From Gracilimonas mengyeensis (lineage in GTDB: Bacteria; Bacteroidota; Rhodothermia; Balneolales; Balneolaceae), in assembly GCF_900182705.1 (NCBI RefSeq), contig NZ_FXTP01000002.1:62001-126000 (forward strand): a stretch of 64,000 nucleotides of DNA, read 5' to 3'. The translations under genes were made by a program, and so were the position numbers. Positions 1 through 64,000 of the stretch are shown here, piece by piece. How positions within the stretch are numbered: the stretch's first letter is position 1; every line of letters starts with the position of its first letter. Under the pieces are notes generated by a model. That model was not told where the DNA came from. It did no database searches and saw nothing but the letters and a program-made list of their open reading frames with translations.

Positions 1-2
1 TT

Positions 3-230
3 GATGATCCCAATGAGTACGCCCGCAGAGCTGCAACCGGTGAAACAGCCGAGCCGGTTTATGAGATCTTCATGGATGTATATAGTGCCGATCATGAGCT
101 GTTGTATACTTTTGATGACTCCAAATTTGTGGAGGAACTCGGAGGCCTCACGGTTCGTGATCAGGAGGGATTCTACTATTCTGTATTTGGGGATGGGCTT
201 ATGATCAAGAAGTTTAGGGTGGAGATGTAA
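3..230 (+). CDS. C-terminal end of an unidentified protein (5' truncated by window edge)
   Basis: The frame is open from the window edge to a TAA at 228-230 and gives the last 75 residues of a protein whose start lies outside. The visible part is rich in Asp, Glu, Tyr and Phe and in short predicted beta strands, with segments such as LLYTFDD and FYYSVFGDGLMIKKFRV. This would suit the last blade of a beta-propeller-type secreted protein, but that is only an impression. I do not recognise the family. A strong inverted repeat at 241-292 follows the stop and may be its 3' end structure. The overlapping frame that begins with ATG at 4 looks like a shadow, since it has no protein-like composition. 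Confidence 0.5.
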   Translation, partial: DDPNEYARRAATGETAEPVYEIFMDVYSADHELLYTFDDSKFVEELGGLTVRDQEGFYYSVFGDGLMIKKFRVEM

Positions 231-240
231 CTGAACACTG

Positions 241-292
241 AAAATCCAACATTCAACTCCGAAGGGAGAAGTGGTTTTGAATGTTGGATTTT
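241..292. repeat. Perfect 16-bp inverted repeat (hairpin) after the partial gene
   Basis: AAAATCCAACATTCAA at 241-256 is exactly complementary to 277-292. The 20-base loop itself contains a small CTCC-GAAG-GGAG hairpin. The right arm ends in TTTT, so it may act as a bidirectional terminator between the upstream gene and the convergent VOC gene, although the stem is AT-rich. Confidence 0.7.
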
Positions 293-424
293 AAATTTTG
301 AATTAAGTAGCAACCAAAGGATAAAGAGTTGTCGTAAAGTTTGCGAGGTTTTGCGAACCCTTGTCGATCTCGGTGGTTTTAAATACAATTCAAAACTCAT
401 CATTCTTAACTCAAAATTCCCACC

Positions 425-847
425 CTACCCGCTCAAATTTGTTTCTCCCTTAATCTTGTCATACTCCTCGTCATTTGGCTCCCAGAGTTCAATTTTGTAG
501 CCATTGGGGTCCATGATCCAGCCGAACTTTCCGTATTCGTACACTTCCATTTCCCCGATAATCTTTACGCCTTCCTCTTCGAGCACTTTTAGCAGCTCCT
601 CCAGGTTTTCTACCCGGTAGTTGATCATCGCATCTTTTTTACTGGGATTTGTGTATTCCGTGGTTTCGTCAAAAATGCTCCAGGCGGTGAAGCCTTTTTG
701 ATCCGGTGCTTCGGCTTTGCGCCATTCAAAGGTGCCGCCGTATTTACCACTTTGAATACCGAGGTGTTGCCGGTACCATTCTTTTGTCGCTTTGGGATCT
801 TTGGCCTTGAGAAAAACTCCGCCAATGCCGGTTACTCGTTTTTTCAT
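425..847 (-). CDS. VOC-family (glyoxalase/bleomycin-resistance fold) protein
   Basis: 140 residues, the usual length for a single-domain vicinal oxygen chelate protein. The N-terminal half has the GIGGVFLKAKDPKATKEWY beta-alpha motif and the C-terminal half has MDPNGYKIELWEP, where the final Glu is the typical metal ligand position. The substrate cannot be deduced. It follows another VOC gene (start 1215) with a 20-base gap on the same strand, so the two probably form an operon and may be diverged duplicates. Candidate activities in this family include glyoxalase-type isomerisation, dioxygenation or antibiotic binding. Confidence 0.85.
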   Translation of the reverse strand: MKKRVTGIGGVFLKAKDPKATKEWYRQHLGIQSGKYGGTFEWRKAEAPDQKGFTAWSIFDETTEYTNPSKKDAMINYRVENLEELLKVLEEEGVKIIGEMEVYEYGKFGWIMDPNGYKIELWEPNDEEYDKIKGETNLSG

Positions 848-867
848 GGGGTGATGTGATTTAGGGT

Positions 868-1215
868 TTAATCGTTGTGCTGATCAAAAAGAATCTGGTT
901 GCCATCGGGATCGGCAATACAAAAGTGGCAGGGCCCTTTTTCTTCGTGGATGGATTCAGACTCCATCAAAAATTCCACGCCCTGTTCTTTTAAGTCATGA
1001 TAAACATTGCGGGCGTTAGTCGGATTAAAGATGATATTTTCTTCAAACATATCCTGGAAGAGTCCAATAAGGGAATTCCCTTTTTTCATGATGATCCAGT
1101 TGTCTTCAATGGGGCCGGTACCTTCTACCGGTTCAAAGCCCAGCTTTTCATAAAAGGTTTTGGATGCATGGATATCTTTGACGGCAAGGGAAAGAGAATG
1201 ATTGTTCGGATTCAT
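868..1215 (-). CDS. VOC-family (glyoxalase-like) protein
   Basis: 115 residues, one VOC module pair. The start NNHSLSLAVKDIHASKTFYEKLGFEP and the end IADPDGNQILFDQ are standard VOC signatures. The gene is transcribed away from pckA and lies directly upstream of the second VOC gene. No catalytic role can be assigned from sequence alone. The C-terminal acidic ligand seen in the neighbour (IELWEP) is replaced by ILFDQ here, so metal binding is uncertain. The protein is shorter than its neighbour, but the domain appears complete. Confidence 0.85.
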   Translation of the reverse strand: MNPNNHSLSLAVKDIHASKTFYEKLGFEPVEGTGPIEDNWIIMKKGNSLIGLFQDMFEENIIFNPTNARNVYHDLKEQGVEFLMESESIHEEKGPCHFCIADPDGNQILFDQHND

Positions 1216-1519
1216 AGCATTATGGTTTTTGGAATGATGATGAAATTTTAAACCAGAGAAATCTAGAATAGAAGTATCTGGTATATTAGTTGGATAGATT
1301 GTGGGATATACCCTATACAGGACAAATTGGTTACAATTATTTTATATGATGGGGTTTGTTATTTCTGATCCGGTTAATCATCTTGATAAAAATAATAGCG
1401 CTTCCACGGCTTAAAACGAACTTTTTTAAGAGTTTTATGGGATGTAATTCACAAAACGTTCACGAATTTTTACGTTTTTGGAAGTGTCGAACAAAGACTA
1501 ATACTTAATCCATAAAATC
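1216..1519. promoter_or_regulatory. Divergent promoter region between VOC operon and pckA
   Basis: About 300 bases without a gene, AT-rich towards pckA. It must hold the promoters of both the VOC operon and pckA. I see no convincing palindromic operator. There are runs such as GAACTTTTTTAAGAGTTTT and two ACGTT words near 1455-1472, but nothing that repeats elsewhere. Confidence 0.4.
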
Positions 1520-3124
1520 ATGGCTGCAAAAGAATTCAACCTGTCGAAACACGACATCAACGTAGAAAAAATATTTAGAAATCCGGCCCCGGCTACCTTT
1601 TACGAGGAAGCAATAAAATATGACTCCGGATCAGCAATAGCCAAAAATGGAGCGCTTATTGTTCGCTCCGGAAAGCGCACAGGCCGTAGCCCCGCTGACA
1701 AACGCGTAGTGAACACCCCTGATGTTTCAGATAACATTTGGTGGGGAGATATCAACATTTCACTGGATGAGCATACCTTTAATATCAACCATCAAAGAGC
1801 AACCGATTACCTGAATACTTGCGAGCGCCTGTATGTAATAGACGGTTTTGCAGGCTGGGATCCCAAATACCGCCTGAAAGTGCGCATTATTGCCGAACGT
1901 CCTTATCATGGATTGTTCATGCATAACATGCTTATTCGTCCAACTGAAGAAGAGCTTGAAAACTTTGGCGAGCCAGATTTTGTGGTATACAATGCCGGTA
2001 AGTTTCCCGCCAACAAGTACACCGAAGGCATGACTTCTGATGCCAGTGTGGATGTAAACTTCAACCGTGGCGAAATGGTAATTCTGGGTACCGAGTATGC
2101 CGGTGAAATGAAAAAAGGTGTGTTCACTGTAATGCACTACCTGATGCCGATCAAAAATGTGCTTTCAATGCACTGTTCAGCCAACGAAGGCAAGGACAAA
2201 GACGATGTAGCCCTATTCTTCGGATTGTCAGGAACCGGTAAAACAACCCTTTCCGCAGATAATAGCCGCAAACTCATTGGCGATGACGAGCACTGCTGGA
2301 GTGATGACGGTGTATTTAATATTGAAGGCGGATGTTATGCCAAAACCATCAATCTTTCTGAAGAAAACGAACCGGAAATCTTTAATGCCATCAAGTTTGG
2401 TACCGTACTTGAAAATGTAGGATACGACGAAAATTCCCGCGTAGTGGATTATAAAGATGTATCTATTACCCAAAATACCCGGGCTTCTTACCCCATCGAG
2501 TACATTGACAACGCAAAAGTGCCTTGCGAAACCGGACATCCCAAAAACATCATCTTCTTGACTTATGATGCCTTTGGCGTTCTGCCTCCGGTAAGTAAAC
2601 TTACACCTGAACAAGCCATGTACCACTTTATCAGTGGTTATACTGCTAAAGTAGCTGGTACCGAAATGGGTGTAACCGAACCACAAGCTACCTTCTCTGC
2701 CTGCTTTGGCGCCGCCTTCCTGGTATGGCCTCCTGCAAAATATGCTGAGATGTTAGCTGAGAAAATGCGTAAACATGGTTCCAATGCCTGGTTAGTAAAT
2801 ACAGGTATTACCGGCGGACCTTATGGAACTGGAAGCCGAATGGACCTCAAGAGCACACGTGCTATCATTAATGCCATCCATGCCGGTGAGTTGCAAGATG
2901 CACCAACGGTAACAGATGATGTATTTGGCTTTGAGATTCCAACCGAGTGCCCGAACGTAAAATCTGAAATATTGCAACCACGTAACACCTGGGACAATGC
3001 AGTAGAGTATGACAAACAGGCTGAAAAACTTGGTAGGTTGTTTGCTAAAAACTTCGAGAAGTATAAAGCAGACAGCAGTGATGAAATCATCAATGCCGGC
3101 CCAAAAGTAGGAGTTGAAGCTTAG
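1520..3124 (+). CDS. pckA: Phosphoenolpyruvate carboxykinase (ATP)
   Basis: 534 residues, the normal size for the ATP-dependent enzyme that converts oxaloacetate and ATP to PEP, CO2 and ADP in the cytoplasm, the first step of gluconeogenesis. The kinase-type P-loop [13 protein letters not shown] lies at about residues 235-247, followed by [22 protein letters not shown], the PEPCK metal and nucleotide motif. The N-terminal [16 protein letters not shown] is the substrate-binding Arg motif. The ATG at 1520 gives the usual N-terminus. It is monocistronic with its own terminator at 3284-3320. It links gluconeogenesis to a genome stretch that otherwise handles sugar polymers. Confidence 0.97.
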
Positions 3125-3283
3125 TAGCCCTCATTCTCGTTCGTTGTTGGAGTGACTGCGGCGAGATCTGATCAGCAAAAACGGAGAGCGGGCCAGACGT
3201 GTCCGCCCCGTTTCAGTATCAGCAAAGATATAGGACCGGATAACCGGTCACTATGAGATAGGAGTTATCAAACTTCTAACATG

Positions 3284-3320
3284 AACCCGACGGTTTGTAG
3301 AACAGGCCGCCGGGTTTTTT
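3284..3320 (+). terminator. Rho-independent terminator after pckA
   Basis: AACCCGACGG at 3284-3293 pairs with CCGCCGGGTT at 3307-3316 with one A/C mismatch and runs into six T residues. A second, weaker hairpin (AAACGG...CCGTTT) lies upstream near 3178-3213. Confidence 0.8.
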
Positions 3321-3370
3321 GTTTAGACTGGCTGAGTTTTTGATTTAAAGGTTTATTGAGTTGCATATTA

Positions 3371-3470
3371 TCAGAACTCAGAACTCAGAACTCAGAACTC
3401 AGAACTCAGAACTCAGAACTCAGAACTCAGAACTCAGAACTCAGAACTCAGAACTCAGAACTCAGAACTC
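3371..3470. repeat. Heptanucleotide tandem array, 14 copies of TCAGAAC
   Basis: One hundred bases of uninterrupted TCAGAAC repeats (14 full copies plus TC). The array ends inside the TGA stop codon of the M29 aminopeptidase gene on the minus strand (stop at 3469-3471), so it forms the immediate 3' end of that transcript. The unit length is not a multiple of three, and copy number changes would not alter the protein. Perfect repeats of this kind are prone to slippage and would serve as a VNTR. Confidence 0.97.
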
Positions 3471-4569
3471 AAAGTAATTCTTCTGGATTTAAGCCCTTAA
3501 GGTCATCTGCCACAAATTTGCGGCCTTTTCGAACCAGTTCGCCATCCAGGTACACATCGGCGCCAATGCACACCAAATCCCAGTGGATGTTACTGGAGTT
3601 GCCATTAGGGGCTACTTCGTAATCTTTACCAAGGGTAAGGTGGTTGGAGCCGTAAATTTTCTCATCAAACAGGATGTCATACATCGGGCTTTCAATCACC
3701 GGGTTTAGTCCAAAGCTGAACTCTCCGAAGCGACGGGCTCCTTCGTCGGTATCAAGGATGTCCTTGAGGGCGTCGTTGTTAGAGGAATCAAAATCGACTA
3801 CTACTCCGTTTTCTACTTCCAGCTTCACAAATTCAAAGGGTTTGCCCTGGTACACCGAGGGAGCGTAGCTAATCACGCCATTAATCGAATCCAACACAGG
3901 AGAGGTAAATAACTCGCCATCCGGTACATTGCGCTTGCCAAAGCAAGGCACCCAATTCTGTCCTTTTACGGAAAATTTGATGTCGGTGCCTTCGCCTTTT
4001 AGATGAATTTCATCGGTAGCACGCAGGCGTTTTTCCAGAGGCTTCATGGCTTCTTCCAACTTGCCGTAATCTACCAGGCAGGCTTTGTAATAGAACTCCG
4101 TAAAGGCACGGGTAGGCATCTTGGCGTTCATGGCAAATGCAGGGGAGGGATAGCGCATGATGCACCAGTTGGTATTGTTCACGCGCTCATCAAAATGAAC
4201 GGGCTTTAAGAAATGCTCGGAATAGGCTTTGTTGGCCTCTTTGCCGGCCTGGGAAGTTTCATAAATATTTTCAGACGCGCGGATGCCAATAAACGCATCC
4301 ATTTGTTTCATTTTAGGCAGCTGATCCACTTTGGCCTGGTTTTTCCAAAACGTCTCGTTTCCCTGTTCAACCAGAATTCGCTGCGATTCGGCATCTTCAA
4401 TCTGGATAAAAGGATGGGCGGCTTTGGCGCGAATCTGTTCAACCAATGCCCGTAACAGATTGATGCCATTCAAACCAATGAGCTGCACCATTACATTTTG
4501 GTCTTTCTGTACTTCGGTGCTGTGTTCCAGGATGAGCGTCGCCAGTTTTTGATCATGTTCTGATATCAT
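3469..4569 (-). CDS. M29-family (AmpS/aminopeptidase II) metallo-aminopeptidase
   Basis: 366 residues, slightly shorter than the roughly 410 of characterised M29 enzymes. The family's dinuclear metal ligands can be placed: Glu in PDGELFTSPV, Glu283 in FGEFSFGLNP, His310 in SNHLTLG, and His329 and Asp331 in NIHWDLV. These enzymes remove N-terminal residues from peptides in the cytoplasm, and no signal peptide is present. The gene stands alone, facing pckA convergently, and its stop codon abuts the TCAGAAC array. Confidence 0.9.
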   Translation of the reverse strand: MISEHDQKLATLILEHSTEVQKDQNVMVQLIGLNGINLLRALVEQIRAKAAHPFIQIEDAESQRILVEQGNETFWKNQAKVDQLPKMKQMDAFIGIRASENIYETSQAGKEANKAYSEHFLKPVHFDERVNNTNWCIMRYPSPAFAMNAKMPTRAFTEFYYKACLVDYGKLEEAMKPLEKRLRATDEIHLKGEGTDIKFSVKGQNWVPCFGKRNVPDGELFTSPVLDSINGVISYAPSVYQGKPFEFVKLEVENGVVVDFDSSNNDALKDILDTDEGARRFGEFSFGLNPVIESPMYDILFDEKIYGSNHLTLGKDYEVAPNGNSSNIHWDLVCIGADVYLDGELVRKGRKFVADDLKGLNPEELL

Positions 4570-4780
4570 GGGGAAGTAGAAATTTGAAATTAGAAATGTT
4601 GAATTGCTTACGGTTGAAAGGTAAGGGAAATGGGGGAATAAGTTGATAAGGGAATAAGGGGAGTGGCAGTGATTTTGTAACCGTAAGATACACCGAGGCT
4701 TCGCAGAATAGGCAAAGATATTTCATCCCCTGCGAAACTTTGCGAGCTCTGTGGTTACTAATAGATAATTGTCTATACCT

Positions 4781-6052
4781 TTAGAACCGTACTTCTGATT
4801 TGCCGTCTTCTTTCTTAAGGCTTACCACTTTAGTTTTGCCATCTACAGTGATAGCGTAATCGCCATAAAAGGCCTTTATTTCAGAAAGGCCGTCATCGTT
4901 AGCCCTGGTTGTTGTATTGGTCCACCACTCGTCAAATACTAAATCCTGGTACGCTTTAGACTGCAGGGTTGGACTAAAATCGGTTTTCCACATGGCAGAT
5001 TCCGGAATCCAGTGTGGTTTCTCCCAGATACCCCAAATCAGGATGGCTTCTACTCTCGGATGGGCAAAATAAATAGGGAATAGCTTCTTGAGTTCAGCCG
5101 CACGTTCTTCGTCAGTATCCTGCGCAAACAATGCTTCGGTAATTTTGATGGGAAGATCGAATTCGAGAAAACGGTCCAGATTTCTTTGCACCATATATGG
5201 GGTGTTTTCATATGGAACCGATACTGAGCGATGGGCCTGCATCCCGATGCCGTCAAGCGGAACCCCATTGGCCAGCATTTTTCTAATCTGATTTGCGTAA
5301 GGGCCTGCGTTATGGCCTACATCCAAAATTCCGTAATCGTTGGTATATAATTTGGCATCTGGATTATGGGCTTTAACCATCCATGCCATTTCACTGATAA
5401 TGCCATATCCCAGCCGGTCGCGGAAAAAGCTCCCATGAACCATCTCATTATTAAGATCATACTCGTTAATTCGTCCCTCAAAATGGTTGATGAGACTTTC
5501 GGCCCGGTCTGCTATGGCTTTGCGGAGTTCATCATTGGTGAGTTTGGTTAGCCACTCTGTATTGAACTCTTCCTTGGCCCAGAACACCGTATGTCCGCGC
5601 ATAGGGATGTTCAGCGAATCCATAAGCTCATAGATACGGTCGGCTACCGCATAATTTACTTCGCCCTGTGTCTTCTCGGTATCATACCATTTCAGGGCAT
5701 TCTCATGAACGGCGTAATTAAAATTGTCGGACAGTATACTTAAAAATTGTTCTCGTTCTTCAGATGTCATTGGATTTTCTGAATTCTCAGCCAGATGATT
5801 AGGAAGTGCAGCGCCGAAAAGAAATTCATGAGATTGCTGTTCAATAGTAACTTCAGCACCTGGTGCAGTATGAATTATAAGAGAACCCATACGATGCTGT
5901 TCAATTCTCTGGTTGATTGCTTCCGGGGTGATTTTTTCAAGTACCTCTTGGTTTTGAGCACGTACAGGTACGGCAAGTAGTAGAGTAAAACAGATAAATA
6001 ATAGCGCTTTTACGGCCAGTGAAAATATAGAAGTCAAGCGTGTGGTTTTCAT
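4781..6052 (-). CDS. Secreted GH10-like endo-1,4-beta-xylanase, divergent
   Basis: 423 residues with a signal peptide (about 1-32, ending VPVRAQ). A GH10-type barrel follows: HENALKWYDTEKTQGEVNY, RGHTVFWAKEE, acid/base Glu203 in DLNNEMVHG and nucleophile Glu306 in KITEALF. The wording differs from the classic WDVVNEA and ITELD seen in the other two GH10 genes here, so its substrate may differ. The C-terminal 60 residues after the barrel (TTTRANDDG...) form a small beta-rich appendage. The gene diverges from the TonB-dependent receptor at 6689, and the operator at 6501-6539 lies between them. Confidence 0.85.
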   Translation of the reverse strand: MKTTRLTSIFSLAVKALLFICFTLLLAVPVRAQNQEVLEKITPEAINQRIEQHRMGSLIIHTAPGAEVTIEQQSHEFLFGAALPNHLAENSENPMTSEEREQFLSILSDNFNYAVHENALKWYDTEKTQGEVNYAVADRIYELMDSLNIPMRGHTVFWAKEEFNTEWLTKLTNDELRKAIADRAESLINHFEGRINEYDLNNEMVHGSFFRDRLGYGIISEMAWMVKAHNPDAKLYTNDYGILDVGHNAGPYANQIRKMLANGVPLDGIGMQAHRSVSVPYENTPYMVQRNLDRFLEFDLPIKITEALFAQDTDEERAAELKKLFPIYFAHPRVEAILIWGIWEKPHWIPESAMWKTDFSPTLQSKAYQDLVFDEWWTNTTTRANDDGLSEIKAFYGDYAITVDGKTKVVSLKKEDGKSEVRF

Positions 6053-6688
6053 GAGAGATAAGGCTGTAGAGGTTTGAAAATTAAGGCATACTCTTTAATT
6101 GGGGCTGCTATTGATAATTCATGATGATAGCTGACTGCAAAGTATGAAATATCATGGGTTAACAAGGTTTCAAGGTGATGTATGCTCTTAGAATTATCAA
6201 TCCTATAAAAGCATTTTCATAACTTTGAGCATGTTTTAGACACTTATAAGAGTAATCGAGTTTACAGGCTATAAGTTGTTCAATATACAGGGGCAAGGTT
6301 TCGCAAAATATCGATTGTTCTTTGCTCTGTTAACGCTAACTTATTGCTTTGTATATAGTCTCAGGGTAATTTTTCGTGTCAGATTAAAAATGGACCTTGA
6401 ACCTATTTAAACGAATGTTAATTGAAGATTATATGAAAGAAGAGTCAAGATTCAAAGCAAATAGAGCAACTAAAAGGGCTTTGAGGATAGTCAATTTGGT
6501 TGAGCAAAAATTGCCCAATTAGACATACAAAATTGCTCAGAAATTATTTTCATTATTCACTGCTTTTGATATATTGTTGAAGGACATCAAGACCCTTATT
6601 TGGAAGCGATTTTTAACAAATGGTGGAAGAAGCGCTTTCGGTAATATGGACAATACTATTAATTAATGATAACGCAGCCACATCTGAT
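6053..6688. promoter_or_regulatory. Divergent intergenic region between GH10 and TonB receptor genes
   Basis: 636 bases with no convincing gene. It contains the composite operator and TATATTG box listed separately (6501-6576). An ATG at 6620 is in frame with the receptor but would add 23 residues ahead of an evident signal peptide, so this stretch is more likely leader RNA. Confidence 0.6.
6501..6576 (+). promoter_or_regulatory. Composite xylan-regulon operator and promoter, receptor 1
   Basis: TGAGCAA-AAA-TTGCCCA (6501-6517) is a 7-3-7 near-palindrome. A second arm TTGCTCA lies at 6533-6539, so the outer arms form TGAGCAA-N25-TTGCTCA, 39 bases in all. TATATTG at 6570-6576 begins 37 bases after the start of the second arm. 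The TTTTCATTATTCACT-like stretch between them is also shared with the promoters at 18398 and 40151. Confidence 0.75.
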
Positions 6689-9600
6689 ATGAATAAAGTT
6701 TTACTAACCGTATTTACTTTGTTGTTTGGAGTCACTTTACTTTCAGCACAAAATACATCATCCGGACACGGACAAATAAGAGGAACTATAACGGACGCCG
6801 GTAACGGTGAAGTCCTGATTGGAGTAAACGTAGCCATAAAAGGAACCAGTATTGGTGCAGCCACCGATATAGATGGAAATTATATAATTCGCCGGGTGCC
6901 AGCGGGAACTCATACTTTGGTAGTGAGTTATATTGGGTACGAGAGAATTGAAGAAGAAATTGAAGTTGAAGACGGTGAAACGCTTGAATATAACGTAGAG
7001 CTTGTACAAGTAGCTGTACAAGGAGAAGGCGTAACAGTAAGTGCTCAGCGGGAAGGTCAGATTGAAGCTATTAATCAGCAGATTACATCTGACAACATTG
7101 TGAATGTGGTTTCTGAAACTAAAATTCAGGAATTACCTGATTTTAATGCAGCTGCGGCTTTAGGTCGTTTGCCGGGTGTTTCCACAACGCAAAGCTCTGG
7201 AGAGGCTAATAAAGTAGTAATCCGCGGTTTGGCACCAGAATATAATGCTATTGAAATTGAAGGGGTTCAGCTGGCTTCTACAGGTAGTTCAACCATCGGC
7301 TTATCTTCAAATCCTGGAGTTGGTTCCGGGCGTGTTAATAATGACCGTAGTGTTGACTTGACCATGGTATCTCCTTACATGATTCGCATGATTGAGGTCT
7401 ACAAATCATTAACGCCAGACATGAATGCGAACTCGATTGGTGGTACGGTAAACATGGAGTTGCGTAAGGCGCCCGAGGGTTTGCACTGGGATGCCATGTG
7501 GCAACAAGGTTATACTGCTAAAAGTAACACCCTTGGTAACTACAGAGCAGTTGGTTCTGTAAGTAATCGATTCTTAAATAATAAATTAGGTGTGTACGCA
7601 CTTGTTAATGCTGAATCTTATGACCGTAACTCTGATAACCTAAATACTGATTACGGTATTGCCGGCTCTATTGAAGAAGCTGATCCTGAAACAGGATTCC
7701 GGCCAGTTGAGGTAACAAGTGTAAGCTTTAATCGCCACCTGGAGACAAGAGATCGTCTAGGGGCAAACTTAATCCTTGACTATGATTTAGGTAAAGGATC
7801 TGTGAAATTTGTGAATATGTTTGCTTCTATCAATTCAGATTTTACCGACCATAACCAAAGTATCAATTACAATAATGGTCGTATGGATTGGAGAATGAGC
7901 TTGGGTGAAACGGAAATTCAGCAAAGAGTCCACTCACTCCGAGTTGATTACGATTTTGATTGGTTGCAAGTAAACTTGTCTGGTAGTTATACGGGAGCCC
8001 GTAACACTTTGGAAGATTCCCCGGTTTTAACATTTAACCAGACCCAAGCCGTAAACCCTGCGCCAAGGGATAATATTCAGCCTGAGAATTTGGTAGACCG
8101 ACAAGCTGACTTTCGTGGTATTGATGATGTAATCCTGCGTAGTGGAAACCTCTTCAGTAATTATTATGAAGAAGATAAGTTTACATACAAAGCTGATTTT
8201 GAAATACCCTTCAATATAGGTGCAGGTGCTAATGGCTTCTTTAAGTTTGGAGGTCAATTTGTAGATCAGGAAACATCTACTGATCAGGAAACTCCCTATT
8301 TAGCTTTTGATGGAAATGCTAATGCTACGGATGATAATATTGCCAACTCATTATCTCGTACCCTTCGTGATCAATTTGGGTTGACTACCAATGATCAGGG
8401 CGTATTTACAGGTACTTCTCTGGAGACCAGAAATGACGATCTGTACGACGCATTTTTAGGTAATGATTATGGCCAGGTATTTTTTGCGGCTAACCCAAAT
8501 ACGCTGGTTGATGTACTTAACTTTGTAATTGGTAATCCTGACTTTGATGCTTCTAATGAAGAAAGAAGCTCCGGAGCACAAGGTGGCTGGTATGATGGTC
8601 CTTATCAGGCACTTTCTAATGACTATACCTATCAAGAAGATTATTTTGCGACCTATGCCATGACAAAGCTTAACTTTGGTAAGTTCATGGTTATTGGTGG
8701 TGCCCGGTACGAAGAGGTAAACTCTGAGTACTTTGCATATAACGCTCGCGACCAAAGAAATGCCCAGGCCCAGATTATGTATGATACTACCTCATCGGCC
8801 AGCAACAGCTTCTTGTTGCCAATGGTTCAGGGACGGTTTTCTGTGACAGATTGGATGGATCTTCGGTACTCTTACACTCAAACGCTATCGCGTCCGGATT
8901 ATAACCTTCTGTCGCCAAAATTCACGATTACCCAGGGTAACTCAATTTATACCGGTAATCCTGATCTGAAGCCAGCCAAGTCTGAGAACCATGATATTAA
9001 CCTGACGTTCCATGCTAATAAAATTGGGTTACTGTCAGTTGGTGCTTTCCAGAAATCTATTGAGAACTTTGTGTACACCGCCAGCTACCAGATAAATCTG
9101 GCAGAAGAAGCGGGTATAGATCAGGTTTCCAATTACCAGTTAATTTGTAATCAATATTATCGCGACAAGTACGACCTGAGTTGTGCTGACGGTGCTGCTC
9201 TTATTACACCCGTAGTGAACCCAACTACCGGAGCTGCTACAGCAACGGTAAGCCGACCTGTTAACAATCCAAATGATGGATTGGTACGAGGTCTTGAATT
9301 TGATTTCCAGCATAACTTCTGGTACCTGCCAAGAGCACTCAGCAATATGGTATTTGGTATCAACTATGCTCGCATTTTCTCTGAAATTGAGACCCCTTTC
9401 TACGATCAAGGTTCAAGAATTGTAGGGGAAGGCCGAAACGTACGAGAAGAATTCTTCTTGGTAGATTCTTCTTTTACTTCACGACTAAGTGGTCAGCCTA
9501 ATCACGTTATGAATACCTATTTAGGATTTGACTACAAGGGCTTTTCAACAAGAATTTCCGTACTGCTGCAGACCAATACCTTTGGTGGAAGTGGTGGACG

Positions 9601-9817
9601 ATATCCCGAGAATGACCGATTTAGTACCGATTACCTCAAAATTGATTACTCAGCCAAATACAGAGTACCAATGTTAGGTGGTAATAGTGAAATTTTCTTT
9701 GATATCTCGAATCTGAATAGTGCTAATAACCAACAGGTTCAAAGATCTATTAATGGAGATTCGAATATTCAGAACTACGGTCTTACTGCCAATCTTGGGA
9801 TAAGATTTAGGTACTAA
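6689..9817 (+). CDS. TonB-dependent outer-membrane receptor, carbohydrate type (copy 1)
   Basis: 1042 residues from the ATG at 6689, chosen because MNKVLLTVFTLLFGVTLLSAQ is a clean signal peptide. The upstream ATG at 6620 lacks this. A CarboxypepD-regulatory-like domain spans about residues 27-105, then a plug (PDFNAAAALGRLPGVS, VIRGLAPEYNAIEIEG, TPDMNANSIGGTVNMEL) and a beta barrel with the late motifs SRPDYNLLSPK and GNPDLKPAKSENHDI, ending in an aromatic residue. These motifs match the large Xanthomonas/Caulobacter-type sugar receptors rather than SusC, and no SusD follows. It probably takes up xylan fragments, inferred from context. Two sorting-domain proteins follow in the same operon. 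Confidence 0.9.
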   Translation: MNKVLLTVFTLLFGVTLLSAQNTSSGHGQIRGTITDAGNGEVLIGVNVAIKGTSIGAATDIDGNYIIRRVPAGTHTLVVSYIGYERIEEEIEVEDGETLEYNVELVQVAVQGEGVTVSAQREGQIEAINQQITSDNIVNVVSETKIQELPDFNAAAALGRLPGVSTTQSSGEANKVVIRGLAPEYNAIEIEGVQLASTGSSTIGLSSNPGVGSGRVNNDRSVDLTMVSPYMIRMIEVYKSLTPDMNANSIGGTVNMELRKAPEGLHWDAMWQQGYTAKSNTLGNYRAVGSVSNRFLNNKLGVYALVNAESYDRNSDNLNTDYGIAGSIEEADPETGFRPVEVTSVSFNRHLETRDRLGANLILDYDLGKGSVKFVNMFASINSDFTDHNQSINYNNGRMDWRMSLGETEIQQRVHSLRVDYDFDWLQVNLSGSYTGARNTLEDSPVLTFNQTQAVNPAPRDNIQPENLVDRQADFRGIDDVILRSGNLFSNYYEEDKFTYKADFEIPFNIGAGANGFFKFGGQFVDQETSTDQETPYLAFDGNANATDDNIANSLSRTLRDQFGLTTNDQGVFTGTSLETRNDDLYDAFLGNDYGQVFFAANPNTLVDVLNFVIGNPDFDASNEERSSGAQGGWYDGPYQALSNDYTYQEDYFATYAMTKLNFGKFMVIGGARYEEVNSEYFAYNARDQRNAQAQIMYDTTSSASNSFLLPMVQGRFSVTDWMDLRYSYTQTLSRPDYNLLSPKFTITQGNSIYTGNPDLKPAKSENHDINLTFHANKIGLLSVGAFQKSIENFVYTASYQINLAEEAGIDQVSNYQLICNQYYRDKYDLSCADGAALITPVVNPTTGAATATVSRPVNNPNDGLVRGLEFDFQHNFWYLPRALSNMVFGINYARIFSEIETPFYDQGSRIVGEGRNVREEFFLVDSSFTSRLSGQPNHVMNTYLGFDYKGFSTRISVLLQTNTFGGSGGRYPENDRFSTDYLKIDYSAKYRVPMLGGNSEIFFDISNLNSANNQQVQRSINGDSNIQNYGLTANLGIRFRY

Positions 9818-9867
9818 ACAAACCAATATTTTTAAATCAATAATTAACCAAACAATAAGGAGTCAAT

Positions 9868-11733
9868 ATGAAGCACCTGTTACTATCTTTATCTATCGCG
9901 ATGTTCTTCTGTACATCGTTGATGGCTCAAAAAGATACCGTGGTTGTTACTGGCTATTATGAGTTACTTCAAGCAGGTAACGCAGACGAAGCACGCGGTA
10001 CGCTAAACAGAGCTATCGAGGATGTGAAGGCCAACGGAGATATCAACAATACTGTATTCAAGCTTAAGCCATATGAAGTGTATGTGCTTACAAGCAGTAT
10101 TTTTATGGATGTTGGTGAGGACCTTGAAATAGTAGGCCCCGAACCCCTCCGTGCCGGAGAAGGAACTGACGAAGAAATTCAGAACTCAGCCCCACCACAA
10201 CTTGTATGGACTGAGGAAGAAATTGACCGTGTATATATCATTCAGACTTTCGGCGACCTGAAAATGGAAAATGTCTGGGTTCGCGGAGCCGATATTCAAG
10301 GCAATCAAGTTCAAACTGGTATTGTTTTTGAAGACACCGTTGCAACCGGTCAGGAGCCTGACAAAGAATATGGCCGATTTGACGGAGTTATATTCGACTA
10401 TTTCCCAATTGGTGCTGAATCAGGTGGTGCTGTTACGGTAAAAGCAGATAACTTTGTTGGGATCTTTAAAAATAGTTATTTCCGTAATTTGACCGATAGT
10501 CACTTTCAATACTATGGACGTGCTGTATCTTTCCCATATCAATCCACAGGCTTTCATTACGACAGTTTATTATTCGAAAACACTACTTTTGCGAATTTAA
10601 GTCGTATTGTGATGATGGAGGGCAATCAAAATGCATCCAATATTCACTTGAACCACGTCACGATGATCAACTCTCTTGAGTGGGCTATCCAAACAGGCTG
10701 GTGGGAAGATTTATCGATTACAAACTCCATCTTCGTGAATACCAACATGATTGGTCAGCGACCAGTTGATGTGTGCCCCGAAGGAACAGATGCTGATATT
10801 GATGATTTCTACGACGGCTTGTGTAATCCTCTTGGCGGAGGCGTGGTACAAGATCCTGTACTAGTAGATTCCCTTGGTTTTGAAGTGGACTTCACTGACC
10901 AAGACCGCCAGATTTATATCGGCAACAACGTGTTCTATATCGAGGATTACCTCGAAGATTGGTACATGAACAGTCCTTGGAGCCAGGAGCAGATTCAGTC
11001 TCGTGACGATATTCTGTTACGCTTCCCATCACCTCCAATTGGACAAGAAGCATATGAGTATGTGGATTCTACCGATTCAGAAGGTAACGATGTGTTCCCA
11101 CGCATGACCATCGACTCCACTACTTTCTATGATGATCCGGCAGACTTTATTGTCCCAGCTACAAATCAGGACACCATGCTTACCTTTGTGATGTACAAAT
11201 GGGATGATAACTCAGATGTTGACTGGTCTTACCGGCCTGCTGCGGGTTACAATCAAACATGGCCATTGCCTGAAAACATGGCATACAACAATACTGAGTA
11301 CCAAACAGCAGCTTGGGGCGGTTATCCAATGGGTGACTTGAACTGGTATCCCGATCAATTAGCTGACTGGGAAGCCAATCAAAGAGAAGCTGATTGGGCG
11401 CAGATTGAAGAATATATGAATGAAGGTGTAGTTGTAAGCTCAGAGCGAGAAGCTGGTACTCCTAAAGGCTTTGCACTTGAGCAAAACTATCCTAACCCAT
11501 TCAACCCTACCACGAATATTTCTTACAGCATCCCTGAAGCATCAGACGTAAGTCTTACAATCTACAATGCGATGGGACAAGAAGTAGCAACCCTATATCA
11601 GGGCATGCAGTCTGCAGGTAATCACACGGTTACCTTCAATGCATCTAATTTGGCTAGCGGCATCTATTTCTACCGCTTAGACTCACCTGATGCAGGAGTT
11701 TCTATTACCAGAAAACTTACGCTTATCAAATAA
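9868..11733 (+). CDS. Secreted right-handed beta-helix-like protein with type A sorting domain (copy 1)
   Basis: 621 residues: signal peptide (1-20, ending SLMAQ), a central region of short parallel strands (FENTTFANLSRIVMMEG, ITNSIFVNTNMIG, YIGNNVFYIED) typical of pectate-lyase-like helices, and a C-terminal sorting domain (about 533-621) beginning FALEQNYPNPFNPTT and ending KLTLIK. The sorting domain implies secretion by the type IX system and surface attachment. A Shine-Dalgarno AAGGAG at 9857-9862 supports the start. It is paralogous to the protein at 21676, sharing the GDLNWYPD region near residue 490. No catalytic residues are recognisable, so it may bind rather than cleave glycan. It lies 50 bases after the receptor. 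Confidence 0.8.
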   Translation: MKHLLLSLSIAMFFCTSLMAQKDTVVVTGYYELLQAGNADEARGTLNRAIEDVKANGDINNTVFKLKPYEVYVLTSSIFMDVGEDLEIVGPEPLRAGEGTDEEIQNSAPPQLVWTEEEIDRVYIIQTFGDLKMENVWVRGADIQGNQVQTGIVFEDTVATGQEPDKEYGRFDGVIFDYFPIGAESGGAVTVKADNFVGIFKNSYFRNLTDSHFQYYGRAVSFPYQSTGFHYDSLLFENTTFANLSRIVMMEGNQNASNIHLNHVTMINSLEWAIQTGWWEDLSITNSIFVNTNMIGQRPVDVCPEGTDADIDDFYDGLCNPLGGGVVQDPVLVDSLGFEVDFTDQDRQIYIGNNVFYIEDYLEDWYMNSPWSQEQIQSRDDILLRFPSPPIGQEAYEYVDSTDSEGNDVFPRMTIDSTTFYDDPADFIVPATNQDTMLTFVMYKWDDNSDVDWSYRPAAGYNQTWPLPENMAYNNTEYQTAAWGGYPMGDLNWYPDQLADWEANQREADWAQIEEYMNEGVVVSSEREAGTPKGFALEQNYPNPFNPTTNISYSIPEASDVSLTIYNAMGQEVATLYQGMQSAGNHTVTFNASNLASGIYFYRLDSPDAGVSITRKLTLIK

Positions 11734-11814
11734 GCTAACAACTTTTCGATGCGGAGGGATGGGCATACTATGTGTCCATTCCGCCTCATCACTAATAATA
11801 CAATGGAGGAATAT

Positions 11815-14800
11815 ATGAAGAGGATTACTATGACCTTTGCGTTGATACTCGGCCTTATATTTTCGGGGGCCAGTATCGTTTATGCGCAAACTAACGGCAA
11901 TTTGGTTACGCAGTGGGGAGCCACAGAGCGAGGTACAACTTGGCCAATTCTTAATACAGCTGAAACACCTGATGGAACTGGAATTATGGGTTCAGAAGAA
12001 GGAGCAAATCAAGCTGGCTGGAAAACTATACGCGGAGGATTTGACGCCGTGAACTTAGAAGTTGGAGAGACTTTTGTGATTTCCGGGCAAATGGAATTTG
12101 TAGGAAGTGGATTAGGGGAAGCTTATTCACCTATCCGTTACGCACTTACCTATGAGGAATCTCTTGGAGAGTTAGAACATGCAAATACGGATTCTGCACT
12201 ATGGACTTCGTCTGGATCATACGGGTATGAATTTACACCTACTTCAGGTGCAGGAACACTTCCGAATGGTGCTGGAGGTGGTGGAAATGTTTGGACTGTC
12301 ATTAATGGGGGATGGAATAGTACCTATAGTAACGGAGGATATCCAGTGGGTACATTTGATCAGGTTCCCAGTTTAGCAGCAATAGTTGAAGGGACTTATG
12401 ACTGGAGTATCTCTTATACATTAAATGCTGATTCAACCGCCGAAGTAAGATTTTATTTGGCAGAACAAAATGATGAATATTACTTTGCTGGTACAGTTAC
12501 AGACACTGCCATGACAACTTCCATAAATGCCATAAATTTCGGTTTGGGTGAAAATATGGAAGATGCAGCAACACTTACTGAATTTAATGTATCTGGGGTT
12601 ACCTATTATAAAGGTGATCCAATAGATGTTCCCCTGCCACCATTTGAGTCTCATTATCTGACCCAATGGGGAGCTGACGAGCGTTATTCCGACTGGCCAG
12701 TTTTACGAGACTCCAGCTCACTTGATGGCGATGCCAGCATGGGTGGAACCGGTGAAACCGTGAACGGTTGGGCCTCTTTAATTGGCGCGTTTGATTATAA
12801 TGTAGGAGCTGAAATGGGCGAGGCTGTAATTGTACGTGGTGAGATGACCATTGACGGTAGCCTTGGTGCCGGTTACACTCCAATTAGATATGCATTCCTC
12901 AATCTTGAAAGCGGAGCCACACTTAACAATGCATATACAGACTCTGCAGCATGGTCTGGAACCAGCTCTTCCACGGGTTATTCCTTTATGCCACGTTCCG
13001 GAGCTGCTGACCTGGCTAACGGTAACGGAGGAAGCGGAACAGCCTGGTGGTTCGCCAATTCTAACTGGTTGAGCACATATGGAAATAATGGTCCTATGGG
13101 AACCTATTTGCAAGTTCCTTCTCTGGCAGAAATGGAAGCAGGTACGTACGAGTGGGCTATGTCAGTACATCCAATTGACAGCTTGACCAATGAGATCCGA
13201 TTCTACATGATTCATGAAGATGAGGAATATTATTTTGGTGGAACGGTACAGGATACTGCTACTACGACTTCCTTTAATGCTGTAGCTTTTGGATTCCAGG
13301 GAGCCGAAGGGTTTACCCAGGTTGATTTTGAAGCTGTTGAAGTAGACAAAGGAGATCCTATCGAGGTTCCATTGCCACCATTCGATTCTCATTATCTCAC
13401 CCAATGGGGTGCTGATTCACGGTACCAGGGATGGCCTATACTGCGCGATTCTACCTCAGGTGAATACCTTGCTGGTGATGCCGGAATGGGTGGAAATGGA
13501 GAGCCTGCAGACGGTTGGGCATCTCTGATTGGTGCTTTTGATTACGATGTACAAGCGGAAGCAGGTAGTGCACTGATTCTATCAGGTGAAATGACCCTGA
13601 ACGGAAGCCTTGGTGCTGGATATACTCCACTAAGATTTGCACTCGCAAACTTTGAGGATTTAGGTGAACTGAATAACGCTTATACTGATTCAGCGTACTG
13701 GTCGCAACCTTCAACCAACTCCTCTGGTTATTCTTTCATGCCGCTATCCGGAGCCGGTGACTTGGCTAACGGTAATGGTGGTAGCGGAACCAACTGGTGG
13801 TACGCCAACAGTAACTGGCTGAGCACCTATGGAAACAACGCGCCGATCGGTACGTTCACTCCAATCCCTTACCTTGCTGAAATGGAAGCTGGTACATACG
13901 AGTGGGCAATCTCAGTAGAGCCTATCGATGATTTAACCAATGAAATCCGTTTCTACTTCATCCATGAAGAGGACGATTATTATTATGCTGGAACCATTCA
14001 GGATACTGCTTCAACCACTACCTTTAATGCAGTAGCATTTGGATTCCAGGGCGTGGATGGATTCACTCAGGTTAATTTTGAAGCTGTTGAAGTTGATAAA
14101 GGAGATCCTATTGAGGTTCCTGAACCAGCTTTCTATGACCATTATATTCCAACAGGATCTTTTGGGTTCTTAGGTGGAAAATATGGTGGCGACTGGACAT
14201 TGACTCCGGGTGAATTTACAGGTAATACATCAGTCTCAGGTAGCGCAGCTACCGATTGGGCTGCCGTTCGAGCAGGCTTTGAAGTACCTTCTACTCCAGG
14301 TAGTGGTGACGAAGCTGCCTTGGTTATTGAGGATGCTTCTTTGAGCTTCGCCGGTGGTGGATTTGAAGAAGCTGACAGCTTCCTGTTTGGCGTGTTTGAA
14401 GCTGCCGATGCCGGAGTTGTTGACTCTACAGAAGAAAGAGGTTATGAGTGGACTGGAAGCGAAGCAATGCATACTGGTTACCTTGTAAATCCACTTGCTG
14501 GTACTGTATCAGCTATCGATAACGGCGTTTGGTATGATGCCACAGCTGAAACAGCCACAGAAATTGGCGCTGTAAGCAGTACCGGTACACCAACAGCTGG
14601 TGATTATGACTTATCAATATCCGTACAACCTGGTACAGGTGGTATGATTGTTAAAGTTTCATTGATGAAAGAGGATGGAAGCTTCAGCTTCGAAGGATCT
14701 TTTGTTGATGCAAACTCAACTGCAACCACTTTCAATGGACTGAACTTTGCAGTTAACAATTCTTCAACCACAGGATTGGATATCGAGGATGTTGAGATCA

Positions 14801-15120
14801 CACAAGGTGCAGGACTCGCGGTATCAAACGAAGCCGAACGATCTAATGCATTGCCTAAAGTGTTTGCCTTAGAGCAAAACTATCCCAACCCATTTAACCC
14901 AACTACAAACATCAACTTTGATCTGCCTAAGTCTGCAGATGTACAACTGACTGTTTTCAACATGTTGGGTCAAAAAGTAATGACGCTTGTAAACGAAAGA
15001 ATGCAGGCTGGTGCACATAATGTTACTTTCGACGCCAGAAACCTGGCTAGTGGCATGTATGTATATCGCATCCAGGCCGGTGATTTCACAAGCACTAAGA
15101 AAATGATGCTTATCAAATAA
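11815..15120 (+). CDS. Large surface protein with three tandem ~250-residue repeats plus a fourth divergent one and a type A sorting domain
   Basis: 1101 residues from ATG 11815, which has GGAGGA five bases upstream and opens a signal peptide ending SIVYAQ. Three tandem units, each starting near LTQWGA, are joined by linkers KGDPIDVPLPPF (residue 266), KGDPIEVPLPPF (512) and KGDPIEVPEPAF (762). The spacing is 246 and 250 residues. Units 2 and 3 are very alike (SLGAGYTP, NGNGGSGT, NSNWLSTYGNN). A fourth, diverged unit follows, then the sorting domain (about 1015-1101, LEQNYPNPFNPTT to MMLIK). I do not recognise the repeat fold. All-beta composition, no Cys and a position after a receptor suggest a surface glycan-binding protein, which is inference. 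Confidence 0.85.
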   Translation: MKRITMTFALILGLIFSGASIVYAQTNGNLVTQWGATERGTTWPILNTAETPDGTGIMGSEEGANQAGWKTIRGGFDAVNLEVGETFVISGQMEFVGSGLGEAYSPIRYALTYEESLGELEHANTDSALWTSSGSYGYEFTPTSGAGTLPNGAGGGGNVWTVINGGWNSTYSNGGYPVGTFDQVPSLAAIVEGTYDWSISYTLNADSTAEVRFYLAEQNDEYYFAGTVTDTAMTTSINAINFGLGENMEDAATLTEFNVSGVTYYKGDPIDVPLPPFESHYLTQWGADERYSDWPVLRDSSSLDGDASMGGTGETVNGWASLIGAFDYNVGAEMGEAVIVRGEMTIDGSLGAGYTPIRYAFLNLESGATLNNAYTDSAAWSGTSSSTGYSFMPRSGAADLANGNGGSGTAWWFANSNWLSTYGNNGPMGTYLQVPSLAEMEAGTYEWAMSVHPIDSLTNEIRFYMIHEDEEYYFGGTVQDTATTTSFNAVAFGFQGAEGFTQVDFEAVEVDKGDPIEVPLPPFDSHYLTQWGADSRYQGWPILRDSTSGEYLAGDAGMGGNGEPADGWASLIGAFDYDVQAEAGSALILSGEMTLNGSLGAGYTPLRFALANFEDLGELNNAYTDSAYWSQPSTNSSGYSFMPLSGAGDLANGNGGSGTNWWYANSNWLSTYGNNAPIGTFTPIPYLAEMEAGTYEWAISVEPIDDLTNEIRFYFIHEEDDYYYAGTIQDTASTTTFNAVAFGFQGVDGFTQVNFEAVEVDKGDPIEVPEPAFYDHYIPTGSFGFLGGKYGGDWTLTPGEFTGNTSVSGSAATDWAAVRAGFEVPSTPGSGDEAALVIEDASLSFAGGGFEEADSFLFGVFEAADAGVVDSTEERGYEWTGSEAMHTGYLVNPLAGTVSAIDNGVWYDATAETATEIGAVSSTGTPTAGDYDLSISVQPGTGGMIVKVSLMKEDGSFSFEGSFVDANSTATTFNGLNFAVNNSSTTGLDIEDVEITQGAGLAVSNEAERSNALPKVFALEQNYPNPFNPTTNINFDLPKSADVQLTVFNMLGQKVMTLVNERMQAGAHNVTFDARNLASGMYVYRIQAGDFTSTKKMMLIK

Positions 15121-15166
15121 GTATTGGATGATCTTACAGCCTTCAAAAGGTTGTTAAATGCACCTG

Positions 15167-15199
15167 AACCTGCTTCCTGTAAAGGAAGCAGGTTTTTTT
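15167..15199 (+). terminator. Rho-independent terminator of the receptor-1 operon
   Basis: AACCTGCTTCC pairs with GGAAGCAGGTT across a TGTAAA loop, followed by a run of seven T residues. It closes the three-gene operon 6689-15120. Confidence 0.92.
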
Positions 15200-16058
15200 A
15201 TGTCTGATATTTTATAAGGAGCTGAAATGTATACAGGAATGAGAATACCGCAGCAGTAAGGATACGCTCGGATAGCTTCAGCTAAATTCTTTACGTTACT
15301 TTGGTAAGCTTATTCAACTTACAGTACCTGAGAATGAACCCAAGCAAAGGTTAGAAGAAAAAGAAGCATAGTAAAGCTCTCATCATTGGAATTAAGTAGT
15401 GCTTTTAGGTTTTTAAGATGAGGAAGGTGATCTATAAAATTTAAGCGCTAAGGATACAATCAGTACTTCTTAACTCATTTTTTTAAAGTTTGGATTATTG
15501 GATGCTAAAGTTACTTGAGTACTATATACTTTAAGTTTTGCTAAATGAAAGTTCGGAGACGGATAAGTCTACATATTTAACCTGAGTTCGAGACAAGAAT
15601 TACGCCAAAATAGGCTAGTCATCGCTGTAGCGGTTAGGTAATTTGGTAACAAAAACTGGAAAGAAAGCCCTGAAAGGGTCAAATAATAGCTCAGGGTAAA
15701 AGCTTCTAAGCGGGTAACCCCTGGATGGTTTGTCAGCAATAAAGAACCCGGGGCTTTTAGGGTATTGAATCATGAATGCTAGTTGAGGGTTGGGCGAACA
15801 TGTTGGCCTGGTGGGGAATGGGAGCCCAAGCTTCGTTCCACGCATCACCCCGCCCCACTTTAGGGGCGAAGCTTGGTTTTTTGATCTCTGAAACACCGCG
15901 TTGCGCCTGCTTGCTCCTCTGAAGCGGAGGCTCAAAAAACAAGCTTACCCGGGGCTATTCAAATTTGCCCCTTTCAGGGGCTTCATAATGACTAAAACTG
16001 TCTGCAAATTATCCAACATCTATAGCAATGAGGAATATTATATCGAAAGGACGTTAAT
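15200..16058. other. Long gene-free tract with repeat debris
   Basis: About 860 bases with no protein-like frame. It holds a fragment of the MITE-like repeat (15577-15630), a perfect 10-bp inverted repeat CCAAGCTTCG/CGAAGCTTGG at 15826-15876 that ends in six T residues and encloses a GCCCC-ACTTTA-GGGGC hairpin, and a GCCCCT-TTC-AGGGGC hairpin at 15967-15981. Open frames here are GC-rich repeat artefacts. Confidence 0.6.
15577..15630 (+). repeat. Fragment of MITE-like repeat (one end only)
   Basis: Starts TTAACCTGAGTTCGAGACAA and continues with a sequence close to the right flank of the IS110 element (AAAATAGGC...GTCATC). No matching opposite end is seen nearby, so it looks like a solo terminus. 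Confidence 0.65.
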
Positions 16059-16335
16059 TTAACGTGAGTTCGATATAAAACCCGTCATCTTGAGCCGTTA
16101 ATTTTGCCCAAAGCCGGAGTAATATCATTGAAGATATGACAGCATCTGTGATGAGTAGTCATCGCGGGCCCAGACCCGAGATCTCCTAACTACCGGCAAC
16201 GCTGGACAACAACGGTGCCATGGTGTGTGCTACGCCATGTGTAGGGAGAACCCGGTTCTGTGATTCCGCTGCGCTACATCTTGACCGGGATGACAGGTCT
16301 ACTTTCGTGCCGTTCTTATCTCCAACTGACGTTAA
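16059..16335. repeat. MITE-like element, complete copy, 277 bp
   Basis: Left end TTAACGTGAGTTCGATATAA and right end (reverse complement) TTAACGTCAGTTGGAGATAA match at 17 of 20 positions. The interior near the right end reads, in reverse complement, GTCATCCCGGTCAAGATGTA and then GCGCAGCGGAATC, nearly identical to the flank of the IS110 element at 57041-57074. No coding capacity. Confidence 0.8.
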
Positions 16336-16377
16336 TTTAACAGGCGGAAAGTGAGGATGCAGATAAACCCAAATAAA

Positions 16378-16403
16378 AAAGGGCACAGAGAATTGTGCCC
16401 TTT
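16378..16403 (-). terminator. Rho-independent terminator of the SSS symporter gene
   Basis: AAAGGGCACA at 16378-16387 pairs perfectly with TGTGCCCTTT at 16394-16403. On the minus strand it runs into a T-rich tail. Confidence 0.92.
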
Positions 16404-16428
16404 AAGCTTGATTGATATAGCCTTTGTA

Positions 16429-18180
16429 TTATGAGAAATACAAGTATATAAATCCGATAATAAGTACCAGTAAAACAGACAAGGAGGTGTCCACCCAGGT
16501 ATAACTTTCACGTGATTTACGTCTGTCCTCATCACTGAGTGTTCCGTAGGTAAGTCCGGCTATCTTATCATAAGAAGGAGGGGCGGTAAGGTAACTTACT
16601 ATGAACATTACGGCTATAGAAACCACAAATATGATCAAGCTATAGTATTGGAAGAAAATGTTATTGACAATCCAAAGGAAAGAACCTTTAGGGTAGCTAA
16701 ACCCTTCAATTAAAGCTACTGGCGTATCAATGGCGAGCCTGAATATCCCCAGGGCAAAACCCACAAAGAGAGCAGAAAGTGCGCCCTGTTTATTTAGCCG
16801 TTTATTGAAAATCCCCAAGAAGAATACCACAAAGATTGGAGGGGCTAAGTATGACTGTACTCCCTGGAGGTAGTCATAAAGACCTCGGCTTCCTTGAATG
16901 ACCGGAATCCATAAAAGTCCGATAATAACCATGACCACTGTTGCAAGACGTCCCATCCATACCAAATGCTCTTCAGAAGATTCTGGCTTAAATTTTTGAT
17001 AGAAATCCATGGTGAATAGTGTTGAGGAGGCATTAAAAACGCCAGCCAGTGAACTCATCAGGGCCGCCAATAGACCAGCCACCACAACACCTCTTAGACC
17101 CACAGGAAGAATATGAGCAACCATGAGTGGAAATGCAGCCTGGGCATTTTGAGTAATTACCCCACCTTGCTCATTGATAAGCTCTTGTTGCAACACCTGC
17201 ATTTGTCCTGATTTAGCGAGAGCAAAGGCAATGATACCTGGAATGATAAAAATGAAAACAGGCAATAATTTCAGGAATGCAGCAGCGATAGTTCCTCGGC
17301 GACCTTCTTTTTCATTAGGAGCTCCTAAAGCACGCTGTACGATATATTGGTCGGTAGTCCAGTACCATAAACCCACGATGGGGGCGGCAAATAGCATTCC
17401 AAACCATGGGTAGTTGGTATTGAAGTACCATGCCATGCGCCCTTCTTCCATCACAGGTGCCCAGGTGCTGTCCATGCCTTCGGGTACCATGGGTTTCCAA
17501 AGGTCAAACATTTCAGGGCCGGCAATTTGATATAAGCTTTCCCAGCCGCCTATGGCTTGCAGTCCATAATAAAGAACCAAAACAGACCCGAACAATAGCA
17601 CAAGGGTTTGTAGTGCTTCTGTGTATGCCACAGCCCGAAGGCCGCCTAATACAGTATATATGCCGGTAAATAGAATAACGAGTATTGAACCGATCCAAAA
17701 GCTGTTCATACCCCAAAAAGAAAGTTCCGGAAGCAGTACGCTGAATACAATACCACCGGCAAAAATACCTACCGCAATTTTAGTAAGCACATATGCGATC
17801 AATGAAATGCCGGATAGCACGGTTCGTGCCAAAGGCGAGAAGCGCTTTTCCAGGAATTCAGGCATGGTGAATACTTTAGATCTAATAAAGAAAGGGAGCA
17901 TCACCCATCCTAAAACCAGCAAACACCATGCGTGAAGTTCATAATGAGCCATCGCAACCCCGTCAGTGGCTCCTGAGCCAGCAAGGCCTACCAAGTGCTC
18001 TGAGCCAATGTTAGAGGCGAAAATGGAGGTTCCAACAATGAGCCACCCTAAATGTCTGCCGGCAAGAAAATAATCATCAGGTGTGTCTGTTTTTTGCTTA
18101 ATCACCCACCAGGCCAGGGCGGCAATGATCGCAAAGTAGAGGGCAATAAATACCCAATCAAGAATAGCAAGAGTTCCCAT
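16429..18180 (-). CDS. Sodium/solute symporter (SSS family), vSGLT-like sugar transporter
   Basis: 583 residues and about 14 hydrophobic segments across the inner membrane. NIGSEHLVGLAGSGA near residue 57 and GLWYWTTDQYIVQRALGA near 270 closely follow the sodium/galactose symporter vSGLT and its relatives, where the Asn/Gln-Tyr region lines the sugar pocket. Likely cargo here is xylose or a xylo-oligosaccharide, judged from the genes around it. It is divergent from the receptor at 18540, with the operator 18398-18436 between them. A terminator follows directly. Together with the GPH transporter at 34097 it gives the locus two unrelated sugar importers. Confidence 0.92.
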   Translation of the reverse strand: MGTLAILDWVFIALYFAIIAALAWWVIKQKTDTPDDYFLAGRHLGWLIVGTSIFASNIGSEHLVGLAGSGATDGVAMAHYELHAWCLLVLGWVMLPFFIRSKVFTMPEFLEKRFSPLARTVLSGISLIAYVLTKIAVGIFAGGIVFSVLLPELSFWGMNSFWIGSILVILFTGIYTVLGGLRAVAYTEALQTLVLLFGSVLVLYYGLQAIGGWESLYQIAGPEMFDLWKPMVPEGMDSTWAPVMEEGRMAWYFNTNYPWFGMLFAAPIVGLWYWTTDQYIVQRALGAPNEKEGRRGTIAAAFLKLLPVFIFIIPGIIAFALAKSGQMQVLQQELINEQGGVITQNAQAAFPLMVAHILPVGLRGVVVAGLLAALMSSLAGVFNASSTLFTMDFYQKFKPESSEEHLVWMGRLATVVMVIIGLLWIPVIQGSRGLYDYLQGVQSYLAPPIFVVFFLGIFNKRLNKQGALSALFVGFALGIFRLAIDTPVALIEGFSYPKGSFLWIVNNIFFQYYSLIIFVVSIAVMFIVSYLTAPPSYDKIAGLTYGTLSDEDRRKSRESYTWVDTSLSVLLVLIIGFIYLYFS

Positions 18181-18539
18181 ATGTTTTATAGATTATAATG
18201 AAGGTTAGGTAAAAAATTCTCCATAAAAAGGTCAATTTATTGCAGTCTGTAAAGACTATGCCAGGCTGCTTTTAGAGAGAAATTTCAAGTTTGATTATTT
18301 AAACGCTAAATAATCTGTTTTTAGGATAAAATCAAAGCATTATATGAATTCAAATATTTTACAAGTGTATTTAATACACTAATTAAAAGCCCGCACATGA
18401 GCAAAACTTGCTCAAATATTTAAAAAAAATTGCTCAAAAAGTTTTTCATCTATTCATTCCATTTTCTATATTAGATGTGGTGCTGTAAGCGCTTTTATTG
18501 AAAATCGTATTAAACAACCGACAAACGGAATAATTGGAC
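18181..18539. promoter_or_regulatory. Divergent intergenic region between SSS symporter and receptor 2
   Basis: About 360 AT-rich bases without a gene. It contains the best operator copy (18398-18436) and a TATATTA box at 18467-18473. The operator could serve both directions. Confidence 0.6.
18398..18473 (+). promoter_or_regulatory. Composite xylan-regulon operator and promoter, receptor 2
   Basis: TGAGCAA-AAC-TTGCTCA at 18398-18414 is a perfect 7-3-7 palindrome. The additional arm TTGCTCA at 18430-18436 gives the same 39-base TGAGCAA-N25-TTGCTCA frame as at 6501. TATATTA at 18467-18473 starts 37 bases after the start of the second arm, identical to receptor 1. Confidence 0.8.
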
Positions 18540-21500
18540 ATGGTAAAATTAAAATTATTTACAGCCGGACTGGTACTATTATTGATCCAAAGCACTGCTC
18601 TTTTTGCACAAGATGATGGCTATGGGAGAATTGAAGGAACTGTGACTGATGCTGTTAATCAGGAAGCCCTGATTGGGGTGAACGTAATGATTCAGGGTAC
18701 AAGCTTGGGGTCGGCTTCTGATATTGATGGTAACTTTGTGATACGTCGGGTTCCTGCTGGCCAGCAAACGGTGATCGTGAGTTACATTGGCTATGATCAG
18801 GTACAAGAAGTAGTACAAATTGAAGACGGGGAAACACTGGAGCTTGATTTTGAGCTGAGCCCAACCACGGTAGAGGGAGAAGAAATTGTTATTAGTTCTC
18901 AGGCCGAAGGTCAAAAACGGGCCATCAATGAGCAGATTAGTGCACGTCAAATTAAAAATGTGGTATCTGCGGAGAAAATCCGTGAGCTGCCTGATGAAAG
19001 TGCTGCTACGGCTTTGAGTCGTTTGCCAGGTGTTTCGTTGCAGGAAGGCGATAAAGTGGTAGTTCGCGGTATTCAGGCTAAAATGAATACGATTATGGTA
19101 AATGGTGTTCAGTTGCCATCAACCGATTTAAACGACCGTTCTACCAATCTTGGTTTTATTTCTTCAAACATGCTCTCTGGTATTGAAGTTACAAAAGCAG
19201 TTACGCCAGATATGGATGCCAACTCCATTGGTGGTGTTATCAACCTGAGATTGCAGGAAGCGCCGGAAGATTTTCATTTTGATGTTATGGCTCAGGGAGG
19301 CTACAATACGCAAGATGATACCAAGGATAACTACCAGGTTTGGGGAAGTGTTAGTAACCGGTTTTTTGACGATAAACTTGGGGCTTTTTTCCAGGTTAAC
19401 GCCAGAAGAGAAAATGCCGGACAGGATTATTCACAAGCTAATTTTACTTTGATCTCAGACACCCCTGAGCCTCCCCCCTACGGTGAAGCGAAGTATGGTA
19501 TGGAAAGTTTCTCTTTTGGTGACCAGGTGCGAATTACCGACCAGAGGGGCGGAAGCTTAATTTTGGATTACAAACTACCTAATGGTAAGCTTGCATTACA
19601 AAACACCTATGCTTACACCGAGAATGACTTTACTGAGCACCGCGATGTAATGCAGTTTAGTCCCGTACGTCGCCAGCTTCAAATTCGTAGAGATATTCAC
19701 AGCAAGCATCTTTTGGTAAATGCCCTACAGGGTGAGCACGACTTCGATGTATTTGAGATTGATTACGGTATTTCGCGTGCTTACAGTGAAAAAGATACTG
19801 ATTTGAGATACGGAGAAGATTACGGTTTTGCTTTTGTAAATAGTACAGAAGTGCCTTATCCCGGTAATTTTAGCAGGGAACGACGCCTGCAAATGACTCC
19901 ACAGGATGTATATGATCTGGAATTAAATCCTGCTTACACTGAAACAGCTTCTTTCTGGCAAAATGGTGCAACCCGTGATCAGGCTTTCAATGAGACTATT
20001 ACATCGGGCCAGCTAAATGTGACAATCCCGGTAACTTTTTCTGAGAGTATTTCTGGTGAGTTTAAAACCGGTGGTATGTATAAAGTGACTGAGCGTGAAA
20101 ATGATCTTCAGCGCACCACATCCCGTATCACGGAAAATCCCTTACAGTCTAACCGTCTTGCTGAAGAGTGGATGCGTGAGCAAGGAATCGATCCGACAGT
20201 GGCCCCGCAATTTGCTGATTTCAAAGATTACGATTATGGAGACGATCGTGGGGCCGATTTCCTTGGCGGAAACTATGTAATGGATGATGTGATGGATACT
20301 GATTTGATGGATAAATATATTCGTCTGGCTAGTCCTGCCTGGGGTGTCCATAAAGCAGATTCCGAGATTGACGATTACACCGGTAAAGAAACTTTGTCTG
20401 CCGGTTACGGAATGTTTGATTTCAGTATCGGTAATAAGATCGAGATTTTAGGTGGTGTTCGTTACGAGAACCTGCGTTCTGAGTACGACGCCAACATGGT
20501 ATTACTGCAACAGGCACAGGATGGGACTTCCCGCATTCCTAATGAGGAGTATGACACTCCGGAAGTACAATCCGTTGCAGATTCATTGACCACCGCTGAC
20601 CGTTCTGTTGGTCACTTTTTCCCGAACCTGCAGTTGCGGTATAAAATTACCGACTGGATGGACTTGCGCTTAGCTTATACAGAAACTATCTCACGTCCTG
20701 ACTACTCAGCGATTGTACCTAATATCTATTATGAAAGTCCAAGTATAGGTAGTACCGGTAACCCAAATCTGAAGCCTTCCGAGTCATTTAACTATGATGC
20801 TTATCTCTCGTTCTATACCAATAAAGTAGGATTGTTTACGGTAGGTGCTTTTTATAAGAAGATTGAGAACATGTTTATCCAGGAAACTCGTTTTTATGAA
20901 AATCTGGATGAAAGCATCGTATATCCGAGTCCTTCTGAAATTGAACGAATTAATTACCAGGAACCAGCTTCCAAGGGTAATATCACTACTTATTTCAATA
21001 ACTCTAACCCTGCTTACCTGCGTGGATTTGAGTTGGACTGGCAAACTCACTTCTGGTATCTGCCCAAACCATTGAACTTGTTGGTATTGAATGTGAACTA
21101 TACCCGGGTATTCTCTGAGATGGATTACGACCAAACGATCTATGAAAATGAAACCGTTTGTGATCCCAGATGTAGTGTAGAAGTAACCGCCATTGATACA
21201 GTGCGTTCTGCCCGGTTGATTCAACAGGGAGATCACATTATTAACGCAGCACTTGGTGCCGACTACAAAGGCTTTTCAGGACGTGTTTCTTTCCGTATGC
21301 AGGGTGATGTAATTACTAACGTAGCTACGCGCCCTGAACTGGATGCCTTCACCGGAAATATTTATGGATGGGATGTGACTATTCGCCAGCAGCTGCCTGT
21401 TGATGGTTTAAGCTTGTTCTTGAATGGCTTAAATATTGGCCACTTGCCCACAAAAGATTATCAGAAATTTAGAAGAGAGGACGACGGGGATATTCTTCGA

Positions 21501-21563
21501 AACCTCAGAAGAACATCTTATAACCCGAGACGATTTCAGATCGGTATAAGATACAGTTATTAA
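18540..21563 (+). CDS. TonB-dependent outer-membrane receptor, carbohydrate type (copy 2)
   Basis: 1007 residues from ATG 18540. The frame could open at a TTG six bases earlier, but the ATG gives a clean signal peptide ending STALFAQ. Domain order matches the receptor at 6689: CarboxypepD-like domain (about 25-110), plug with LPDESAATALSRLPGVS and VVRGIQAKMNTIMVNGVQLP, TPDMDANSIGGVINLRL, and a barrel with SRPDYSAIVP and GNPNLKPSESFNYDAY. It ends in an aromatic residue. No SusD partner is present. The downstream gene is again a beta-helix protein with a sorting domain, so receptor plus beta-helix protein is a duplicated unit. The 6689 and 18540 sequences are clearly diverged, so they probably import different oligosaccharides. 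Confidence 0.92.
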   Translation: MVKLKLFTAGLVLLLIQSTALFAQDDGYGRIEGTVTDAVNQEALIGVNVMIQGTSLGSASDIDGNFVIRRVPAGQQTVIVSYIGYDQVQEVVQIEDGETLELDFELSPTTVEGEEIVISSQAEGQKRAINEQISARQIKNVVSAEKIRELPDESAATALSRLPGVSLQEGDKVVVRGIQAKMNTIMVNGVQLPSTDLNDRSTNLGFISSNMLSGIEVTKAVTPDMDANSIGGVINLRLQEAPEDFHFDVMAQGGYNTQDDTKDNYQVWGSVSNRFFDDKLGAFFQVNARRENAGQDYSQANFTLISDTPEPPPYGEAKYGMESFSFGDQVRITDQRGGSLILDYKLPNGKLALQNTYAYTENDFTEHRDVMQFSPVRRQLQIRRDIHSKHLLVNALQGEHDFDVFEIDYGISRAYSEKDTDLRYGEDYGFAFVNSTEVPYPGNFSRERRLQMTPQDVYDLELNPAYTETASFWQNGATRDQAFNETITSGQLNVTIPVTFSESISGEFKTGGMYKVTERENDLQRTTSRITENPLQSNRLAEEWMREQGIDPTVAPQFADFKDYDYGDDRGADFLGGNYVMDDVMDTDLMDKYIRLASPAWGVHKADSEIDDYTGKETLSAGYGMFDFSIGNKIEILGGVRYENLRSEYDANMVLLQQAQDGTSRIPNEEYDTPEVQSVADSLTTADRSVGHFFPNLQLRYKITDWMDLRLAYTETISRPDYSAIVPNIYYESPSIGSTGNPNLKPSESFNYDAYLSFYTNKVGLFTVGAFYKKIENMFIQETRFYENLDESIVYPSPSEIERINYQEPASKGNITTYFNNSNPAYLRGFELDWQTHFWYLPKPLNLLVLNVNYTRVFSEMDYDQTIYENETVCDPRCSVEVTAIDTVRSARLIQQGDHIINAALGADYKGFSGRVSFRMQGDVITNVATRPELDAFTGNIYGWDVTIRQQLPVDGLSLFLNGLNIGHLPTKDYQKFRREDDGDILRNLRRTSYNPRRFQIGIRYSY

Positions 21564-21675
21564 AAAACTTGTTGTTGAAGAGTTTTACCAATGTAATGCC
21601 GGTGGATAACTAACCATACTTGCATTATTACCACTAAATAACCAAGCGTAACACTAACAAATAGGAGAATTCCAT

Positions 21676-23574
21676 ATGAAGAAACTAACGCTACTACTAA
21701 TTATGTGCGTTGTAGGGATGGCAAGTGCCTATGCACAGGCCCCTTATGACGAATACGTAGACGAAGTCAGAGGCGATACCCTTGTGGTAAAAGACTTTGT
21801 TGGCATGGGTAACAACCCGAACTCACTGGTAAATGTGGTTTCAGCCGACTCTGTTGATGTGCCTGAAGGACGAGTGTATTTACTGCAAAGAAACGGATGG
21901 TACCCACTTCTTGAAGACCTTTTTACCCCTACCGACCGAGCTGTTGAGATTGTTGGTGAAGGCGAGGGAAGTGTTGTTCAAGGAACTATTGATGATGGCT
22001 ACCCAGCCGTTATCTCCGGTATCTTTCTAAGTGAAAGCGAAAGCAATGAAGGTGACTTATTCCAGTTCCAAAACGATGCTACCCTTAAGAATGTAGCAAT
22101 GACTCCTACACATAGCGAGGGAACTATCGGATGGACATTCTTCTATGCTGCTTCTGCTAATAATACGCTTACACTGGATAACGTAATCATGGAAACTACA
22201 CAGTGGGTTTTTGCGCAGTCTAACGATTATGCAGGAACTGAACTGATTATCAAAAACAGTTACTTCCCCAATATGACGGGTTATACCTGTCGCCGCAATG
22301 GTGGTGTGTATGACAACGTAAGTAACAACACACAAACCATTCATGTTGAAAACACAACCCACGTTATGGGGGCCGGTACTACCTACAAGATGCGTGGCTA
22401 TCCTATCAATCAAGTTACTTTCAACCATAATACCTTTGTAAATATTTCCGGTCAGGTACTGGGTACATGGGGACACCAAAACGACTATATAGTAACAAAC
22501 AACCTGTTTGTGAATGCCAATGTGCAGGCTTACATCACTGGTCTTGATGCTGCTGAATTTGATCAGGATTATCTGCCACATGGTTTGATTAACGTTGACA
22601 CGCTGCGATATGTAGATGTGGACGGACAAGAACGTTTAGGTATTGACTCTACCTGGATCCGTGAAAACTATGACATGGAGCCATCTGAGTTTGGTCCCGA
22701 TGACAGAAAAGTACTGGTTAGTCACAATGGTATCTACTGGAATGATCGTGTGTATGAAATACCTCAAACGCTGAACAATAATGGCGTAGAATGCCCGGCT
22801 GACGAAGCTGAATCAGACTGTATTGATCCAAATGCAGAGTGGGTATCACAAGCCATGACCATGAACTCCAGAACGCAAGCCATGTTTGATAACGATGAAA
22901 TGTGGCCATACCTGAATGAAGGTCCATGGATTGAAGCTGGTGCACCTGAGTTTACAGATGATGCCGGACTTATGGGGGATGAGATTCTCCAAGACCTTAT
23001 TGACTGGAGTGTTTCTGCAGCCTCTACTCCTGATTCTTACATGCCACACTGGAGAAGTCCAGAAAATCCGTATGAAGAAAACGTGATTTATTCTGACTAC
23101 CCTGTGTATGCTGACCTTTCTTACAGCAATGCTGCTTACTTAATGGGTAGTACTGACGGACAGCCACTTGGTGACCTGAACTGGTTCCCAGATGCAAAAG
23201 CTTCTTTCGAAGCTAATTACGATGCTCACTATGCAACGCTGAGAACTGCTCTTGAAACAGGTGCAGAAATTGGGGTAAGCAACGAGCGAGGAAGCCTGGA
23301 TGTACCTAATTCCATTAAGTTGGATCAAAACTATCCAAACCCGTTCAACCCAACTACACAAATCAGTTTCAACTTGCCACAAGCGCAAGAAGTTTCGCTG
23401 AAAGTGTATGATATGCTCGGTCGCGAAGTAGCAACTCTCGTGAACAATAAGCGCTTTGCTGCCGGTGAAAGTTCTGTAACTTTCGACGCCAGCAACCTTT
23501 CAAGTGGTATGTACATTTACCGCCTAACCAGCAGTAATATTACTATCAGCAAAAAAATGACGTTGATTAAGTAA
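21676..23574 (+). CDS. Secreted right-handed beta-helix-like protein with type A sorting domain (copy 2)
   Basis: 632 residues with a signal peptide ending SAYAQ, supported by AGGAG at 21663-21667. Short parallel-strand repeats run through the middle (LTLDNVIMETTQWVF, LIIKNSYFPNMTGY, VTFNHNTFVNISGQ, IVTNNLFVNANVQ). The shared GDLNWFPDAKASFEANYDA segment lies before the sorting domain (about 549-632, LDQNYPNPFNPTT to KMTLIK). It is the counterpart of the gene at 9868. Asn/Thr ladders fit a pectate-lyase-like helix, but no catalytic Arg/Asp set is evident. A terminator follows at 23611. Confidence 0.8.
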   Translation: MKKLTLLLIMCVVGMASAYAQAPYDEYVDEVRGDTLVVKDFVGMGNNPNSLVNVVSADSVDVPEGRVYLLQRNGWYPLLEDLFTPTDRAVEIVGEGEGSVVQGTIDDGYPAVISGIFLSESESNEGDLFQFQNDATLKNVAMTPTHSEGTIGWTFFYAASANNTLTLDNVIMETTQWVFAQSNDYAGTELIIKNSYFPNMTGYTCRRNGGVYDNVSNNTQTIHVENTTHVMGAGTTYKMRGYPINQVTFNHNTFVNISGQVLGTWGHQNDYIVTNNLFVNANVQAYITGLDAAEFDQDYLPHGLINVDTLRYVDVDGQERLGIDSTWIRENYDMEPSEFGPDDRKVLVSHNGIYWNDRVYEIPQTLNNNGVECPADEAESDCIDPNAEWVSQAMTMNSRTQAMFDNDEMWPYLNEGPWIEAGAPEFTDDAGLMGDEILQDLIDWSVSAASTPDSYMPHWRSPENPYEENVIYSDYPVYADLSYSNAAYLMGSTDGQPLGDLNWFPDAKASFEANYDAHYATLRTALETGAEIGVSNERGSLDVPNSIKLDQNYPNPFNPTTQISFNLPQAQEVSLKVYDMLGREVATLVNNKRFAAGESSVTFDASNLSSGMYIYRLTSSNITISKKMTLIK

Positions 23575-23610
23575 TCGAATATTCAATATTTGTGTAATTG
23601 AATAGTTACA

Positions 23611-23645
23611 ACCCCGGCTCCGATTATTCGGGACCGGGGTTTTTT
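23611..23645 (+). terminator. Rho-independent terminator of the receptor-2 operon
   Basis: ACCCCGG (23611-23617) pairs with CCGGGGT (23634-23640), with a further TCCGA/TCGGGA inner pairing, and continues into five T residues. Confidence 0.92.
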
Positions 23646-23722
23646 ATATAGTGAAAAATTCCAAAATGGGTAGTAAAAAAGCTATCATTACGCTGTAGAA
23701 TTCATTTAATCTAAAGATATTT

Positions 23723-25480
23723 ATGCATACTAAAAGATTTCTATCGATTTCATTTCTTGTTGGTGTGGCTCTCTTATTTATGTACAGTTGCAGCAACCAA
23801 GAGGATGGCAGAGCATATGATGTAATTGCAGAGGTAGAAAACATTGGTGATATAACTTTTGCAGATCTTCATAACTATTACGACAGCTATTTATACCACC
23901 TGCGTTATCCCAATGATAAACAGAAAGGCTACAAAGAGGCCCTTGAGGAATTAATTGTTAAACGCCGAAAGGAAGCAGAGTTTATAAATACCCAGATGTA
24001 TACCGATGAAGAGTTGATGGAGCCTATTCAACGGTCGGTGAATGAGGAAATAAGGGCCCGGTATTTTGAGGATGAATTTCTGTCTCGTTATATCAACGAA
24101 GAGTCGATTGAGGACTACTATGAATCGATGGGACGCAAAGTAGAGTATCGGCAAATTGTAATTAACAAGCCTGCAGAGCCGGTTGAGGGGCAGTTAAGTG
24201 CTATCCGTGATACGGTAAACCTTATTGTTTCGGAACTGATGGTAGGGGAAGACTTTGGCACATATGTTGAACGGTATTCGCAGCATCAACCTTCGCTAGA
24301 GAATGCCGGATATATGCCGCCTATCAGCTGGAAAAATGTAGCCCAGAGCCCGATGTACCAAACAATTTACAACATGAGTGAGGGAGATTTGCGGGCACTC
24401 GAGAACCGCAGGGCCTTTCATATTATTAATGTGACAGATGTAGGCAAAACCGAAAAGCCCCCGCTGGTTGAGGTGGAAAACCAGATTCGAAAAAACCTGA
24501 GAGAGTTATACCTGGACCGGGCGCTGGAAGAGTACACTGAGCTTAAAAACAATATAATTAATGCGGATAGTTTTGAATGGAATGAATTAGCATTAGATGA
24601 ACTCACTGAGTGGGGTAAGCAAGAGGGGTTCTATGGAGGAGCTTACAAACAAGTGCTGTCCGAGGCCATTGCTTCCGGTAATAACAAAACCATTGTAACT
24701 CACGAAAATGGTTCGGTTGATTATCAGAAATACCTGCAGCTACTTAATACTATTCTTATACCTGGAAAGGAAGAAAACATCTCCAAAGAAGATCTTAAAA
24801 AGTTCATTGATGATGCGGTGCGGACGGAACTCATTCTTGAACAGTCAAAAAAAGCGGGCGCGGATTCTGAAATTCTAACAGAGAATGCCACCAGTATTCT
24901 TCGCTTTCATTATGAGCGGATGTATACCCGCCGCCATATAACCGAGCAGATACCGGAACCAACCGATGAAGCTTTACGATCTTTCTATGAAGCTCACAAG
25001 GACTCGCTTCTTTATCAGTTTGCCAAATCTATTTTGTATGTAAAGCCCTTTGGTACGGAAGCTGAAGCAGAAGAAATGATGCAGAAAATCAATGCAGGAC
25101 AATCTTTTGAACAGGCAGCAAACCGCCGGTATCAGGTCAAAACTTTTATCATCAATAAGCAGGGGGAAATAGAGGCTCATCTCAGTGATGAAAAACCGTA
25201 TCTGGGTGAGGTGGCTTTTGATTTGAAAGAAGGTGAGGTAGAAGGTCCGGTGAGTTACAGTGAAGATGACACGGAAACCAAATATGCAGTGGTTAAAAAC
25301 TCCTTCAGGCAGGAAGCCCGGGTTCGGGACTTTTCTGAGATCAAGGACATAGCCAAGCAGTTCAGAGAGTTTAAAAGGGGAGAAATAAGCAAACAGGTTC
25401 GAGAGAATCTGTCCCAAAAATATCCTGCAAATATTTATCAGGACATCCTGGAACAGAAAATTGAAGAAGTTATTCAATGA
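23723..25480 (+). CDS. PpiC/SurA-like peptidyl-prolyl isomerase lipoprotein
   Basis: 585 residues with a lipoprotein signal ending LLFMYSC (Cys23 as lipidation site). The N-terminal helices (EALEELIVKRRKEAEF, NEEIRARYFEDEFLSRYI) and the segment GRKVEYRQIVINKPAE...GEDFGTYVERYSQHQPS followed by AGYMPPISW are parvulin-like, and a second weaker parvulin-like copy begins near residue 430. It probably acts as a periplasmic chaperone for outer-membrane proteins. It overlaps the next gene by four bases (ATGA), so the two are translationally coupled. Catalytic activity of the parvulin domains is uncertain. Confidence 0.75.
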   Translation: MHTKRFLSISFLVGVALLFMYSCSNQEDGRAYDVIAEVENIGDITFADLHNYYDSYLYHLRYPNDKQKGYKEALEELIVKRRKEAEFINTQMYTDEELMEPIQRSVNEEIRARYFEDEFLSRYINEESIEDYYESMGRKVEYRQIVINKPAEPVEGQLSAIRDTVNLIVSELMVGEDFGTYVERYSQHQPSLENAGYMPPISWKNVAQSPMYQTIYNMSEGDLRALENRRAFHIINVTDVGKTEKPPLVEVENQIRKNLRELYLDRALEEYTELKNNIINADSFEWNELALDELTEWGKQEGFYGGAYKQVLSEAIASGNNKTIVTHENGSVDYQKYLQLLNTILIPGKEENISKEDLKKFIDDAVRTELILEQSKKAGADSEILTENATSILRFHYERMYTRRHITEQIPEPTDEALRSFYEAHKDSLLYQFAKSILYVKPFGTEAEAEEMMQKINAGQSFEQAANRRYQVKTFIINKQGEIEAHLSDEKPYLGEVAFDLKEGEVEGPVSYSEDDTETKYAVVKNSFRQEARVRDFSEIKDIAKQFREFKRGEISKQVRENLSQKYPANIYQDILEQKIEEVIQ

Positions 25481-27807
25481 AGAACATCCGACTTATTTCA
25501 TTAAATCTATTTCTGGTTTCAGCGGTGGTTCTTTGTTTTGAGATAATAGCTACGCGAATATCATCGGTCATTTTTGTAAATGATTACGCGTTCATGATTT
25601 TGTCGCTGGCCATTCTTGGGCTTTCCTGCGGTAGTATTTTTGCCTACTACCGGTTAAATACCAGCGACAAGGACAAATTGATTCCCGTTCTTAGAAATAT
25701 ACAGCTTGGTCTCGCCGGCTCATTGGGCGTTTTTATTGTGGCGGTCACTTCCTTCTCTTTTATCACCAATCATTTGGTATACTTCTTTTTATTGGTGATT
25801 CCATTTTTTCTGGCCGGCTTGTTTTATGCCAAGGTATTCGAAACCTACGCCGCAGAGAGTTTCACAGTGTATGCCGCAGATCTGGCCGGTGCAGCCATAG
25901 GTTCGGTAGCAGCTATATTGGCTATTTCAGCTTTAGGTCCGGTCAATGGTGTACTGCTATTGGCGGCCCTTATTATTTGTTCTGCTTTAAGTTTGGTGGG
26001 CAGTAAGTGGCCTAAGGCCGCTGTAACGGGCCTTTTTGTGCTTGCTATTGCAGGTGGGGGGTGGATCATCTTTAGTGGTCATAACACCTTTATGGATCGT
26101 ATCCCCATTGGTGATTTTCCCGAAAAAGATTTCCATCATACCTATCCCGATCAATTTACCCAATCCATTATCACAGACAGTAGATGGAGTGTATACGGCC
26201 GGGCCGACCTCGTCGAGTACAGCCACCAAAATGTAGTTCGACATTTGTTTGTGGATGGTGCGGCTGGGACCCAAATGCTGCGTTTTAATGGAAACTTGAG
26301 CGAGCAAGATCCGGTGCTTTCGAATTTGCTGTTGGAGTCGTCCAGTTTTATACCCTATGTGTTGCTTAAACCGGAGGAAAAGGACAATATGCTGGTGATT
26401 GGGCCGGGTGGGGGTAAGGAAGTACTTGGCGGGCTGGTAACCGGTGTACGACAAATTACAGGCGTTGAAATTAATCCTGATTTTGTTGAGATCGTAAAAG
26501 ATCAGCGTGCATTTAATGGTGGCATTTATACCGATTTTCCCAATGTAGAGATCTTAGTAGGCGAGGGGCGGCAATACGTAAAGCAGAAGCCCCAACTGTT
26601 TGATGTGCTTGTGATGGCCCTGCCTTCAACCCAGCAACTGCAAAGCATTGACAATTACGCCTTGAGTGAGAACTTTTTGCTTACGGTTGAAGCCATAAGA
26701 GACTACATGGATATACTTACTCCTGAGGGACAGATGATTTTCACGGTTCATAACCCCTGGGAGTTAAAACGGCTTATTGCCACGGCCATGACGGCTTTCG
26801 GTGAACGGGGTGTAGAGCCCAATGAGTTGCTAAACCATATGATCATTTTTGAAACGGATTACGCACCCACAGTTGTAATTAAAAAACAACCCTATAGCAC
26901 ACAGGATTTACAGGGTGTGATGCAAACTTTATCCCGGCTCCGGGAAAATGCCCCCCAGGTTACTTATGTGCCGGATCAGTGGCGCTCGTTGCCCAACACA
27001 ACCGTCAATGATTTCCTCCAGGATATAAGAACTGGCCGTTCCGGATTACAAACGGTAGTTGAAAATCAGCAATACGATGTAACTCCGGTTTATGACGACA
27101 GCCCTTACTTTTACAAAATTGAACCGGGCATTCCGGAGATGTTTAACAAATTGTTTTTTGCCATACTGGCGGCCGGTTTACTCATCATAGCTTTGCCATT
27201 TATGAGTATCAGCAAAAAGCTGGTTAAATCCCAAAAAAGGTATATCCAGAAAGTGCTGCTACTGTTTACAGCCATAGGGATTGGGTTTATGGTGATTGAA
27301 ATTACGTTATTTCAGAAACTTGTGCTTTACCTTGGGTCTCCTACGATCTCATTATCTATTTTGCTTAGCTCATTATTGATAGGCATGGGAGTGGGCAGTT
27401 TGACCGGTAAGAAAATATACAGGGACAGGATAGAAACCCGAATATTGGTTGTAAGTGGTTTGGTAGTAATTGCCGGAGTATTTGTAATCCTGCTCTATCC
27501 GTATCTGCTGGAAAAGCTGCTGATCTTTGATGTGATAGTTCGGGCCACTACGGCTTTCATACTGTTGTTACCCTTCGGATATCTTTTGGGGATTCTGTTT
27601 CCGTCATTTATACAGTTACTAGAAAAAGCAGAGATGGAAGAATACGTGCCCTGGATGTATGGGGTAAACGGAGCGATGTCAGTGCTGGGGTCAGTTTTGG
27701 CCGTAATGCTTTCTATGATATTTGGCTATACTCCGGCTTTTCTAATAGGGCTGGGCTTTTATCTGTTGGTTCTTCTGTTGATGTTTTTGAAGCGTGATGA
27801 GGGTTAG
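25477..27807 (+). CDS. Membrane-embedded spermidine-synthase-like protein
   Basis: 776 residues. About seven hydrophobic segments (residues 1-200) precede a soluble aminopropyltransferase-type Rossmann domain (about 300-430): MLVIGPGGGKEVLGGL, VEINPDFVEIV and VLVMALPSTQQ. A second membrane bundle fills the C-terminus (about 550-776). Fusions of this type are common in bacteria and are usually of unknown substrate. The acidic motif that binds putrescine in true SpeE is not obvious here (MALPSTQQ rather than a DxxDP-type motif), so spermidine synthesis should not be assumed. It is coupled to the PPIase-like lipoprotein by an ATGA overlap. Confidence 0.8.
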   Translation: MKNIRLISLNLFLVSAVVLCFEIIATRISSVIFVNDYAFMILSLAILGLSCGSIFAYYRLNTSDKDKLIPVLRNIQLGLAGSLGVFIVAVTSFSFITNHLVYFFLLVIPFFLAGLFYAKVFETYAAESFTVYAADLAGAAIGSVAAILAISALGPVNGVLLLAALIICSALSLVGSKWPKAAVTGLFVLAIAGGGWIIFSGHNTFMDRIPIGDFPEKDFHHTYPDQFTQSIITDSRWSVYGRADLVEYSHQNVVRHLFVDGAAGTQMLRFNGNLSEQDPVLSNLLLESSSFIPYVLLKPEEKDNMLVIGPGGGKEVLGGLVTGVRQITGVEINPDFVEIVKDQRAFNGGIYTDFPNVEILVGEGRQYVKQKPQLFDVLVMALPSTQQLQSIDNYALSENFLLTVEAIRDYMDILTPEGQMIFTVHNPWELKRLIATAMTAFGERGVEPNELLNHMIIFETDYAPTVVIKKQPYSTQDLQGVMQTLSRLRENAPQVTYVPDQWRSLPNTTVNDFLQDIRTGRSGLQTVVENQQYDVTPVYDDSPYFYKIEPGIPEMFNKLFFAILAAGLLIIALPFMSISKKLVKSQKRYIQKVLLLFTAIGIGFMVIEITLFQKLVLYLGSPTISLSILLSSLLIGMGVGSLTGKKIYRDRIETRILVVSGLVVIAGVFVILLYPYLLEKLLIFDVIVRATTAFILLLPFGYLLGILFPSFIQLLEKAEMEEYVPWMYGVNGAMSVLGSVLAVMLSMIFGYTPAFLIGLGFYLLVLLLMFLKRDEG

Positions 27808-27815
27808 TTGCTTAC

Positions 27816-27954
27816 TGTGATTTGAGATAAGAATGACTCAAAAATAGGCGATCTTCCTAAAAACACTCAGAGGCATTATCTAAGAGATTGCCACAGGCTT
27901 GGCTCCCTTCGGTCTCAGAAGCCTTCGCAATGACAGGTGTTATGTTAACTCACA
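27816..27954. repeat. MITE-like element, short diverged copy
   Basis: Left end TGTGATTTGAGATAA and right end (reverse complement) TGTGAGTTAACATAA match at 12 of 15 positions. Between them lies GAATGACTCAAAAATAGGCG, as in the IS110 flank, and a CTTCGCAATGACAGGTGTTA stretch. It fills most of the gap between the spermidine-synthase-like gene and xylA. Nothing else is visible there except the terminator at 28065. Confidence 0.65.
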
Positions 27955-28064
27955 TTGATTAGATTCTTGCCTTTGTAGGGGTGAACTAAGAGATTTCCTG
28001 ATTTCTTCCTAATTATTTCAACCCGAACTGAGATTTCAATCAAAAGAAATATTCAAGCATAAAA

Positions 28065-28090
28065 AAAAGCCTTCCATATGGAAGGCTTTT
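28065..28090 (-). terminator. Rho-independent terminator of the xylBA operon
   Basis: AAAAGCCTTCC-ATAT-GGAAGGCTTTT is a perfect 11-bp stem. The run of A residues on the plus strand gives the T tract for minus-strand transcripts. Confidence 0.93.
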
Positions 28091-28136
28091 GCTAAATATC
28101 GAGTAGCAAAAATGCTAACGAAAACTCATCAATTCC

Positions 28137-29477
28137 TTAAATGTGGTTATTGATGATGTTTTCGAATAGTTCCTGCTTACCGCTCTTCATTTCTGGTTCG
28201 CCATTTTCAAGGGCAATCTTGCGGAGGTCTTCCAGCGATAGCTTGCCTTCTTCAAAAGCTTTTCCGTTACCAGAGTCGAATGAAGCATAGCGCTCAGTAC
28301 GCAGTTTCTTGTAGTCAGAGTTGTTCAGTACGCTGTCTGCTACAATCAGGCTGCGCGCAAATACGTCCATAGCGCCGATGTGGGCGTGGAATAAGTCTTC
28401 TAGGTCTGTGGAGTTACGACGGCGCTTAGCGTCAAAATTTACCCCGCCAGTTTCGAATCCACCGGCTTCAAGGATAACCAGTAATGCTTCAACGGTCTCA
28501 AAAATGTTATTAGGGAACTGGTCAGTATCCCATCCATTTTGATAATCACCGCGGTTGGCGTCAATGCTTCCAAGAAGTCCGGCATCGGCAGCTACTTGCA
28601 GCTCATGCTGGAAAGTATGGCTAGCCAGGGTAGCGTGGTTCACTTCAATATTCAGCTTGAAGTCTTCTTCAAGGCCGTAATTCTTCAGGAAGGCGATCAC
28701 AGTAGCCGCGTCAAAATCATACTGATGCTTGGTAGGCTCCATGGGTTTAGGCTCGATCAGGAAGGTGCCTTCAAAACCATTCTTGCGTCCGTAGTCACGG
28801 GCAGCACTCAGGAATTGAGCCAGGTGATCTTGCTCACGTTTCATTTGGGTGTTCAGCAGGCTCATATAGCCTTCACGTCCGCCCCAAAATACATAATTCT
28901 CACCGCCCAGCTCGATAGTGGCATCGATAGCAGCTTTAACTTGTGTGGAACCGTAAGCCAGTACATTAAAGTCTGGGTTGGTGGCAGCTCCATTCATGTA
29001 ACGTGGGTGGCCAAACAGGTTGGCGGTTCCCCAAAGCAGCTTTACGCCGGAAGCTTCTTGCTTCTCTTTGGCATATTCAACCATAGTTTGCAAGCGTTTT
29101 TCACTTTCAGTGATGGAATCTGCCAGGTCTACCACATCCACATCGTGGAAACAGTAGAAGGGGGTTCCAAGTTTGGTGAAAAATTCAAAAGCAGCATCCA
29201 TTTTAGTTTTAGCTGCAGCGATGGGATCACTTTCCGTTCCCCAGGGATAGGAATGCGTGGGGGCACCAAAAGGATCCTGACCGGTATCGCAGAACGTGTG
29301 CCAGTAAGCGATGGCAAAACGGAAGTGCTCCTTCATGGTTTTGCCGGCTATTTTGCGGTTCTCATCGTAGTATTTGAAAGCAAAGGGATTGTCAGAATCC
29401 GGGCCTTCAAATTCTACCTTATCGATGTTTTTAAAATATTCACGATCTCCGATCAGTGGTTTCATAGAATTGCTCAT
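28137..29477 (-). CDS. xylA: Xylose isomerase
   Basis: 446 residues, the size of class II xylose isomerases. It converts D-xylose to D-xylulose in the cytoplasm with two divalent metals. Motifs: [10 protein letters not shown] with the catalytic His near residue 104, [27 protein letters not shown]-like metal ligands, [18 protein letters not shown] and GSIDANRGD. Start [10 protein letters not shown] gives the standard N-terminus, with ATG at either residue 1 or 5 possible. It follows xylB by 40 bases in one operon. Confidence 0.97.
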
Positions 29478-29517
29478 TAAAAATTTAGTGATTGTTTAAA
29501 AAGATAGTAGTGGCTTA

Positions 29518-31020
29518 TTAGCTAGTGGTGCCTGCTGTGAATTCTTCTAGTTTGCCTTTCCATGATGCATAGAGCTCATCATATTGCTTCACAAGTTCTG
29601 CATCTGGTTCGATAACATCAATACGCTCAAGGCTTGCAAAAGCCTCTTCAGGGCTTTTATAAAAGCCGGCACCAAGCGCAGCTCCACGAGCTGCTCCAGC
29701 AGCTCCGTCCGTATCATATAATTCGAGTGTGGTTCCGGTTACATTCGTAAATATTTCCCGAAATGCCTTACTCAAAAACAGGTTAGAGTGACCTACCCGT
29801 ATGGTTTCAGATGGAATATTCATAACATCCAGCATCTCAAAACCGATATTCATGGCAAATACAATGCCTTCCAGTCCAGCTCTTATGATGTGAGAGGAGG
29901 AATGGCGGTTAAAGTCCATATTCAATAAATGGGCGCCAACGAATTTGTTTTCTAACACACGCTCGGCGCCGTTTCCAAATGGGAAGAATAAAACACCTTC
30001 AGCGCCGGGTGCAACTTCAGAGGCCATACTGTTCATCTGCTCATAAGGAAGTACGGGCTTAGAAGTACTCAATAGCTTTTTAAGCCAGCTGTACAAAATT
30101 CCGGTTCCGTTAATACAAATAAGGATACCGTTTCTGGATTTCTGCACTTGGTTGTTTACGTGCAAAAAGGTGTTGATCCGGGATTTCTTGTCTGATGCAT
30201 TCTGATCAGTTACAGCATAAATAACACCGGAAGTACCTGCCGTTGAGGCTACTTCTCCAGGCTCCAGTACATTCAATGAAAATGCGTTGTTGGGTTGATC
30301 ACCGGCACGGTAAGTGATTTTTGCTTTGGGATTAAGTCCAAGCTCATCAGCAATATCTTTATCTACCTGGACGTCAGCACCAATAGCAGGTACAGTGTCT
30401 GCAATCAAATCTTTGGAGAGTCCGTAATAGTCAAGCAGCTTCTGGTTTACTTCTTTTTCTTCAAAATCCCAAAAGACACCTTCGGATAAACCGGTTTCTG
30501 TAGTAGTAATTTGTTTACTTAGCCGCATAGCGATAAAATCACCGGGCAGCATAAATTTATGCGCCTTCTCAAATACTTCAGGCTGATTCTCTTTTACCCA
30601 AGCCAATTTGGAAGCGGTAAAGTTGCCCGGAGAGTTCAGCATATGACTTTGGCAATACTCGGGGCTGAGTTCTTCGTAGGCCTTGCGTCCCAAGTCAACG
30701 GCACGGCTATCACACCAAATGATGGAGGACCGCAGTACTTCCTGGTTTTCGTCAACCAGAACCAAGCCATGCATCTGGTAAGAAATGCCAATGGCTTCAA
30801 TATCTGTCGGGTTAATACCCGGTTCCTTTGAAAGTAGTTGAAGAGCTGTTTTAAAATTACCCCACCAGGTTTCAGGGTTTTGTTCGGCCCAGCCGGGATT
30901 GGGTGCATCAATTTTCATTTCTGCTTCCGGATAAGTGACTGAAGCAATTACTTTGCCGTGTTCAGGATTCAGCAAGCTTAATTTTATGGAAGAGCTACCA
31001 AGGTCAATGCCTAAATACAT
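29518..31020 (-). CDS. xylB: Xylulokinase
   Basis: 500 residues, FGGY kinase. It phosphorylates D-xylulose to xylulose 5-phosphate with ATP. Visible are the N-terminal phosphate motif YLGIDLGSSSIKLSL, the YQMHGLVLVD substrate segment, TAGTSGVIYAV in the C-lobe and the DGAAGAARGAALGAG stretch near residue 440. It is the first gene of the xylBA operon. The conserved operator and TATACTA box at 31235-31309 lie upstream, leaving a leader of roughly 200 bases. Confidence 0.95.
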   Translation of the reverse strand: MYLGIDLGSSSIKLSLLNPEHGKVIASVTYPEAEMKIDAPNPGWAEQNPETWWGNFKTALQLLSKEPGINPTDIEAIGISYQMHGLVLVDENQEVLRSSIIWCDSRAVDLGRKAYEELSPEYCQSHMLNSPGNFTASKLAWVKENQPEVFEKAHKFMLPGDFIAMRLSKQITTTETGLSEGVFWDFEEKEVNQKLLDYYGLSKDLIADTVPAIGADVQVDKDIADELGLNPKAKITYRAGDQPNNAFSLNVLEPGEVASTAGTSGVIYAVTDQNASDKKSRINTFLHVNNQVQKSRNGILICINGTGILYSWLKKLLSTSKPVLPYEQMNSMASEVAPGAEGVLFFPFGNGAERVLENKFVGAHLLNMDFNRHSSSHIIRAGLEGIVFAMNIGFEMLDVMNIPSETIRVGHSNLFLSKAFREIFTNVTGTTLELYDTDGAAGAARGAALGAGFYKSPEEAFASLERIDVIEPDAELVKQYDELYASWKGKLEEFTAGTTS

Positions 31021-31234
31021 TCAAAAACCTATTATTTAAATATTAGAGAATTAGTGACTCCATGTTACAATTACCTGCAAACCTTAAATGAGGTTGATTG
31101 CTAATACGCAAATTTGTGCATATTTATTCAGAAATTTGCCTAAATGTCAGGCAGGCAATCATGCTGAAATAATACCAGGCATAACGATTATAACCATTAT
31201 TAATACGTTGGTAAAAACACAGCTAAGACAGGCA

Positions 31235-31309
31235 TAGTATATTTAAATAGAGAAAAAAAAGAAACCACATTTGAGCAAAAAAACGATTTTTTTGCGTAAA
31301 ATTTGCTCA
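31235..31309 (-). promoter_or_regulatory. Composite xylan-regulon operator and promoter of xylBA
   Basis: Read on the minus strand, TGAGCAA-ATT-TTACGCA (31309 to 31293) is followed by TTGCTCA (31278 to 31272), giving TGAGCAA-N24-TTGCTCA, 38 bases. TATACTA (31241 to 31235) starts 37 bases after the start of the second arm, as in the two receptor promoters. Confidence 0.75.
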
Positions 31310-31317
31310 CTTAGAAA

Positions 31318-32343
31318 TCAGGCCAGTTCTTTGTCTTTCACAAGGGTGCTGGATTGTCTCACTTTTAGTGAAACCGGTACCATACTTACGATGCCCTGGT
31401 GCTCTATAGGTTTCTTGAGCCGGGAAAGTAAATTATCGATAGTATTCTCTGCCAGGCGGGTATAATTGGTTTCTACAGAGGTCAGGCGTGGATAATGGTT
31501 TTCGCACATGGGAAGGTTATCATAACCGACCAAAGCAACATCATCGGGGAAGGTGTATCCTGCTTCACGGGCTGCTTCCATGAACCCAAAAGCCATGGCA
31601 TCGTTGGCAGCAAATACGGCATCCGGTTTTTCATCCAGTTGATGGAAGGCATGAAAGGCGCGTATGCCGGCTTGTAGGGTGTAATCCCCTTTAAAGTCCC
31701 ATAAAAGGTTGGCATCGTCTTTTCGTTTAATGAAGTCCATAAACCCATTGGTTCTGAATCGTGCCTCTGGCATTTCATGCGGACCTTCAATGATGCCGAG
31801 TTTTCTAAACCCTTGCTCAAACAAATGCTTTGCTACCAGTGATGCACCTTGGTAAGCATCAAAGGTAACGGTGTCAAGCACGGAATTATCGATATTGGAA
31901 CAGGAGATTACGGGGAAATCCTTGGGCGTTGCATGCAATATGTGCAGATACTGCTCTTCCTTAAGCTCAGGCACAAAGATAACAGCCGCTGCATATCCGA
32001 GGTTTCGCAGCTTCTCTATCAGGGAGCTTACAGAGTCAATATCATGAGTAACACTAAAAAGGCTGACCGTTACTTTCTTGGTGGTAGCGGCTTCCACAAA
32101 GCCATTGAAAAAGGAGGCGTAAAATTCTCCAGGGTGTAATTGAGTGATCAGCGCAATATTAGGGGGTTGGTCTTTAGGGAGCTTTCGGCCGTTAGTTGGT
32201 AAGGGGTATCCGAGTTTGTGTGCACAGGCTAAAATTTTTCGTCTGTTCTTTTCAGAAATGCGTCCTTCGCCCCTAATAGCTCTGGATATAGTTGAAACCG
32301 AAAAATTGGTAGCTTCGGATATGTCCTTAAGTGTTACTTTCAT
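31318..32343 (-). CDS. LacI-family transcription regulator of the xylose/xylan genes
   Basis: 341 residues. The N-terminal helix-turn-helix (VTLKDISEATNFSVSTISRAIRG) and hinge (ILACAHKLGYPLPTNG) are followed by a periplasmic-binding-like sensor domain (about 62-341). It lies between xylBA and the GH10-GPH operon, so xylose, xylobiose or an aldouronic acid is the likely effector. An imperfect palindrome of the same type as the other operators (32362-32378) lies 19 bases before its start, suggesting autoregulation. Its ligand and sign of action cannot be read from the sequence. Confidence 0.93.
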   Translation of the reverse strand: MKVTLKDISEATNFSVSTISRAIRGEGRISEKNRRKILACAHKLGYPLPTNGRKLPKDQPPNIALITQLHPGEFYASFFNGFVEAATTKKVTVSLFSVTHDIDSVSSLIEKLRNLGYAAAVIFVPELKEEQYLHILHATPKDFPVISCSNIDNSVLDTVTFDAYQGASLVAKHLFEQGFRKLGIIEGPHEMPEARFRTNGFMDFIKRKDDANLLWDFKGDYTLQAGIRAFHAFHQLDEKPDAVFAANDAMAFGFMEAAREAGYTFPDDVALVGYDNLPMCENHYPRLTSVETNYTRLAENTIDNLLSRLKKPIEHQGIVSMVPVSLKVRQSSTLVKDKELA

Positions 32344-32713
32344 GTAGTTGGAATGTTAGACTGCGCAATATTTGCACACATATGTGGAAAAATATTTGAA
32401 ACCCAAAATAATACTTTAATCGGTTACTTAGCAAATAACCACCCCTCAGAGTATCTTTTTAGGTGCATTTTGTATTCACGTAATTAAACAAAATTTTGCG
32501 CATAAAGAAAGCCCTGCCAATTAAACATTGTGTAGTCTTGTTTTTGGGTAACAAGTTATTAGGCGTGGTGTCAGAGATGTTTTTTATCATTTCTCCAACA
32601 ATTTCTACCCTAAGTCAAGGTTCATTTCTGTAGTGCATAATTGTGTTTTAAAAACTTTAAGAGTGAGAAGATTATTTCACCACACCGTTGGAAGAAAATT
32701 CGAGAATGATCTG
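32344..32713. other. Intergenic region upstream of the LacI-type gene
   Basis: 370 bases without a gene, holding the operator-like palindrome at 32362-32378, a lone half-site TTGCGCA at 32496-32502 and AT-rich sequence. No clear terminator for the GH10 operon was found. Confidence 0.5.
32362..32378 (-). promoter_or_regulatory. Operator-like palindrome before the LacI-family gene
   Basis: TGCGCAA-TAT-TTGCACA matches itself at 6 of 7 arm positions and fits the TGNGCAA-N3-TTGCNCA pattern of the other sites. It is 19 bases from the start codon, a position suited to repression. Confidence 0.6.
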
Positions 32714-33931
32714 TTAGTTGCTATTCCTGTCAGCTAATCTGATAAGAGCATGCAGTGCGGGCTTGGGTTCCTTATTTCTGTCAAACAACAAAGGATAATT
32801 GGTTTGCTCAAAAGGCAGATAATTTAACCAGGATCCATCATCCGAAACACCCCACAAGGTTACGCGCGTTAAGATGTCGCTATGTTTCAGGTAGATTTCA
32901 AAAAGATCCGTGTAGACATCCGTTAGTTTTTGCTGAACGGAATCGGGCAGGCCCTCCCGGTAGATGTCGCGCTCTTTGTCATCTTCATCATATTGGTATA
33001 CGGAAGCGGGGAGTACATTTAAATCCAGCTCGGTGATCATTACGTCTATTCCAAGATCAGCAAATTCGGTGATGGATTTTTCAATTTGATCCAGTGGGGG
33101 AAGGTTGTTAATGCTAAAGTGACTTTGAGAACCTACACCGGAAATAGGCACGCCGGCTTCGATCATCTCTTCAAGATACTCATGGATTCCTTGGCGTTTC
33201 TCCGGATCTTCCATGTGGTAATCGTTGTAATACAATTGGGCATTGGGATCGGCTTCATGCGCAAATTCAAAAGCTTTTTGGATGAAGTCTTCCCCGATGA
33301 TATTAAACCATTTAGATTCCCGGAAACTGCCGTCGCGGTTAAAGGCCTCGTTTACCACATCGTAGCCAAAGATTTTGCCTTTATAGCGACCCACGATGGT
33401 ATGGATATGATCACGCATGCGTTCCAGCAGAGCTTCGCGGCTTAATTCGTTGCCTTCCTCATCTTCGAACACCCAATCCGGAGTTTGTGCATGCCATACC
33501 AGGGTGTGGGCAACTACTTTTTTACCATGAGCCTGGGCCAATTCAACCAGTCGGTCTGCCGCTTCAAAATCATACACGCCGGGTTCGGGGTGAATCTCTT
33601 CCCACTTCATCACGTTTTCCGGGGTGATGACATTGAAGTGTTTTAGCCCAACAGCTAAACCTTTGGGATCGGTGATGATCCGTTTCTCCACAAAATAACC
33701 GCGGGCACCAGAGCGCTCCACCGTATGGGCGGCAACCGGATCACCTGCAAGAATCTGTGCACGGTTTAGTGCCGTTCCAATCAGGAAGGCATCTTCATAT
33801 GCTTTGTACAGAGGTTCTGTGTCTGGATTTTGTGCTTGTATTGTAGTGCTGAGGCCGGTAAAGAAAAGGAGGCCCAACAGAAATACTGAAATAAAAGCTA
33901 AAGTGGTCTTCTTAAATTTGGAAAAGATCAT
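32714..33931 (-). CDS. Secreted GH10 endo-1,4-beta-xylanase
   Basis: 405 residues: signal peptide (about 1-34, ending TIQAQ) then one complete GH10 barrel. Motifs in order: NVITPENVMKWEEIHPEPG, VVAHTLVWHAQTPDWVF, GYDVVNEAFN with acid/base Glu195, YYNDYHMED, GVGSQSHF, ITELDLNVLP with nucleophile Glu301, and RVTLWGVSDDGSWLN. Retaining hydrolysis of beta-1,4-xylan. It is last in the predicted operon SDR-GH67-GH10-GPH-GH10. Its 34-residue signal is of Sec type, probably giving a soluble periplasmic or exported enzyme, whereas its paralogue at 35576 is a lipoprotein. Confidence 0.95.
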   Translation of the reverse strand: MIFSKFKKTTLAFISVFLLGLLFFTGLSTTIQAQNPDTEPLYKAYEDAFLIGTALNRAQILAGDPVAAHTVERSGARGYFVEKRIITDPKGLAVGLKHFNVITPENVMKWEEIHPEPGVYDFEAADRLVELAQAHGKKVVAHTLVWHAQTPDWVFEDEEGNELSREALLERMRDHIHTIVGRYKGKIFGYDVVNEAFNRDGSFRESKWFNIIGEDFIQKAFEFAHEADPNAQLYYNDYHMEDPEKRQGIHEYLEEMIEAGVPISGVGSQSHFSINNLPPLDQIEKSITEFADLGIDVMITELDLNVLPASVYQYDEDDKERDIYREGLPDSVQQKLTDVYTDLFEIYLKHSDILTRVTLWGVSDDGSWLNYLPFEQTNYPLLFDRNKEPKPALHALIRLADRNSN

Positions 33932-34096
33932 GCTAAAAAGGGTTAGGTATACTTCCCGAAACAGCGGAAGAACATTGTGATTTTTTGCTTAAGTACCGAA
34001 AAAAGAACGGTCAGACTACAGAAGCTCATCTTTAGAAGAATGATGTCTATAGACCTGACCGGTTTAATAAGTTGAACTATTTATAATTGCCAAAAA

Positions 34097-35485
34097 TTAT
34101 TCAAGTTCGCCACGTCGAGCTTCAAGATCATTTTCAATTTGATCCATTTTTTCACCGTCAAGCGGATAAAATACCATGAGCAATGCTCCACAAATACCAA
34201 CAATTGCACTTATCACACCTGCTAAAAATACGATACCAAATAAGGATTCTTCGGTTTGTACCTGATTGGCCTGGAAATCAAAATAAGCGAGTAACCAGCC
34301 CGTGAGAGCACCGCCAATAGCTACGCCCATCTTGAGAGCAAAAAGGGAGGCCGCCATAATCAATCCGGTAGCACGGCGTCCAAATTTCCATTCTCCATAA
34401 TCGGCAGTATCTGTGTAAATAGCCCACTGTAATACAGAAACCGGACCAAAGAAAAAGCCGGAAATAATGTTACTGATATAGATTAGCTCATCTTGCGATT
34501 GATCAAGGAAAAAGAAAGGCAAACAAAAACCGGCACTTAATCCAAGCGACCATACGTACGTTTTCTTTTTATCAAAAATAGCAGCAATATATTTGGTAAG
34601 AACAGCTCCGGCCAAAGTTGCCAAAGCACCACTTGTTAAAAACGATGATTTACTGGAGCCTATGCCAACAGCTTCAAAAAATGATACAGTGTGATCTGCC
34701 AGATAATAATCAACAAGATAAGGAGAAGAGCCCCCCTTAATAACTACATACATCAATTGGAATACGGTAGCTCCGGCAATTAAAACCCAGGGTTTATTAG
34801 CCAATAAATCTTTCCAGTCAGTGGAAAGGTCAATCTTTTGTTCTTTACTTGGCTGAACACGTTCTTTTGTAGTAAAGAAAGTGAAAAGGAACAATCCGGT
34901 AGCTACAACACCGTATAGCCCCATCGTCCACATCCAACCAATCTGTTCATTTCCATTTCCAAAAAACTCAACAAATTGTTCCGTTAACCCCGTTACCACT
35001 AAAAGGCCTAAATATGCAGCTACGAAACGGTAAGAGGAGACACCCGTCCGTTCGATAGAATTCGGGGTTATTACACCCATTAAAGCAGCATATGGTACAT
35101 TTATAGCAGTATAGACGGCCATCATCAAGGTATATGTTACGTACGCATATACAATTTTTCCGGTATCACTAAACTCGGGAGTGATGAACATGAAAAAACC
35201 AATCACACCAAAAGGAACTGCAAGCCAAAGCAGGTAAGGACGGAATTTACCGTATTTTGTTTGAGTACGATCAGAGATGAATCCCATTATGGGGTCGGTT
35301 ACGGCATCAAAGATACGCGTCACCAGAAACATGGTACCTGCAACGGCTGCAGAGATCCCGAACACATCGGTATAGAAAAACAGCAGGTAATTTACGAAGG
35401 TCTGGAAAAACAGATTGGAAGCACCATCTCCTGCACTGTACCCAACTTTTTCTAGTATGCTAATTTTGGCTCTTTCTTTCTTCAT
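34097..35485 (-). CDS. GPH-family sugar/cation symporter (XynT/MelB-like)
   Basis: 462 residues with about 12 membrane helices. The N-terminal GYSAGDGASNLFFQTFVNYLLFFYTDVFGI and RIFDAVTDPIMGFISDRTQTKYGKFRPYLLW are the classic glycoside-pentoside-hexuronide signatures, including the Asp pair that binds the coupling cation in MelB. Flanked on both sides by GH10 xylanases, it most likely imports xylose, xylobiose or aldouronates into the cytoplasm. The 3' gap to the next GH10 gene is 165 bases, with no obvious terminator. Confidence 0.95.
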   Translation of the reverse strand: MKKERAKISILEKVGYSAGDGASNLFFQTFVNYLLFFYTDVFGISAAVAGTMFLVTRIFDAVTDPIMGFISDRTQTKYGKFRPYLLWLAVPFGVIGFFMFITPEFSDTGKIVYAYVTYTLMMAVYTAINVPYAALMGVITPNSIERTGVSSYRFVAAYLGLLVVTGLTEQFVEFFGNGNEQIGWMWTMGLYGVVATGLFLFTFFTTKERVQPSKEQKIDLSTDWKDLLANKPWVLIAGATVFQLMYVVIKGGSSPYLVDYYLADHTVSFFEAVGIGSSKSSFLTSGALATLAGAVLTKYIAAIFDKKKTYVWSLGLSAGFCLPFFFLDQSQDELIYISNIISGFFFGPVSVLQWAIYTDTADYGEWKFGRRATGLIMAASLFALKMGVAIGGALTGWLLAYFDFQANQVQTEESLFGIVFLAGVISAIVGICGALLMVFYPLDGEKMDQIENDLEARRGELE

Positions 35486-35575
35486 TGAAATCTAATTATG
35501 GGTTATTCAATTGGTTGGTTTACACAAAAATGAAATTAATTTTGATTCTCTTTGTCTGCCGGTTTCAGGTTTTGC

Positions 35576-36715
35576 CTAATTATTTTGCTTTTGCTTCTCA
35601 TTTACAATAGCATCAAAGGCAGGCTTGGGTTTGCCTTCCCGGTCAAGTATTAACGGATAATTGGTACGGCCGGGAATGGGCCAGTTATTTTTCCAGGAAC
35701 CTGCATCGGTAACACCCCAGAAGGTGACGCGATTAATGTTGTCACTATGCTTCAGAAAAATGCGGAAAAACATGGCATACTGATCAGCTTGCTGCTGAGC
35801 CACAGAGTCTGGCAATCCCTCGGTATAAGGGTTTAATGCATCGGTCAGCTCCGCATCCGACATTGCCCCAACATCAGCTCCACGATAATCAGAGGCTGAA
35901 GGTAAAACGTCCATATCCAGCTCGGTGATGGCTACCACGCCCAGTTCACTAAAGCGGGTAATGCTGTTCTCGAGTTGTTCTTCGGTAGCATAATCCAGGC
36001 CATAATGACCTTGCATGCCGATCCCGGTAACCCGTGCCCCCTGCTCTTGTACGGATTTGATCAACTCATAAACGCCCTCTCTTTTGGGAGCGTCGTTGAG
36101 TGAATAATCATTATAGTACAATTCGGCTTCGGGATCCGCTTCATGCGCAAACTCAAAAGCTTTAGCTACATAATCTTCTCCAATAATTTGATACCATAAA
36201 GACTCCCGCATGGTGCCGGCACTGTCACTAATGGCTTCGTTTACTACATCCCATCCATCCACTCTGCCTTTGTATCGGCCAACCACAGTTTGGATGTGAT
36301 CGCGCATACGATCCAGCAGGGCTTCGCGATCCAACAGGTTTCCGTCTTCATCTCTGAATACCCAGTCAGGGGTTTGGCTGTGCCATACCAGGGTGTGCCC
36401 AATAGTATACATGTCATTTTCTTCCGCAAATTCAATAAAAGCATCAGCCAGTTCAAAATCGTATACGCCCGGTTCAGGGTGCAGGCGCTCCCACTTCATA
36501 CTGTTTTCGGCAGTTAGCGCATTAAAATGCTTCTTAACCAATTCAATGCCATCTTTATTTCGACCGGTAAAAAAACTGGGGTTTACTGCTGCACCGATGT
36601 AAAAGTCATCTTTAAATACTTCTTTAAGAGACGGGGCGCTGTCTTCTTTTTGTTGGTTGGATGTGCACCCAAAAGCCAAAATGCCAAGTGCCAAAAGTAA
36701 AAGTGAAAATCGCAT
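35576..36715 (-). CDS. GH10 endo-1,4-beta-xylanase lipoprotein
   Basis: 379 residues with lipoprotein signal MRFSLLLLALGILAFGC (Cys17), so probably anchored to a membrane. Complete barrel: NALTAENSMKWERLHPEPG, TIGHTLVWHSQTPDWVF, GWDVVNEAIS (acid/base Glu160), YYNDYSLND, GIGMQGHYG, ITELDMDVLPSA (nucleophile Glu265), RVTFWGVTDAGSWKN. The close family resemblance to the gene at 32714, with different export signals, suggests a division of labour between compartments. It lies 100 bases after GH67. Confidence 0.95.
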   Translation of the reverse strand: MRFSLLLLALGILAFGCTSNQQKEDSAPSLKEVFKDDFYIGAAVNPSFFTGRNKDGIELVKKHFNALTAENSMKWERLHPEPGVYDFELADAFIEFAEENDMYTIGHTLVWHSQTPDWVFRDEDGNLLDREALLDRMRDHIQTVVGRYKGRVDGWDVVNEAISDSAGTMRESLWYQIIGEDYVAKAFEFAHEADPEAELYYNDYSLNDAPKREGVYELIKSVQEQGARVTGIGMQGHYGLDYATEEQLENSITRFSELGVVAITELDMDVLPSASDYRGADVGAMSDAELTDALNPYTEGLPDSVAQQQADQYAMFFRIFLKHSDNINRVTFWGVTDAGSWKNNWPIPGRTNYPLILDREGKPKPAFDAIVNEKQKQNN

Positions 36716-36815
36716 AGCTAATTAATTAAGTGGTTTGATAAACCTGCAACGGTTTTGGATAACATTGTGTCAGTCAAATTGCTGCGAGGTCAATAAATTT
36801 CTTTTTGGTTGATGA

Positions 36816-38990
36816 TTAATAATATCTGGGTGCCGGGATGTACCGGGTCTTTTCCAATTCTTTGTAATACTCAAGGTCATGCTCAGGCTTTTCGTATTGA
36901 TCTGGAATGGGTTTGTTTGAATGCGTCTGGAAATACAGTACGCAGGAGTTTCTCCAAATCACAGCATCCTTCTCCTGTATTTCTAAGAGAGCTTTTACTT
37001 CTTCAAAACGATGTTCGTCAATAAGGCCTTCAATAGATTCCCATTCCTCCTGCATCCAGCGAACCGTTTCAACTCCCTGATAATATTTGTGTACCAGTTC
37101 ACCCCAAAGCGTTCGGCCGGAATCCATCTCATAATCCCATGGCAGATGGTGGAACCAAAGTAAAAACTCTTCCGGGGTAGTTTCGGGATCGCTAAATTTT
37201 TCTTCAAGAGGAGCTTCGTATTGCCCAATGGCGTTAGAACCGGTTTCCGTACGATCAAAACCAATGCCATCTTCTGCCGCTTTGTGATAATAAACAGCCG
37301 TCCAGTCGGGGCGGGGCAGGTCAGAGGTCCATGGAGCGGGACCGTAGTGGTGCCCCTGTGCATACAGGTGAGTAAGACCAAGCGGTGAGCGGTAATTCAC
37401 TCCGGCTTCGCGTGATTCCTGCATCACCTCAGTGATAGGTTCTACAAATTTAGGGTTGTTGGTGAAAGTCATCCGAAGCCATTCCTTGGCGATGTCTTCA
37501 GAACTCAGGGTATAATCCCAGGCCAGGCGACCAAAGGCGTACCAGCTGGATTGAATAAAGGGATGCCCGGTCCAGTTACGGTCAGTACCAAGATTCACAA
37601 CTCCTGCAATACCGGTATGCTCGTAGTCAAAAACTTCGCTGGCTACAATTTTGCCAACGGTAGAGCCTTCGCCCTCAGCGTAGGTGTCATGATTAAGTGC
37701 TTCAGTGAATAACGGGCCCTGGTAAGCCAGGTGATTGGCAAAGCCAAAATATTCTTGTGTGATCTGAAGTTCTAAAACAGTATTAGTGTTGGGCAAAGCA
37801 CCAAAAAGAGGGGAGAATGGTTCCCGGGGCTGGAAATCAATCGGGCCGTTTTTAACTTGCAATAAAACATTGTCCCGGAACTTGCCATCCTGTGGTACAA
37901 ATTCATCATATGCTTCCCGGAAACGATCGGTTTGTTCGGGGCTGTACACGAAAGCTCTCCAGATCAGGAGGCCATCCTGTGGAGCTACGGCATCAGCCAG
38001 CATGTTGGCGCCTTCAGCATGGGTACGATTGTATTGAAAGGGGCCGGGTTGACCTTCGGAGTCGGCTTTTACCAGAAATCCGCCAAAGTCAGGAATACGT
38101 TCGTAGATATCAGCGGCTTTTTCGTTCCACCATTCCTGAACTTCCGGAGCTAAAGGATCGGCTGTTTCCAGACCGCCTACTTCAATGGGGGATTGAAAGT
38201 TCACGGATAAATACACTTTAATACCATACGGACGAAATATATCAGCGAGCACTTCTACTTTTTCGAGAAAATCCTCATTTAAAATACGTGGATCGGCATT
38301 TACATTATTGAGTACGGTTCCGTTGATACCCATCGAGGCATTCAGGCGGGCATAATCCGTGTAGCGGGGATCTTTGTATTCGGGAAGGCGCCCCCAGTCC
38401 CAAAGAGAAAGCCCGGCATAACCACGTTCAACCAGTCGGTTCAGGTTATCCCAGTGGTTCAAAATGCGGTTTTCAATTTTTGGGGATGAAGATACAGAAA
38501 CGCCATCCAGGTACTGATGGGTTTGCATCATTCGTAAAAGGTGATAAACACCATATAATACTCCGATATCAGTGTTAGCCGCTATCAGGGTAATTTCCTT
38601 TCCGTCCAATTCACGACGCTGGATGATATAGCCTTCCGGGCCGGAATCGGATAAAAGCGTTTTCAGGTTTAATTCTGAAAAATCGGACAGCTCCTTTATT
38701 GTCCCAATTAAAAGTGTGCCACCTTGCACACTGCCTGCAGTGAAGTCGAATTCAGTGCCCATTAGGCCTTTTAAACCTATTTCTAGCTCTTCTTGAGCCG
38801 CTTTGAGGGTGGGGGAATCTCCCTTGATCAGCACATGATTAAACTGGGCTTGGTAAGACTTTAGTACTTCTGCATTATCAATCTTGTCATAACGCAGCCA
38901 GGCCCGATAGCCGTCTTCAGCTTGTAAGGAAAAGGGGGCTGCTATAAATAGAAGCAGGAATAGGGAGAGAAATGTTTTTCTGATAGTCAT
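36816..38990 (-). CDS. aguA: GH67 alpha-glucuronidase
   Basis: 724 residues with a signal peptide ending FSLQAE. GH67 removes (4-O-methyl-)glucuronic acid from the non-reducing-end xylose of aldouronic acids. Visible are the N-terminal beta-rich domain, the barrel with [15 protein letters not shown], the acidic [10 protein letters not shown] motif near residue 308, [41 protein letters not shown], and the C-terminal helical domain with [21 protein letters not shown]. The substrate type implies glucuronoxylan is a target. It starts 2 bases after the SDR stop codon, so the two are co-translated. Many GH67 enzymes are intracellular, so the export signal here is notable. Confidence 0.95.
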
Positions 38991-38992
38991 AA

Positions 38993-39754
38993 TTAAAATC
39001 CTATTGAGTTACCGCCGTCTACAGGCAGGTTTACACCGGTTACAAATTTAGCGGCATCGGATGCCAGGTATACCGCGGCTGCGGCAATGTCGTCAGCTTG
39101 ACCCAATTTATTCATAGGCGTACGGTCCATCACACGTTTTTCCCGGGCGGGATCAGAGTCAAACGCTTCGCGCAACATGGGTGAGTCTATAAATCCCGGA
39201 GCAATAGCATTAACACGAATGCCTTCGCCGGATAAATCTACGGCTAGTGAGCGGGTCATGCCCAATACCGCAGTTTTTGAGGAGGTGTAGGCGGTTACAT
39301 CGGTGATGCCATACATGGCTGCCATGGAAGTGATGTTGATGATGGAACCTTTGCCTCTGGGAAGCATTTTTTTGGCTACTTCGCGAGTGAGTGAGAAAAG
39401 ACCATTAACGTTGGTCTGAATAATATCATTGAATTCTTCGTCGGTTACTTCGGTGAGTGGTTTTTTCATATTGACTCCGGCATTGTTAACCAAAATATCA
39501 ATAGGGCCGAAATCTGACTCCACTTGTCCCACCAAACCAGGGAGCGTATCAAATTCCGTTACGTCGTTGACGATGTAGTGAGCATTCTTTCCCAGCTTTT
39601 CCACGGCTTCTTCCAGTTTATGCTCCCTCCGGCCGGTAATAATAACAGTGGCTCCTGCTTCAATAAAAGCTTTGGTGATACCAAAACCGAGTCCTGTACC
39701 GCCACCGGTAACGATGGCTATTTTATTTTGCAGGCTGAAGAGATCAGAAGTCAT
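38993..39754 (-). CDS. SDR-family oxidoreductase, first gene of the GH67 operon
   Basis: 253 residues, classical short-chain dehydrogenase: TGGGTGLG nucleotide motif near residue 17, NNAGVN near 89, catalytic Ser in NITSMA and YTSSK (Tyr/Lys) near 155, and a C-terminal VDGGNSIGF. It resembles sugar-acid dehydrogenases such as gluconate 5-dehydrogenase and 2-dehydro-3-deoxy-gluconate dehydrogenase (KduD/IdnO type). Placement directly ahead of GH67 suggests a role in glucuronate or fructuronate reduction, which is inference. No UxaC, UxuA or UxuB is present in this window. Confidence 0.85.
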
Positions 39755-40191
39755 AAAAAAGTAAAGAGTTTAAAAATTTGGATTAAATTTGCGCAATTTT
39801 AGACCATCATTTTAAGCCAAGGCATAAAGTATTTGCCGCATAAGTACTTTGGAATGGTATACTTTAAGTGTTTCTGAATACTCCAACAGTCAAGGATAGA
39901 TTTTAGTATGACAATATCCTGTTTACATGAAGAACAGTTGAATAACCGGCAAAGGTAAAGCGTTAACTTAAAATTAAGAGCTGAAATGGAACAAATATCT
40001 TATTTGAAAAAATAAAACAGAGCTTGTTTCAGAGACAGCTCAAGGCTGTTTGAGCCAACGGTTTGGCTGCTGCGCTCAATATATTTAAAAGAGTGAAATA
40101 ATGAAAAAGAGTTGAGCAATATTTACCGCAATTAAAAGCAAATTTTGCTCAACACTCTTTGTAATTAAAAAAGACAATAACCGGAGTTTAA
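39755..40191. promoter_or_regulatory. Long promoter region of the SDR-GH67-GH10-GPH-GH10 operon
   Basis: 437 bases without a gene. It contains the composite operator and TATATTG box (40077-40151) and, nearer the SDR start, TTGCGCAA at 39789-39796, an eight-base palindrome resembling the operator arms. The leader from the predicted promoter to the SDR start is about 320 bases. A CCAACGG...CTGTTTGAGCC-like GC-richer patch near 40045-40070 may form a hairpin. Confidence 0.55.
40077..40151 (-). promoter_or_regulatory. Composite xylan-regulon operator and promoter of the GH67 operon
   Basis: On the minus strand, TGAGCAA-AAT-TTGCTTT (40151 to 40135) is followed by TTGCTCA (40119 to 40113), giving TGAGCAA-N25-TTGCTCA, 39 bases. 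TATATTG (40083 to 40077) starts 36 bases after the start of the second arm. The intervening TTTTTCATTATTTCACTC-like run matches receptor promoter 1. Confidence 0.8.
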
Positions 40192-41895
40192 TTACTTAAG
40201 CAAGGTCATTTTGCGAACCTTGGTAAAAGATTGAGAGCCTGTAACGCTCAGTTTATAAAAATAGACTCCACTTGAAAGATGGCCGGCATCAAAATTGACG
40301 GTATGCGTTCCTGCAAATTGAGGTTGGTCTAAGAGCGTGGTGACTTTTCTTCCTGCTATGTCGAACACCTCAAGCGTAACTTCGCTTTTTACAGGTAGTT
40401 TATAGGTAATCACCGTAACAGGGTTAAAAGGGTTGGGATAGTTTTGATCCAGGGCAAATGCCGGAGGTGGTGTGGGTGAGGTCTCGTTGATACTGGTAGA
40501 CATTCCTGAAAAATCCACTTCCCAGATGTGCGTTTGGCTCCATCCATTCAGCCAGCTGTTTTTAAATTCCAGCACGTAAATCTTATCACCAACAATTTCG
40601 GAATCAATGGGGTTGAGAAATCCACTGGCAATGCGGGTACTGTTCATGGTAAAGGTATCACCGGAAGGTGTGAGTTCAAGATGCAAAAGGTCTTCGCCGG
40701 GATCATTCATGTGTTGCAGTAAAAAGTAGGGATCATTGCCACCGGTAAATGCCAGCACAAAGCCATCACCGGTATAATTTCCAGATAGGGCACTATCAGC
40801 ATCAAAAACGAGCCCTAAGGAAGAACGGTGGCCGGTAAAGGAAGCAATGGCAGTATCTTGTGCGCTGGCATCCAGTACTTCCCCGGTCTCGGCATCTTTA
40901 TAGTTAACGCCATCCGGGCCGTAATTCAAAATAGGTTCTGTAAACTCAAGATCTTCGGGAGGGGCCGGATAGTCGGGGTCATTATAAAAGATGGCATCTC
41001 TCGAATCAGTAGAGAGTAACAGGTCTTCTTCGGGGTTGTAGCCTTCAAACTGCATAGGCGTGTCATTGCCTCCAATGCGCCATGGGAAACCGTAATGTTT
41101 GCCTTCCTGCAGCCAATTGAATTCACCGGGATCGTCACGTTCGCCGGCATTATCAGCAGAAAAAAGCCGGCCTTCTCCGTCAAAAGCTAGTCCAAAGCTA
41201 TTTCGGGTACCCTCGGCAAAGATGTATCCATTTGCATTTAGGTAGTTAAGGTCATTTTCAAGAAAAAGATCGGTGGAATCGGCGGGAACCTTCAGGATTT
41301 TAGCGGTGAGAGGGACTTCGCGAGTGCCGGGATACAAGCCTTCGTCAGGATACCCTTCTCCCCAAACAGCTTGTTCCTCACCGTGGTCGGTGCGTGAGCC
41401 GCTATTGATATAAAGATATTCGTCATTCGGCCCAATCTTGATTTCATTCATGATGTGATCAAAATCGGTATTGCTTAGTGGGTAGGGGGCAGTAGTGGCT
41501 ACGGTTGACCACGTCCAGGCGTCCCCGTCTATAACACCTCTTTTTATGTAAACAATGTTCGTGGCATTTTCTGTATCAGGATTATTGCCTACCAGGTAGA
41601 AGGTGCCATCTGACGAAATGGTAAGTCCCTGAGCATCTTCAATACCAAGCTCAGAAGCAGTTTGCACTTGAGTGATGGTATTTGCTTCCACATCTACGCG
41701 GTGAATTCCCGAGGACTGGGTGAGTACATATAAATAGCCGTCGGTAGGGTTGTGTGCAATTTTGACCGGCGCACTGGGTGTTTGTGCCACGGCCCGAAGC
41801 CCAAGGCTTGAATCATGAACCTGGGGAGATTGGTTCTGGGCTGTAATCAATGTTGGAATTAAGACAAAAAGTGACCATAGGATATATTTTCGCAT
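40192..41895 (-). CDS. Secreted glucose/sorbosone-dehydrogenase-like (PQQ aldose dehydrogenase fold) protein with type A sorting domain
   Basis: 567 residues from ATG 41895, chosen because MRKYILWSLFVLIPTLITAQ is a clean signal peptide. An upstream ATG at 41919 would add eight residues. The body is a six-bladed propeller of the soluble aldose dehydrogenase type: EGTRNSFGLAFDGEGRLFSADNAGERDDPGEFNWLQEGKHYGFPW and TGHRSSLGLVFD. The last 88 residues are a sorting domain (FALDQNYPNPFNPVT to KMTLLK). It could oxidise xylose or other aldoses outside the cell with PQQ. Cofactor residues were not individually checked. An operator-like palindrome lies 75 bases upstream. Confidence 0.82.
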   Translation of the reverse strand: MRKYILWSLFVLIPTLITAQNQSPQVHDSSLGLRAVAQTPSAPVKIAHNPTDGYLYVLTQSSGIHRVDVEANTITQVQTASELGIEDAQGLTISSDGTFYLVGNNPDTENATNIVYIKRGVIDGDAWTWSTVATTAPYPLSNTDFDHIMNEIKIGPNDEYLYINSGSRTDHGEEQAVWGEGYPDEGLYPGTREVPLTAKILKVPADSTDLFLENDLNYLNANGYIFAEGTRNSFGLAFDGEGRLFSADNAGERDDPGEFNWLQEGKHYGFPWRIGGNDTPMQFEGYNPEEDLLLSTDSRDAIFYNDPDYPAPPEDLEFTEPILNYGPDGVNYKDAETGEVLDASAQDTAIASFTGHRSSLGLVFDADSALSGNYTGDGFVLAFTGGNDPYFLLQHMNDPGEDLLHLELTPSGDTFTMNSTRIASGFLNPIDSEIVGDKIYVLEFKNSWLNGWSQTHIWEVDFSGMSTSINETSPTPPPAFALDQNYPNPFNPVTVITYKLPVKSEVTLEVFDIAGRKVTTLLDQPQFAGTHTVNFDAGHLSSGVYFYKLSVTGSQSFTKVRKMTLLK

Positions 41896-42248
41896 AATAG
41901 GAAGTGAGTTAGGCTTCAATTTACCCTAAGAAATAACAAATTCAGATAAGACAAAAATTTTAATTTTTTTAGGCAAATTTTGTTCAATCTAAAGTCTGAG
42001 CTTCACTGATTAAGAAAAACCAGGGCATATTGGTTTTAAATGATGATTATTCGAATTTGTATAGTTGTAGAAAGAAAGGAGGGATTTAAGAAGTGTGGAC
42101 AAATTATGAGAGGAAGGGAGGATAATTTTCACAGTAAAACAATGTCAACAGTAGGGGGCTGGAAAAAATACAGACCAAATATTGCAGATTACTTGTGCTT
42201 GGACGTTGACAAATAATCTGCAATTTCAATTGAAAACAAAGGCAGCGT
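41896..42248. other. Intergenic region with operator-like site and hairpin
   Basis: About 350 bases. Contents: operator-like TAGGCAA-ATT-TTGTTCA at 41970-41986, AT-rich promoter sequence for the gene at 41895, and a perfect 11-bp inverted repeat ATTGCAGATTA/TAATCTGCAAT at 42181-42224 that may end the amidase transcript. No gene is visible. Confidence 0.55.
41970..41986 (-). promoter_or_regulatory. Operator-like palindrome before the PQQ-type dehydrogenase gene
   Basis: TAGGCAA-ATT-TTGTTCA fits the 7-3-7 pattern with two changes from TGAGCAA-N3-TTGCTCA. The second distal arm present at the other promoters is not convincing here. Confidence 0.45.
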
Positions 42249-43817
42249 TTAGTTGCCGTTCCGGAATTCAGGCACTCTTCGAACTTGTGTAGCTTGTTCA
42301 AAGCCATAGGCGATTTCAATTAACACCGGCTCACTCCAGGCACGTCCAAAAAAGGAGATGCCAACCGGCAGGCCATCAATATAGCCCATGGGTACGGTGA
42401 TATTGGGATAGCCGGCGCGTGCTGCCGGTGAACTGGAGGACACTGCAAAGTTGTCGCCATTGGTGAGGTCGGTTTTCCAGGCCGGACCACCCGTAGGACC
42501 AACAATGGCATCCAGATCATGTTCTTCCATAACCTTATCGATGCCTTCTTCCCGTGTGAATTTCATCATGCGTTCCAAAGCCTCGGTATATTCCTCAGAT
42601 TCTAAATTACCTTTTTCATTTGCCATGATTAGCAGGTCGTGATCGAAAAATTGCATTTCCGCGGAGTCGGCGAGCGTAGAATCTACCAGTTCGTCCATAT
42701 TTTTAACTGGCGCATCATCCCCCAAAGAGGCGAAATACTTGTTCAACCCGTCTTTGAATTCATAAAGGAGGACCTGGAAAGAGTCTCCCCCAACATTTTC
42801 TCCACTTACCTGGTCTATATCAATCACCGTGGCTCCCTGTTCCTCCAGAAAGCGGCGCGTCTGGTACATCAAAGTATCCACGCGATGATGGTTTCCAAGC
42901 GGACCGGTCCAGAAGCCAATGCGCTTGCCTTGCAATCCATCAGCATTGAGGAACTGAGTATAATCGGTGTGAAAGTTGCCTTCGCTGGCAAGTGTTTTGC
43001 CATCGCTTTCATCCATCCCAACCATGGCGCCTAAAGCTATGGCAGCATCGGTTACGGTGCGGGTCATGGGCCCGGCGGTATCCTGGGTGTAAGAAATGGG
43101 GATGATACCACTGCGGCTTAATAATCCCACGGTTGGTTTGATCCCAACAATGCCATTGGCTGAAGAAGGGCAGGTGATGGAGCCATTGGTTTCTGAACCA
43201 ATAGCGATGACAGCAAGATTGGCGGAAATAGCGGCACCGGGCCCAGAGCTTGATCCACAAGGATTGCGGGTTAAGTCATAGGGATTATGCACTTGGCCGC
43301 CCAGAGCGCTCCAGCCACTGGATGAAAAGCTGCTGTGAAAATTGGCCCATTCACTCAGGTTAGCTTTGCCCAAAATGACGGCTCCGGCTTCTCTTAATTT
43401 GGCAGTGATAAAGGCATCCTGGTCAGGAACCGAGCCGTCCATAATATTAGCACCCGCCGTGGTCGGCATATCATCGGTATCAATGTTGTCTTTTAAAACT
43501 ACAGGTACGCCATGTAGCGGACCGCGTACGTTGCCATTTGCCCATTCCTCATCCAGTTTTTTTGCGGTTTCTACAGCTTTTGGGTTGATATAGAGCATGG
43601 AGTTGAGCTGTGGCCCAAACTGGTCAATGGCTTCAATCCGTTTCAGGTAGGCATCAGTGACCTCGGCAATGGTGAAATCACCCCGTTCATAGCCTTCCTG
43701 TAATTCTGTAACTGTAATTTCTTCCAGATTTAATTTGTGATAGCCCGATTGAGGCTGACAGGCCAGGAAAAAAATGGGTAGTACAAAAAGTATGAAACAG
43801 AACTTCTTCATGATCAT
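42249..43817 (-). CDS. Amidase-signature enzyme, lipoprotein
   Basis: 522 residues with lipoprotein signal ending FFLAC. The amidase signature is complete: Lys in GVPVVLKDNIDTD, the Ser-rich GGSSSGP-type loop (NPCGSSSGPGAAISANLAVIAIGSETNGSI), followed by GIKPTVGLLSRSGIIPIS. It hydrolyses a carboxamide of unknown nature in the periplasm or on the membrane. The gene ends the xylan region and diverges from the SQR gene at 44019. ATGs at residues 1 and 3 are both possible, and the signal is intact with either. Confidence 0.92.
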   Translation of the reverse strand: MIMKKFCFILFVLPIFFLACQPQSGYHKLNLEEITVTELQEGYERGDFTIAEVTDAYLKRIEAIDQFGPQLNSMLYINPKAVETAKKLDEEWANGNVRGPLHGVPVVLKDNIDTDDMPTTAGANIMDGSVPDQDAFITAKLREAGAVILGKANLSEWANFHSSFSSSGWSALGGQVHNPYDLTRNPCGSSSGPGAAISANLAVIAIGSETNGSITCPSSANGIVGIKPTVGLLSRSGIIPISYTQDTAGPMTRTVTDAAIALGAMVGMDESDGKTLASEGNFHTDYTQFLNADGLQGKRIGFWTGPLGNHHRVDTLMYQTRRFLEEQGATVIDIDQVSGENVGGDSFQVLLYEFKDGLNKYFASLGDDAPVKNMDELVDSTLADSAEMQFFDHDLLIMANEKGNLESEEYTEALERMMKFTREEGIDKVMEEHDLDAIVGPTGGPAWKTDLTNGDNFAVSSSSPAARAGYPNITVPMGYIDGLPVGISFFGRAWSEPVLIEIAYGFEQATQVRRVPEFRNGN

Positions 43818-44018
43818 TGAGATGATTTAATAGTTGAGAGTCCAGTGAATATACAAGATGAGAGGAGCCTATCCAGCGCAACCATCATTTTTTTACAAGC
43901 ACTTTTCTTCTGGAGATAAACTAATCGCCAGTATTGACAGAAATTCATCTGATGTTCACAATTATTTAATACAATCATTCAAGATAATTATTGAATAAAC
44001 ATAGTTGGGGAAGGAACC

Positions 44019-45296
44019 ATGAAACGTTTAGTGATTTTAGGAGCCGGTACAGCAGGAACGATGATGCTGAATAAACTCAGCAAAGCACTCGATCCCAAAG
44101 AGTGGAAACTTACCATTGTGGATAAAGAAGAAGAGCATTATTACCAACCGGGTTTTTTGTTCATCCCATTTGGGATATATGACAAGAAGGATGTCATCAA
44201 GCCAAAGAAAAAATTCTTTCCTAAAGAAGCAGAGGTTATTTATTCAGCCATTGACCGTATTGATGCGGAACAAAACAAAGTGCACCTGGATAATGGACAA
44301 ACGCTTTACTACAACTACCTAATTATAGCTACCGGCACAGAGATTTGCCCCGATGAAATTGAAGGAATGAATGAAGATCTGTGGCATAAATCTATATTTG
44401 ATTTTTATACCGTGGAGGGAGCGGTAGCCCTGGCAGAATTTTTAAAGGATTGGGAAGGCGGAAAGATGGTGCTGAATATTGCGGAAATGCCCATCAAGTG
44501 TCCGGTAGCACCCCTGGAGTTTGTTTTTTTGGCGGATGATTTTTTCAAGAAGAAAGGAATACGGAATAAAGTAGATATCACCCTGGTAACTCCTTTGGAT
44601 GCTGCTTTCACCAAACCGGTGGCAGCAAAATCATTGGGTGGTTTTTTGGATGAAAAAGGTATCAATCTGGTGACCGAGTTTAATATTGGACGGGTGGATA
44701 ACGAGCAGAAGAAAATCATCTCCTGGGACGAACGCGAGGTAGACTTCGATCTTTTGGTGGCTATACCGACCAATATGGGCAGTAAAGCCATTGAGCGAAG
44801 CGGTCTCGGAGACGAACTAAACTTTGTGCCTACCAATAAGCACACGCTCCAATCCGAAGCGCATGAAAATATTTTTGTGATCGGGGATGCGACCAATTTG
44901 CCTTCTTCCAAAGCCGGATCGGTAGCTCACTTTGAGTCTGAAGTTCTCTTTGAAAACCTGATGTCTGTCATTCATGGTGAGCCGATGAAGCAAATGTTTG
45001 ACGGCCACGCCAATTGCTTTATCGAATCAGGTAACGGTAAGGGTTTGCTTATCGACTTCAACTACGACGTGGAACCATTGCCCGGCAAGTTTCCGATCCC
45101 CGGAGTGGGTCCGTTTTCATTGCTGAAAGAAACACGCATGAACCACCTGGGTAAAGTGGGATTTAAGTGGTTGTACTGGAATGCGCTGATTAAAGGAAGG
45201 GAACTGCCACTGGAGTCTCAAATGTCGATGGCAGGAAAGGAAATGCCAGACATAGAACCCCAAAAAACTAAAACACTACATCTAAATCATCATTGA
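44019..45296 (+). CDS. Sulfide:quinone oxidoreductase-like flavoprotein
   Basis: 425 residues. FAD motif LGAGTAGTMMLNKL at the N-terminus, ATGTEICPDEIEG, and VIGDATNLPSSKAGSVAHFE for FAD binding. Three Cys residues (110, 161, 333) are spaced 51 and 172 apart, close to the catalytic trio known in SQR enzymes, so sulfide oxidation to a persulfide or polysulfide with electrons to quinone is plausible. The C-terminus is amphipathic, as in membrane-associated SQRs. It is the first gene of a three-gene run with TusE- and DsrE2-like genes. A weak ATTCAA-N8-TTGAAT repeat lies at 43977-43996 before the start. Confidence 0.85.
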   Translation: MKRLVILGAGTAGTMMLNKLSKALDPKEWKLTIVDKEEEHYYQPGFLFIPFGIYDKKDVIKPKKKFFPKEAEVIYSAIDRIDAEQNKVHLDNGQTLYYNYLIIATGTEICPDEIEGMNEDLWHKSIFDFYTVEGAVALAEFLKDWEGGKMVLNIAEMPIKCPVAPLEFVFLADDFFKKKGIRNKVDITLVTPLDAAFTKPVAAKSLGGFLDEKGINLVTEFNIGRVDNEQKKIISWDEREVDFDLLVAIPTNMGSKAIERSGLGDELNFVPTNKHTLQSEAHENIFVIGDATNLPSSKAGSVAHFESEVLFENLMSVIHGEPMKQMFDGHANCFIESGNGKGLLIDFNYDVEPLPGKFPIPGVGPFSLLKETRMNHLGKVGFKWLYWNALIKGRELPLESQMSMAGKEMPDIEPQKTKTLHLNHH

Positions 45297-45305
45297 GGTA
45301 TAAAA

Positions 45306-45623
45306 ATGTCTACTGAAGCAAACACAGAGAAAACAATTGTATTAGATCAGGACGGCCATCTTGCCAACCTGGAAGATTGGAACGAAGAACTAGCCCAAGA
45401 CCTGGCGGATCACGAAGGCATAGGAGCACTCACTGATCGCCACTGGGAAGTGATTAATTACATCAGGGAAGAGTTCGAAAAAAACGGAGATGCTCCTTCT
45501 ATTCGAAAGCTTACCAAAGAAAGCGGTGTATCTACCAAAGAACTATATCAGCTATTTCCTAAAGGTCCGGCCAAGAAAGCGGCCAAAGTAGCTGGCCTGC
45601 CTAAACCAAAAGGTTGTATTTAA
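45306..45623 (+). CDS. TusE/DsrC-family sulfur carrier protein with a single C-terminal Cys
   Basis: 105 residues, typical of the family. It has LANLEDWNEELAQDLADHEGI, the HTH-like SIRKLTKESGVSTKELYQLFP and the C-terminal GLPKPKGCI, in which penultimate Cys104 is the conserved persulfide-carrying residue. The second Cys of true DsrC, about ten residues before, is replaced by Ala (KKAAKVAG). The protein therefore resembles the one-Cys TusE type rather than the two-Cys DsrC that forms trisulfides. The 9-base gap to SQR and 15-base gap to the next gene show an operon. Sulfur transfer from SQR persulfide is the inferred role. Confidence 0.88.
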   Translation: MSTEANTEKTIVLDQDGHLANLEDWNEELAQDLADHEGIGALTDRHWEVINYIREEFEKNGDAPSIRKLTKESGVSTKELYQLFPKGPAKKAAKVAGLPKPKGCI

Positions 45624-45638
45624 AACACGGAGGTTGTG

Positions 45639-46160
45639 ATGACTAAATTCGTAACTCATGATCAAAAAAACGGGGAGGAGCAAGCAACAGCGGCTCCCAA
45701 ACCCATAGAAAAAGTATCCATCATCATTTCCAAGGGCTCGTTGGAGGAAGTGTACCCCGGCCTGATTATGGCCAATGGTGCCCGCATGGAAGGGATAGAA
45801 GCCACGATCTTTTTTACGTTCTTCGGGCTGGATGCCATCATAGATAAACGGATGGATAAGCTGAAAGTAGCTACCGTAGGTAACCCCGCCATGCATATCC
45901 CTACCATGATTGGGGGGCTGCCGGGAATGTCTGCTTTCGCCACGAAGAAAATGAAGAAGGAGATAGAAAAGCTGGATATACCTCCGGTTCGTGAATTCAT
46001 AGAAATGATCCATGACACCGGTGCAGAAATCTACGCTTGCCGTGCAACGGTGGATATGTTCCATCTGGAGGAAAGTGATTTTTGTGAGCAGGTAGATGGC
46101 GTTATTTCCGTAGGTGAATTTTATGAAAAGTCGGCTGGATCGCAGATTATTTTTACCTGA
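45639..46160 (+). CDS. DsrE2-like (DsrE/DsrF superfamily) sulfur-transfer protein
   Basis: 173 residues from ATG 45639, preceded by a good CGGAGG ribosome site at 45628-45633. An upstream GTG is less likely. KVSIIISKGSLEEVYPGLIMANGARMEGIEATIFFTFFGL and IHDTGAEIYACRATVDMFHL are the DsrE2 hallmarks, the latter holding the sulfur-binding Cys. A hydrophobic stretch near the middle is common in this family. It would receive sulfane sulfur from the TusE-like partner. No dsrAB, soe, hdr or tusA gene is visible in this window. Confidence 0.88.
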   Translation: MTKFVTHDQKNGEEQATAAPKPIEKVSIIISKGSLEEVYPGLIMANGARMEGIEATIFFTFFGLDAIIDKRMDKLKVATVGNPAMHIPTMIGGLPGMSAFATKKMKKEIEKLDIPPVREFIEMIHDTGAEIYACRATVDMFHLEESDFCEQVDGVISVGEFYEKSAGSQIIFT

Positions 46161-46208
46161 TAGAAGAAGGCGTTTTACCGGCAAGCTGGTTCATCAAACG
46201 TTCACATC

Positions 46209-46239
46209 AGGGAGCTATACTAATTTAAGTTAGCTCCCT
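46209..46239 (+). terminator. Hairpin after the sulfur operon
   Basis: AGGGAGCTA (46209-46217) is a perfect complement of TAGCTCCCT (46231-46239). There is no long T run, so termination efficiency is uncertain. Confidence 0.6.
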
Positions 46240-46271
46240 CAAAGGGGCAGGGCATTTCAAATTAGGAAGTC

Positions 46272-48470
46272 ATGAGAAAGCTCAACCTGCTTTTCTTTTT
46301 GCTGGTATTTGCCTTTTTCGGTTTCACATCAGAGGAACAGAATCCCGAAGTAAGCCGATGGAACCGGCACGCTTCCCAATCGGAAATTATCCGTGATGAT
46401 TTCGGTATTCCTCATATCTATGGCCAGACGGATGCCGATGCCATTTTTGCAATGATGTATGCCCAGGCGGAAGATAACTTCCCCGAAATCGAGCGAAATT
46501 ACATTCGAGCCACAGGGCAATTAGCAAAGATCGAAGGAGAGTATGCTTTATATAGCGACTTGAGATCGCAACTCTATATGACACGGGAAGAAGCACTTCA
46601 GCATTTCGAAGAAGCCCCGGAGTGGTTGCAGGAGTTATGTCAGGCCTGGGCGGATGGCCTTAATTATTACCTCTTCACTCATCCTGAAGTACAGCCCCAA
46701 CTTATCACCAAATTTGAACCCTGGATGCCCCTCTATTTTGCAGATGGTACCATTGGGGGGACTCTGGACCGGATTTCTGTTTGGGGATTGAAGGCTTTTT
46801 ATGAAGAGGATTACGCTGCAATATATTCCCCCGAAGAGGAGGAAGATCCTTATGCTGAACCTAAAGGTTCTAACGGTTTTGCTATCTCCGGAGAGCGTAC
46901 TGCTTCAGGAAATCCACTGTTGCTCATCAACCCACATACTTCTTTTTATAAGCGGGGTGAAATGCATGTGGTTAGCGATGAGGGATTGAATGTGTACGGA
47001 GCGGTAGTATGGGGACAGTTTTTTGTGTACCAGGGATTTAATGAAAAAGCAGGATGGATGCACACCGCTTCCGGCGCCGATGTGGTGGATACTTTTGTAC
47101 AGGAAATTACCGAACGGAACGGCCTGCCCGTCTACCGGTATGGTGATATATGGTTACCGCTGGAAAGACGTGAAGTGAAGCTTCATTACCTGCAGGATTC
47201 CCTTCAGCAGCAGGAAGCATTTACCATATACCGTACGCACCGCGGACCGGTTACCCATACCGAGGATGGAAAATGGACCGTGACGGCTATGATGTGGAAC
47301 CCGGCTAAAACCCTTGAGCAATCCTTTCTTCAAACCAAATCGCGAAGTTACGATGAATTTCATGGGGTGATGGATCTTAGGGCGAACGCCTCCGGTCATA
47401 CGGTGTATGCGGATGCGGATGGAAACATCGCCTATTATCATGGCAATTTTATGCCGGTGCGAAATCCGGACCTGGATTACAGCTGGGCAGAGGATGGCAG
47501 TAAACCGGCTAACGATTGGCAGGGTTTACATACCTTGGAAGAGATGGTGACTATCATCAACCCGGAAAACGGGTGGTTACAAAACTGTAATTCCACCCCT
47601 TTTGAAGCCGCGGGGAAAAGCAGTCCTGATAAAGAAGACTATCCTAGCTATATGGCTCCTGAAGCCCAAAACCTGAGAGCTGAGCATGCCATATCCTTGC
47701 TTAATAAATCAAATAACCTGACGCTTGATAGCTTAATTGCCCTTGCTTATGATTCCTATTTGCCGGCTTTTGAGATCCTGATTCCAGGCTTGGTGGAGGC
47801 TTTTGATCAAAGTGCAATGCAAGATGAAGAAATGGGCAAAGCCATTGAATACCTGAGAAACTGGGATTATCACACGTCCAAAGAATCTGTGGCCATGACC
47901 TTGGCACATTTTTACGGCATGCACACTATTTGGACTAATAAAGCCCCGGCCGGACTGTCCGCGATAGAGCGTATCCAGTTTTATGGAGCGCAATTATCCC
48001 CCGAAGACCGGCTCTATATTTTTGAAGAAGCCCTTAAACAGCTCAGAGAAGATTTTGGCGATTGGAACTTAGCTTGGGGCAGTATCAACCGCTATCAAAG
48101 GCCTGATACCGGTGAGTATGCTTTTGATGATGATAAGCAAAGCGTACCTGTAGGGCTTGCTTCTGGCCGGTGGGGAGCGCTGGCCTCGTATGGCTCCGAT
48201 CAGTATCACACCAAAAAGATGTACGGAACCTCAGGGAACAGTTTTGTGGCGGTGGTAGAATTTGGAGAGCGTGTAAAAGCCAAGGGCTTGCTGGTGGGTG
48301 GACAAAGTGCAGAACCAAATTCACTTCATTTTAACGATCAGTCTCTGCGATATGCAGAGGGAAATTTCCGGGAGGTGCCTTTTTACCGTGAAGAGGTAGA
48401 GGCCCGAGCAGTAAAGCAATATCAACCCGGAGAAGAGCAGGGCATCATCCCGGGACAAGTAAGCCTTTAA
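46272..48470 (+). CDS. S45-family penicillin-acylase-type amidohydrolase
   Basis: 732 residues with an N-terminal signal-like segment (FFLLVFAFFGF). The family is made as a precursor that cleaves itself before a nucleophile Ser. Here PKGSNGFAISG at about residue 200 carries that Ser directly after Gly199, giving an alpha chain of about 170 residues and a beta chain of about 530. The beta chain has ASGNPLLLINPHTSF and YRTHRGPVTH. Members act on penicillins, acyl-homoserine lactones or other acyl amides, and the substrate is unknown here. The stop codon lies in the loop of a strong hairpin (48443-48489). Confidence 0.9.
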   Translation: MRKLNLLFFLLVFAFFGFTSEEQNPEVSRWNRHASQSEIIRDDFGIPHIYGQTDADAIFAMMYAQAEDNFPEIERNYIRATGQLAKIEGEYALYSDLRSQLYMTREEALQHFEEAPEWLQELCQAWADGLNYYLFTHPEVQPQLITKFEPWMPLYFADGTIGGTLDRISVWGLKAFYEEDYAAIYSPEEEEDPYAEPKGSNGFAISGERTASGNPLLLINPHTSFYKRGEMHVVSDEGLNVYGAVVWGQFFVYQGFNEKAGWMHTASGADVVDTFVQEITERNGLPVYRYGDIWLPLERREVKLHYLQDSLQQQEAFTIYRTHRGPVTHTEDGKWTVTAMMWNPAKTLEQSFLQTKSRSYDEFHGVMDLRANASGHTVYADADGNIAYYHGNFMPVRNPDLDYSWAEDGSKPANDWQGLHTLEEMVTIINPENGWLQNCNSTPFEAAGKSSPDKEDYPSYMAPEAQNLRAEHAISLLNKSNNLTLDSLIALAYDSYLPAFEILIPGLVEAFDQSAMQDEEMGKAIEYLRNWDYHTSKESVAMTLAHFYGMHTIWTNKAPAGLSAIERIQFYGAQLSPEDRLYIFEEALKQLREDFGDWNLAWGSINRYQRPDTGEYAFDDDKQSVPVGLASGRWGALASYGSDQYHTKKMYGTSGNSFVAVVEFGERVKAKGLLVGGQSAEPNSLHFNDQSLRYAEGNFREVPFYREEVEARAVKQYQPGEEQGIIPGQVSL

Positions 48471-48489
48471 CGTTTTGTCCGGGATGATG
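48443..48489. terminator. Inverted repeat enclosing the acylase stop codon
   Basis: CATCATCCCGGGACAA at 48443-48458 pairs with TTGTCCGGGATGATG at 48475-48489 with a single bulged base. The acylase TAA (48468-48470) lies in the loop. It sits between convergent genes, so a shared terminator is possible, but no T run follows. Confidence 0.6.
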
Positions 48490-48506
48490 AACGCCTGTGT
48501 ATCGAA

Positions 48507-49985
48507 CTAAGCTTTACCGATCAAATCCTGTGCAATGATGGAGGAAGAAAGTACGCCTGGCAATCCGGCCCCGGGATGGGTGCCTGCACCTACAAAATAG
48601 AGATTATCCACATCTTCGCTTTTGTTGTGCGGACGGAACCAGGCCGATTGCGTCAGGATAGGTTCCACTGAAAAAGCTGATCCCTTGTAGCTGTTCAGTA
48701 CATTCTGGAAGTGGAGTGGATCGATATAATGTTCGGCAATGATGTTTTCCTGCAGGTCGGGCAGATAGTTTTCTTCAAGGAAATCCATGATAGCATCGCG
48801 GTATTTCGGGGCCATTTCGTTCCAGTCTGTACCGCTGTCGAGATGGGGCACGGGAGAGAGCACATAAAATCCTTCACAGCCTTCCGGCGCCATCGACGGG
48901 TCGGTGATGGTAGGCATATGCAGGTAGAGAGAGAAATCCTCCGCCAGCTCTTTTTTATGAAAGATATCCTTGAGCAACTCCTCATAGCGCTCCCCAAGAA
49001 TGATATTGTGATGGGCCAGCTCGGAGTCCAAGTATCGTTTCTTGGTACCAAAATAGATCACAAATAGGGACATACTGTACTTAGTCCGCTCGATTTTGCG
49101 ATCGGTGTACTTCTTACGGTGTTTGGGGTTGATGAGGTTTTTGTAGGTGAAGGCCACATCGGCATTGGAAACCACTTCATCGGCCATCAGCTTTTCCCCG
49201 TTTTTGAGGCGTACCCCTTTGGCGGATCCGTTTTCGATCAGGATTTCATCCACTTCGGCTTCTGTTTGAATCTTACCGCCCTGTTCCCGGATCAGTTTCT
49301 CCAGGGCATCAACAATGGCCCCGGTTCCACCCATGGCATAATGGACGCCCCATTCGCGTTCCAGGTAGTGGATCATGGCATAAATAGAAGTGGTATCAAA
49401 AGGATTGCCGCCTACCAGTAAAGGATGAAATGAAAAGCAGCGTTTCAGGAACTCATCATCAATAAACTGCTCCACGTATTTATACACCGTTTTATAAGAT
49501 TGCAGCTTAATCAAGTCCGGGGCAACCTTCAGCATATCCGTGAATTTCAAAAAAGGCTGATCGGCGAGTTCCACAAAGCCTTTGTCAAAAATAGCCTTGG
49601 TGGTTTTGATGAATTTCTCATAGCCTTCCACATCGCCCGGGTTACGCTTGCGGATTTCTTTCAGGGTAAACTCATGATCATTGTTGTAGTCGAAGCTTTT
49701 GCCCTCGGCATCAAAAATCCGGTAAAAAGGATTGCAGGGAACAAATTTAACGTATTCTTCTCGCTTTTTGCCGGCAGCCTCGAAAATGTCATCAAACATG
49801 AAAGGGGCGGTGATTACCGTAGGTCCGCCATCAAATTTAAACCCATTGATTTCATAGACGTAGGCACGTCCGCCCAGCTTATCTCTTTTTTCCAGAATGG
49901 TTACGTCGTGGCCGGCGGAAAGCAACCGGGAAGCCGCTCCAAGTCCGCCAAATCCGCTTCCAATAACAATGATCTTCTTTTTCAT
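48507..49985 (-). CDS. Phytoene-desaturase-type (CrtI family) carotenoid oxidoreductase
   Basis: 492 residues, typical for CrtI. FAD-binding [20 protein letters not shown] and [28 protein letters not shown] open the protein. The C-terminal [29 protein letters not shown] is the family's second FAD segment. The reaction is desaturation of phytoene or a related carotene or polyene. Other family members (CrtN, CrtD, CrtO) share these motifs, so the exact substrate is not settled. No crtB or cyclase is close by. RlpA lies upstream on the same strand. Confidence 0.9.
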
Positions 49986-50049
49986 AACTGCGTTCTTTTC
50001 AAGTTCTGTGCTCGTAACCGAAAAACGCCGGATATCAATCCCGAAAGGA

Positions 50050-50745
50050 TCAGTTATTTTCTATTTGCTTCACAAAACCGTCGTGACCTGAACGCCTGAG
50101 CCGACGCATTTCTTCCCTGGCTTCATCCGGATCGGTAAAGTTTCCATAGTATAAACGATACATGATTTTATTGTTTGAAGAAACAGGTTCAATCCATGAG
50201 CCATTGATCTGTTTTTGCCGTTTCTCGGCTTGACTTTTCTCCTGATAAGAGCCCAGCTGCACGGTATAGGTGGGCACTTTGATGTCGGTAATGCGTGAGT
50301 TTTCAAGATCCCCCTCTACCAAGTAGAGCTGTACATTAGCGGTACCGGGGCCAATCATTTCTATGGCTTCTGCCGCCCCTTTGGAAAGGTCGATGATGCG
50401 GTCTTTGGCATATGGGCCGCGGTCGTTTACACGTACTTGTACCGATTTTCCGTTATCGATATTCTCTACCAATAAAATAGTACCAAAAGGAATGGTGCGG
50501 TGTGCCGCGGTGACGCCATTCATGTCGTAAATTTCCCCATTGGCGGTTAGCTTGCCATCAAAATTTGGCCCGTACCAGCTTGCGACGCCATGTTCCACCA
50601 TAGGCAACTCATCCGCATCAGATACCTCTACTCGTGGAGCTGGTGGCGGTTTTTTTTCCGGATCGGTCCCCTTGCGAGTAACGCCGCACGATGCCAGGAA
50701 TACAGCCAGTGCGCTGATTAGTAATATTTTTAAAAGTGATTGCAT
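50050..50745 (-). CDS. rlpA: RlpA-like septal lipoprotein with SPOR domain
   Basis: 231 residues: lipoprotein signal ending VFLASC, then the double-psi barrel (about 50-145: [67 protein letters not shown]) and a C-terminal SPOR domain (about 160-231: [19 protein letters not shown]). In other bacteria RlpA is a lytic transglycosylase that acts on denuded septal peptidoglycan, to which SPOR binds. The signature Asp and His positions of the barrel appear intact. Size and order are normal. Confidence 0.93.
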
Positions 50746-50891
50746 GCAGATGATAATAGTTGGCTAAAAATATATTCTGCTGAGCGGTGAGATGCTATAA
50801 TGATTTTCATGCGCTAATATCGGCATGTTAGAAGTTTTGAAAATGATCAGGTTTCTCTGGGCCTCGATATGAGTCTCAATCTTGAACGTGT

Positions 50892-51004
50892 GTCCCTTTG
50901 GAGGGACCGATTTTGAGCAGCTAACATGCTGCGAAAAATCAGGGGGCGGGACAGTGCAAGGTACAACCTTGCCTGGCTTTTACTTTTGAGGTGTAACCTC
51001 AAAA
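50892..51004. repeat. Ladder of four short perfect hairpins beside tRNA-Thr
   Basis: In order: GTCCCT-TTGG-AGGGAC (50892-50907), GCAGC-TAACAT-GCTGC (50917-50932, extended by GATTTT/AAAATC), GCAAGGT-ACA-ACCTTGC (50956-50972) and TTTTGAGGT-GTA-ACCTCAAAA (50984-51004). The stems differ in sequence but share tiny loops. They look like REP-type elements. Confidence 0.8.
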
Positions 51005-51035
51005 GATCAAATGGGTTTGCGTTGAAATAGAAAAG

Positions 51036-51107
51036 AGCCGAAGATCGGATTTGAACCGACGACCTATTCTTTACGAGAGAATTGCTCTACCACTGAGCTA
51101 CTTCGGC
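51036..51107 (-). tRNA. tRNA-Thr (anticodon CGT)
   Basis: Read on the minus strand, the 72-base gene has acceptor stem GCCGAAG/CTTCGGC with discriminator T, D arm GCTCAGTGGTAGAGC, anticodon stem ATTCT/AGAAT with loop CTCGTAA (anticodon CGT, codon ACG), a five-base variable loop and T arm GTCGG-TTCAAAT-CCGAT. All stems pair, with one G-T wobble. CCA is not encoded. Confidence 0.95.
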
Positions 51108-51110
51108 TTA

Positions 51111-51150
51111 TCGGCTCAGGTGTAGGGACTCTACCACTGAGCTTCATTGA
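51111..51150 (-). pseudogene. tRNA-like fragment (5' half with D arm)
   Basis: The minus strand reads AAGCTCAGTGGTAGAG, identical to the D-arm region of the adjacent tRNA-Thr except at its edge, then TCCCTACACCTGAGCCG, which does not complete an anticodon stem. It looks like a broken or captured tRNA piece just upstream of the intact gene. Confidence 0.5.
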
Positions 51151-51225
51151 ATAGATCCCAAATTTACGATTCTTTCTGAAATTTCTGCAACAGTTTTGTA
51201 TTCCTCTTACCTTAAAAAGAAAAAG

Positions 51226-51819
51226 ATGTCGGTAACCCTTATCCTGATTGCGGCCAACGTCGTTATTTCTTTGGCTGCATTGTTTGCTATCCCCCAACTT
51301 TTCAATAAAGGCATGATGATCCCTTACCGGGTTGTGCGCGAAAATACCTGGTACGAACTTATTTCTTCCGGATTTATCCATGCCGGGATTGGCCATCTTT
51401 TCCTGAATATGTTTGTGCTGTTTTTCTTTGGTATGGTACTTGAGCGTTCTATTGGTCAGGGACATTTTTTTACGCTTTACTTTAGCGGATTGATTGTATC
51501 CAGCCTTCCCTCGCTTTATCGTCATAAGGATAATCCCGAATTTGCCACGGTAGGAGCTTCGGGAGCCGTAGAAAGTGTATTGTTTGGGTTTATCCTTCTT
51601 TTTCCACTCGATCCCATTTATATCATGTTTATTCCAATAGGCATTCCCGCTATCATATTTGGCGTATTGTTCCTCGTTTACAGCGTGTGGGCCAGCAAAA
51701 GGGAGGGACGCGTAAACCACGAAGCTCATATTGCCGGCGCCATTTGGGGATTTTTATATCTCATCGTCTTTGTCCCAAATACCATTGATCATTTCTTAAG
51801 TGTATTTGGGTTGATTTGA
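51226..51819 (+). CDS. Rhomboid-family intramembrane serine protease
   Basis: 197 residues from ATG 51226. An in-frame ATG at 51196 would add ten polar residues (MYSSYLKKKK). Six hydrophobic segments. The HxxxN-type motif HAGIGHLFLNMF lies in TM2, catalytic Ser in VGASGAVESV in TM4 and catalytic His in NHEAHIAGAIWGFLY in TM6, so the enzyme looks active. It cleaves membrane-spanning substrates in the inner membrane, targets unknown. It is divergent from the tRNA and has no operon partner. Confidence 0.92.
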   Translation: MSVTLILIAANVVISLAALFAIPQLFNKGMMIPYRVVRENTWYELISSGFIHAGIGHLFLNMFVLFFFGMVLERSIGQGHFFTLYFSGLIVSSLPSLYRHKDNPEFATVGASGAVESVLFGFILLFPLDPIYIMFIPIGIPAIIFGVLFLVYSVWASKREGRVNHEAHIAGAIWGFLYLIVFVPNTIDHFLSVFGLI

Positions 51820-52305
51820 GGGAGTGGAGGAAATAAGGGGAATTAGTTACACCACCCTCTCCTTGATCATCTCCCGTTAGAGGAAAAGCTTGTTTATCCT
51901 GGGGAGGGCTGCTGCAGTTATCATAAAAGAGCCTTTAAATCTAAAACGCAGTAATACAAACCCAATTTTCGATTACCTATTATTCCCGCCAATCCATCCG
52001 GGCGAAAATTTTTTTGCTTTGCTTCTTTGTACCTACCGACCAAACGTTCCGAAGGAACGGTAAATGATCCATAGGATCAACTGGTGGGTAGCCCAAAACA
52101 ATGTGAACTGATAAACCTCCGCCCGGATAGCAGGCAGGTGGAATAGCTTGCCGGAGGTTGGTCACCGTTGTTTTATAATGAACCCCTCACTCTTATAAAG
52201 GGAGATAGTTGTATATATTATTGACCTGAATTCTTATGATGTACCGACGCTTAAAGTTCTTTGTACACTTGGCGATCTTTGCGGTTATTGAAACAGTAAT
52301 AAAAA
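51820..52305. repeat. Intergenic tract with REP-like hairpins
   Basis: About 490 bases without a gene. CGTTCC-GAA-GGAACG (52045-52059) and TGATCC-ATA-GGATCA (52065-52079) are followed by GGTGGGTAGCCC, then a longer inverted repeat AACCTCCG/CGGAGGTT at 52114-52159. The order hairpin-hairpin-GGTAGCCC is seen again at 63865-63954. CTTTGCGGTTA at 52278-52288 is a member of another dispersed word family. Confidence 0.65.
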
Positions 52306-52332
52306 AAGGCACTGCGTATTACGCAGCGCCTT
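52306..52332 (-). terminator. Rho-independent terminator of serC
   Basis: AAGGC-A-CTGCG pairs with CGCAG-C-GCCTT (one A/C mismatch), loop TATTA. The minus strand continues into seven T residues. Confidence 0.9.
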
Positions 52333-52360
52333 ATAATTCTTCTATAAAGAAGAGAGAAAA

Positions 52361-53443
52361 TTATCCGTTTTCGCTACGGAATTGCTTCATGAAATCAACC
52401 AGTGCCTGTACAGATTCCATTGGGCAGGCATTGTAGATGCTTGCTCGTACACCGCCCACGCTTCGGTGGCCTTTCAGGGCAACTAAGTCATGCTTAGCTG
52501 CTTCGGCTAAGAACTGAGCTTCCAGCTCTTCAGATGGCAGGCGGAAAGTCACGTTCATTTTTGAACGGGAATCCAGCTTGGCCGTACCGCGATAGAAATC
52601 ATCGGAGTCAATAGTGCTGTAAAGTAACTCAGCTTTTTGGTTGTTTACCTTCTGGAAGTAATCCAGGCCGCCTTTTTCTTCAACCCACTCCAGAACCAGG
52701 TTCACCATATAAACGGCAAAAGTTGGAGGGGTATTAAAGATTTTCTCCGTGTGCGTAGTATAATCCAGCAACGTTGGGATGTCCCGGTCAGCTTGCCCTT
52801 TTATAAACTCTTTGTTTACCAGAACAACTGTTACACCGGCTGGTCCCAGGTTTTTCTGTGCACCTGCGTAAATAATTCCATACTTGTCTACGTCGATAGG
52901 TCGGGACAGAAAATCGGAAGAGGCATCACAAACCAGCGGCACGCCATTGGTTTCCGGTTCGGTAGGTAATTGCGTACCAACTACGGTATTGTTGGATGTG
53001 ATATGCACGTACTTGGCGCCTTCAGTAAGGTCTAACTGGTCGGCAGAAGTTGGTACATGTGTGTAGTTATCATCCGCACTGGAAAAAGGTACATGCACTT
53101 TACCAAAGATCTCGGCTTCTGTGATGGCTTTGGCTGACCACCTGCCGGTATCAATGTAATCGGCCGTCTCATCATCCCCTAAAAGATTGTAAGGAACCTG
53201 CATGAACTGCTGGCTGGCTCCACCCTGTAAAAACAGGATATGAAATTTATCATCCAGCCCAAGGATTCGGTTTAGGCGTTCTTTGGCTTCGGCATCAATT
53301 TGAGAATAGGCTTTTCCGCGGTGACTCTGCTCCATGATGGAGGTGCCGGTATCACCATAGCTTGGTAATTCTTCCTGGGCTTTTTTTAGAACTTCTAAAG
53401 GAAGTACGGCTGGACCGGCACTAAAATTATGTACACGTTTCAT
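52361..53443 (-). CDS. serC: Phosphoserine aminotransferase
   Basis: 360 residues, standard length. It transfers an amino group from glutamate to 3-phosphohydroxypyruvate in serine synthesis. NFSAGPAVLP at the N-terminus, FLQGGASQQF, and the PLP lysine in YAGAQKNLGPAG near residue 196 identify it. C-terminal RSVGGVRASIYNACP is also diagnostic. It lies 46 bases downstream of the DUF1015 gene, a pairing known in several Bacteroidota-like genomes. It ends in its own terminator. Confidence 0.96.
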   Translation of the reverse strand: MKRVHNFSAGPAVLPLEVLKKAQEELPSYGDTGTSIMEQSHRGKAYSQIDAEAKERLNRILGLDDKFHILFLQGGASQQFMQVPYNLLGDDETADYIDTGRWSAKAITEAEIFGKVHVPFSSADDNYTHVPTSADQLDLTEGAKYVHITSNNTVVGTQLPTEPETNGVPLVCDASSDFLSRPIDVDKYGIIYAGAQKNLGPAGVTVVLVNKEFIKGQADRDIPTLLDYTTHTEKIFNTPPTFAVYMVNLVLEWVEEKGGLDYFQKVNNQKAELLYSTIDSDDFYRGTAKLDSRSKMNVTFRLPSEELEAQFLAEAAKHDLVALKGHRSVGGVRASIYNACPMESVQALVDFMKQFRSENG

Positions 53444-53489
53444 GTTGGTAAGTATGAGAGTTTAGTTAGAGTGAGTGTGAAAATTAGTA

Positions 53490-54701
53490 CTAAAAGGTAT
53501 GAATTAATAGACCCGATCGCAGTTTGGGTTCAAACCAGGTAGATTTAGGTGGCATTAGCTGCCCCGCATCCGACACGTCCATTAATTCTTTAATGCTGGT
53601 GGGATACAAGCTTATGCCAAGGGCGGCTTCACCATTATCAACCAGTTTTTCCAGCTCATCGGTTCCACGGATACCACCCACAAAATCAATATTGGGGTCG
53701 GTACGCTGGTCTTTGATGCTTAAAATAGGCTCCAGAATCTGTTCCTGCAAAAGCGATACATCAAGCTGCGAAGCAGGATCATTGTTAGCGGGCGCTTTCA
53801 AAGTAAGTCCGTACCAGTTGTCATTCACATATAAAGAAATCATTCCCTTTTTGGGAGGAACCGGCTTGGCATTTTTCTTTACCTCAAATTCTTCAGAAAG
53901 CTGATCAAGGAAATTATCCGGTATAGAATACACAATTCGGTTGTAGGCCATGATGTGCATTTGGTTCATGGGGAATAACACCGCCGGGAAGAAATTGTAT
54001 TCTTCACTGCTATCATGTTCAGGGTTATGAGACGCCTGTTCTTTAGCAGCCCGGGATGCACTAGCACAACGGTGATGGCCATCAGCCACATACAATGTTG
54101 GAATCTCATCAAAAACAGAGCTTAACTCATCGGCATTTTTCACTTTCCAAATAGTATGCTTTACTCCGTCTTCGGCTTCAAAATCATAGATGGGATCATT
54201 GTCTTCCATATATGAATTCATGAAGTTGGTAACACCGCCGGGATCACGAAAAGAAAGCATTACGGGTTCAGCGTGGGCTTCTTGTGTGATGATATGCTTG
54301 GTGCGGTCATTCTCTTTGTCAGGCCGGGTAAGCTCATGCTTCAGGATTACTTCGTTGTTATAATCATCCACACTAACGCATCCGAAAACGCCGGTTTGCG
54401 AGCGTCCGTCCATTATAAGCCGGTAGATATACAGGGCGTTTTCTTCTTCCTGGAAATAAATGTCAGACTGAAGGAGGCTGGCAAGGTTTTTGCGACCTTG
54501 TTCGTACACTTTTGGATCGTAAACCGAAGTGTTTTCCGGTAAATCAATTTCCGGGCGAATAACGTGAAGGAAGCTTTTGGGCTTATTTTCAGCCAGATCA
54601 CGGGCCTCACGGGTGTTGATAACATCATAAGGCACACAGGCAGCTTCCTGGGCGGTTTCAGGTTTAGGTCTCCATGCTTTAAAAGGCTTTACAACGGCCA
54701 T
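53490..54701 (-). CDS. DUF1015-family protein (SerC-linked)
   Basis: 403 residues with the DUF1015 signatures VKPFKAWRPKPE, CVPYDVI, LKHELTRPDKENDR and LYVADGHHRCASA. The family often sits beside serine-synthesis genes, and related proteins have been proposed to act as serine kinases or in serine metabolism, but no activity can be read here. It is upstream of serC in an operon of two. No signal peptide, so cytoplasmic. Confidence 0.92.
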   Translation of the reverse strand: MAVVKPFKAWRPKPETAQEAACVPYDVINTREARDLAENKPKSFLHVIRPEIDLPENTSVYDPKVYEQGRKNLASLLQSDIYFQEEENALYIYRLIMDGRSQTGVFGCVSVDDYNNEVILKHELTRPDKENDRTKHIITQEAHAEPVMLSFRDPGGVTNFMNSYMEDNDPIYDFEAEDGVKHTIWKVKNADELSSVFDEIPTLYVADGHHRCASASRAAKEQASHNPEHDSSEEYNFFPAVLFPMNQMHIMAYNRIVYSIPDNFLDQLSEEFEVKKNAKPVPPKKGMISLYVNDNWYGLTLKAPANNDPASQLDVSLLQEQILEPILSIKDQRTDPNIDFVGGIRGTDELEKLVDNGEAALGISLYPTSIKELMDVSDAGQLMPPKSTWFEPKLRSGLLIHTF

Positions 54702-54819
54702 ACAAGAAATTTTTTTATTGATGATTTAAGAGGCATGGAATGTACATAAAATTGAACTTTATATATTTTCACAGATTTGAATTTTCGTAATAATTATAAA
54801 ATGATAAAGGAGAACAGGA

Positions 54820-55161
54820 ATGGATAATTATCAAAACAAAAATCTGAATGAAGAACAGCAGGAACAATTGCTGTTTATGATGTTAATTCAACAGCATCAA
54901 CAGATTGCTATGATGGGGATGGGGAAACTTCAAAATCCTGCAACTGAGCAGATGGAAAAGGACTTATCTTCTGCCAAGTATGCGATTGATACTTTGGGGA
55001 TGTTGAAAAAGTATACCAAAGGAAATTTGGGCAAAGAAGCCTCCGATTATTTAGAGCAAACACTGACAAATCTGCGCCTCAACTATGCTGAGGAATCTAA
55101 AAATGCTAAGCAGGATGAAGCAGAAGCCGGACAGGAAGACAACAATAAGGAAGATGCCTGA
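54820..55161 (+). CDS. DUF1844-like small helical protein
   Basis: 113 residues, mostly helical, with LLFMMLIQQHQQIAMMGMGKLQNP and then AKYAIDTLGMLKKYTKGNLGKEASDYLEQTLTNLRLNY, the DUF1844 pattern. The tail is acidic (KQDEAEAGQEDNNKEDA). Function unknown. It overlaps the Nudix gene by eight bases, which suggests translational coupling. Confidence 0.8.
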   Translation: MDNYQNKNLNEEQQEQLLFMMLIQQHQQIAMMGMGKLQNPATEQMEKDLSSAKYAIDTLGMLKKYTKGNLGKEASDYLEQTLTNLRLNYAEESKNAKQDEAEAGQEDNNKEDA

Positions 55162-55597
55162 TCAAACAGATATACAGCCGGTAGAAGCTGCCGGTGGGGT
55201 TGTTTTTCGTCAAGTTACAGATACCCGTGATCCCCATGTGCTTATGATATTTCGTAATGGCGTATGGGACCTGCCCAAGGGTAAGCTTGAACCCTCAGAG
55301 AGTGTAGCCCAATGTGCGGTGAGGGAAGTAGCAGAAGAAGTGGGTTGTGCCTTGCCTTGTATAGTTGCTAAAACTGGAACTACTTACCATGAGTATTCTG
55401 AAAAAGGAAATCAGATTGGGAAAACAACCCACTGGTTTACCATGATTTTAACAGGGCAAAACACATCGTTCGAGCCACAGGAAAACGAAGGGATCACAAA
55501 GGTACAATGGGTGCCCCTTTCCGAAGCCATCGAGAAAGCAGGTTTCAAAAATCTCAAAGAAATCTTAATAACCTTTAGAGAGCAGATAGTAAAATGA
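55154..55597 (+). CDS. Nudix hydrolase
   Basis: 147 residues from ATG 55154, with AAGGA seven to eleven bases upstream. An earlier in-frame ATG lies inside the previous gene and would add an unlike basic segment. The Nudix box GKLEPSESVAQCAVREVAEEVG fits GX5EX7REVXEEXG with all metal-binding Glu residues. It begins AAGGVVFRQ, in the manner of diadenosine tetraphosphate or nucleotide-sugar pyrophosphatases. Substrate unknown. It is the last gene before the IS110 element, whose left end lies about 100 bases downstream. Confidence 0.93.
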   Translation: MPDQTDIQPVEAAGGVVFRQVTDTRDPHVLMIFRNGVWDLPKGKLEPSESVAQCAVREVAEEVGCALPCIVAKTGTTYHEYSEKGNQIGKTTHWFTMILTGQNTSFEPQENEGITKVQWVPLSEAIEKAGFKNLKEILITFREQIVK

Positions 55598-55684
55598 GCT
55601 GTTTGGTATTAAGATAATTTACCCTTCGTTCCACACGCTCCGCGTTGGAGCGCAATAGTTAACTTCATATGCTATTGAACTAAA

Positions 55685-55696
55685 TAACGTGAGTTC
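55685..55696 (+). repeat. Left terminus of the MITE-like element split by the IS
   Basis: TAACGTGAGTTC here and the segment 57014-57187 form one MITE-like element when the IS is removed. The right end of that segment, in reverse complement, starts TTAACGTGAGTTC. Confidence 0.75.
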
Positions 55697-55731
55697 TATT
55701 AGACTACCCCTGACTTGTGAGAACAAGTAAA

Positions 55732-55923
55732 CTGGTTATTTTTTACTAGTATAAATAACCAGCCAGCCACAGAAAGGCTACACGTGAGTTCAGAGCATTA
55801 GACTCTATATCTCGAATAAGCCCCTGTGGCTGTACTATATTACCGAAATCTTAATAGCATGCCAGTCCTTGCTGGGAAAACTTCTAGCAAAAAGACTACT
55901 AATAGAATTAGTTGCGGTAATAT
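55732..55923 (+). ncRNA. Predicted bridge RNA of the IS110 element (target loop and donor loop readable)
   Basis: Three hairpins in order. (1) CTGGTTATTT/AAATAACCAG, 55732-55762. (2) CAGCCACAG/CTGTGGCTG, 55764-55832, whose loop holds ACGTGAGTTC (55782-55791), identical to the left target 55687-55696, and TATCTCGAA (55808-55816), the reverse complement of the right target 57011-57019. An AGAG/CTCT hairpin separates them. (3) ATATTACCG/CGGTAATAT, 55837-55923, whose loop holds ATAGCAT (55854-55860), identical to the IS right end 57005-57011, and CTAATAGAA (55899-55907), the reverse complement of the IS left end 55694-55702. This matches the known order of 5' stem-loop, target loop and donor loop. 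Confidence 0.88.
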
Positions 55924-55964
55924 GATGCTGGTTTAACTACCTAAATTTAAAATCCTATCTTTTT

Positions 55965-56990
55965 ATGGAATCTTCAACTTTTGCTGATTCAGTCAATCAC
56001 TTTGTAGGCATTGATGTATCTAAAGGGTGGCTGGATTGTTATTTACGACCGCTGGAACAATACATACGAGTGAATAATGATTCCCAGGGGTTTAAACAAC
56101 TTGCCGAATGGCTGGACAGGCACGGGGCTGATCGCTCCACAACAATTCTTTGCATGGAAAACACCGGAATTTATGATGATCGTCTGTTGGGATTCCTGCA
56201 AACGGCAGGATGGAACTGTGCTGTTGAGAAAACCACGGTATTAGACAAGGTGACCCCGGAGCATCATCGCAAGGACGATGCCTATGATGCGGCAAAATTA
56301 GCGGAATATGCTGATCGCTATATCGACCATCTGCATCTGTACCGTCCCACACCACAGGCTGTAGAGTGCTTGCGACAGCTGGTTGCCGAGCGGCGGCGGT
56401 TGGTACGCCAACGTGCAGCTGTAAAGACCAAGCAGACCCAATCCACCCACCTTTTGACGGTCAGCGAACAAGTTCGCCGTAGCTGGCAGGCCCAACAGCA
56501 GTGCTATGATGAGCAAATCACCGCCATTGAGCAACGTATCAAAGATCTGATTGCCTCTCACCCGCAAATGAGCTCCTATGACCAGTTATTACAAAGTGTT
56601 CCAGGCGTGGGAGAAGTAACCAGCTGGTTATGGCTGATTCTGTTCTATGGCCAACAAACCCTGGATGCCAAACAGATTGCCTCCCGATTCGGGTTTGCTC
56701 CCCATTCAAAAACCTCCGGCAGTTCGATACAAGGTCAAACCCGCTCCTCGGGGCACGGAGCCTCCCAAATGAGGCAATGCATGACGTTAGCTGCTCGTTC
56801 GGCCAGCACACATTACAAAAAGTTCAGAGACTACAAACAAATCAAACAACGTGAAGGAAAAAACTGGCCCATTGTGCGAAATAATATTATCAATAAACTG
56901 ATCAAAATTATGTGTGCAATTTGGAACAGCGGCTGCCAATACCAAGTGAATCACACCTCTCGGTTTGATCAACAGAAAAATGCCGCATAA
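55965..56990 (+). CDS. IS110-family DEDD transposase (bridge-RNA-guided recombinase)
   Basis: 341 residues. The RuvC-like N-terminal domain carries Asp17 (GIDVSKG), Glu65 (CMENTG) and the Asp105/Asp108 pair (KDDAYDAAKLAEY), the DEDD set. A coiled-coil-like linker (about 140-200) leads to the Transposase_20 domain, with VPGVGEVTSW near residue 210 and the GQTRSSGHGAS segment holding candidate catalytic Ser261 or Ser262. The gene is not frameshifted. The guide RNA is encoded just upstream, as in the IS110 group proper (IS1111 types place it downstream). Confidence 0.95.
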   Translation: MESSTFADSVNHFVGIDVSKGWLDCYLRPLEQYIRVNNDSQGFKQLAEWLDRHGADRSTTILCMENTGIYDDRLLGFLQTAGWNCAVEKTTVLDKVTPEHHRKDDAYDAAKLAEYADRYIDHLHLYRPTPQAVECLRQLVAERRRLVRQRAAVKTKQTQSTHLLTVSEQVRRSWQAQQQCYDEQITAIEQRIKDLIASHPQMSSYDQLLQSVPGVGEVTSWLWLILFYGQQTLDAKQIASRFGFAPHSKTSGSSIQGQTRSSGHGASQMRQCMTLAARSASTHYKKFRDYKQIKQREGKNWPIVRNNIINKLIKIMCAIWNSGCQYQVNHTSRFDQQKNAA

Positions 56991-57013
56991 TACTTGAAAA
57001 AGTCATAGCATTC

Positions 57014-57187
57014 GAGATAAGAATGACACGAAAATAGGCCCGTCATCCCGGTCAAGATGTAGCGCAGCGAAACCGCAGAACCGGATCTTCCGGACATGGC
57101 GAGATACTCACCATTACCTCGTTGTTGCCCAATTGCGGGCAAAATTAACACCTTAAAATAACGGGTTTTATACTGAACTCACGTTAA
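57014..57187. repeat. Right part of the MITE-like element split by the IS
   Basis: GAGATAAGAATGACACGAAA and the following ATAGGCCCGTCATCCCGG match the reverse complement of the right end of the copy at 16059-16335. The far end at 57122-57187, in reverse complement, matches that copy's left end over about 60 bases, including TATAAAACCCG and GTTAATTTTGCCC. Confidence 0.8.
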
Positions 57188-57191
57188 ATAG

Positions 57192-57225
57192 AAAAGGCGT
57201 GACCGAAATTTTCGGCCGCGCCTTT
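57192..57225 (-). terminator. Rho-independent terminator of TonB gene 1
   Basis: AAAAGGCG...CCGAAA pairs with TTTTCGG...CGCCTTTT (one wobble, one bulge), followed on the minus strand by a short T-rich stretch. Confidence 0.75.
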
Positions 57226-57250
57226 TTGGTTTGAGTAGTGTTTGAATTGT

Positions 57251-57907
57251 TTAGTTATCTAACCGGAAGTTAATTGAGAGTGAATACTGTACTCTAACCG
57301 GTCGCCCCCGTTGCATGCCTGGCTCAAATTCAGCCTGTCTAACGGCTTTAAGGGCTTCTTCATCACATCCGCCGCCAATACCACGAACTACGCGGGGGTT
57401 TTCAACTTCTCCTTCTTCATTTACAATAAACTGAACGGTAACGCGGCCTTCTATACCAGCGCGGCGTGCCATTTCAGGGTATTTTACGTTTGATTGTAAT
57501 TCAGCCATTCCGCCTTTCAACTTCGGCATCTGTTCTACAACCACGAAGAAATCCTCTTCTTCGTCTGCTTCGTCGTCAGGGGGAGGTGGGAGGTCCATCT
57601 TTTGATTCATATTCAACTCTGCATCGAGATCAATAACCTCATCCTCAATGACTTCATCATTTGGTACCTCAACCGGAACCGGGGGACGTGGGGGTGGAGG
57701 TGGAGTTTCAACCTGTTTGGTTTGTACCACTTCTTCCATTTCCACTACTTCCTGTTCATCCAACTCAACGGCTTTGGGTGGTTCATCTTCTATATTCACT
57801 TTTACAACGACAATCATGATCAGCAGGGCAAGAATGATACCTGCTTCAAGAAGTACCGTGTAAGAGCGCCGTAAATCTGCTTTGGGAGATTTTCTCTTAT
57901 TCTTCAT
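57251..57907 (-). CDS. TonB energy-transducer protein (copy 1)
   Basis: 218 residues from ATG 57907, with GAGGAG nine bases upstream. The frame could open at a TTG two codons earlier. One N-terminal membrane helix (LLEAGIILALLIMIVVV), a long Pro- and Glu-rich periplasmic linker (TPPPPPRPPVPVEVPND), then the TonB C-terminal domain (about 135-218: MPKLKGGMAELQSNVKYPEMARRAGIEGRVTVQFIVNEEGEV, RGIGGGCDEEALKAV). It transmits proton-motive force to TonB-dependent receptors. It is highly similar to the next gene. No exbB or exbD is in this window. Confidence 0.95.
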   Translation of the reverse strand: MKNKRKSPKADLRRSYTVLLEAGIILALLIMIVVVKVNIEDEPPKAVELDEQEVVEMEEVVQTKQVETPPPPPRPPVPVEVPNDEVIEDEVIDLDAELNMNQKMDLPPPPDDEADEEEDFFVVVEQMPKLKGGMAELQSNVKYPEMARRAGIEGRVTVQFIVNEEGEVENPRVVRGIGGGCDEEALKAVRQAEFEPGMQRGRPVRVQYSLSINFRLDN

Positions 57908-58170
57908 ATTCAAACACTCCTCTGTTTAATTAAGATTAAATTCAGTGCATGAAGCGTGATAGCACTGTCGACCCTTTATTTACTCTCTAAACTAAAGTAA
58001 TATCAGGTTTGTACCTACTTAATACTCCAACAAAAATAATGCTGGAAGCGTTTTTCTGTAACATAATAGGGTTTTAACGGCTTCTCAAGTGAATTATTCC
58101 ATTGGGTTTTAGTCACAGAACAGACAGCAGAAGGAAAGGCAGCGGAAGGGGAAAATTGGGTGAATAAAAA
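57908..58170. other. Gap between TonB genes 1 and 2
   Basis: With the adjoining terminator this gap is about 310 bases. It should hold the promoter of TonB gene 1. The GTTTGTACC-like run and TTACTCTCTAAAC are unremarkable. I see no operator of the xylan-regulon type and no gene. Confidence 0.4.
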
Positions 58171-58195
58171 AAGGCGTGACCAATGGCCACGCCTT
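58171..58195 (-). terminator. Rho-independent terminator of TonB gene 2
   Basis: AAGGCGTG at 58171-58178 pairs perfectly with CACGCCTT at 58188-58195. The minus strand then enters a T run. The stem word GGCGTG is shared with the terminator of TonB gene 1. Confidence 0.88.
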
Positions 58196-58219
58196 CAAAA
58201 TTACTACTTCGTAGATGAA

Positions 58220-58873
58220 TTAGTTTTCCAGACGGAAGTTGATGGATAGTGCATACTGTACACGAACGGGACGTCCGCGCTGCATACCTGGCTCAAATTC
58301 AGCTTGTTTAACAGCTTTGAGCGCTTCTTCATCACAACCACCGCCAATACCACGAACTACACGGGCATTTTCAACATTGCCCTGTTCGTTTACGATGAAC
58401 TGAACTGTAACACGGCCTTCAATACCAGCGCGTCGTGCCATTTCAGGATAGCTAACACTTCCCTGAAGTTTAGCCATTCCGCCAATAAGCTTAGGCATCT
58501 GTTCTACTACCACAAAGAAGTCCTCTTCTTCCTCTTCTTCAGGAGGAGGGGGTGGCAGATCCATTTGTTGGTTCATATCCAGTTCAGCATCTAAGTCAAT
58601 GATTTCATCTTCAATGATTTCATCATTAGGAACTTCCACAGGAACTGGAGGTCGTGGAGGTGGAGGAGGTGTCTCAATTTGCTTGGTCTGGACTACTTCT
58701 TCCATCTCTACTACTTCCTGCTCATCAAGTTCTACAACCTGAGGGGGTTCGTCTTCTATATTTACTTTAACAGCGAGGATCATCACCAGAAGTGCAAGAA
58801 TCAAGCCTGCCTCTAAATAGACAGTATATGATTTCTTGAGATCCGCTTTAGGGGATTTTCTTTCATTTATCAT
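58220..58873 (-). CDS. TonB energy-transducer protein (copy 2)
   Basis: 217 residues starting at ATG 58873, with the same layout as copy 1: NERKSPKADLKKSYTVYLEAG, one membrane helix, VEMEEVVQTKQIETPPPPPRPP, DLDAELDMNQQMDLPPPPPEE, then the C-terminal domain VSYPEMARRAGIEGRVTVQF. Most positions are identical to the gene at 57251, so this is a recent tandem duplication. The linkers differ in length and acidity, which may alter reach across the periplasm. Together with the third copy it gives three transducers next to each other. Confidence 0.95.
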   Translation of the reverse strand: MINERKSPKADLKKSYTVYLEAGLILALLVMILAVKVNIEDEPPQVVELDEQEVVEMEEVVQTKQIETPPPPPRPPVPVEVPNDEIIEDEIIDLDAELDMNQQMDLPPPPPEEEEEEDFFVVVEQMPKLIGGMAKLQGSVSYPEMARRAGIEGRVTVQFIVNEQGNVENARVVRGIGGGCDEEALKAVKQAEFEPGMQRGRPVRVQYALSINFRLEN

Positions 58874-58999
58874 AATTCAAATACGACATTATTTATGGAT
58901 AACTAACAAGGAAAAAAGAACGGTAATTTATCGTTTGTGTGCAAGTCCATATCCATACTTTTTAACTATTGAAACAATAGAATGCTCTAACAGGGTCTC

Positions 59000-59656
59000 T
59001 CAGCCGCGTAAAAGAATGAATTGAACGGTTTCTTTGATTTTGAATTGAGCCGGTTTGCCAGCCTTTTTACCGGGTTTATAGCGTTGCATTTTGATGGCTT
59101 TAAGTACCGCACGGTCACATCCGCCGCCTATCCCGCGTGTAATAACTGGTTCCAGTACCCGGCCATTTTCATCCACGGTAAATTCTACTTCAACGATGCC
59201 CTCGATGCCTGCTGCTTTGGCCCATTCGGGGTAAGGGATACTCTTTCTGAAGGCTTCTTCGCCGCCTACCATCTGGGGCAGTAACTCAATTTTACTGAGC
59301 TTGTCGTAATCCACTTCAATCTCAATTTCCCGGGCAAGTTTTGGGATTTCAATGTTGCTTTGCCGGGTTACTTCCGGAAAATATAGTTCCGGTATCTCAA
59401 GTGGGCGGTCGTCGGGCAGTGTAATAGGAACTTCAGGTGCAAGAGGTGGTTTGGGAAGAGTCTTTTGTACAGCAATGGTGGAGGGCAGCACTAAGGCCGC
59501 TTCATCACTTTCACCGTAAACAACGGGCGCTGAGTATCGTTCTGGTAAGTGAACATTGGTCACACCAATCAAAAAAAGAAGCGTTAGTATAACGCCTGTT
59601 TCCACCCTGATAGCATATGGCCAAGCATAATCGGTAATTTTATTTCTTTTGCGCAT
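59000..59656 (-). CDS. TonB-like energy-transducer protein (copy 3, diverged)
   Basis: 218 residues from ATG 59656. The open frame extends to 59725 but only MRKRNKITDYAWPYAIRVETG gives a membrane-helix start. The C-terminal domain (SIPYPEWAKAAGIEGIVEVEFTVDENGRV, RGIGGGCDRAVLKAIKMQRYKPG) is TonB, but the linker is shorter and lacks the poly-Pro run of copies 1 and 2. It is followed by a short tail, QFILLRG. It is 126 bases upstream of copy 2 in transcription order. Confidence 0.9.
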   Translation of the reverse strand: MRKRNKITDYAWPYAIRVETGVILTLLFLIGVTNVHLPERYSAPVVYGESDEAALVLPSTIAVQKTLPKPPLAPEVPITLPDDRPLEIPELYFPEVTRQSNIEIPKLAREIEIEVDYDKLSKIELLPQMVGGEEAFRKSIPYPEWAKAAGIEGIVEVEFTVDENGRVLEPVITRGIGGGCDRAVLKAIKMQRYKPGKKAGKPAQFKIKETVQFILLRG

Positions 59657-59755
59657 GGTATTTGCCCTGATGATTGACAAAGCCTCTATTAAAATAATAA
59701 AAAAGAACCTTTGGTGGGCAGGCAAAAAAGAAAAGTAGCTGGAAAAAGCTTAGGA

Positions 59756-60163
59756 TTACTTCTTTTGGTTGTTCCTAAACCAGGGAAATTGCCGCTCAAG
59801 AAGATAAAGTATACCGATGGCAACGAAGGTGCCGGCCAGGTCGGCTGCAAGATCCATTAACTCAAAAGAACGGTTGGTTGGTAAAAAATGCTGCAGTATT
59901 TCTACCGATAATCCAAAAATGGTTCCCCAAATCAGTACAGGGTAAAGCTTTAGGTGTCCCCTGAAAAAACGTACAATGCCATACAGGAAGCTCCATGCTC
60001 CGAACATGAGAAAATGAATGACTTTATCATACCCTAAAAAAGAGCGGGGCATATGGCGATCTACCGGAAACAACGTGCCAAAGAGAATAAGCAAGGTGGA
60101 GGCTGTCAACAGAAACAGGTAGAGCCTGGCCGAGCGGAAAGAAAATTTTGGTTGTTTCTTCAT
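59756..60163 (-). CDS. VanZ-like membrane protein
   Basis: 135 residues with four hydrophobic helices. YDKVIHFLMFGAWSFLYG and SVEILQHFLPTNRSFELMDLAADLAGTFVAI are the VanZ-family signatures. In enterococci VanZ gives teicoplanin resistance, but most chromosomal members have no known role. It lies 7 bases after the hydrate-repair gene and is probably co-transcribed with it. Confidence 0.9.
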   Translation of the reverse strand: MKKQPKFSFRSARLYLFLLTASTLLILFGTLFPVDRHMPRSFLGYDKVIHFLMFGAWSFLYGIVRFFRGHLKLYPVLIWGTIFGLSVEILQHFLPTNRSFELMDLAADLAGTFVAIGILYLLERQFPWFRNNQKK

Positions 60164-60170
60164 TTAAAAA

Positions 60171-61673
60171 TCAGATGATATCAAGCGGCTCAAGTTGGCC
60201 CGTAGGTTTATCGCTTTCCATGGTTTTTTGATGCCCGTCCAAAAGTGCATGAAAACATGCAAGCTCCGAAGCTTCATATTTCAGCCAGAAAGCCCCGGTT
60301 TTACCGGCTAACACGTCCCCGAAACCGGCGCGGGAAAAGATACGGGTATCATATCCTGTCATATATGGCGTCTCCTTAGTTGTTGCTACAATAGATGGCA
60401 TCCCTTTTGACAATATGGTATAGTCTTCTTGTTGAGCGAGCTTTGATGCAATTTGAAAGCGCTCAAAGTCGTCATTTACCTCCTGTTTCGCAATGCCTTT
60501 TAGTTCGCCAGGGTGCGGGGTCAAAATCCAGTGCGCTTCTTCCGGTTTCTCCCAGTTCTCCCATTGTGAAAGGGCAAACAATGCATCGGCATCAATAACT
60601 GCATCGCCGCCAAATTGTTGCAGTATTTTTTGGGTGAAGTGGATAGTTTCTTTTTGGCGTCCCAGCCCCGGACCAATAAGCAGTTTGCCTGGTTTCCCTT
60701 GCAGGATGTCCAAAACTGATTCCACATGTGATTCCTTAAAGTACATATCATCTCTACTGCCTACCGGCTTCTTGATGATTTGTATCAACTGCTTCTCGTA
60801 AATTTCCAGCAATCCTTTTGGGGTGATAAGCACCACAGCTCCCAATCCGGCCGACCACGCACTTTTGGCTGCCAATATCCCTGCTCCGGTCAATCCCTCC
60901 GAGCCGGCTACGATATACAGCACCCCGCCATCATACTTGTGTTTTTTTGTTTGGGTTGATGGTGAATTGGCTTCAACCCAGGGCTCATCAATTAAATAAG
61001 CCGTTGGTTTCTTGTATTTATTGGGGAAAGAAAGTTCGCATAGGATAACCTCGCCAGCTGTATCAAATCCTTCATTTAAATAGAAACCGGTTTTCAAAGC
61101 GCCAAAACTCAAGGTGAAATCAGCTTGAACCACCGTTCCCAGAATACGGCCGGAATCGGCATGGAGGCCGGTGGGTACGTCCAATGCAAAAGTTGGAATA
61201 TCCTGCTTGTTCAGCCATTCGATAGCATCCGAGTAAGGTGCTCGGACATCAGAATTCAGCCCAGTGCCTAACATGCCATCTACTACAAAATCATATTCCG
61301 TTTTATTCAGGGTGAAATCATCCCAATCCAAAATCTCAATTTCAACGTCCAGCTTTTGTAGTAGCTTCAGGTTCTTGCCAGCATCGGCACTTAAATCATC
61401 CCGTCTGGATAGAAAACAAACCGTGATATCGTAATCTTGCTGTGAAAGCAGCCGTGCAATCACCAGGGCATCGCCTCCGTTGTTGCCTTTCCCGCAAAAA
61501 AACAGTCCGTGCGAGCTGTTGGGAATTTCTGACAGGATAAAATCTGCTGCACGCGTACCAGCGATTTCCATTAAGGTGAAACCGTCAATCCCAAACTCGT
61601 TGATGGTCTGCTTATCCATAAACCGGGATTGTTCGGCAGTGCATAAGTAATATTGATGCGGGATGTTGAGCAT
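60171..61673 (-). CDS. nnr: Bifunctional NAD(P)H-hydrate epimerase / ADP-dependent dehydratase
   Basis: 500 residues. The N-terminal YjeF epimerase domain (about 1-215) has KGNNGGDALVIARLL and VDGMLGTGL. The C-terminal ribokinase-like dehydratase (about 225-500) has GPGLGR, WILTPHPGELKGI and GFGDVLAGKTGA with the catalytic Asp. It repairs damaged, hydrated NAD(P)H using ADP. Length and domain order are normal. The VanZ-like gene follows at 7 bases. Confidence 0.95.
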   Translation of the reverse strand: MLNIPHQYYLCTAEQSRFMDKQTINEFGIDGFTLMEIAGTRAADFILSEIPNSSHGLFFCGKGNNGGDALVIARLLSQQDYDITVCFLSRRDDLSADAGKNLKLLQKLDVEIEILDWDDFTLNKTEYDFVVDGMLGTGLNSDVRAPYSDAIEWLNKQDIPTFALDVPTGLHADSGRILGTVVQADFTLSFGALKTGFYLNEGFDTAGEVILCELSFPNKYKKPTAYLIDEPWVEANSPSTQTKKHKYDGGVLYIVAGSEGLTGAGILAAKSAWSAGLGAVVLITPKGLLEIYEKQLIQIIKKPVGSRDDMYFKESHVESVLDILQGKPGKLLIGPGLGRQKETIHFTQKILQQFGGDAVIDADALFALSQWENWEKPEEAHWILTPHPGELKGIAKQEVNDDFERFQIASKLAQQEDYTILSKGMPSIVATTKETPYMTGYDTRIFSRAGFGDVLAGKTGAFWLKYEASELACFHALLDGHQKTMESDKPTGQLEPLDII

Positions 61674-61983
61674 AAAATGTGATATAAATCTCTAAAGAAT
61701 TATTTAAGCAAGAAAAAGTCTCTCCTTGAGGAGAGTACGGCTTTAGCCGGGAGAGGTGTTGGTGCCAAGGGCTTTTTCTTCCAATTTAAAACCATATTTA
61801 TCCTTGGCACGAACACCCTCCGCCCGTTTTGACAAGTCAAAACCAGGGCACCTCCCTCAAGGGAGGACTCCTCTAAAATCCGGTAAAAATACATGCAATC
61901 AATTAACCAGATGCATGCAAAAATTGTTTTGCAATTTCATTTACCTTCGCGCTCTTTGCGTCCTTAGCGGTTTATTAAGTTTA
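61674..61983. repeat. Gap between nnr and proS filled with hairpin-rich repeats
   Basis: Perfect hairpins CTCTCC-TTGA-GGAGAG (61720-61735), CGGC-TTTA-GCCG (61738-61749), GTTTTGAC-AA-GTCAAAAC (61826-61843) and CCTCCC-TCAA-GGGAGG (61851-61866) flank a longer inverted repeat, GAGGTGTTGGTGCCAAGG (61753-61770) with CCTTGGCACGAACACCCTC (61802-61820). CTTTGCGTCCTTAGCGGTTT near 61952-61971 is a member of another repeat family. No gene. Confidence 0.75.
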
Positions 61984-63450
61984 TTAATAAGACCGGGCAA
62001 ACAGTACTTTTTGCTTCGAGGGTTTTCTGGTGACCATGCATTCGCCTTCCTCTCCATCTTCCAGTGGAATGAGGCGAATAGTGGCTTTGGTTTCTTCTTT
62101 GATTTTCTCTTCGGTTTCCGCTGTGCCGTCCCAGTGGGCCCATACAAAACCGCCTTTGTCTTCAATCACTTCCTTGAATTCATCGTAAGAATCCACTTCG
62201 GAAGTCATCTCCTCGCGGCGTTTTTTGGCCTTTTCAAATAATTCGTTTTGAATATCATCCAGCAGTTTGTGTACGCGCTCGCCCAGGCCTTCGCGGCTTT
62301 CTATGTTTTTCTCAAGGATATCGCGGCGGGCCAGTTCCACATTGTTGTTTTCCAGGTCACGGGGTCCTACGGCAATACGCAGAGGAATGCCGGCCGCTTC
62401 GTGCTCGGCAAACTTGTACCCGGGATTCTGGTTGTCGCGGTCGTCTACTTTGATGCGTACGCCCAGTTCTGTGAGTTCTTCATAAATGCCGTCGGCGTAT
62501 TCCAGTACGGCTTCGCGCTGTTCATCGCTGCGATAAATAGGTACAATCACCACTTGCGTAGGTGCCAGTTTTGGAGGAAGTACCAGTCCCTGGTCGTCGG
62601 AATGGGTCATAATCAACCCGCCAATAAGTCGGGTGGATACGCCCCAGCTGGTAGCCCATACCAGTTTGTGCTCGCCGTCTTTATCCTGGAATTTTACATC
62701 AAAAGCTTTGGCAAAATTCTGTCCCAGGAAGTGGGAGGTGCCGGCCTGGAGGGCTTTGCCATCCTGCATCAGGGCTTCAATACAATAGGTTTCCACGGCA
62801 CCGGCAAAACGTTCGCTTTCCGTTTTCACGCCTTTCAGCACGGGCATGGCCATGAATTCTTCCGCGAAAGTGGCATATACGTCCAGCATCTGCCGGGTTT
62901 CTTCAACCGCTTCCTCTTTGGTGGCGTGGGCGGTATGACCTTCCTGCCACAGGAATTCCATGGTGCGAAGGAACAGGCGGGTGCGCATTTCCCAGCGAAC
63001 CACATTTGCCCACTGATTCACCAGAATGGGCAGATCACGGTAGGATTGAATCCAGCTACGATACGTGTCCCAAATAATGGTCTCGGAAGTAGGGCGTACA
63101 ATCAGCTCTTCTTCCAGCTTGGATTCGGGATCTACTTCCACGCCGCCGTCCACACTTTTGAGTCGGCTGTGGGTTACGACGGCACATTCTTTGGCAAAGC
63201 CCTCCACGTGCTGGGCTTCTTTGGAAAGAAAGGATTTGGGAATAAACAGCGGGAAGTAGGCATTTTCATGGCCGGTATCCTTGAACATCTGATCGAGGGC
63301 GCCTTTCATGTTTTCCCACAGCGCCATACCGTTCGGTCGAATGACCATGCTTCCGCGCACGGGCGAGTGCTCGGCGAGTTTGGCTTCGCGGACCACGTCC
63401 AGATACCATTGTGAATAATCTTTTTCCTGAGAAGTAATGTTTTTAGCCAT
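61984..63450 (-). CDS. proS: Prolyl-tRNA synthetase (short, archaeal/eukaryal-type)
   Basis: 488 residues, the compact class II form without the bacterial editing insert. It begins [37 protein letters not shown]. Motif 2 is around [25 protein letters not shown], and the anticodon-binding domain carries [25 protein letters not shown]-terminal extension ([30 protein letters not shown]) and final Tyr are typical of this type. It charges tRNA-Pro. A hairpin-rich stretch separates it from nnr. Confidence 0.97.
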
Positions 63451-64000
63451 GAACCTGTTTTAGATTGATTTTCCTTGAAGCATGGAAGTTAAGAAATGTA
63501 GCGTAGAGATTAAGGGCGGGCAGCTGAATTTCTTTAAACTTGTAGTTGGAGGCTCGTTGTCACTCGTTGCGAACTTCTCGTTCGTAATGCCTTCCGGAAC
63601 CTCCGGTTCCAAATTGCTGGGGAGAGCATTTGAGGCATTGGCACCCTCCTTGTTCATTTTGGCTTGACCCAAAACGAACCAAAAACTCAAGAAAACTTGA
63701 ACTCCTCGTTTCGGGAAGAGGGTTTTTTCTTTTAGATGGTACGGGGCCGAAACTCGTCAAACAGAAAGTTTTCAAGGGGCTTTTGAGCGTTGTTACGCAG
63801 GGCTTTATTGAGAGAACACCCGTTACGTATTGTTTGCTCGTTTATCATATTCAGCAAATCGGGCGACTCCGTAGGAGTCACATGTTGGTAGCCCCGGGTA
63901 AGCCCGTTGGGATGTTTATTTGAGGAAATGCGCATGCCGGGCGCAACCCGGGGTGTTTAACAAGCAACGAAAAATTTTTGCCGCGATATTTCCAGAGGCA
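63451..64000. repeat. Gene-free end of window with REP-like hairpins
   Basis: About 550 bases without a convincing gene. GGAACC-TCC-GGTTCC (63596-63610) and GACTCC-GTA-GGAGTC (63865-63879) are perfect hairpins. The second is followed by GTTGGTAGCCCCGGGT, then a distant ACCCGGGGT (63946-63954) that can pair with it. TTTTGGCTTGACCCAAAACG near 63657-63676 and AAAATTTTTGCCGCG near 63970-63984 resemble words seen near 52000. The proS promoter must lie near 63451-63520. Confidence 0.6.

Follow-up and report, generated by a model that had tools for sequence, protein, structure and literature searches.

An IS110-group insertion sequence of Gracilimonas mengyeensis with a predicted bridge RNA whose guides match the end of a MITE-like repeat

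The closest described system is IS621 of Escherichia coli (PMC11208160, PMC11208158), whose recombinase combines a DEDD RuvC domain with a serine Tnp domain. The left end of IS621 encodes a bridge RNA with a target loop and a donor loop that carry four guides, and recombination takes place at a dinucleotide core. Residues D11, E60, D102, D105 and S241 of the recombinase have been shown to be essential (PMC11208158). A promoter rebuilt at the junction between the right end (RE) and left end (LE) drives the bridge RNA from the excised circle (PMC11208160), and IS621 inserts into a dispersed repeat, the REP. ISCro4 (PDB 9t56), another IS110-family member, has the same recombinase architecture, and the likeness drawn to it below is one of protein alone.

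Insertion into other repeated or mobile sequences is also known. IS4321 and IS5075 enter the terminal inverted repeats of another transposon, of the Tn21 family (as cited in PMC11187229), and ISKpn4 and ISPst6 are directed to one end of integron attC sites (PMC11187229); REPs, Tn21-family inverted repeats and attC sites are thus all documented landing sites of IS110/IS1111 elements (PMC11208160, PMC11187229). In the literature searched, which left most subscription papers outside, we found no description of a MITE end as an IS110-group target, and the search returned no paper on the IS110 elements of Gracilimonas.

The window analysed here is a stretch of 64,000 nucleotides from Gracilimonas mengyeensis, and its sequence identifies an intact-looking IS110-group insertion sequence (Table 1). 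Very probably this is an IS621-like element with RNA-guided targeting of the end of a MITE-like repeat. A preliminary description had recognized an IS110-family element at 55687-57019, and matches to Pfam, NCBIfam and solved relatives bear this out. With the cut placed after the TC core, following IS621, the element is 1317 bp long. It has no terminal inverted repeats, and comparison with uninterrupted copies of the target repeat shows a seamless insertion apart from the TTC that includes the core, the only sequence common to both junctions. Every defining feature of the IS110 group that can be read from sequence is present. The IS1111 group, in which the RNA region is expected 3′ of the gene, was considered and rejected: the structured region here lies 5′ of the gene, and only 21 nt separate the stop codon from the right core, which counts against an IS1111-type downstream RNA. 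The same features set the element apart from IS4321 and IS5075, which belong to the IS1111 group with RNA downstream of the gene and subterminal inverted repeats, and which insert into a family of full transposons, where the present element enters a MITE-like repeat.

Table 1. Coordinates of the element, its predicted RNA and the interrupted repeat in the window.
Feature	Position	Strand	Basis
IS110-group insertion sequence, core to core	55697-57013	+	junctions compared with intact target-repeat copies
Left core dinucleotide TC (target copy)	55695-55696	+	common to both junctions and most relatives
Right core dinucleotide TC (donor copy)	57012-57013	+	common to both junctions; relatives
5′ stem-loop of predicted bridge RNA	55732-55762	+	fold of 55697-55964
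Predicted target-binding stem-loop, basal stem CAGCCACAG/CTGTGGCTG	55764-55832	+	fold, stem compensation
Left target guide ACGTGAGTTC	55782-55791	+	identical to left flank 55687-55696, 10/10
Right target guide TATCTCGAA	55808-55816	+	reverse complement of TTCGAGATA 57011-57019, 9/9
Predicted donor-binding stem-loop, basal stem ATATTACC/GGTAATAT	55837-55923	+	fold, 7-sequence alignment
Left donor guide ATAGCAT, 7 nt, core excluded	55854-55860	+	same as right end 57005-57011
Right donor guide CTAATAGAA	55899-55907	+	reverse complement of left end TTCTATTAG 55694-55702
RE-LE donor sequence (with flanks) ATAGCATTCTATTAG			
IS110 recombinase gene, 341 aa	55965-56990	+	domain and family models, solved relatives, residue alignment
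-35-like hexamer TTGAAA, right end	56994-56999	+	joins left end in circle, 17 bp spacing
-10-like hexamer TAGACT, left end	55700-55705	+	same junction comparison
Left target-site duplication TAAATA of interrupted MITE-like repeat	55681-55686	+	repeat copies compared
Left half of MITE terminal inverted repeat (left target)	55687-55696	+	repeat copies compared
Remainder of MITE-like repeat, opposite inverted repeat GAACTCACGT at end	57014-57184	+	repeat copies
Right target-site duplication TAAATA of MITE-like repeat	57185-57190	+	repeat copies compared

The IS110 identity of the element is established by its protein-family matches. The recombinase carries the Pfam domains PF01548 (IS110 RuvC-like) and PF02371 (Tnp), of the DEDD/serine type, and scores 145 bits against the NCBIfam model NF033542, 'IS110 family RNA-guided transposase', for which the cut-off is 140. 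The only solved relatives are ISCro4 and IS621 (E about 1e-26), with ISCro4 the best-scoring chain. Both are distant in sequence (phmmer E 6e-26 for IS621). All five catalytic residues of IS621 have counterparts, with D17, E65, D105, D108 and S251 aligning to D11, E60, D102, D105 and S241. The likeness to IS621 extends to the left-end RNA with two loops and four guides, the dinucleotide core, the promoter rebuilt at the RE-LE junction and the insertion into a dispersed repeat. The two elements differ in that the core is TC here and CT in IS621, the right target guide is 9 nt here and 4 in IS621 (longer right target guides have been reported in other orthologues; PMC11208160), the right donor guide is contiguous here and interrupted in IS621, the left donor guide here ends before the core, and the target is a MITE end and not a REP.

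Joining the right end to the left end brings the two hexamers together as TTGAAA-17 bp-TAGACT, and the pattern TTGAnn-17 bp-TAGAYT is kept in 10/10 elements. By analogy with IS621 this junction would probably act as a promoter in the circle.

The non-coding region 55697-55964 folds at -74.4 kcal/mol (z = -4.96) into three stem-loops, as the preliminary description had proposed, and the guides sit within the inner loops of the two larger ones. The stems have been kept through compensatory changes, so that the hairpins also withstood the covariance analysis named beforehand as a possible refutation. At the base of the target loop, 63 of the 64 stem pairs read across eight elements are standard, single positions showing as many as four types of pair, and only 2 of 40,320 exchanges of stem arms between elements do equally well; a 7-sequence alignment has both-sided changes at 14 of the 36 predicted pairs. 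A covariance model built from seven copies and searched against 296 genomes of the phylum gave matches at E <= 0.001 confined to Gracilimonas and one sister genus. Among fetched loci held out from the model, it also located the RNA directly upstream of two IS110 genes (L027 and L029, on Saprospiraceae and Microscillaceae MAG contigs) that are only about 29% identical. In an Rfam scan of the window at the gathering score the one match is a tRNA, with none to a bridge RNA. Two other treatments were set aside: RNAalifold on 13 sequences from both clades gave a weak consensus, the loops being misaligned by MAFFT, and was replaced by the 7-sequence alignment and direct reading of the stem arms, and a hand-made structure was dropped, as one of its stems is a base out of register in the Fodinibius rows.

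The six sequence segments quoted in the preliminary description all lie where it had placed them, TTC is present in both junctions, and its assignment of the second and third hairpins as carriers of the target and donor guides holds, with exact positions and with guides that track flanks and ends in relatives. Its statement that the match is complete is correct for the three guides that reach into the core and slightly overstated for the left donor guide (ATAGCATgcc), which stops short of TC. The donor guides match the RE-LE junction over 7 nt on the left, without the core, and 9 nt on the right. The longest words shared by each junction side with the non-coding region are 10 nt (left target), 10 nt (right target, including one donor base), 7 nt (left donor) and 9 nt (right donor), and these lengths were reached by 0, 6, 660 and 91, respectively, of 5000 first-order Markov sequences of that region. 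That such identities arose by chance draws some support from the left donor match, which 13% of the null sequences equal and which by itself is not significant in one element, its support coming from conservation in relatives only. The summed match length of 36, in contrast, was never reached in the 5000 null sequences (mean 22, maximum 30), and the permutation tests described below exclude chance, an explanation of negligible probability that can be regarded as refuted.

Comparison of repeat copies identifies the target as the terminal inverted repeat that bounds a multi-copy, MITE-like intergenic repeat resident in this genome, a point new here that the earlier, sequence-only reading had missed. 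The sequence to the right of the element and the ACGTGAGTTC to its left belong to one dispersed genomic repeat, intact copies of which read ...TTAACGTGAGTTCGAGATAAGAA.... Since the insertion site is the end of a multi-copy repeat, the genome also holds intact examples of the empty site predicted by the guides: the 16-letter sequence ACGTGAGTTCGAGATA occurs in seven uninterrupted copies, and allowing up to three mismatches gives 127 sites in the genome, where the reversed control gives 26. Of the matching sites examined, nearly all occur in inverted pairs roughly 180-275 bp apart. The repeat ends in ACGTSAGTTCGAKATAA, and several copies are bounded by A+T-rich direct repeats of 6-7 bp (TAGTCTA in L082, TAAGCTA in L090, TAAATA at the window element). 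Among exact end-sequence hits, no pair at the spacing of an insertion sequence, such as an autonomous MITE parent would give, was found. Across ten genomes of the genus the exact repeat-end sequence occurs 29 times here, 53 times in a Gracilimonas sp. ALOHA MAG (G028) and at most once in each of the remaining eight. The two repeat-rich genomes both carry the element with this guide, each at a different copy of the repeat. Further repeat loci lie at 16062-16332 of the window and in many places in the G. mengyeensis genome (L002-L013, L062-L091).

The closest relative, L025 in the ALOHA MAG, has 68% identity over most of the protein. Its left target guide is the same as that of the window element and its right guide differs by one base, and it is inserted in another copy of the same MITE-like repeat, with the duplication TAACCTA. 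The surroundings of the two insertions differ, and the insertions are therefore independent in position. Counted against the main reading is a frame change in the L025 recombinase gene at about residue 57-64 (L025 2671-2689), which is either a real frameshift or a MAG assembly error.

In relatives from the same taxonomic order (40-68% identity) the sequences of the first, target-binding loop differ, and the check named in the preliminary description, whether these guides vary together with insertion sites, was passed in an exact permutation test. Over eight guide types the true assignment of guides to flanks, alone among 40,320, reaches a total score of 126 (mean 88). For left guides only the score is 62 against a mean of 42 (1/40,320 assignments), and for right guides only 64 against 46 (4/40,320). 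Longest-common-word matching had misread guides, taking the right guide of an element in G021 as the left, and the loops were therefore compared within their own regions. One clear exception, counted against the reading, is L038, whose right target guide matches its own flank at 4/9 positions only; the outcome was unchanged when this least favourable copy replaced the Fodinibius representative. Also counted against it is the five-copy element of G021, with a left guide that matches its flank at 6/10. The donor guides change with the element's own ends. Between the right donor guide and the left end there is covariation, the variable position pairing as AU:6 UA:6 GC:1, and the left donor guide reads ATAGCAT or ATAGTAT in step with the right end.

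The loop matches might instead be secondary, with flanking repeat sequence captured by recombination, the target recognized through protein or DNA structure and the RNA merely regulatory. A many-copy target makes such capture possible, and the citation of ISPpu9 in PMC11208160 concerns a small RNA proposed to regulate an IS110-family recombinase. This account is nevertheless very improbable, given that the two guides, which lie in a fixed loop register and read opposite strands, both track unrelated flanks in eight guide types, that the donor guides track the element's own ends, and that the RNA-guided mechanism is proven for IS621.

Under RNA-guided targeting the recombinase would, as in IS621, excise the element as a circle, whose RE-LE junction would rebuild the promoter, so that the bridge RNA is transcribed out of the left end. 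The first loop of the RNA would then pair with the target, the left guide with the bottom strand and the right guide with the top strand, reading ACGTGAGTTC and TTCGAGATA, the second loop would pair with the circle junction ATAGCAT-TC-TATTAG, and a tetramer would exchange strands at the TC core. The MITE-like repeat end provides landing sites that are dispersed and mostly non-coding. Sequence comparison establishes how the element is built and what it targets, that guides and targets covary across relatives, that the junction promoter is conserved and that the catalytic residues are intact; the 'programmable recombinase with known specificity' of the preliminary description is what we infer.

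Current mobility is a separate matter. The genome holds a single full copy although free target sites remain, which counts against proven present activity, and the element could be a dead relic with the anatomy as described. The frameshift in L025 and the many deleted remnants in Fodinibius point the same way as the single copy. We consider loss of mobility unlikely: the 341-aa frame is intact, no catalytic residue is missing, the two ends and the promoter hexamers are in place, and the target guides of 10 + 9 nt are exact.

The mechanism is that already known for IS110/IS621 bridge-RNA recombinases, and the evidence for a real element of this kind is strong. From a group that has received little study it supplies a natural bridge-RNA recombinase specified in detail, and since its guides, donor, core, promoter and genuine empty sites are known from sequence, it is directly testable in the laboratory. 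More tentatively, and at somewhat less than even chances, the Balneolales IS110 elements may form a lineage with a contiguous target of about 16 bp, in which the first loop has changed between MITE ends, attC sites and REP-like palindromes, and of which the window branch depends on the ends of another mobile element as a safe harbour, its presence following that of the repeat. One clade with guides changed among such targets would be a natural series for the study of retargeting.

In four Fodinibius-type genomes (G010, G014, G016, G020), IS110-group relatives and deleted remnants lie in integron attC-like sites of the form CCTAACCCGCGCAT...TTATGCGC...GTTAGG (L026, L034, L035, L038, L128, L130, L139, L140). 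As with ISKpn4 and ISPst6 one end of the site is targeted, and unlike those IS1111-group elements the Fodinibius elements are of the IS110 group, with RNA upstream of the gene. All four genomes have integron integrases above the family cut-off, one of them about 4 kb from the L026 element. In a truncated Fodinibius copy (L105, 814-978) the left flank runs straight into the internal left target guide; the two have sequence in common, and the stretch between them looks as if it had been deleted. The five-copy element of G021 (L092-L096, 54% identity) occupies palindromic REP-like sites GATCCCGAGCATTCGGGATC, several copies being at contig ends. The second clade (L097-L104 and L110, in G021 and G022), at about 40-45% identity and with at least eight copies in G021, has the right target TTCGCAATGAC with a matching right guide and apparently lies in repeats reading ...CTCGCAATGAC.

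Fragments of a different, distant IS110-family gene are present at contig ends of the G. mengyeensis genome (L022, L023, L024), in at least two copies, which over 374 bp have 96% identity. A REP-like palindrome CGCTCCGCGTTGGAGCG lies at 55627-55652, immediately left of the element, and similar stretches are found in many places in the genome, with a single occurrence in this window. To the right, on the minus strand, three adjacent related ORFs (57251-57913, 58220-58873 and 59000-59725), judged by eye, resemble TonB-type energy transducers; they are proline-rich with a conserved C-terminal part, and are likely a tandem duplication.
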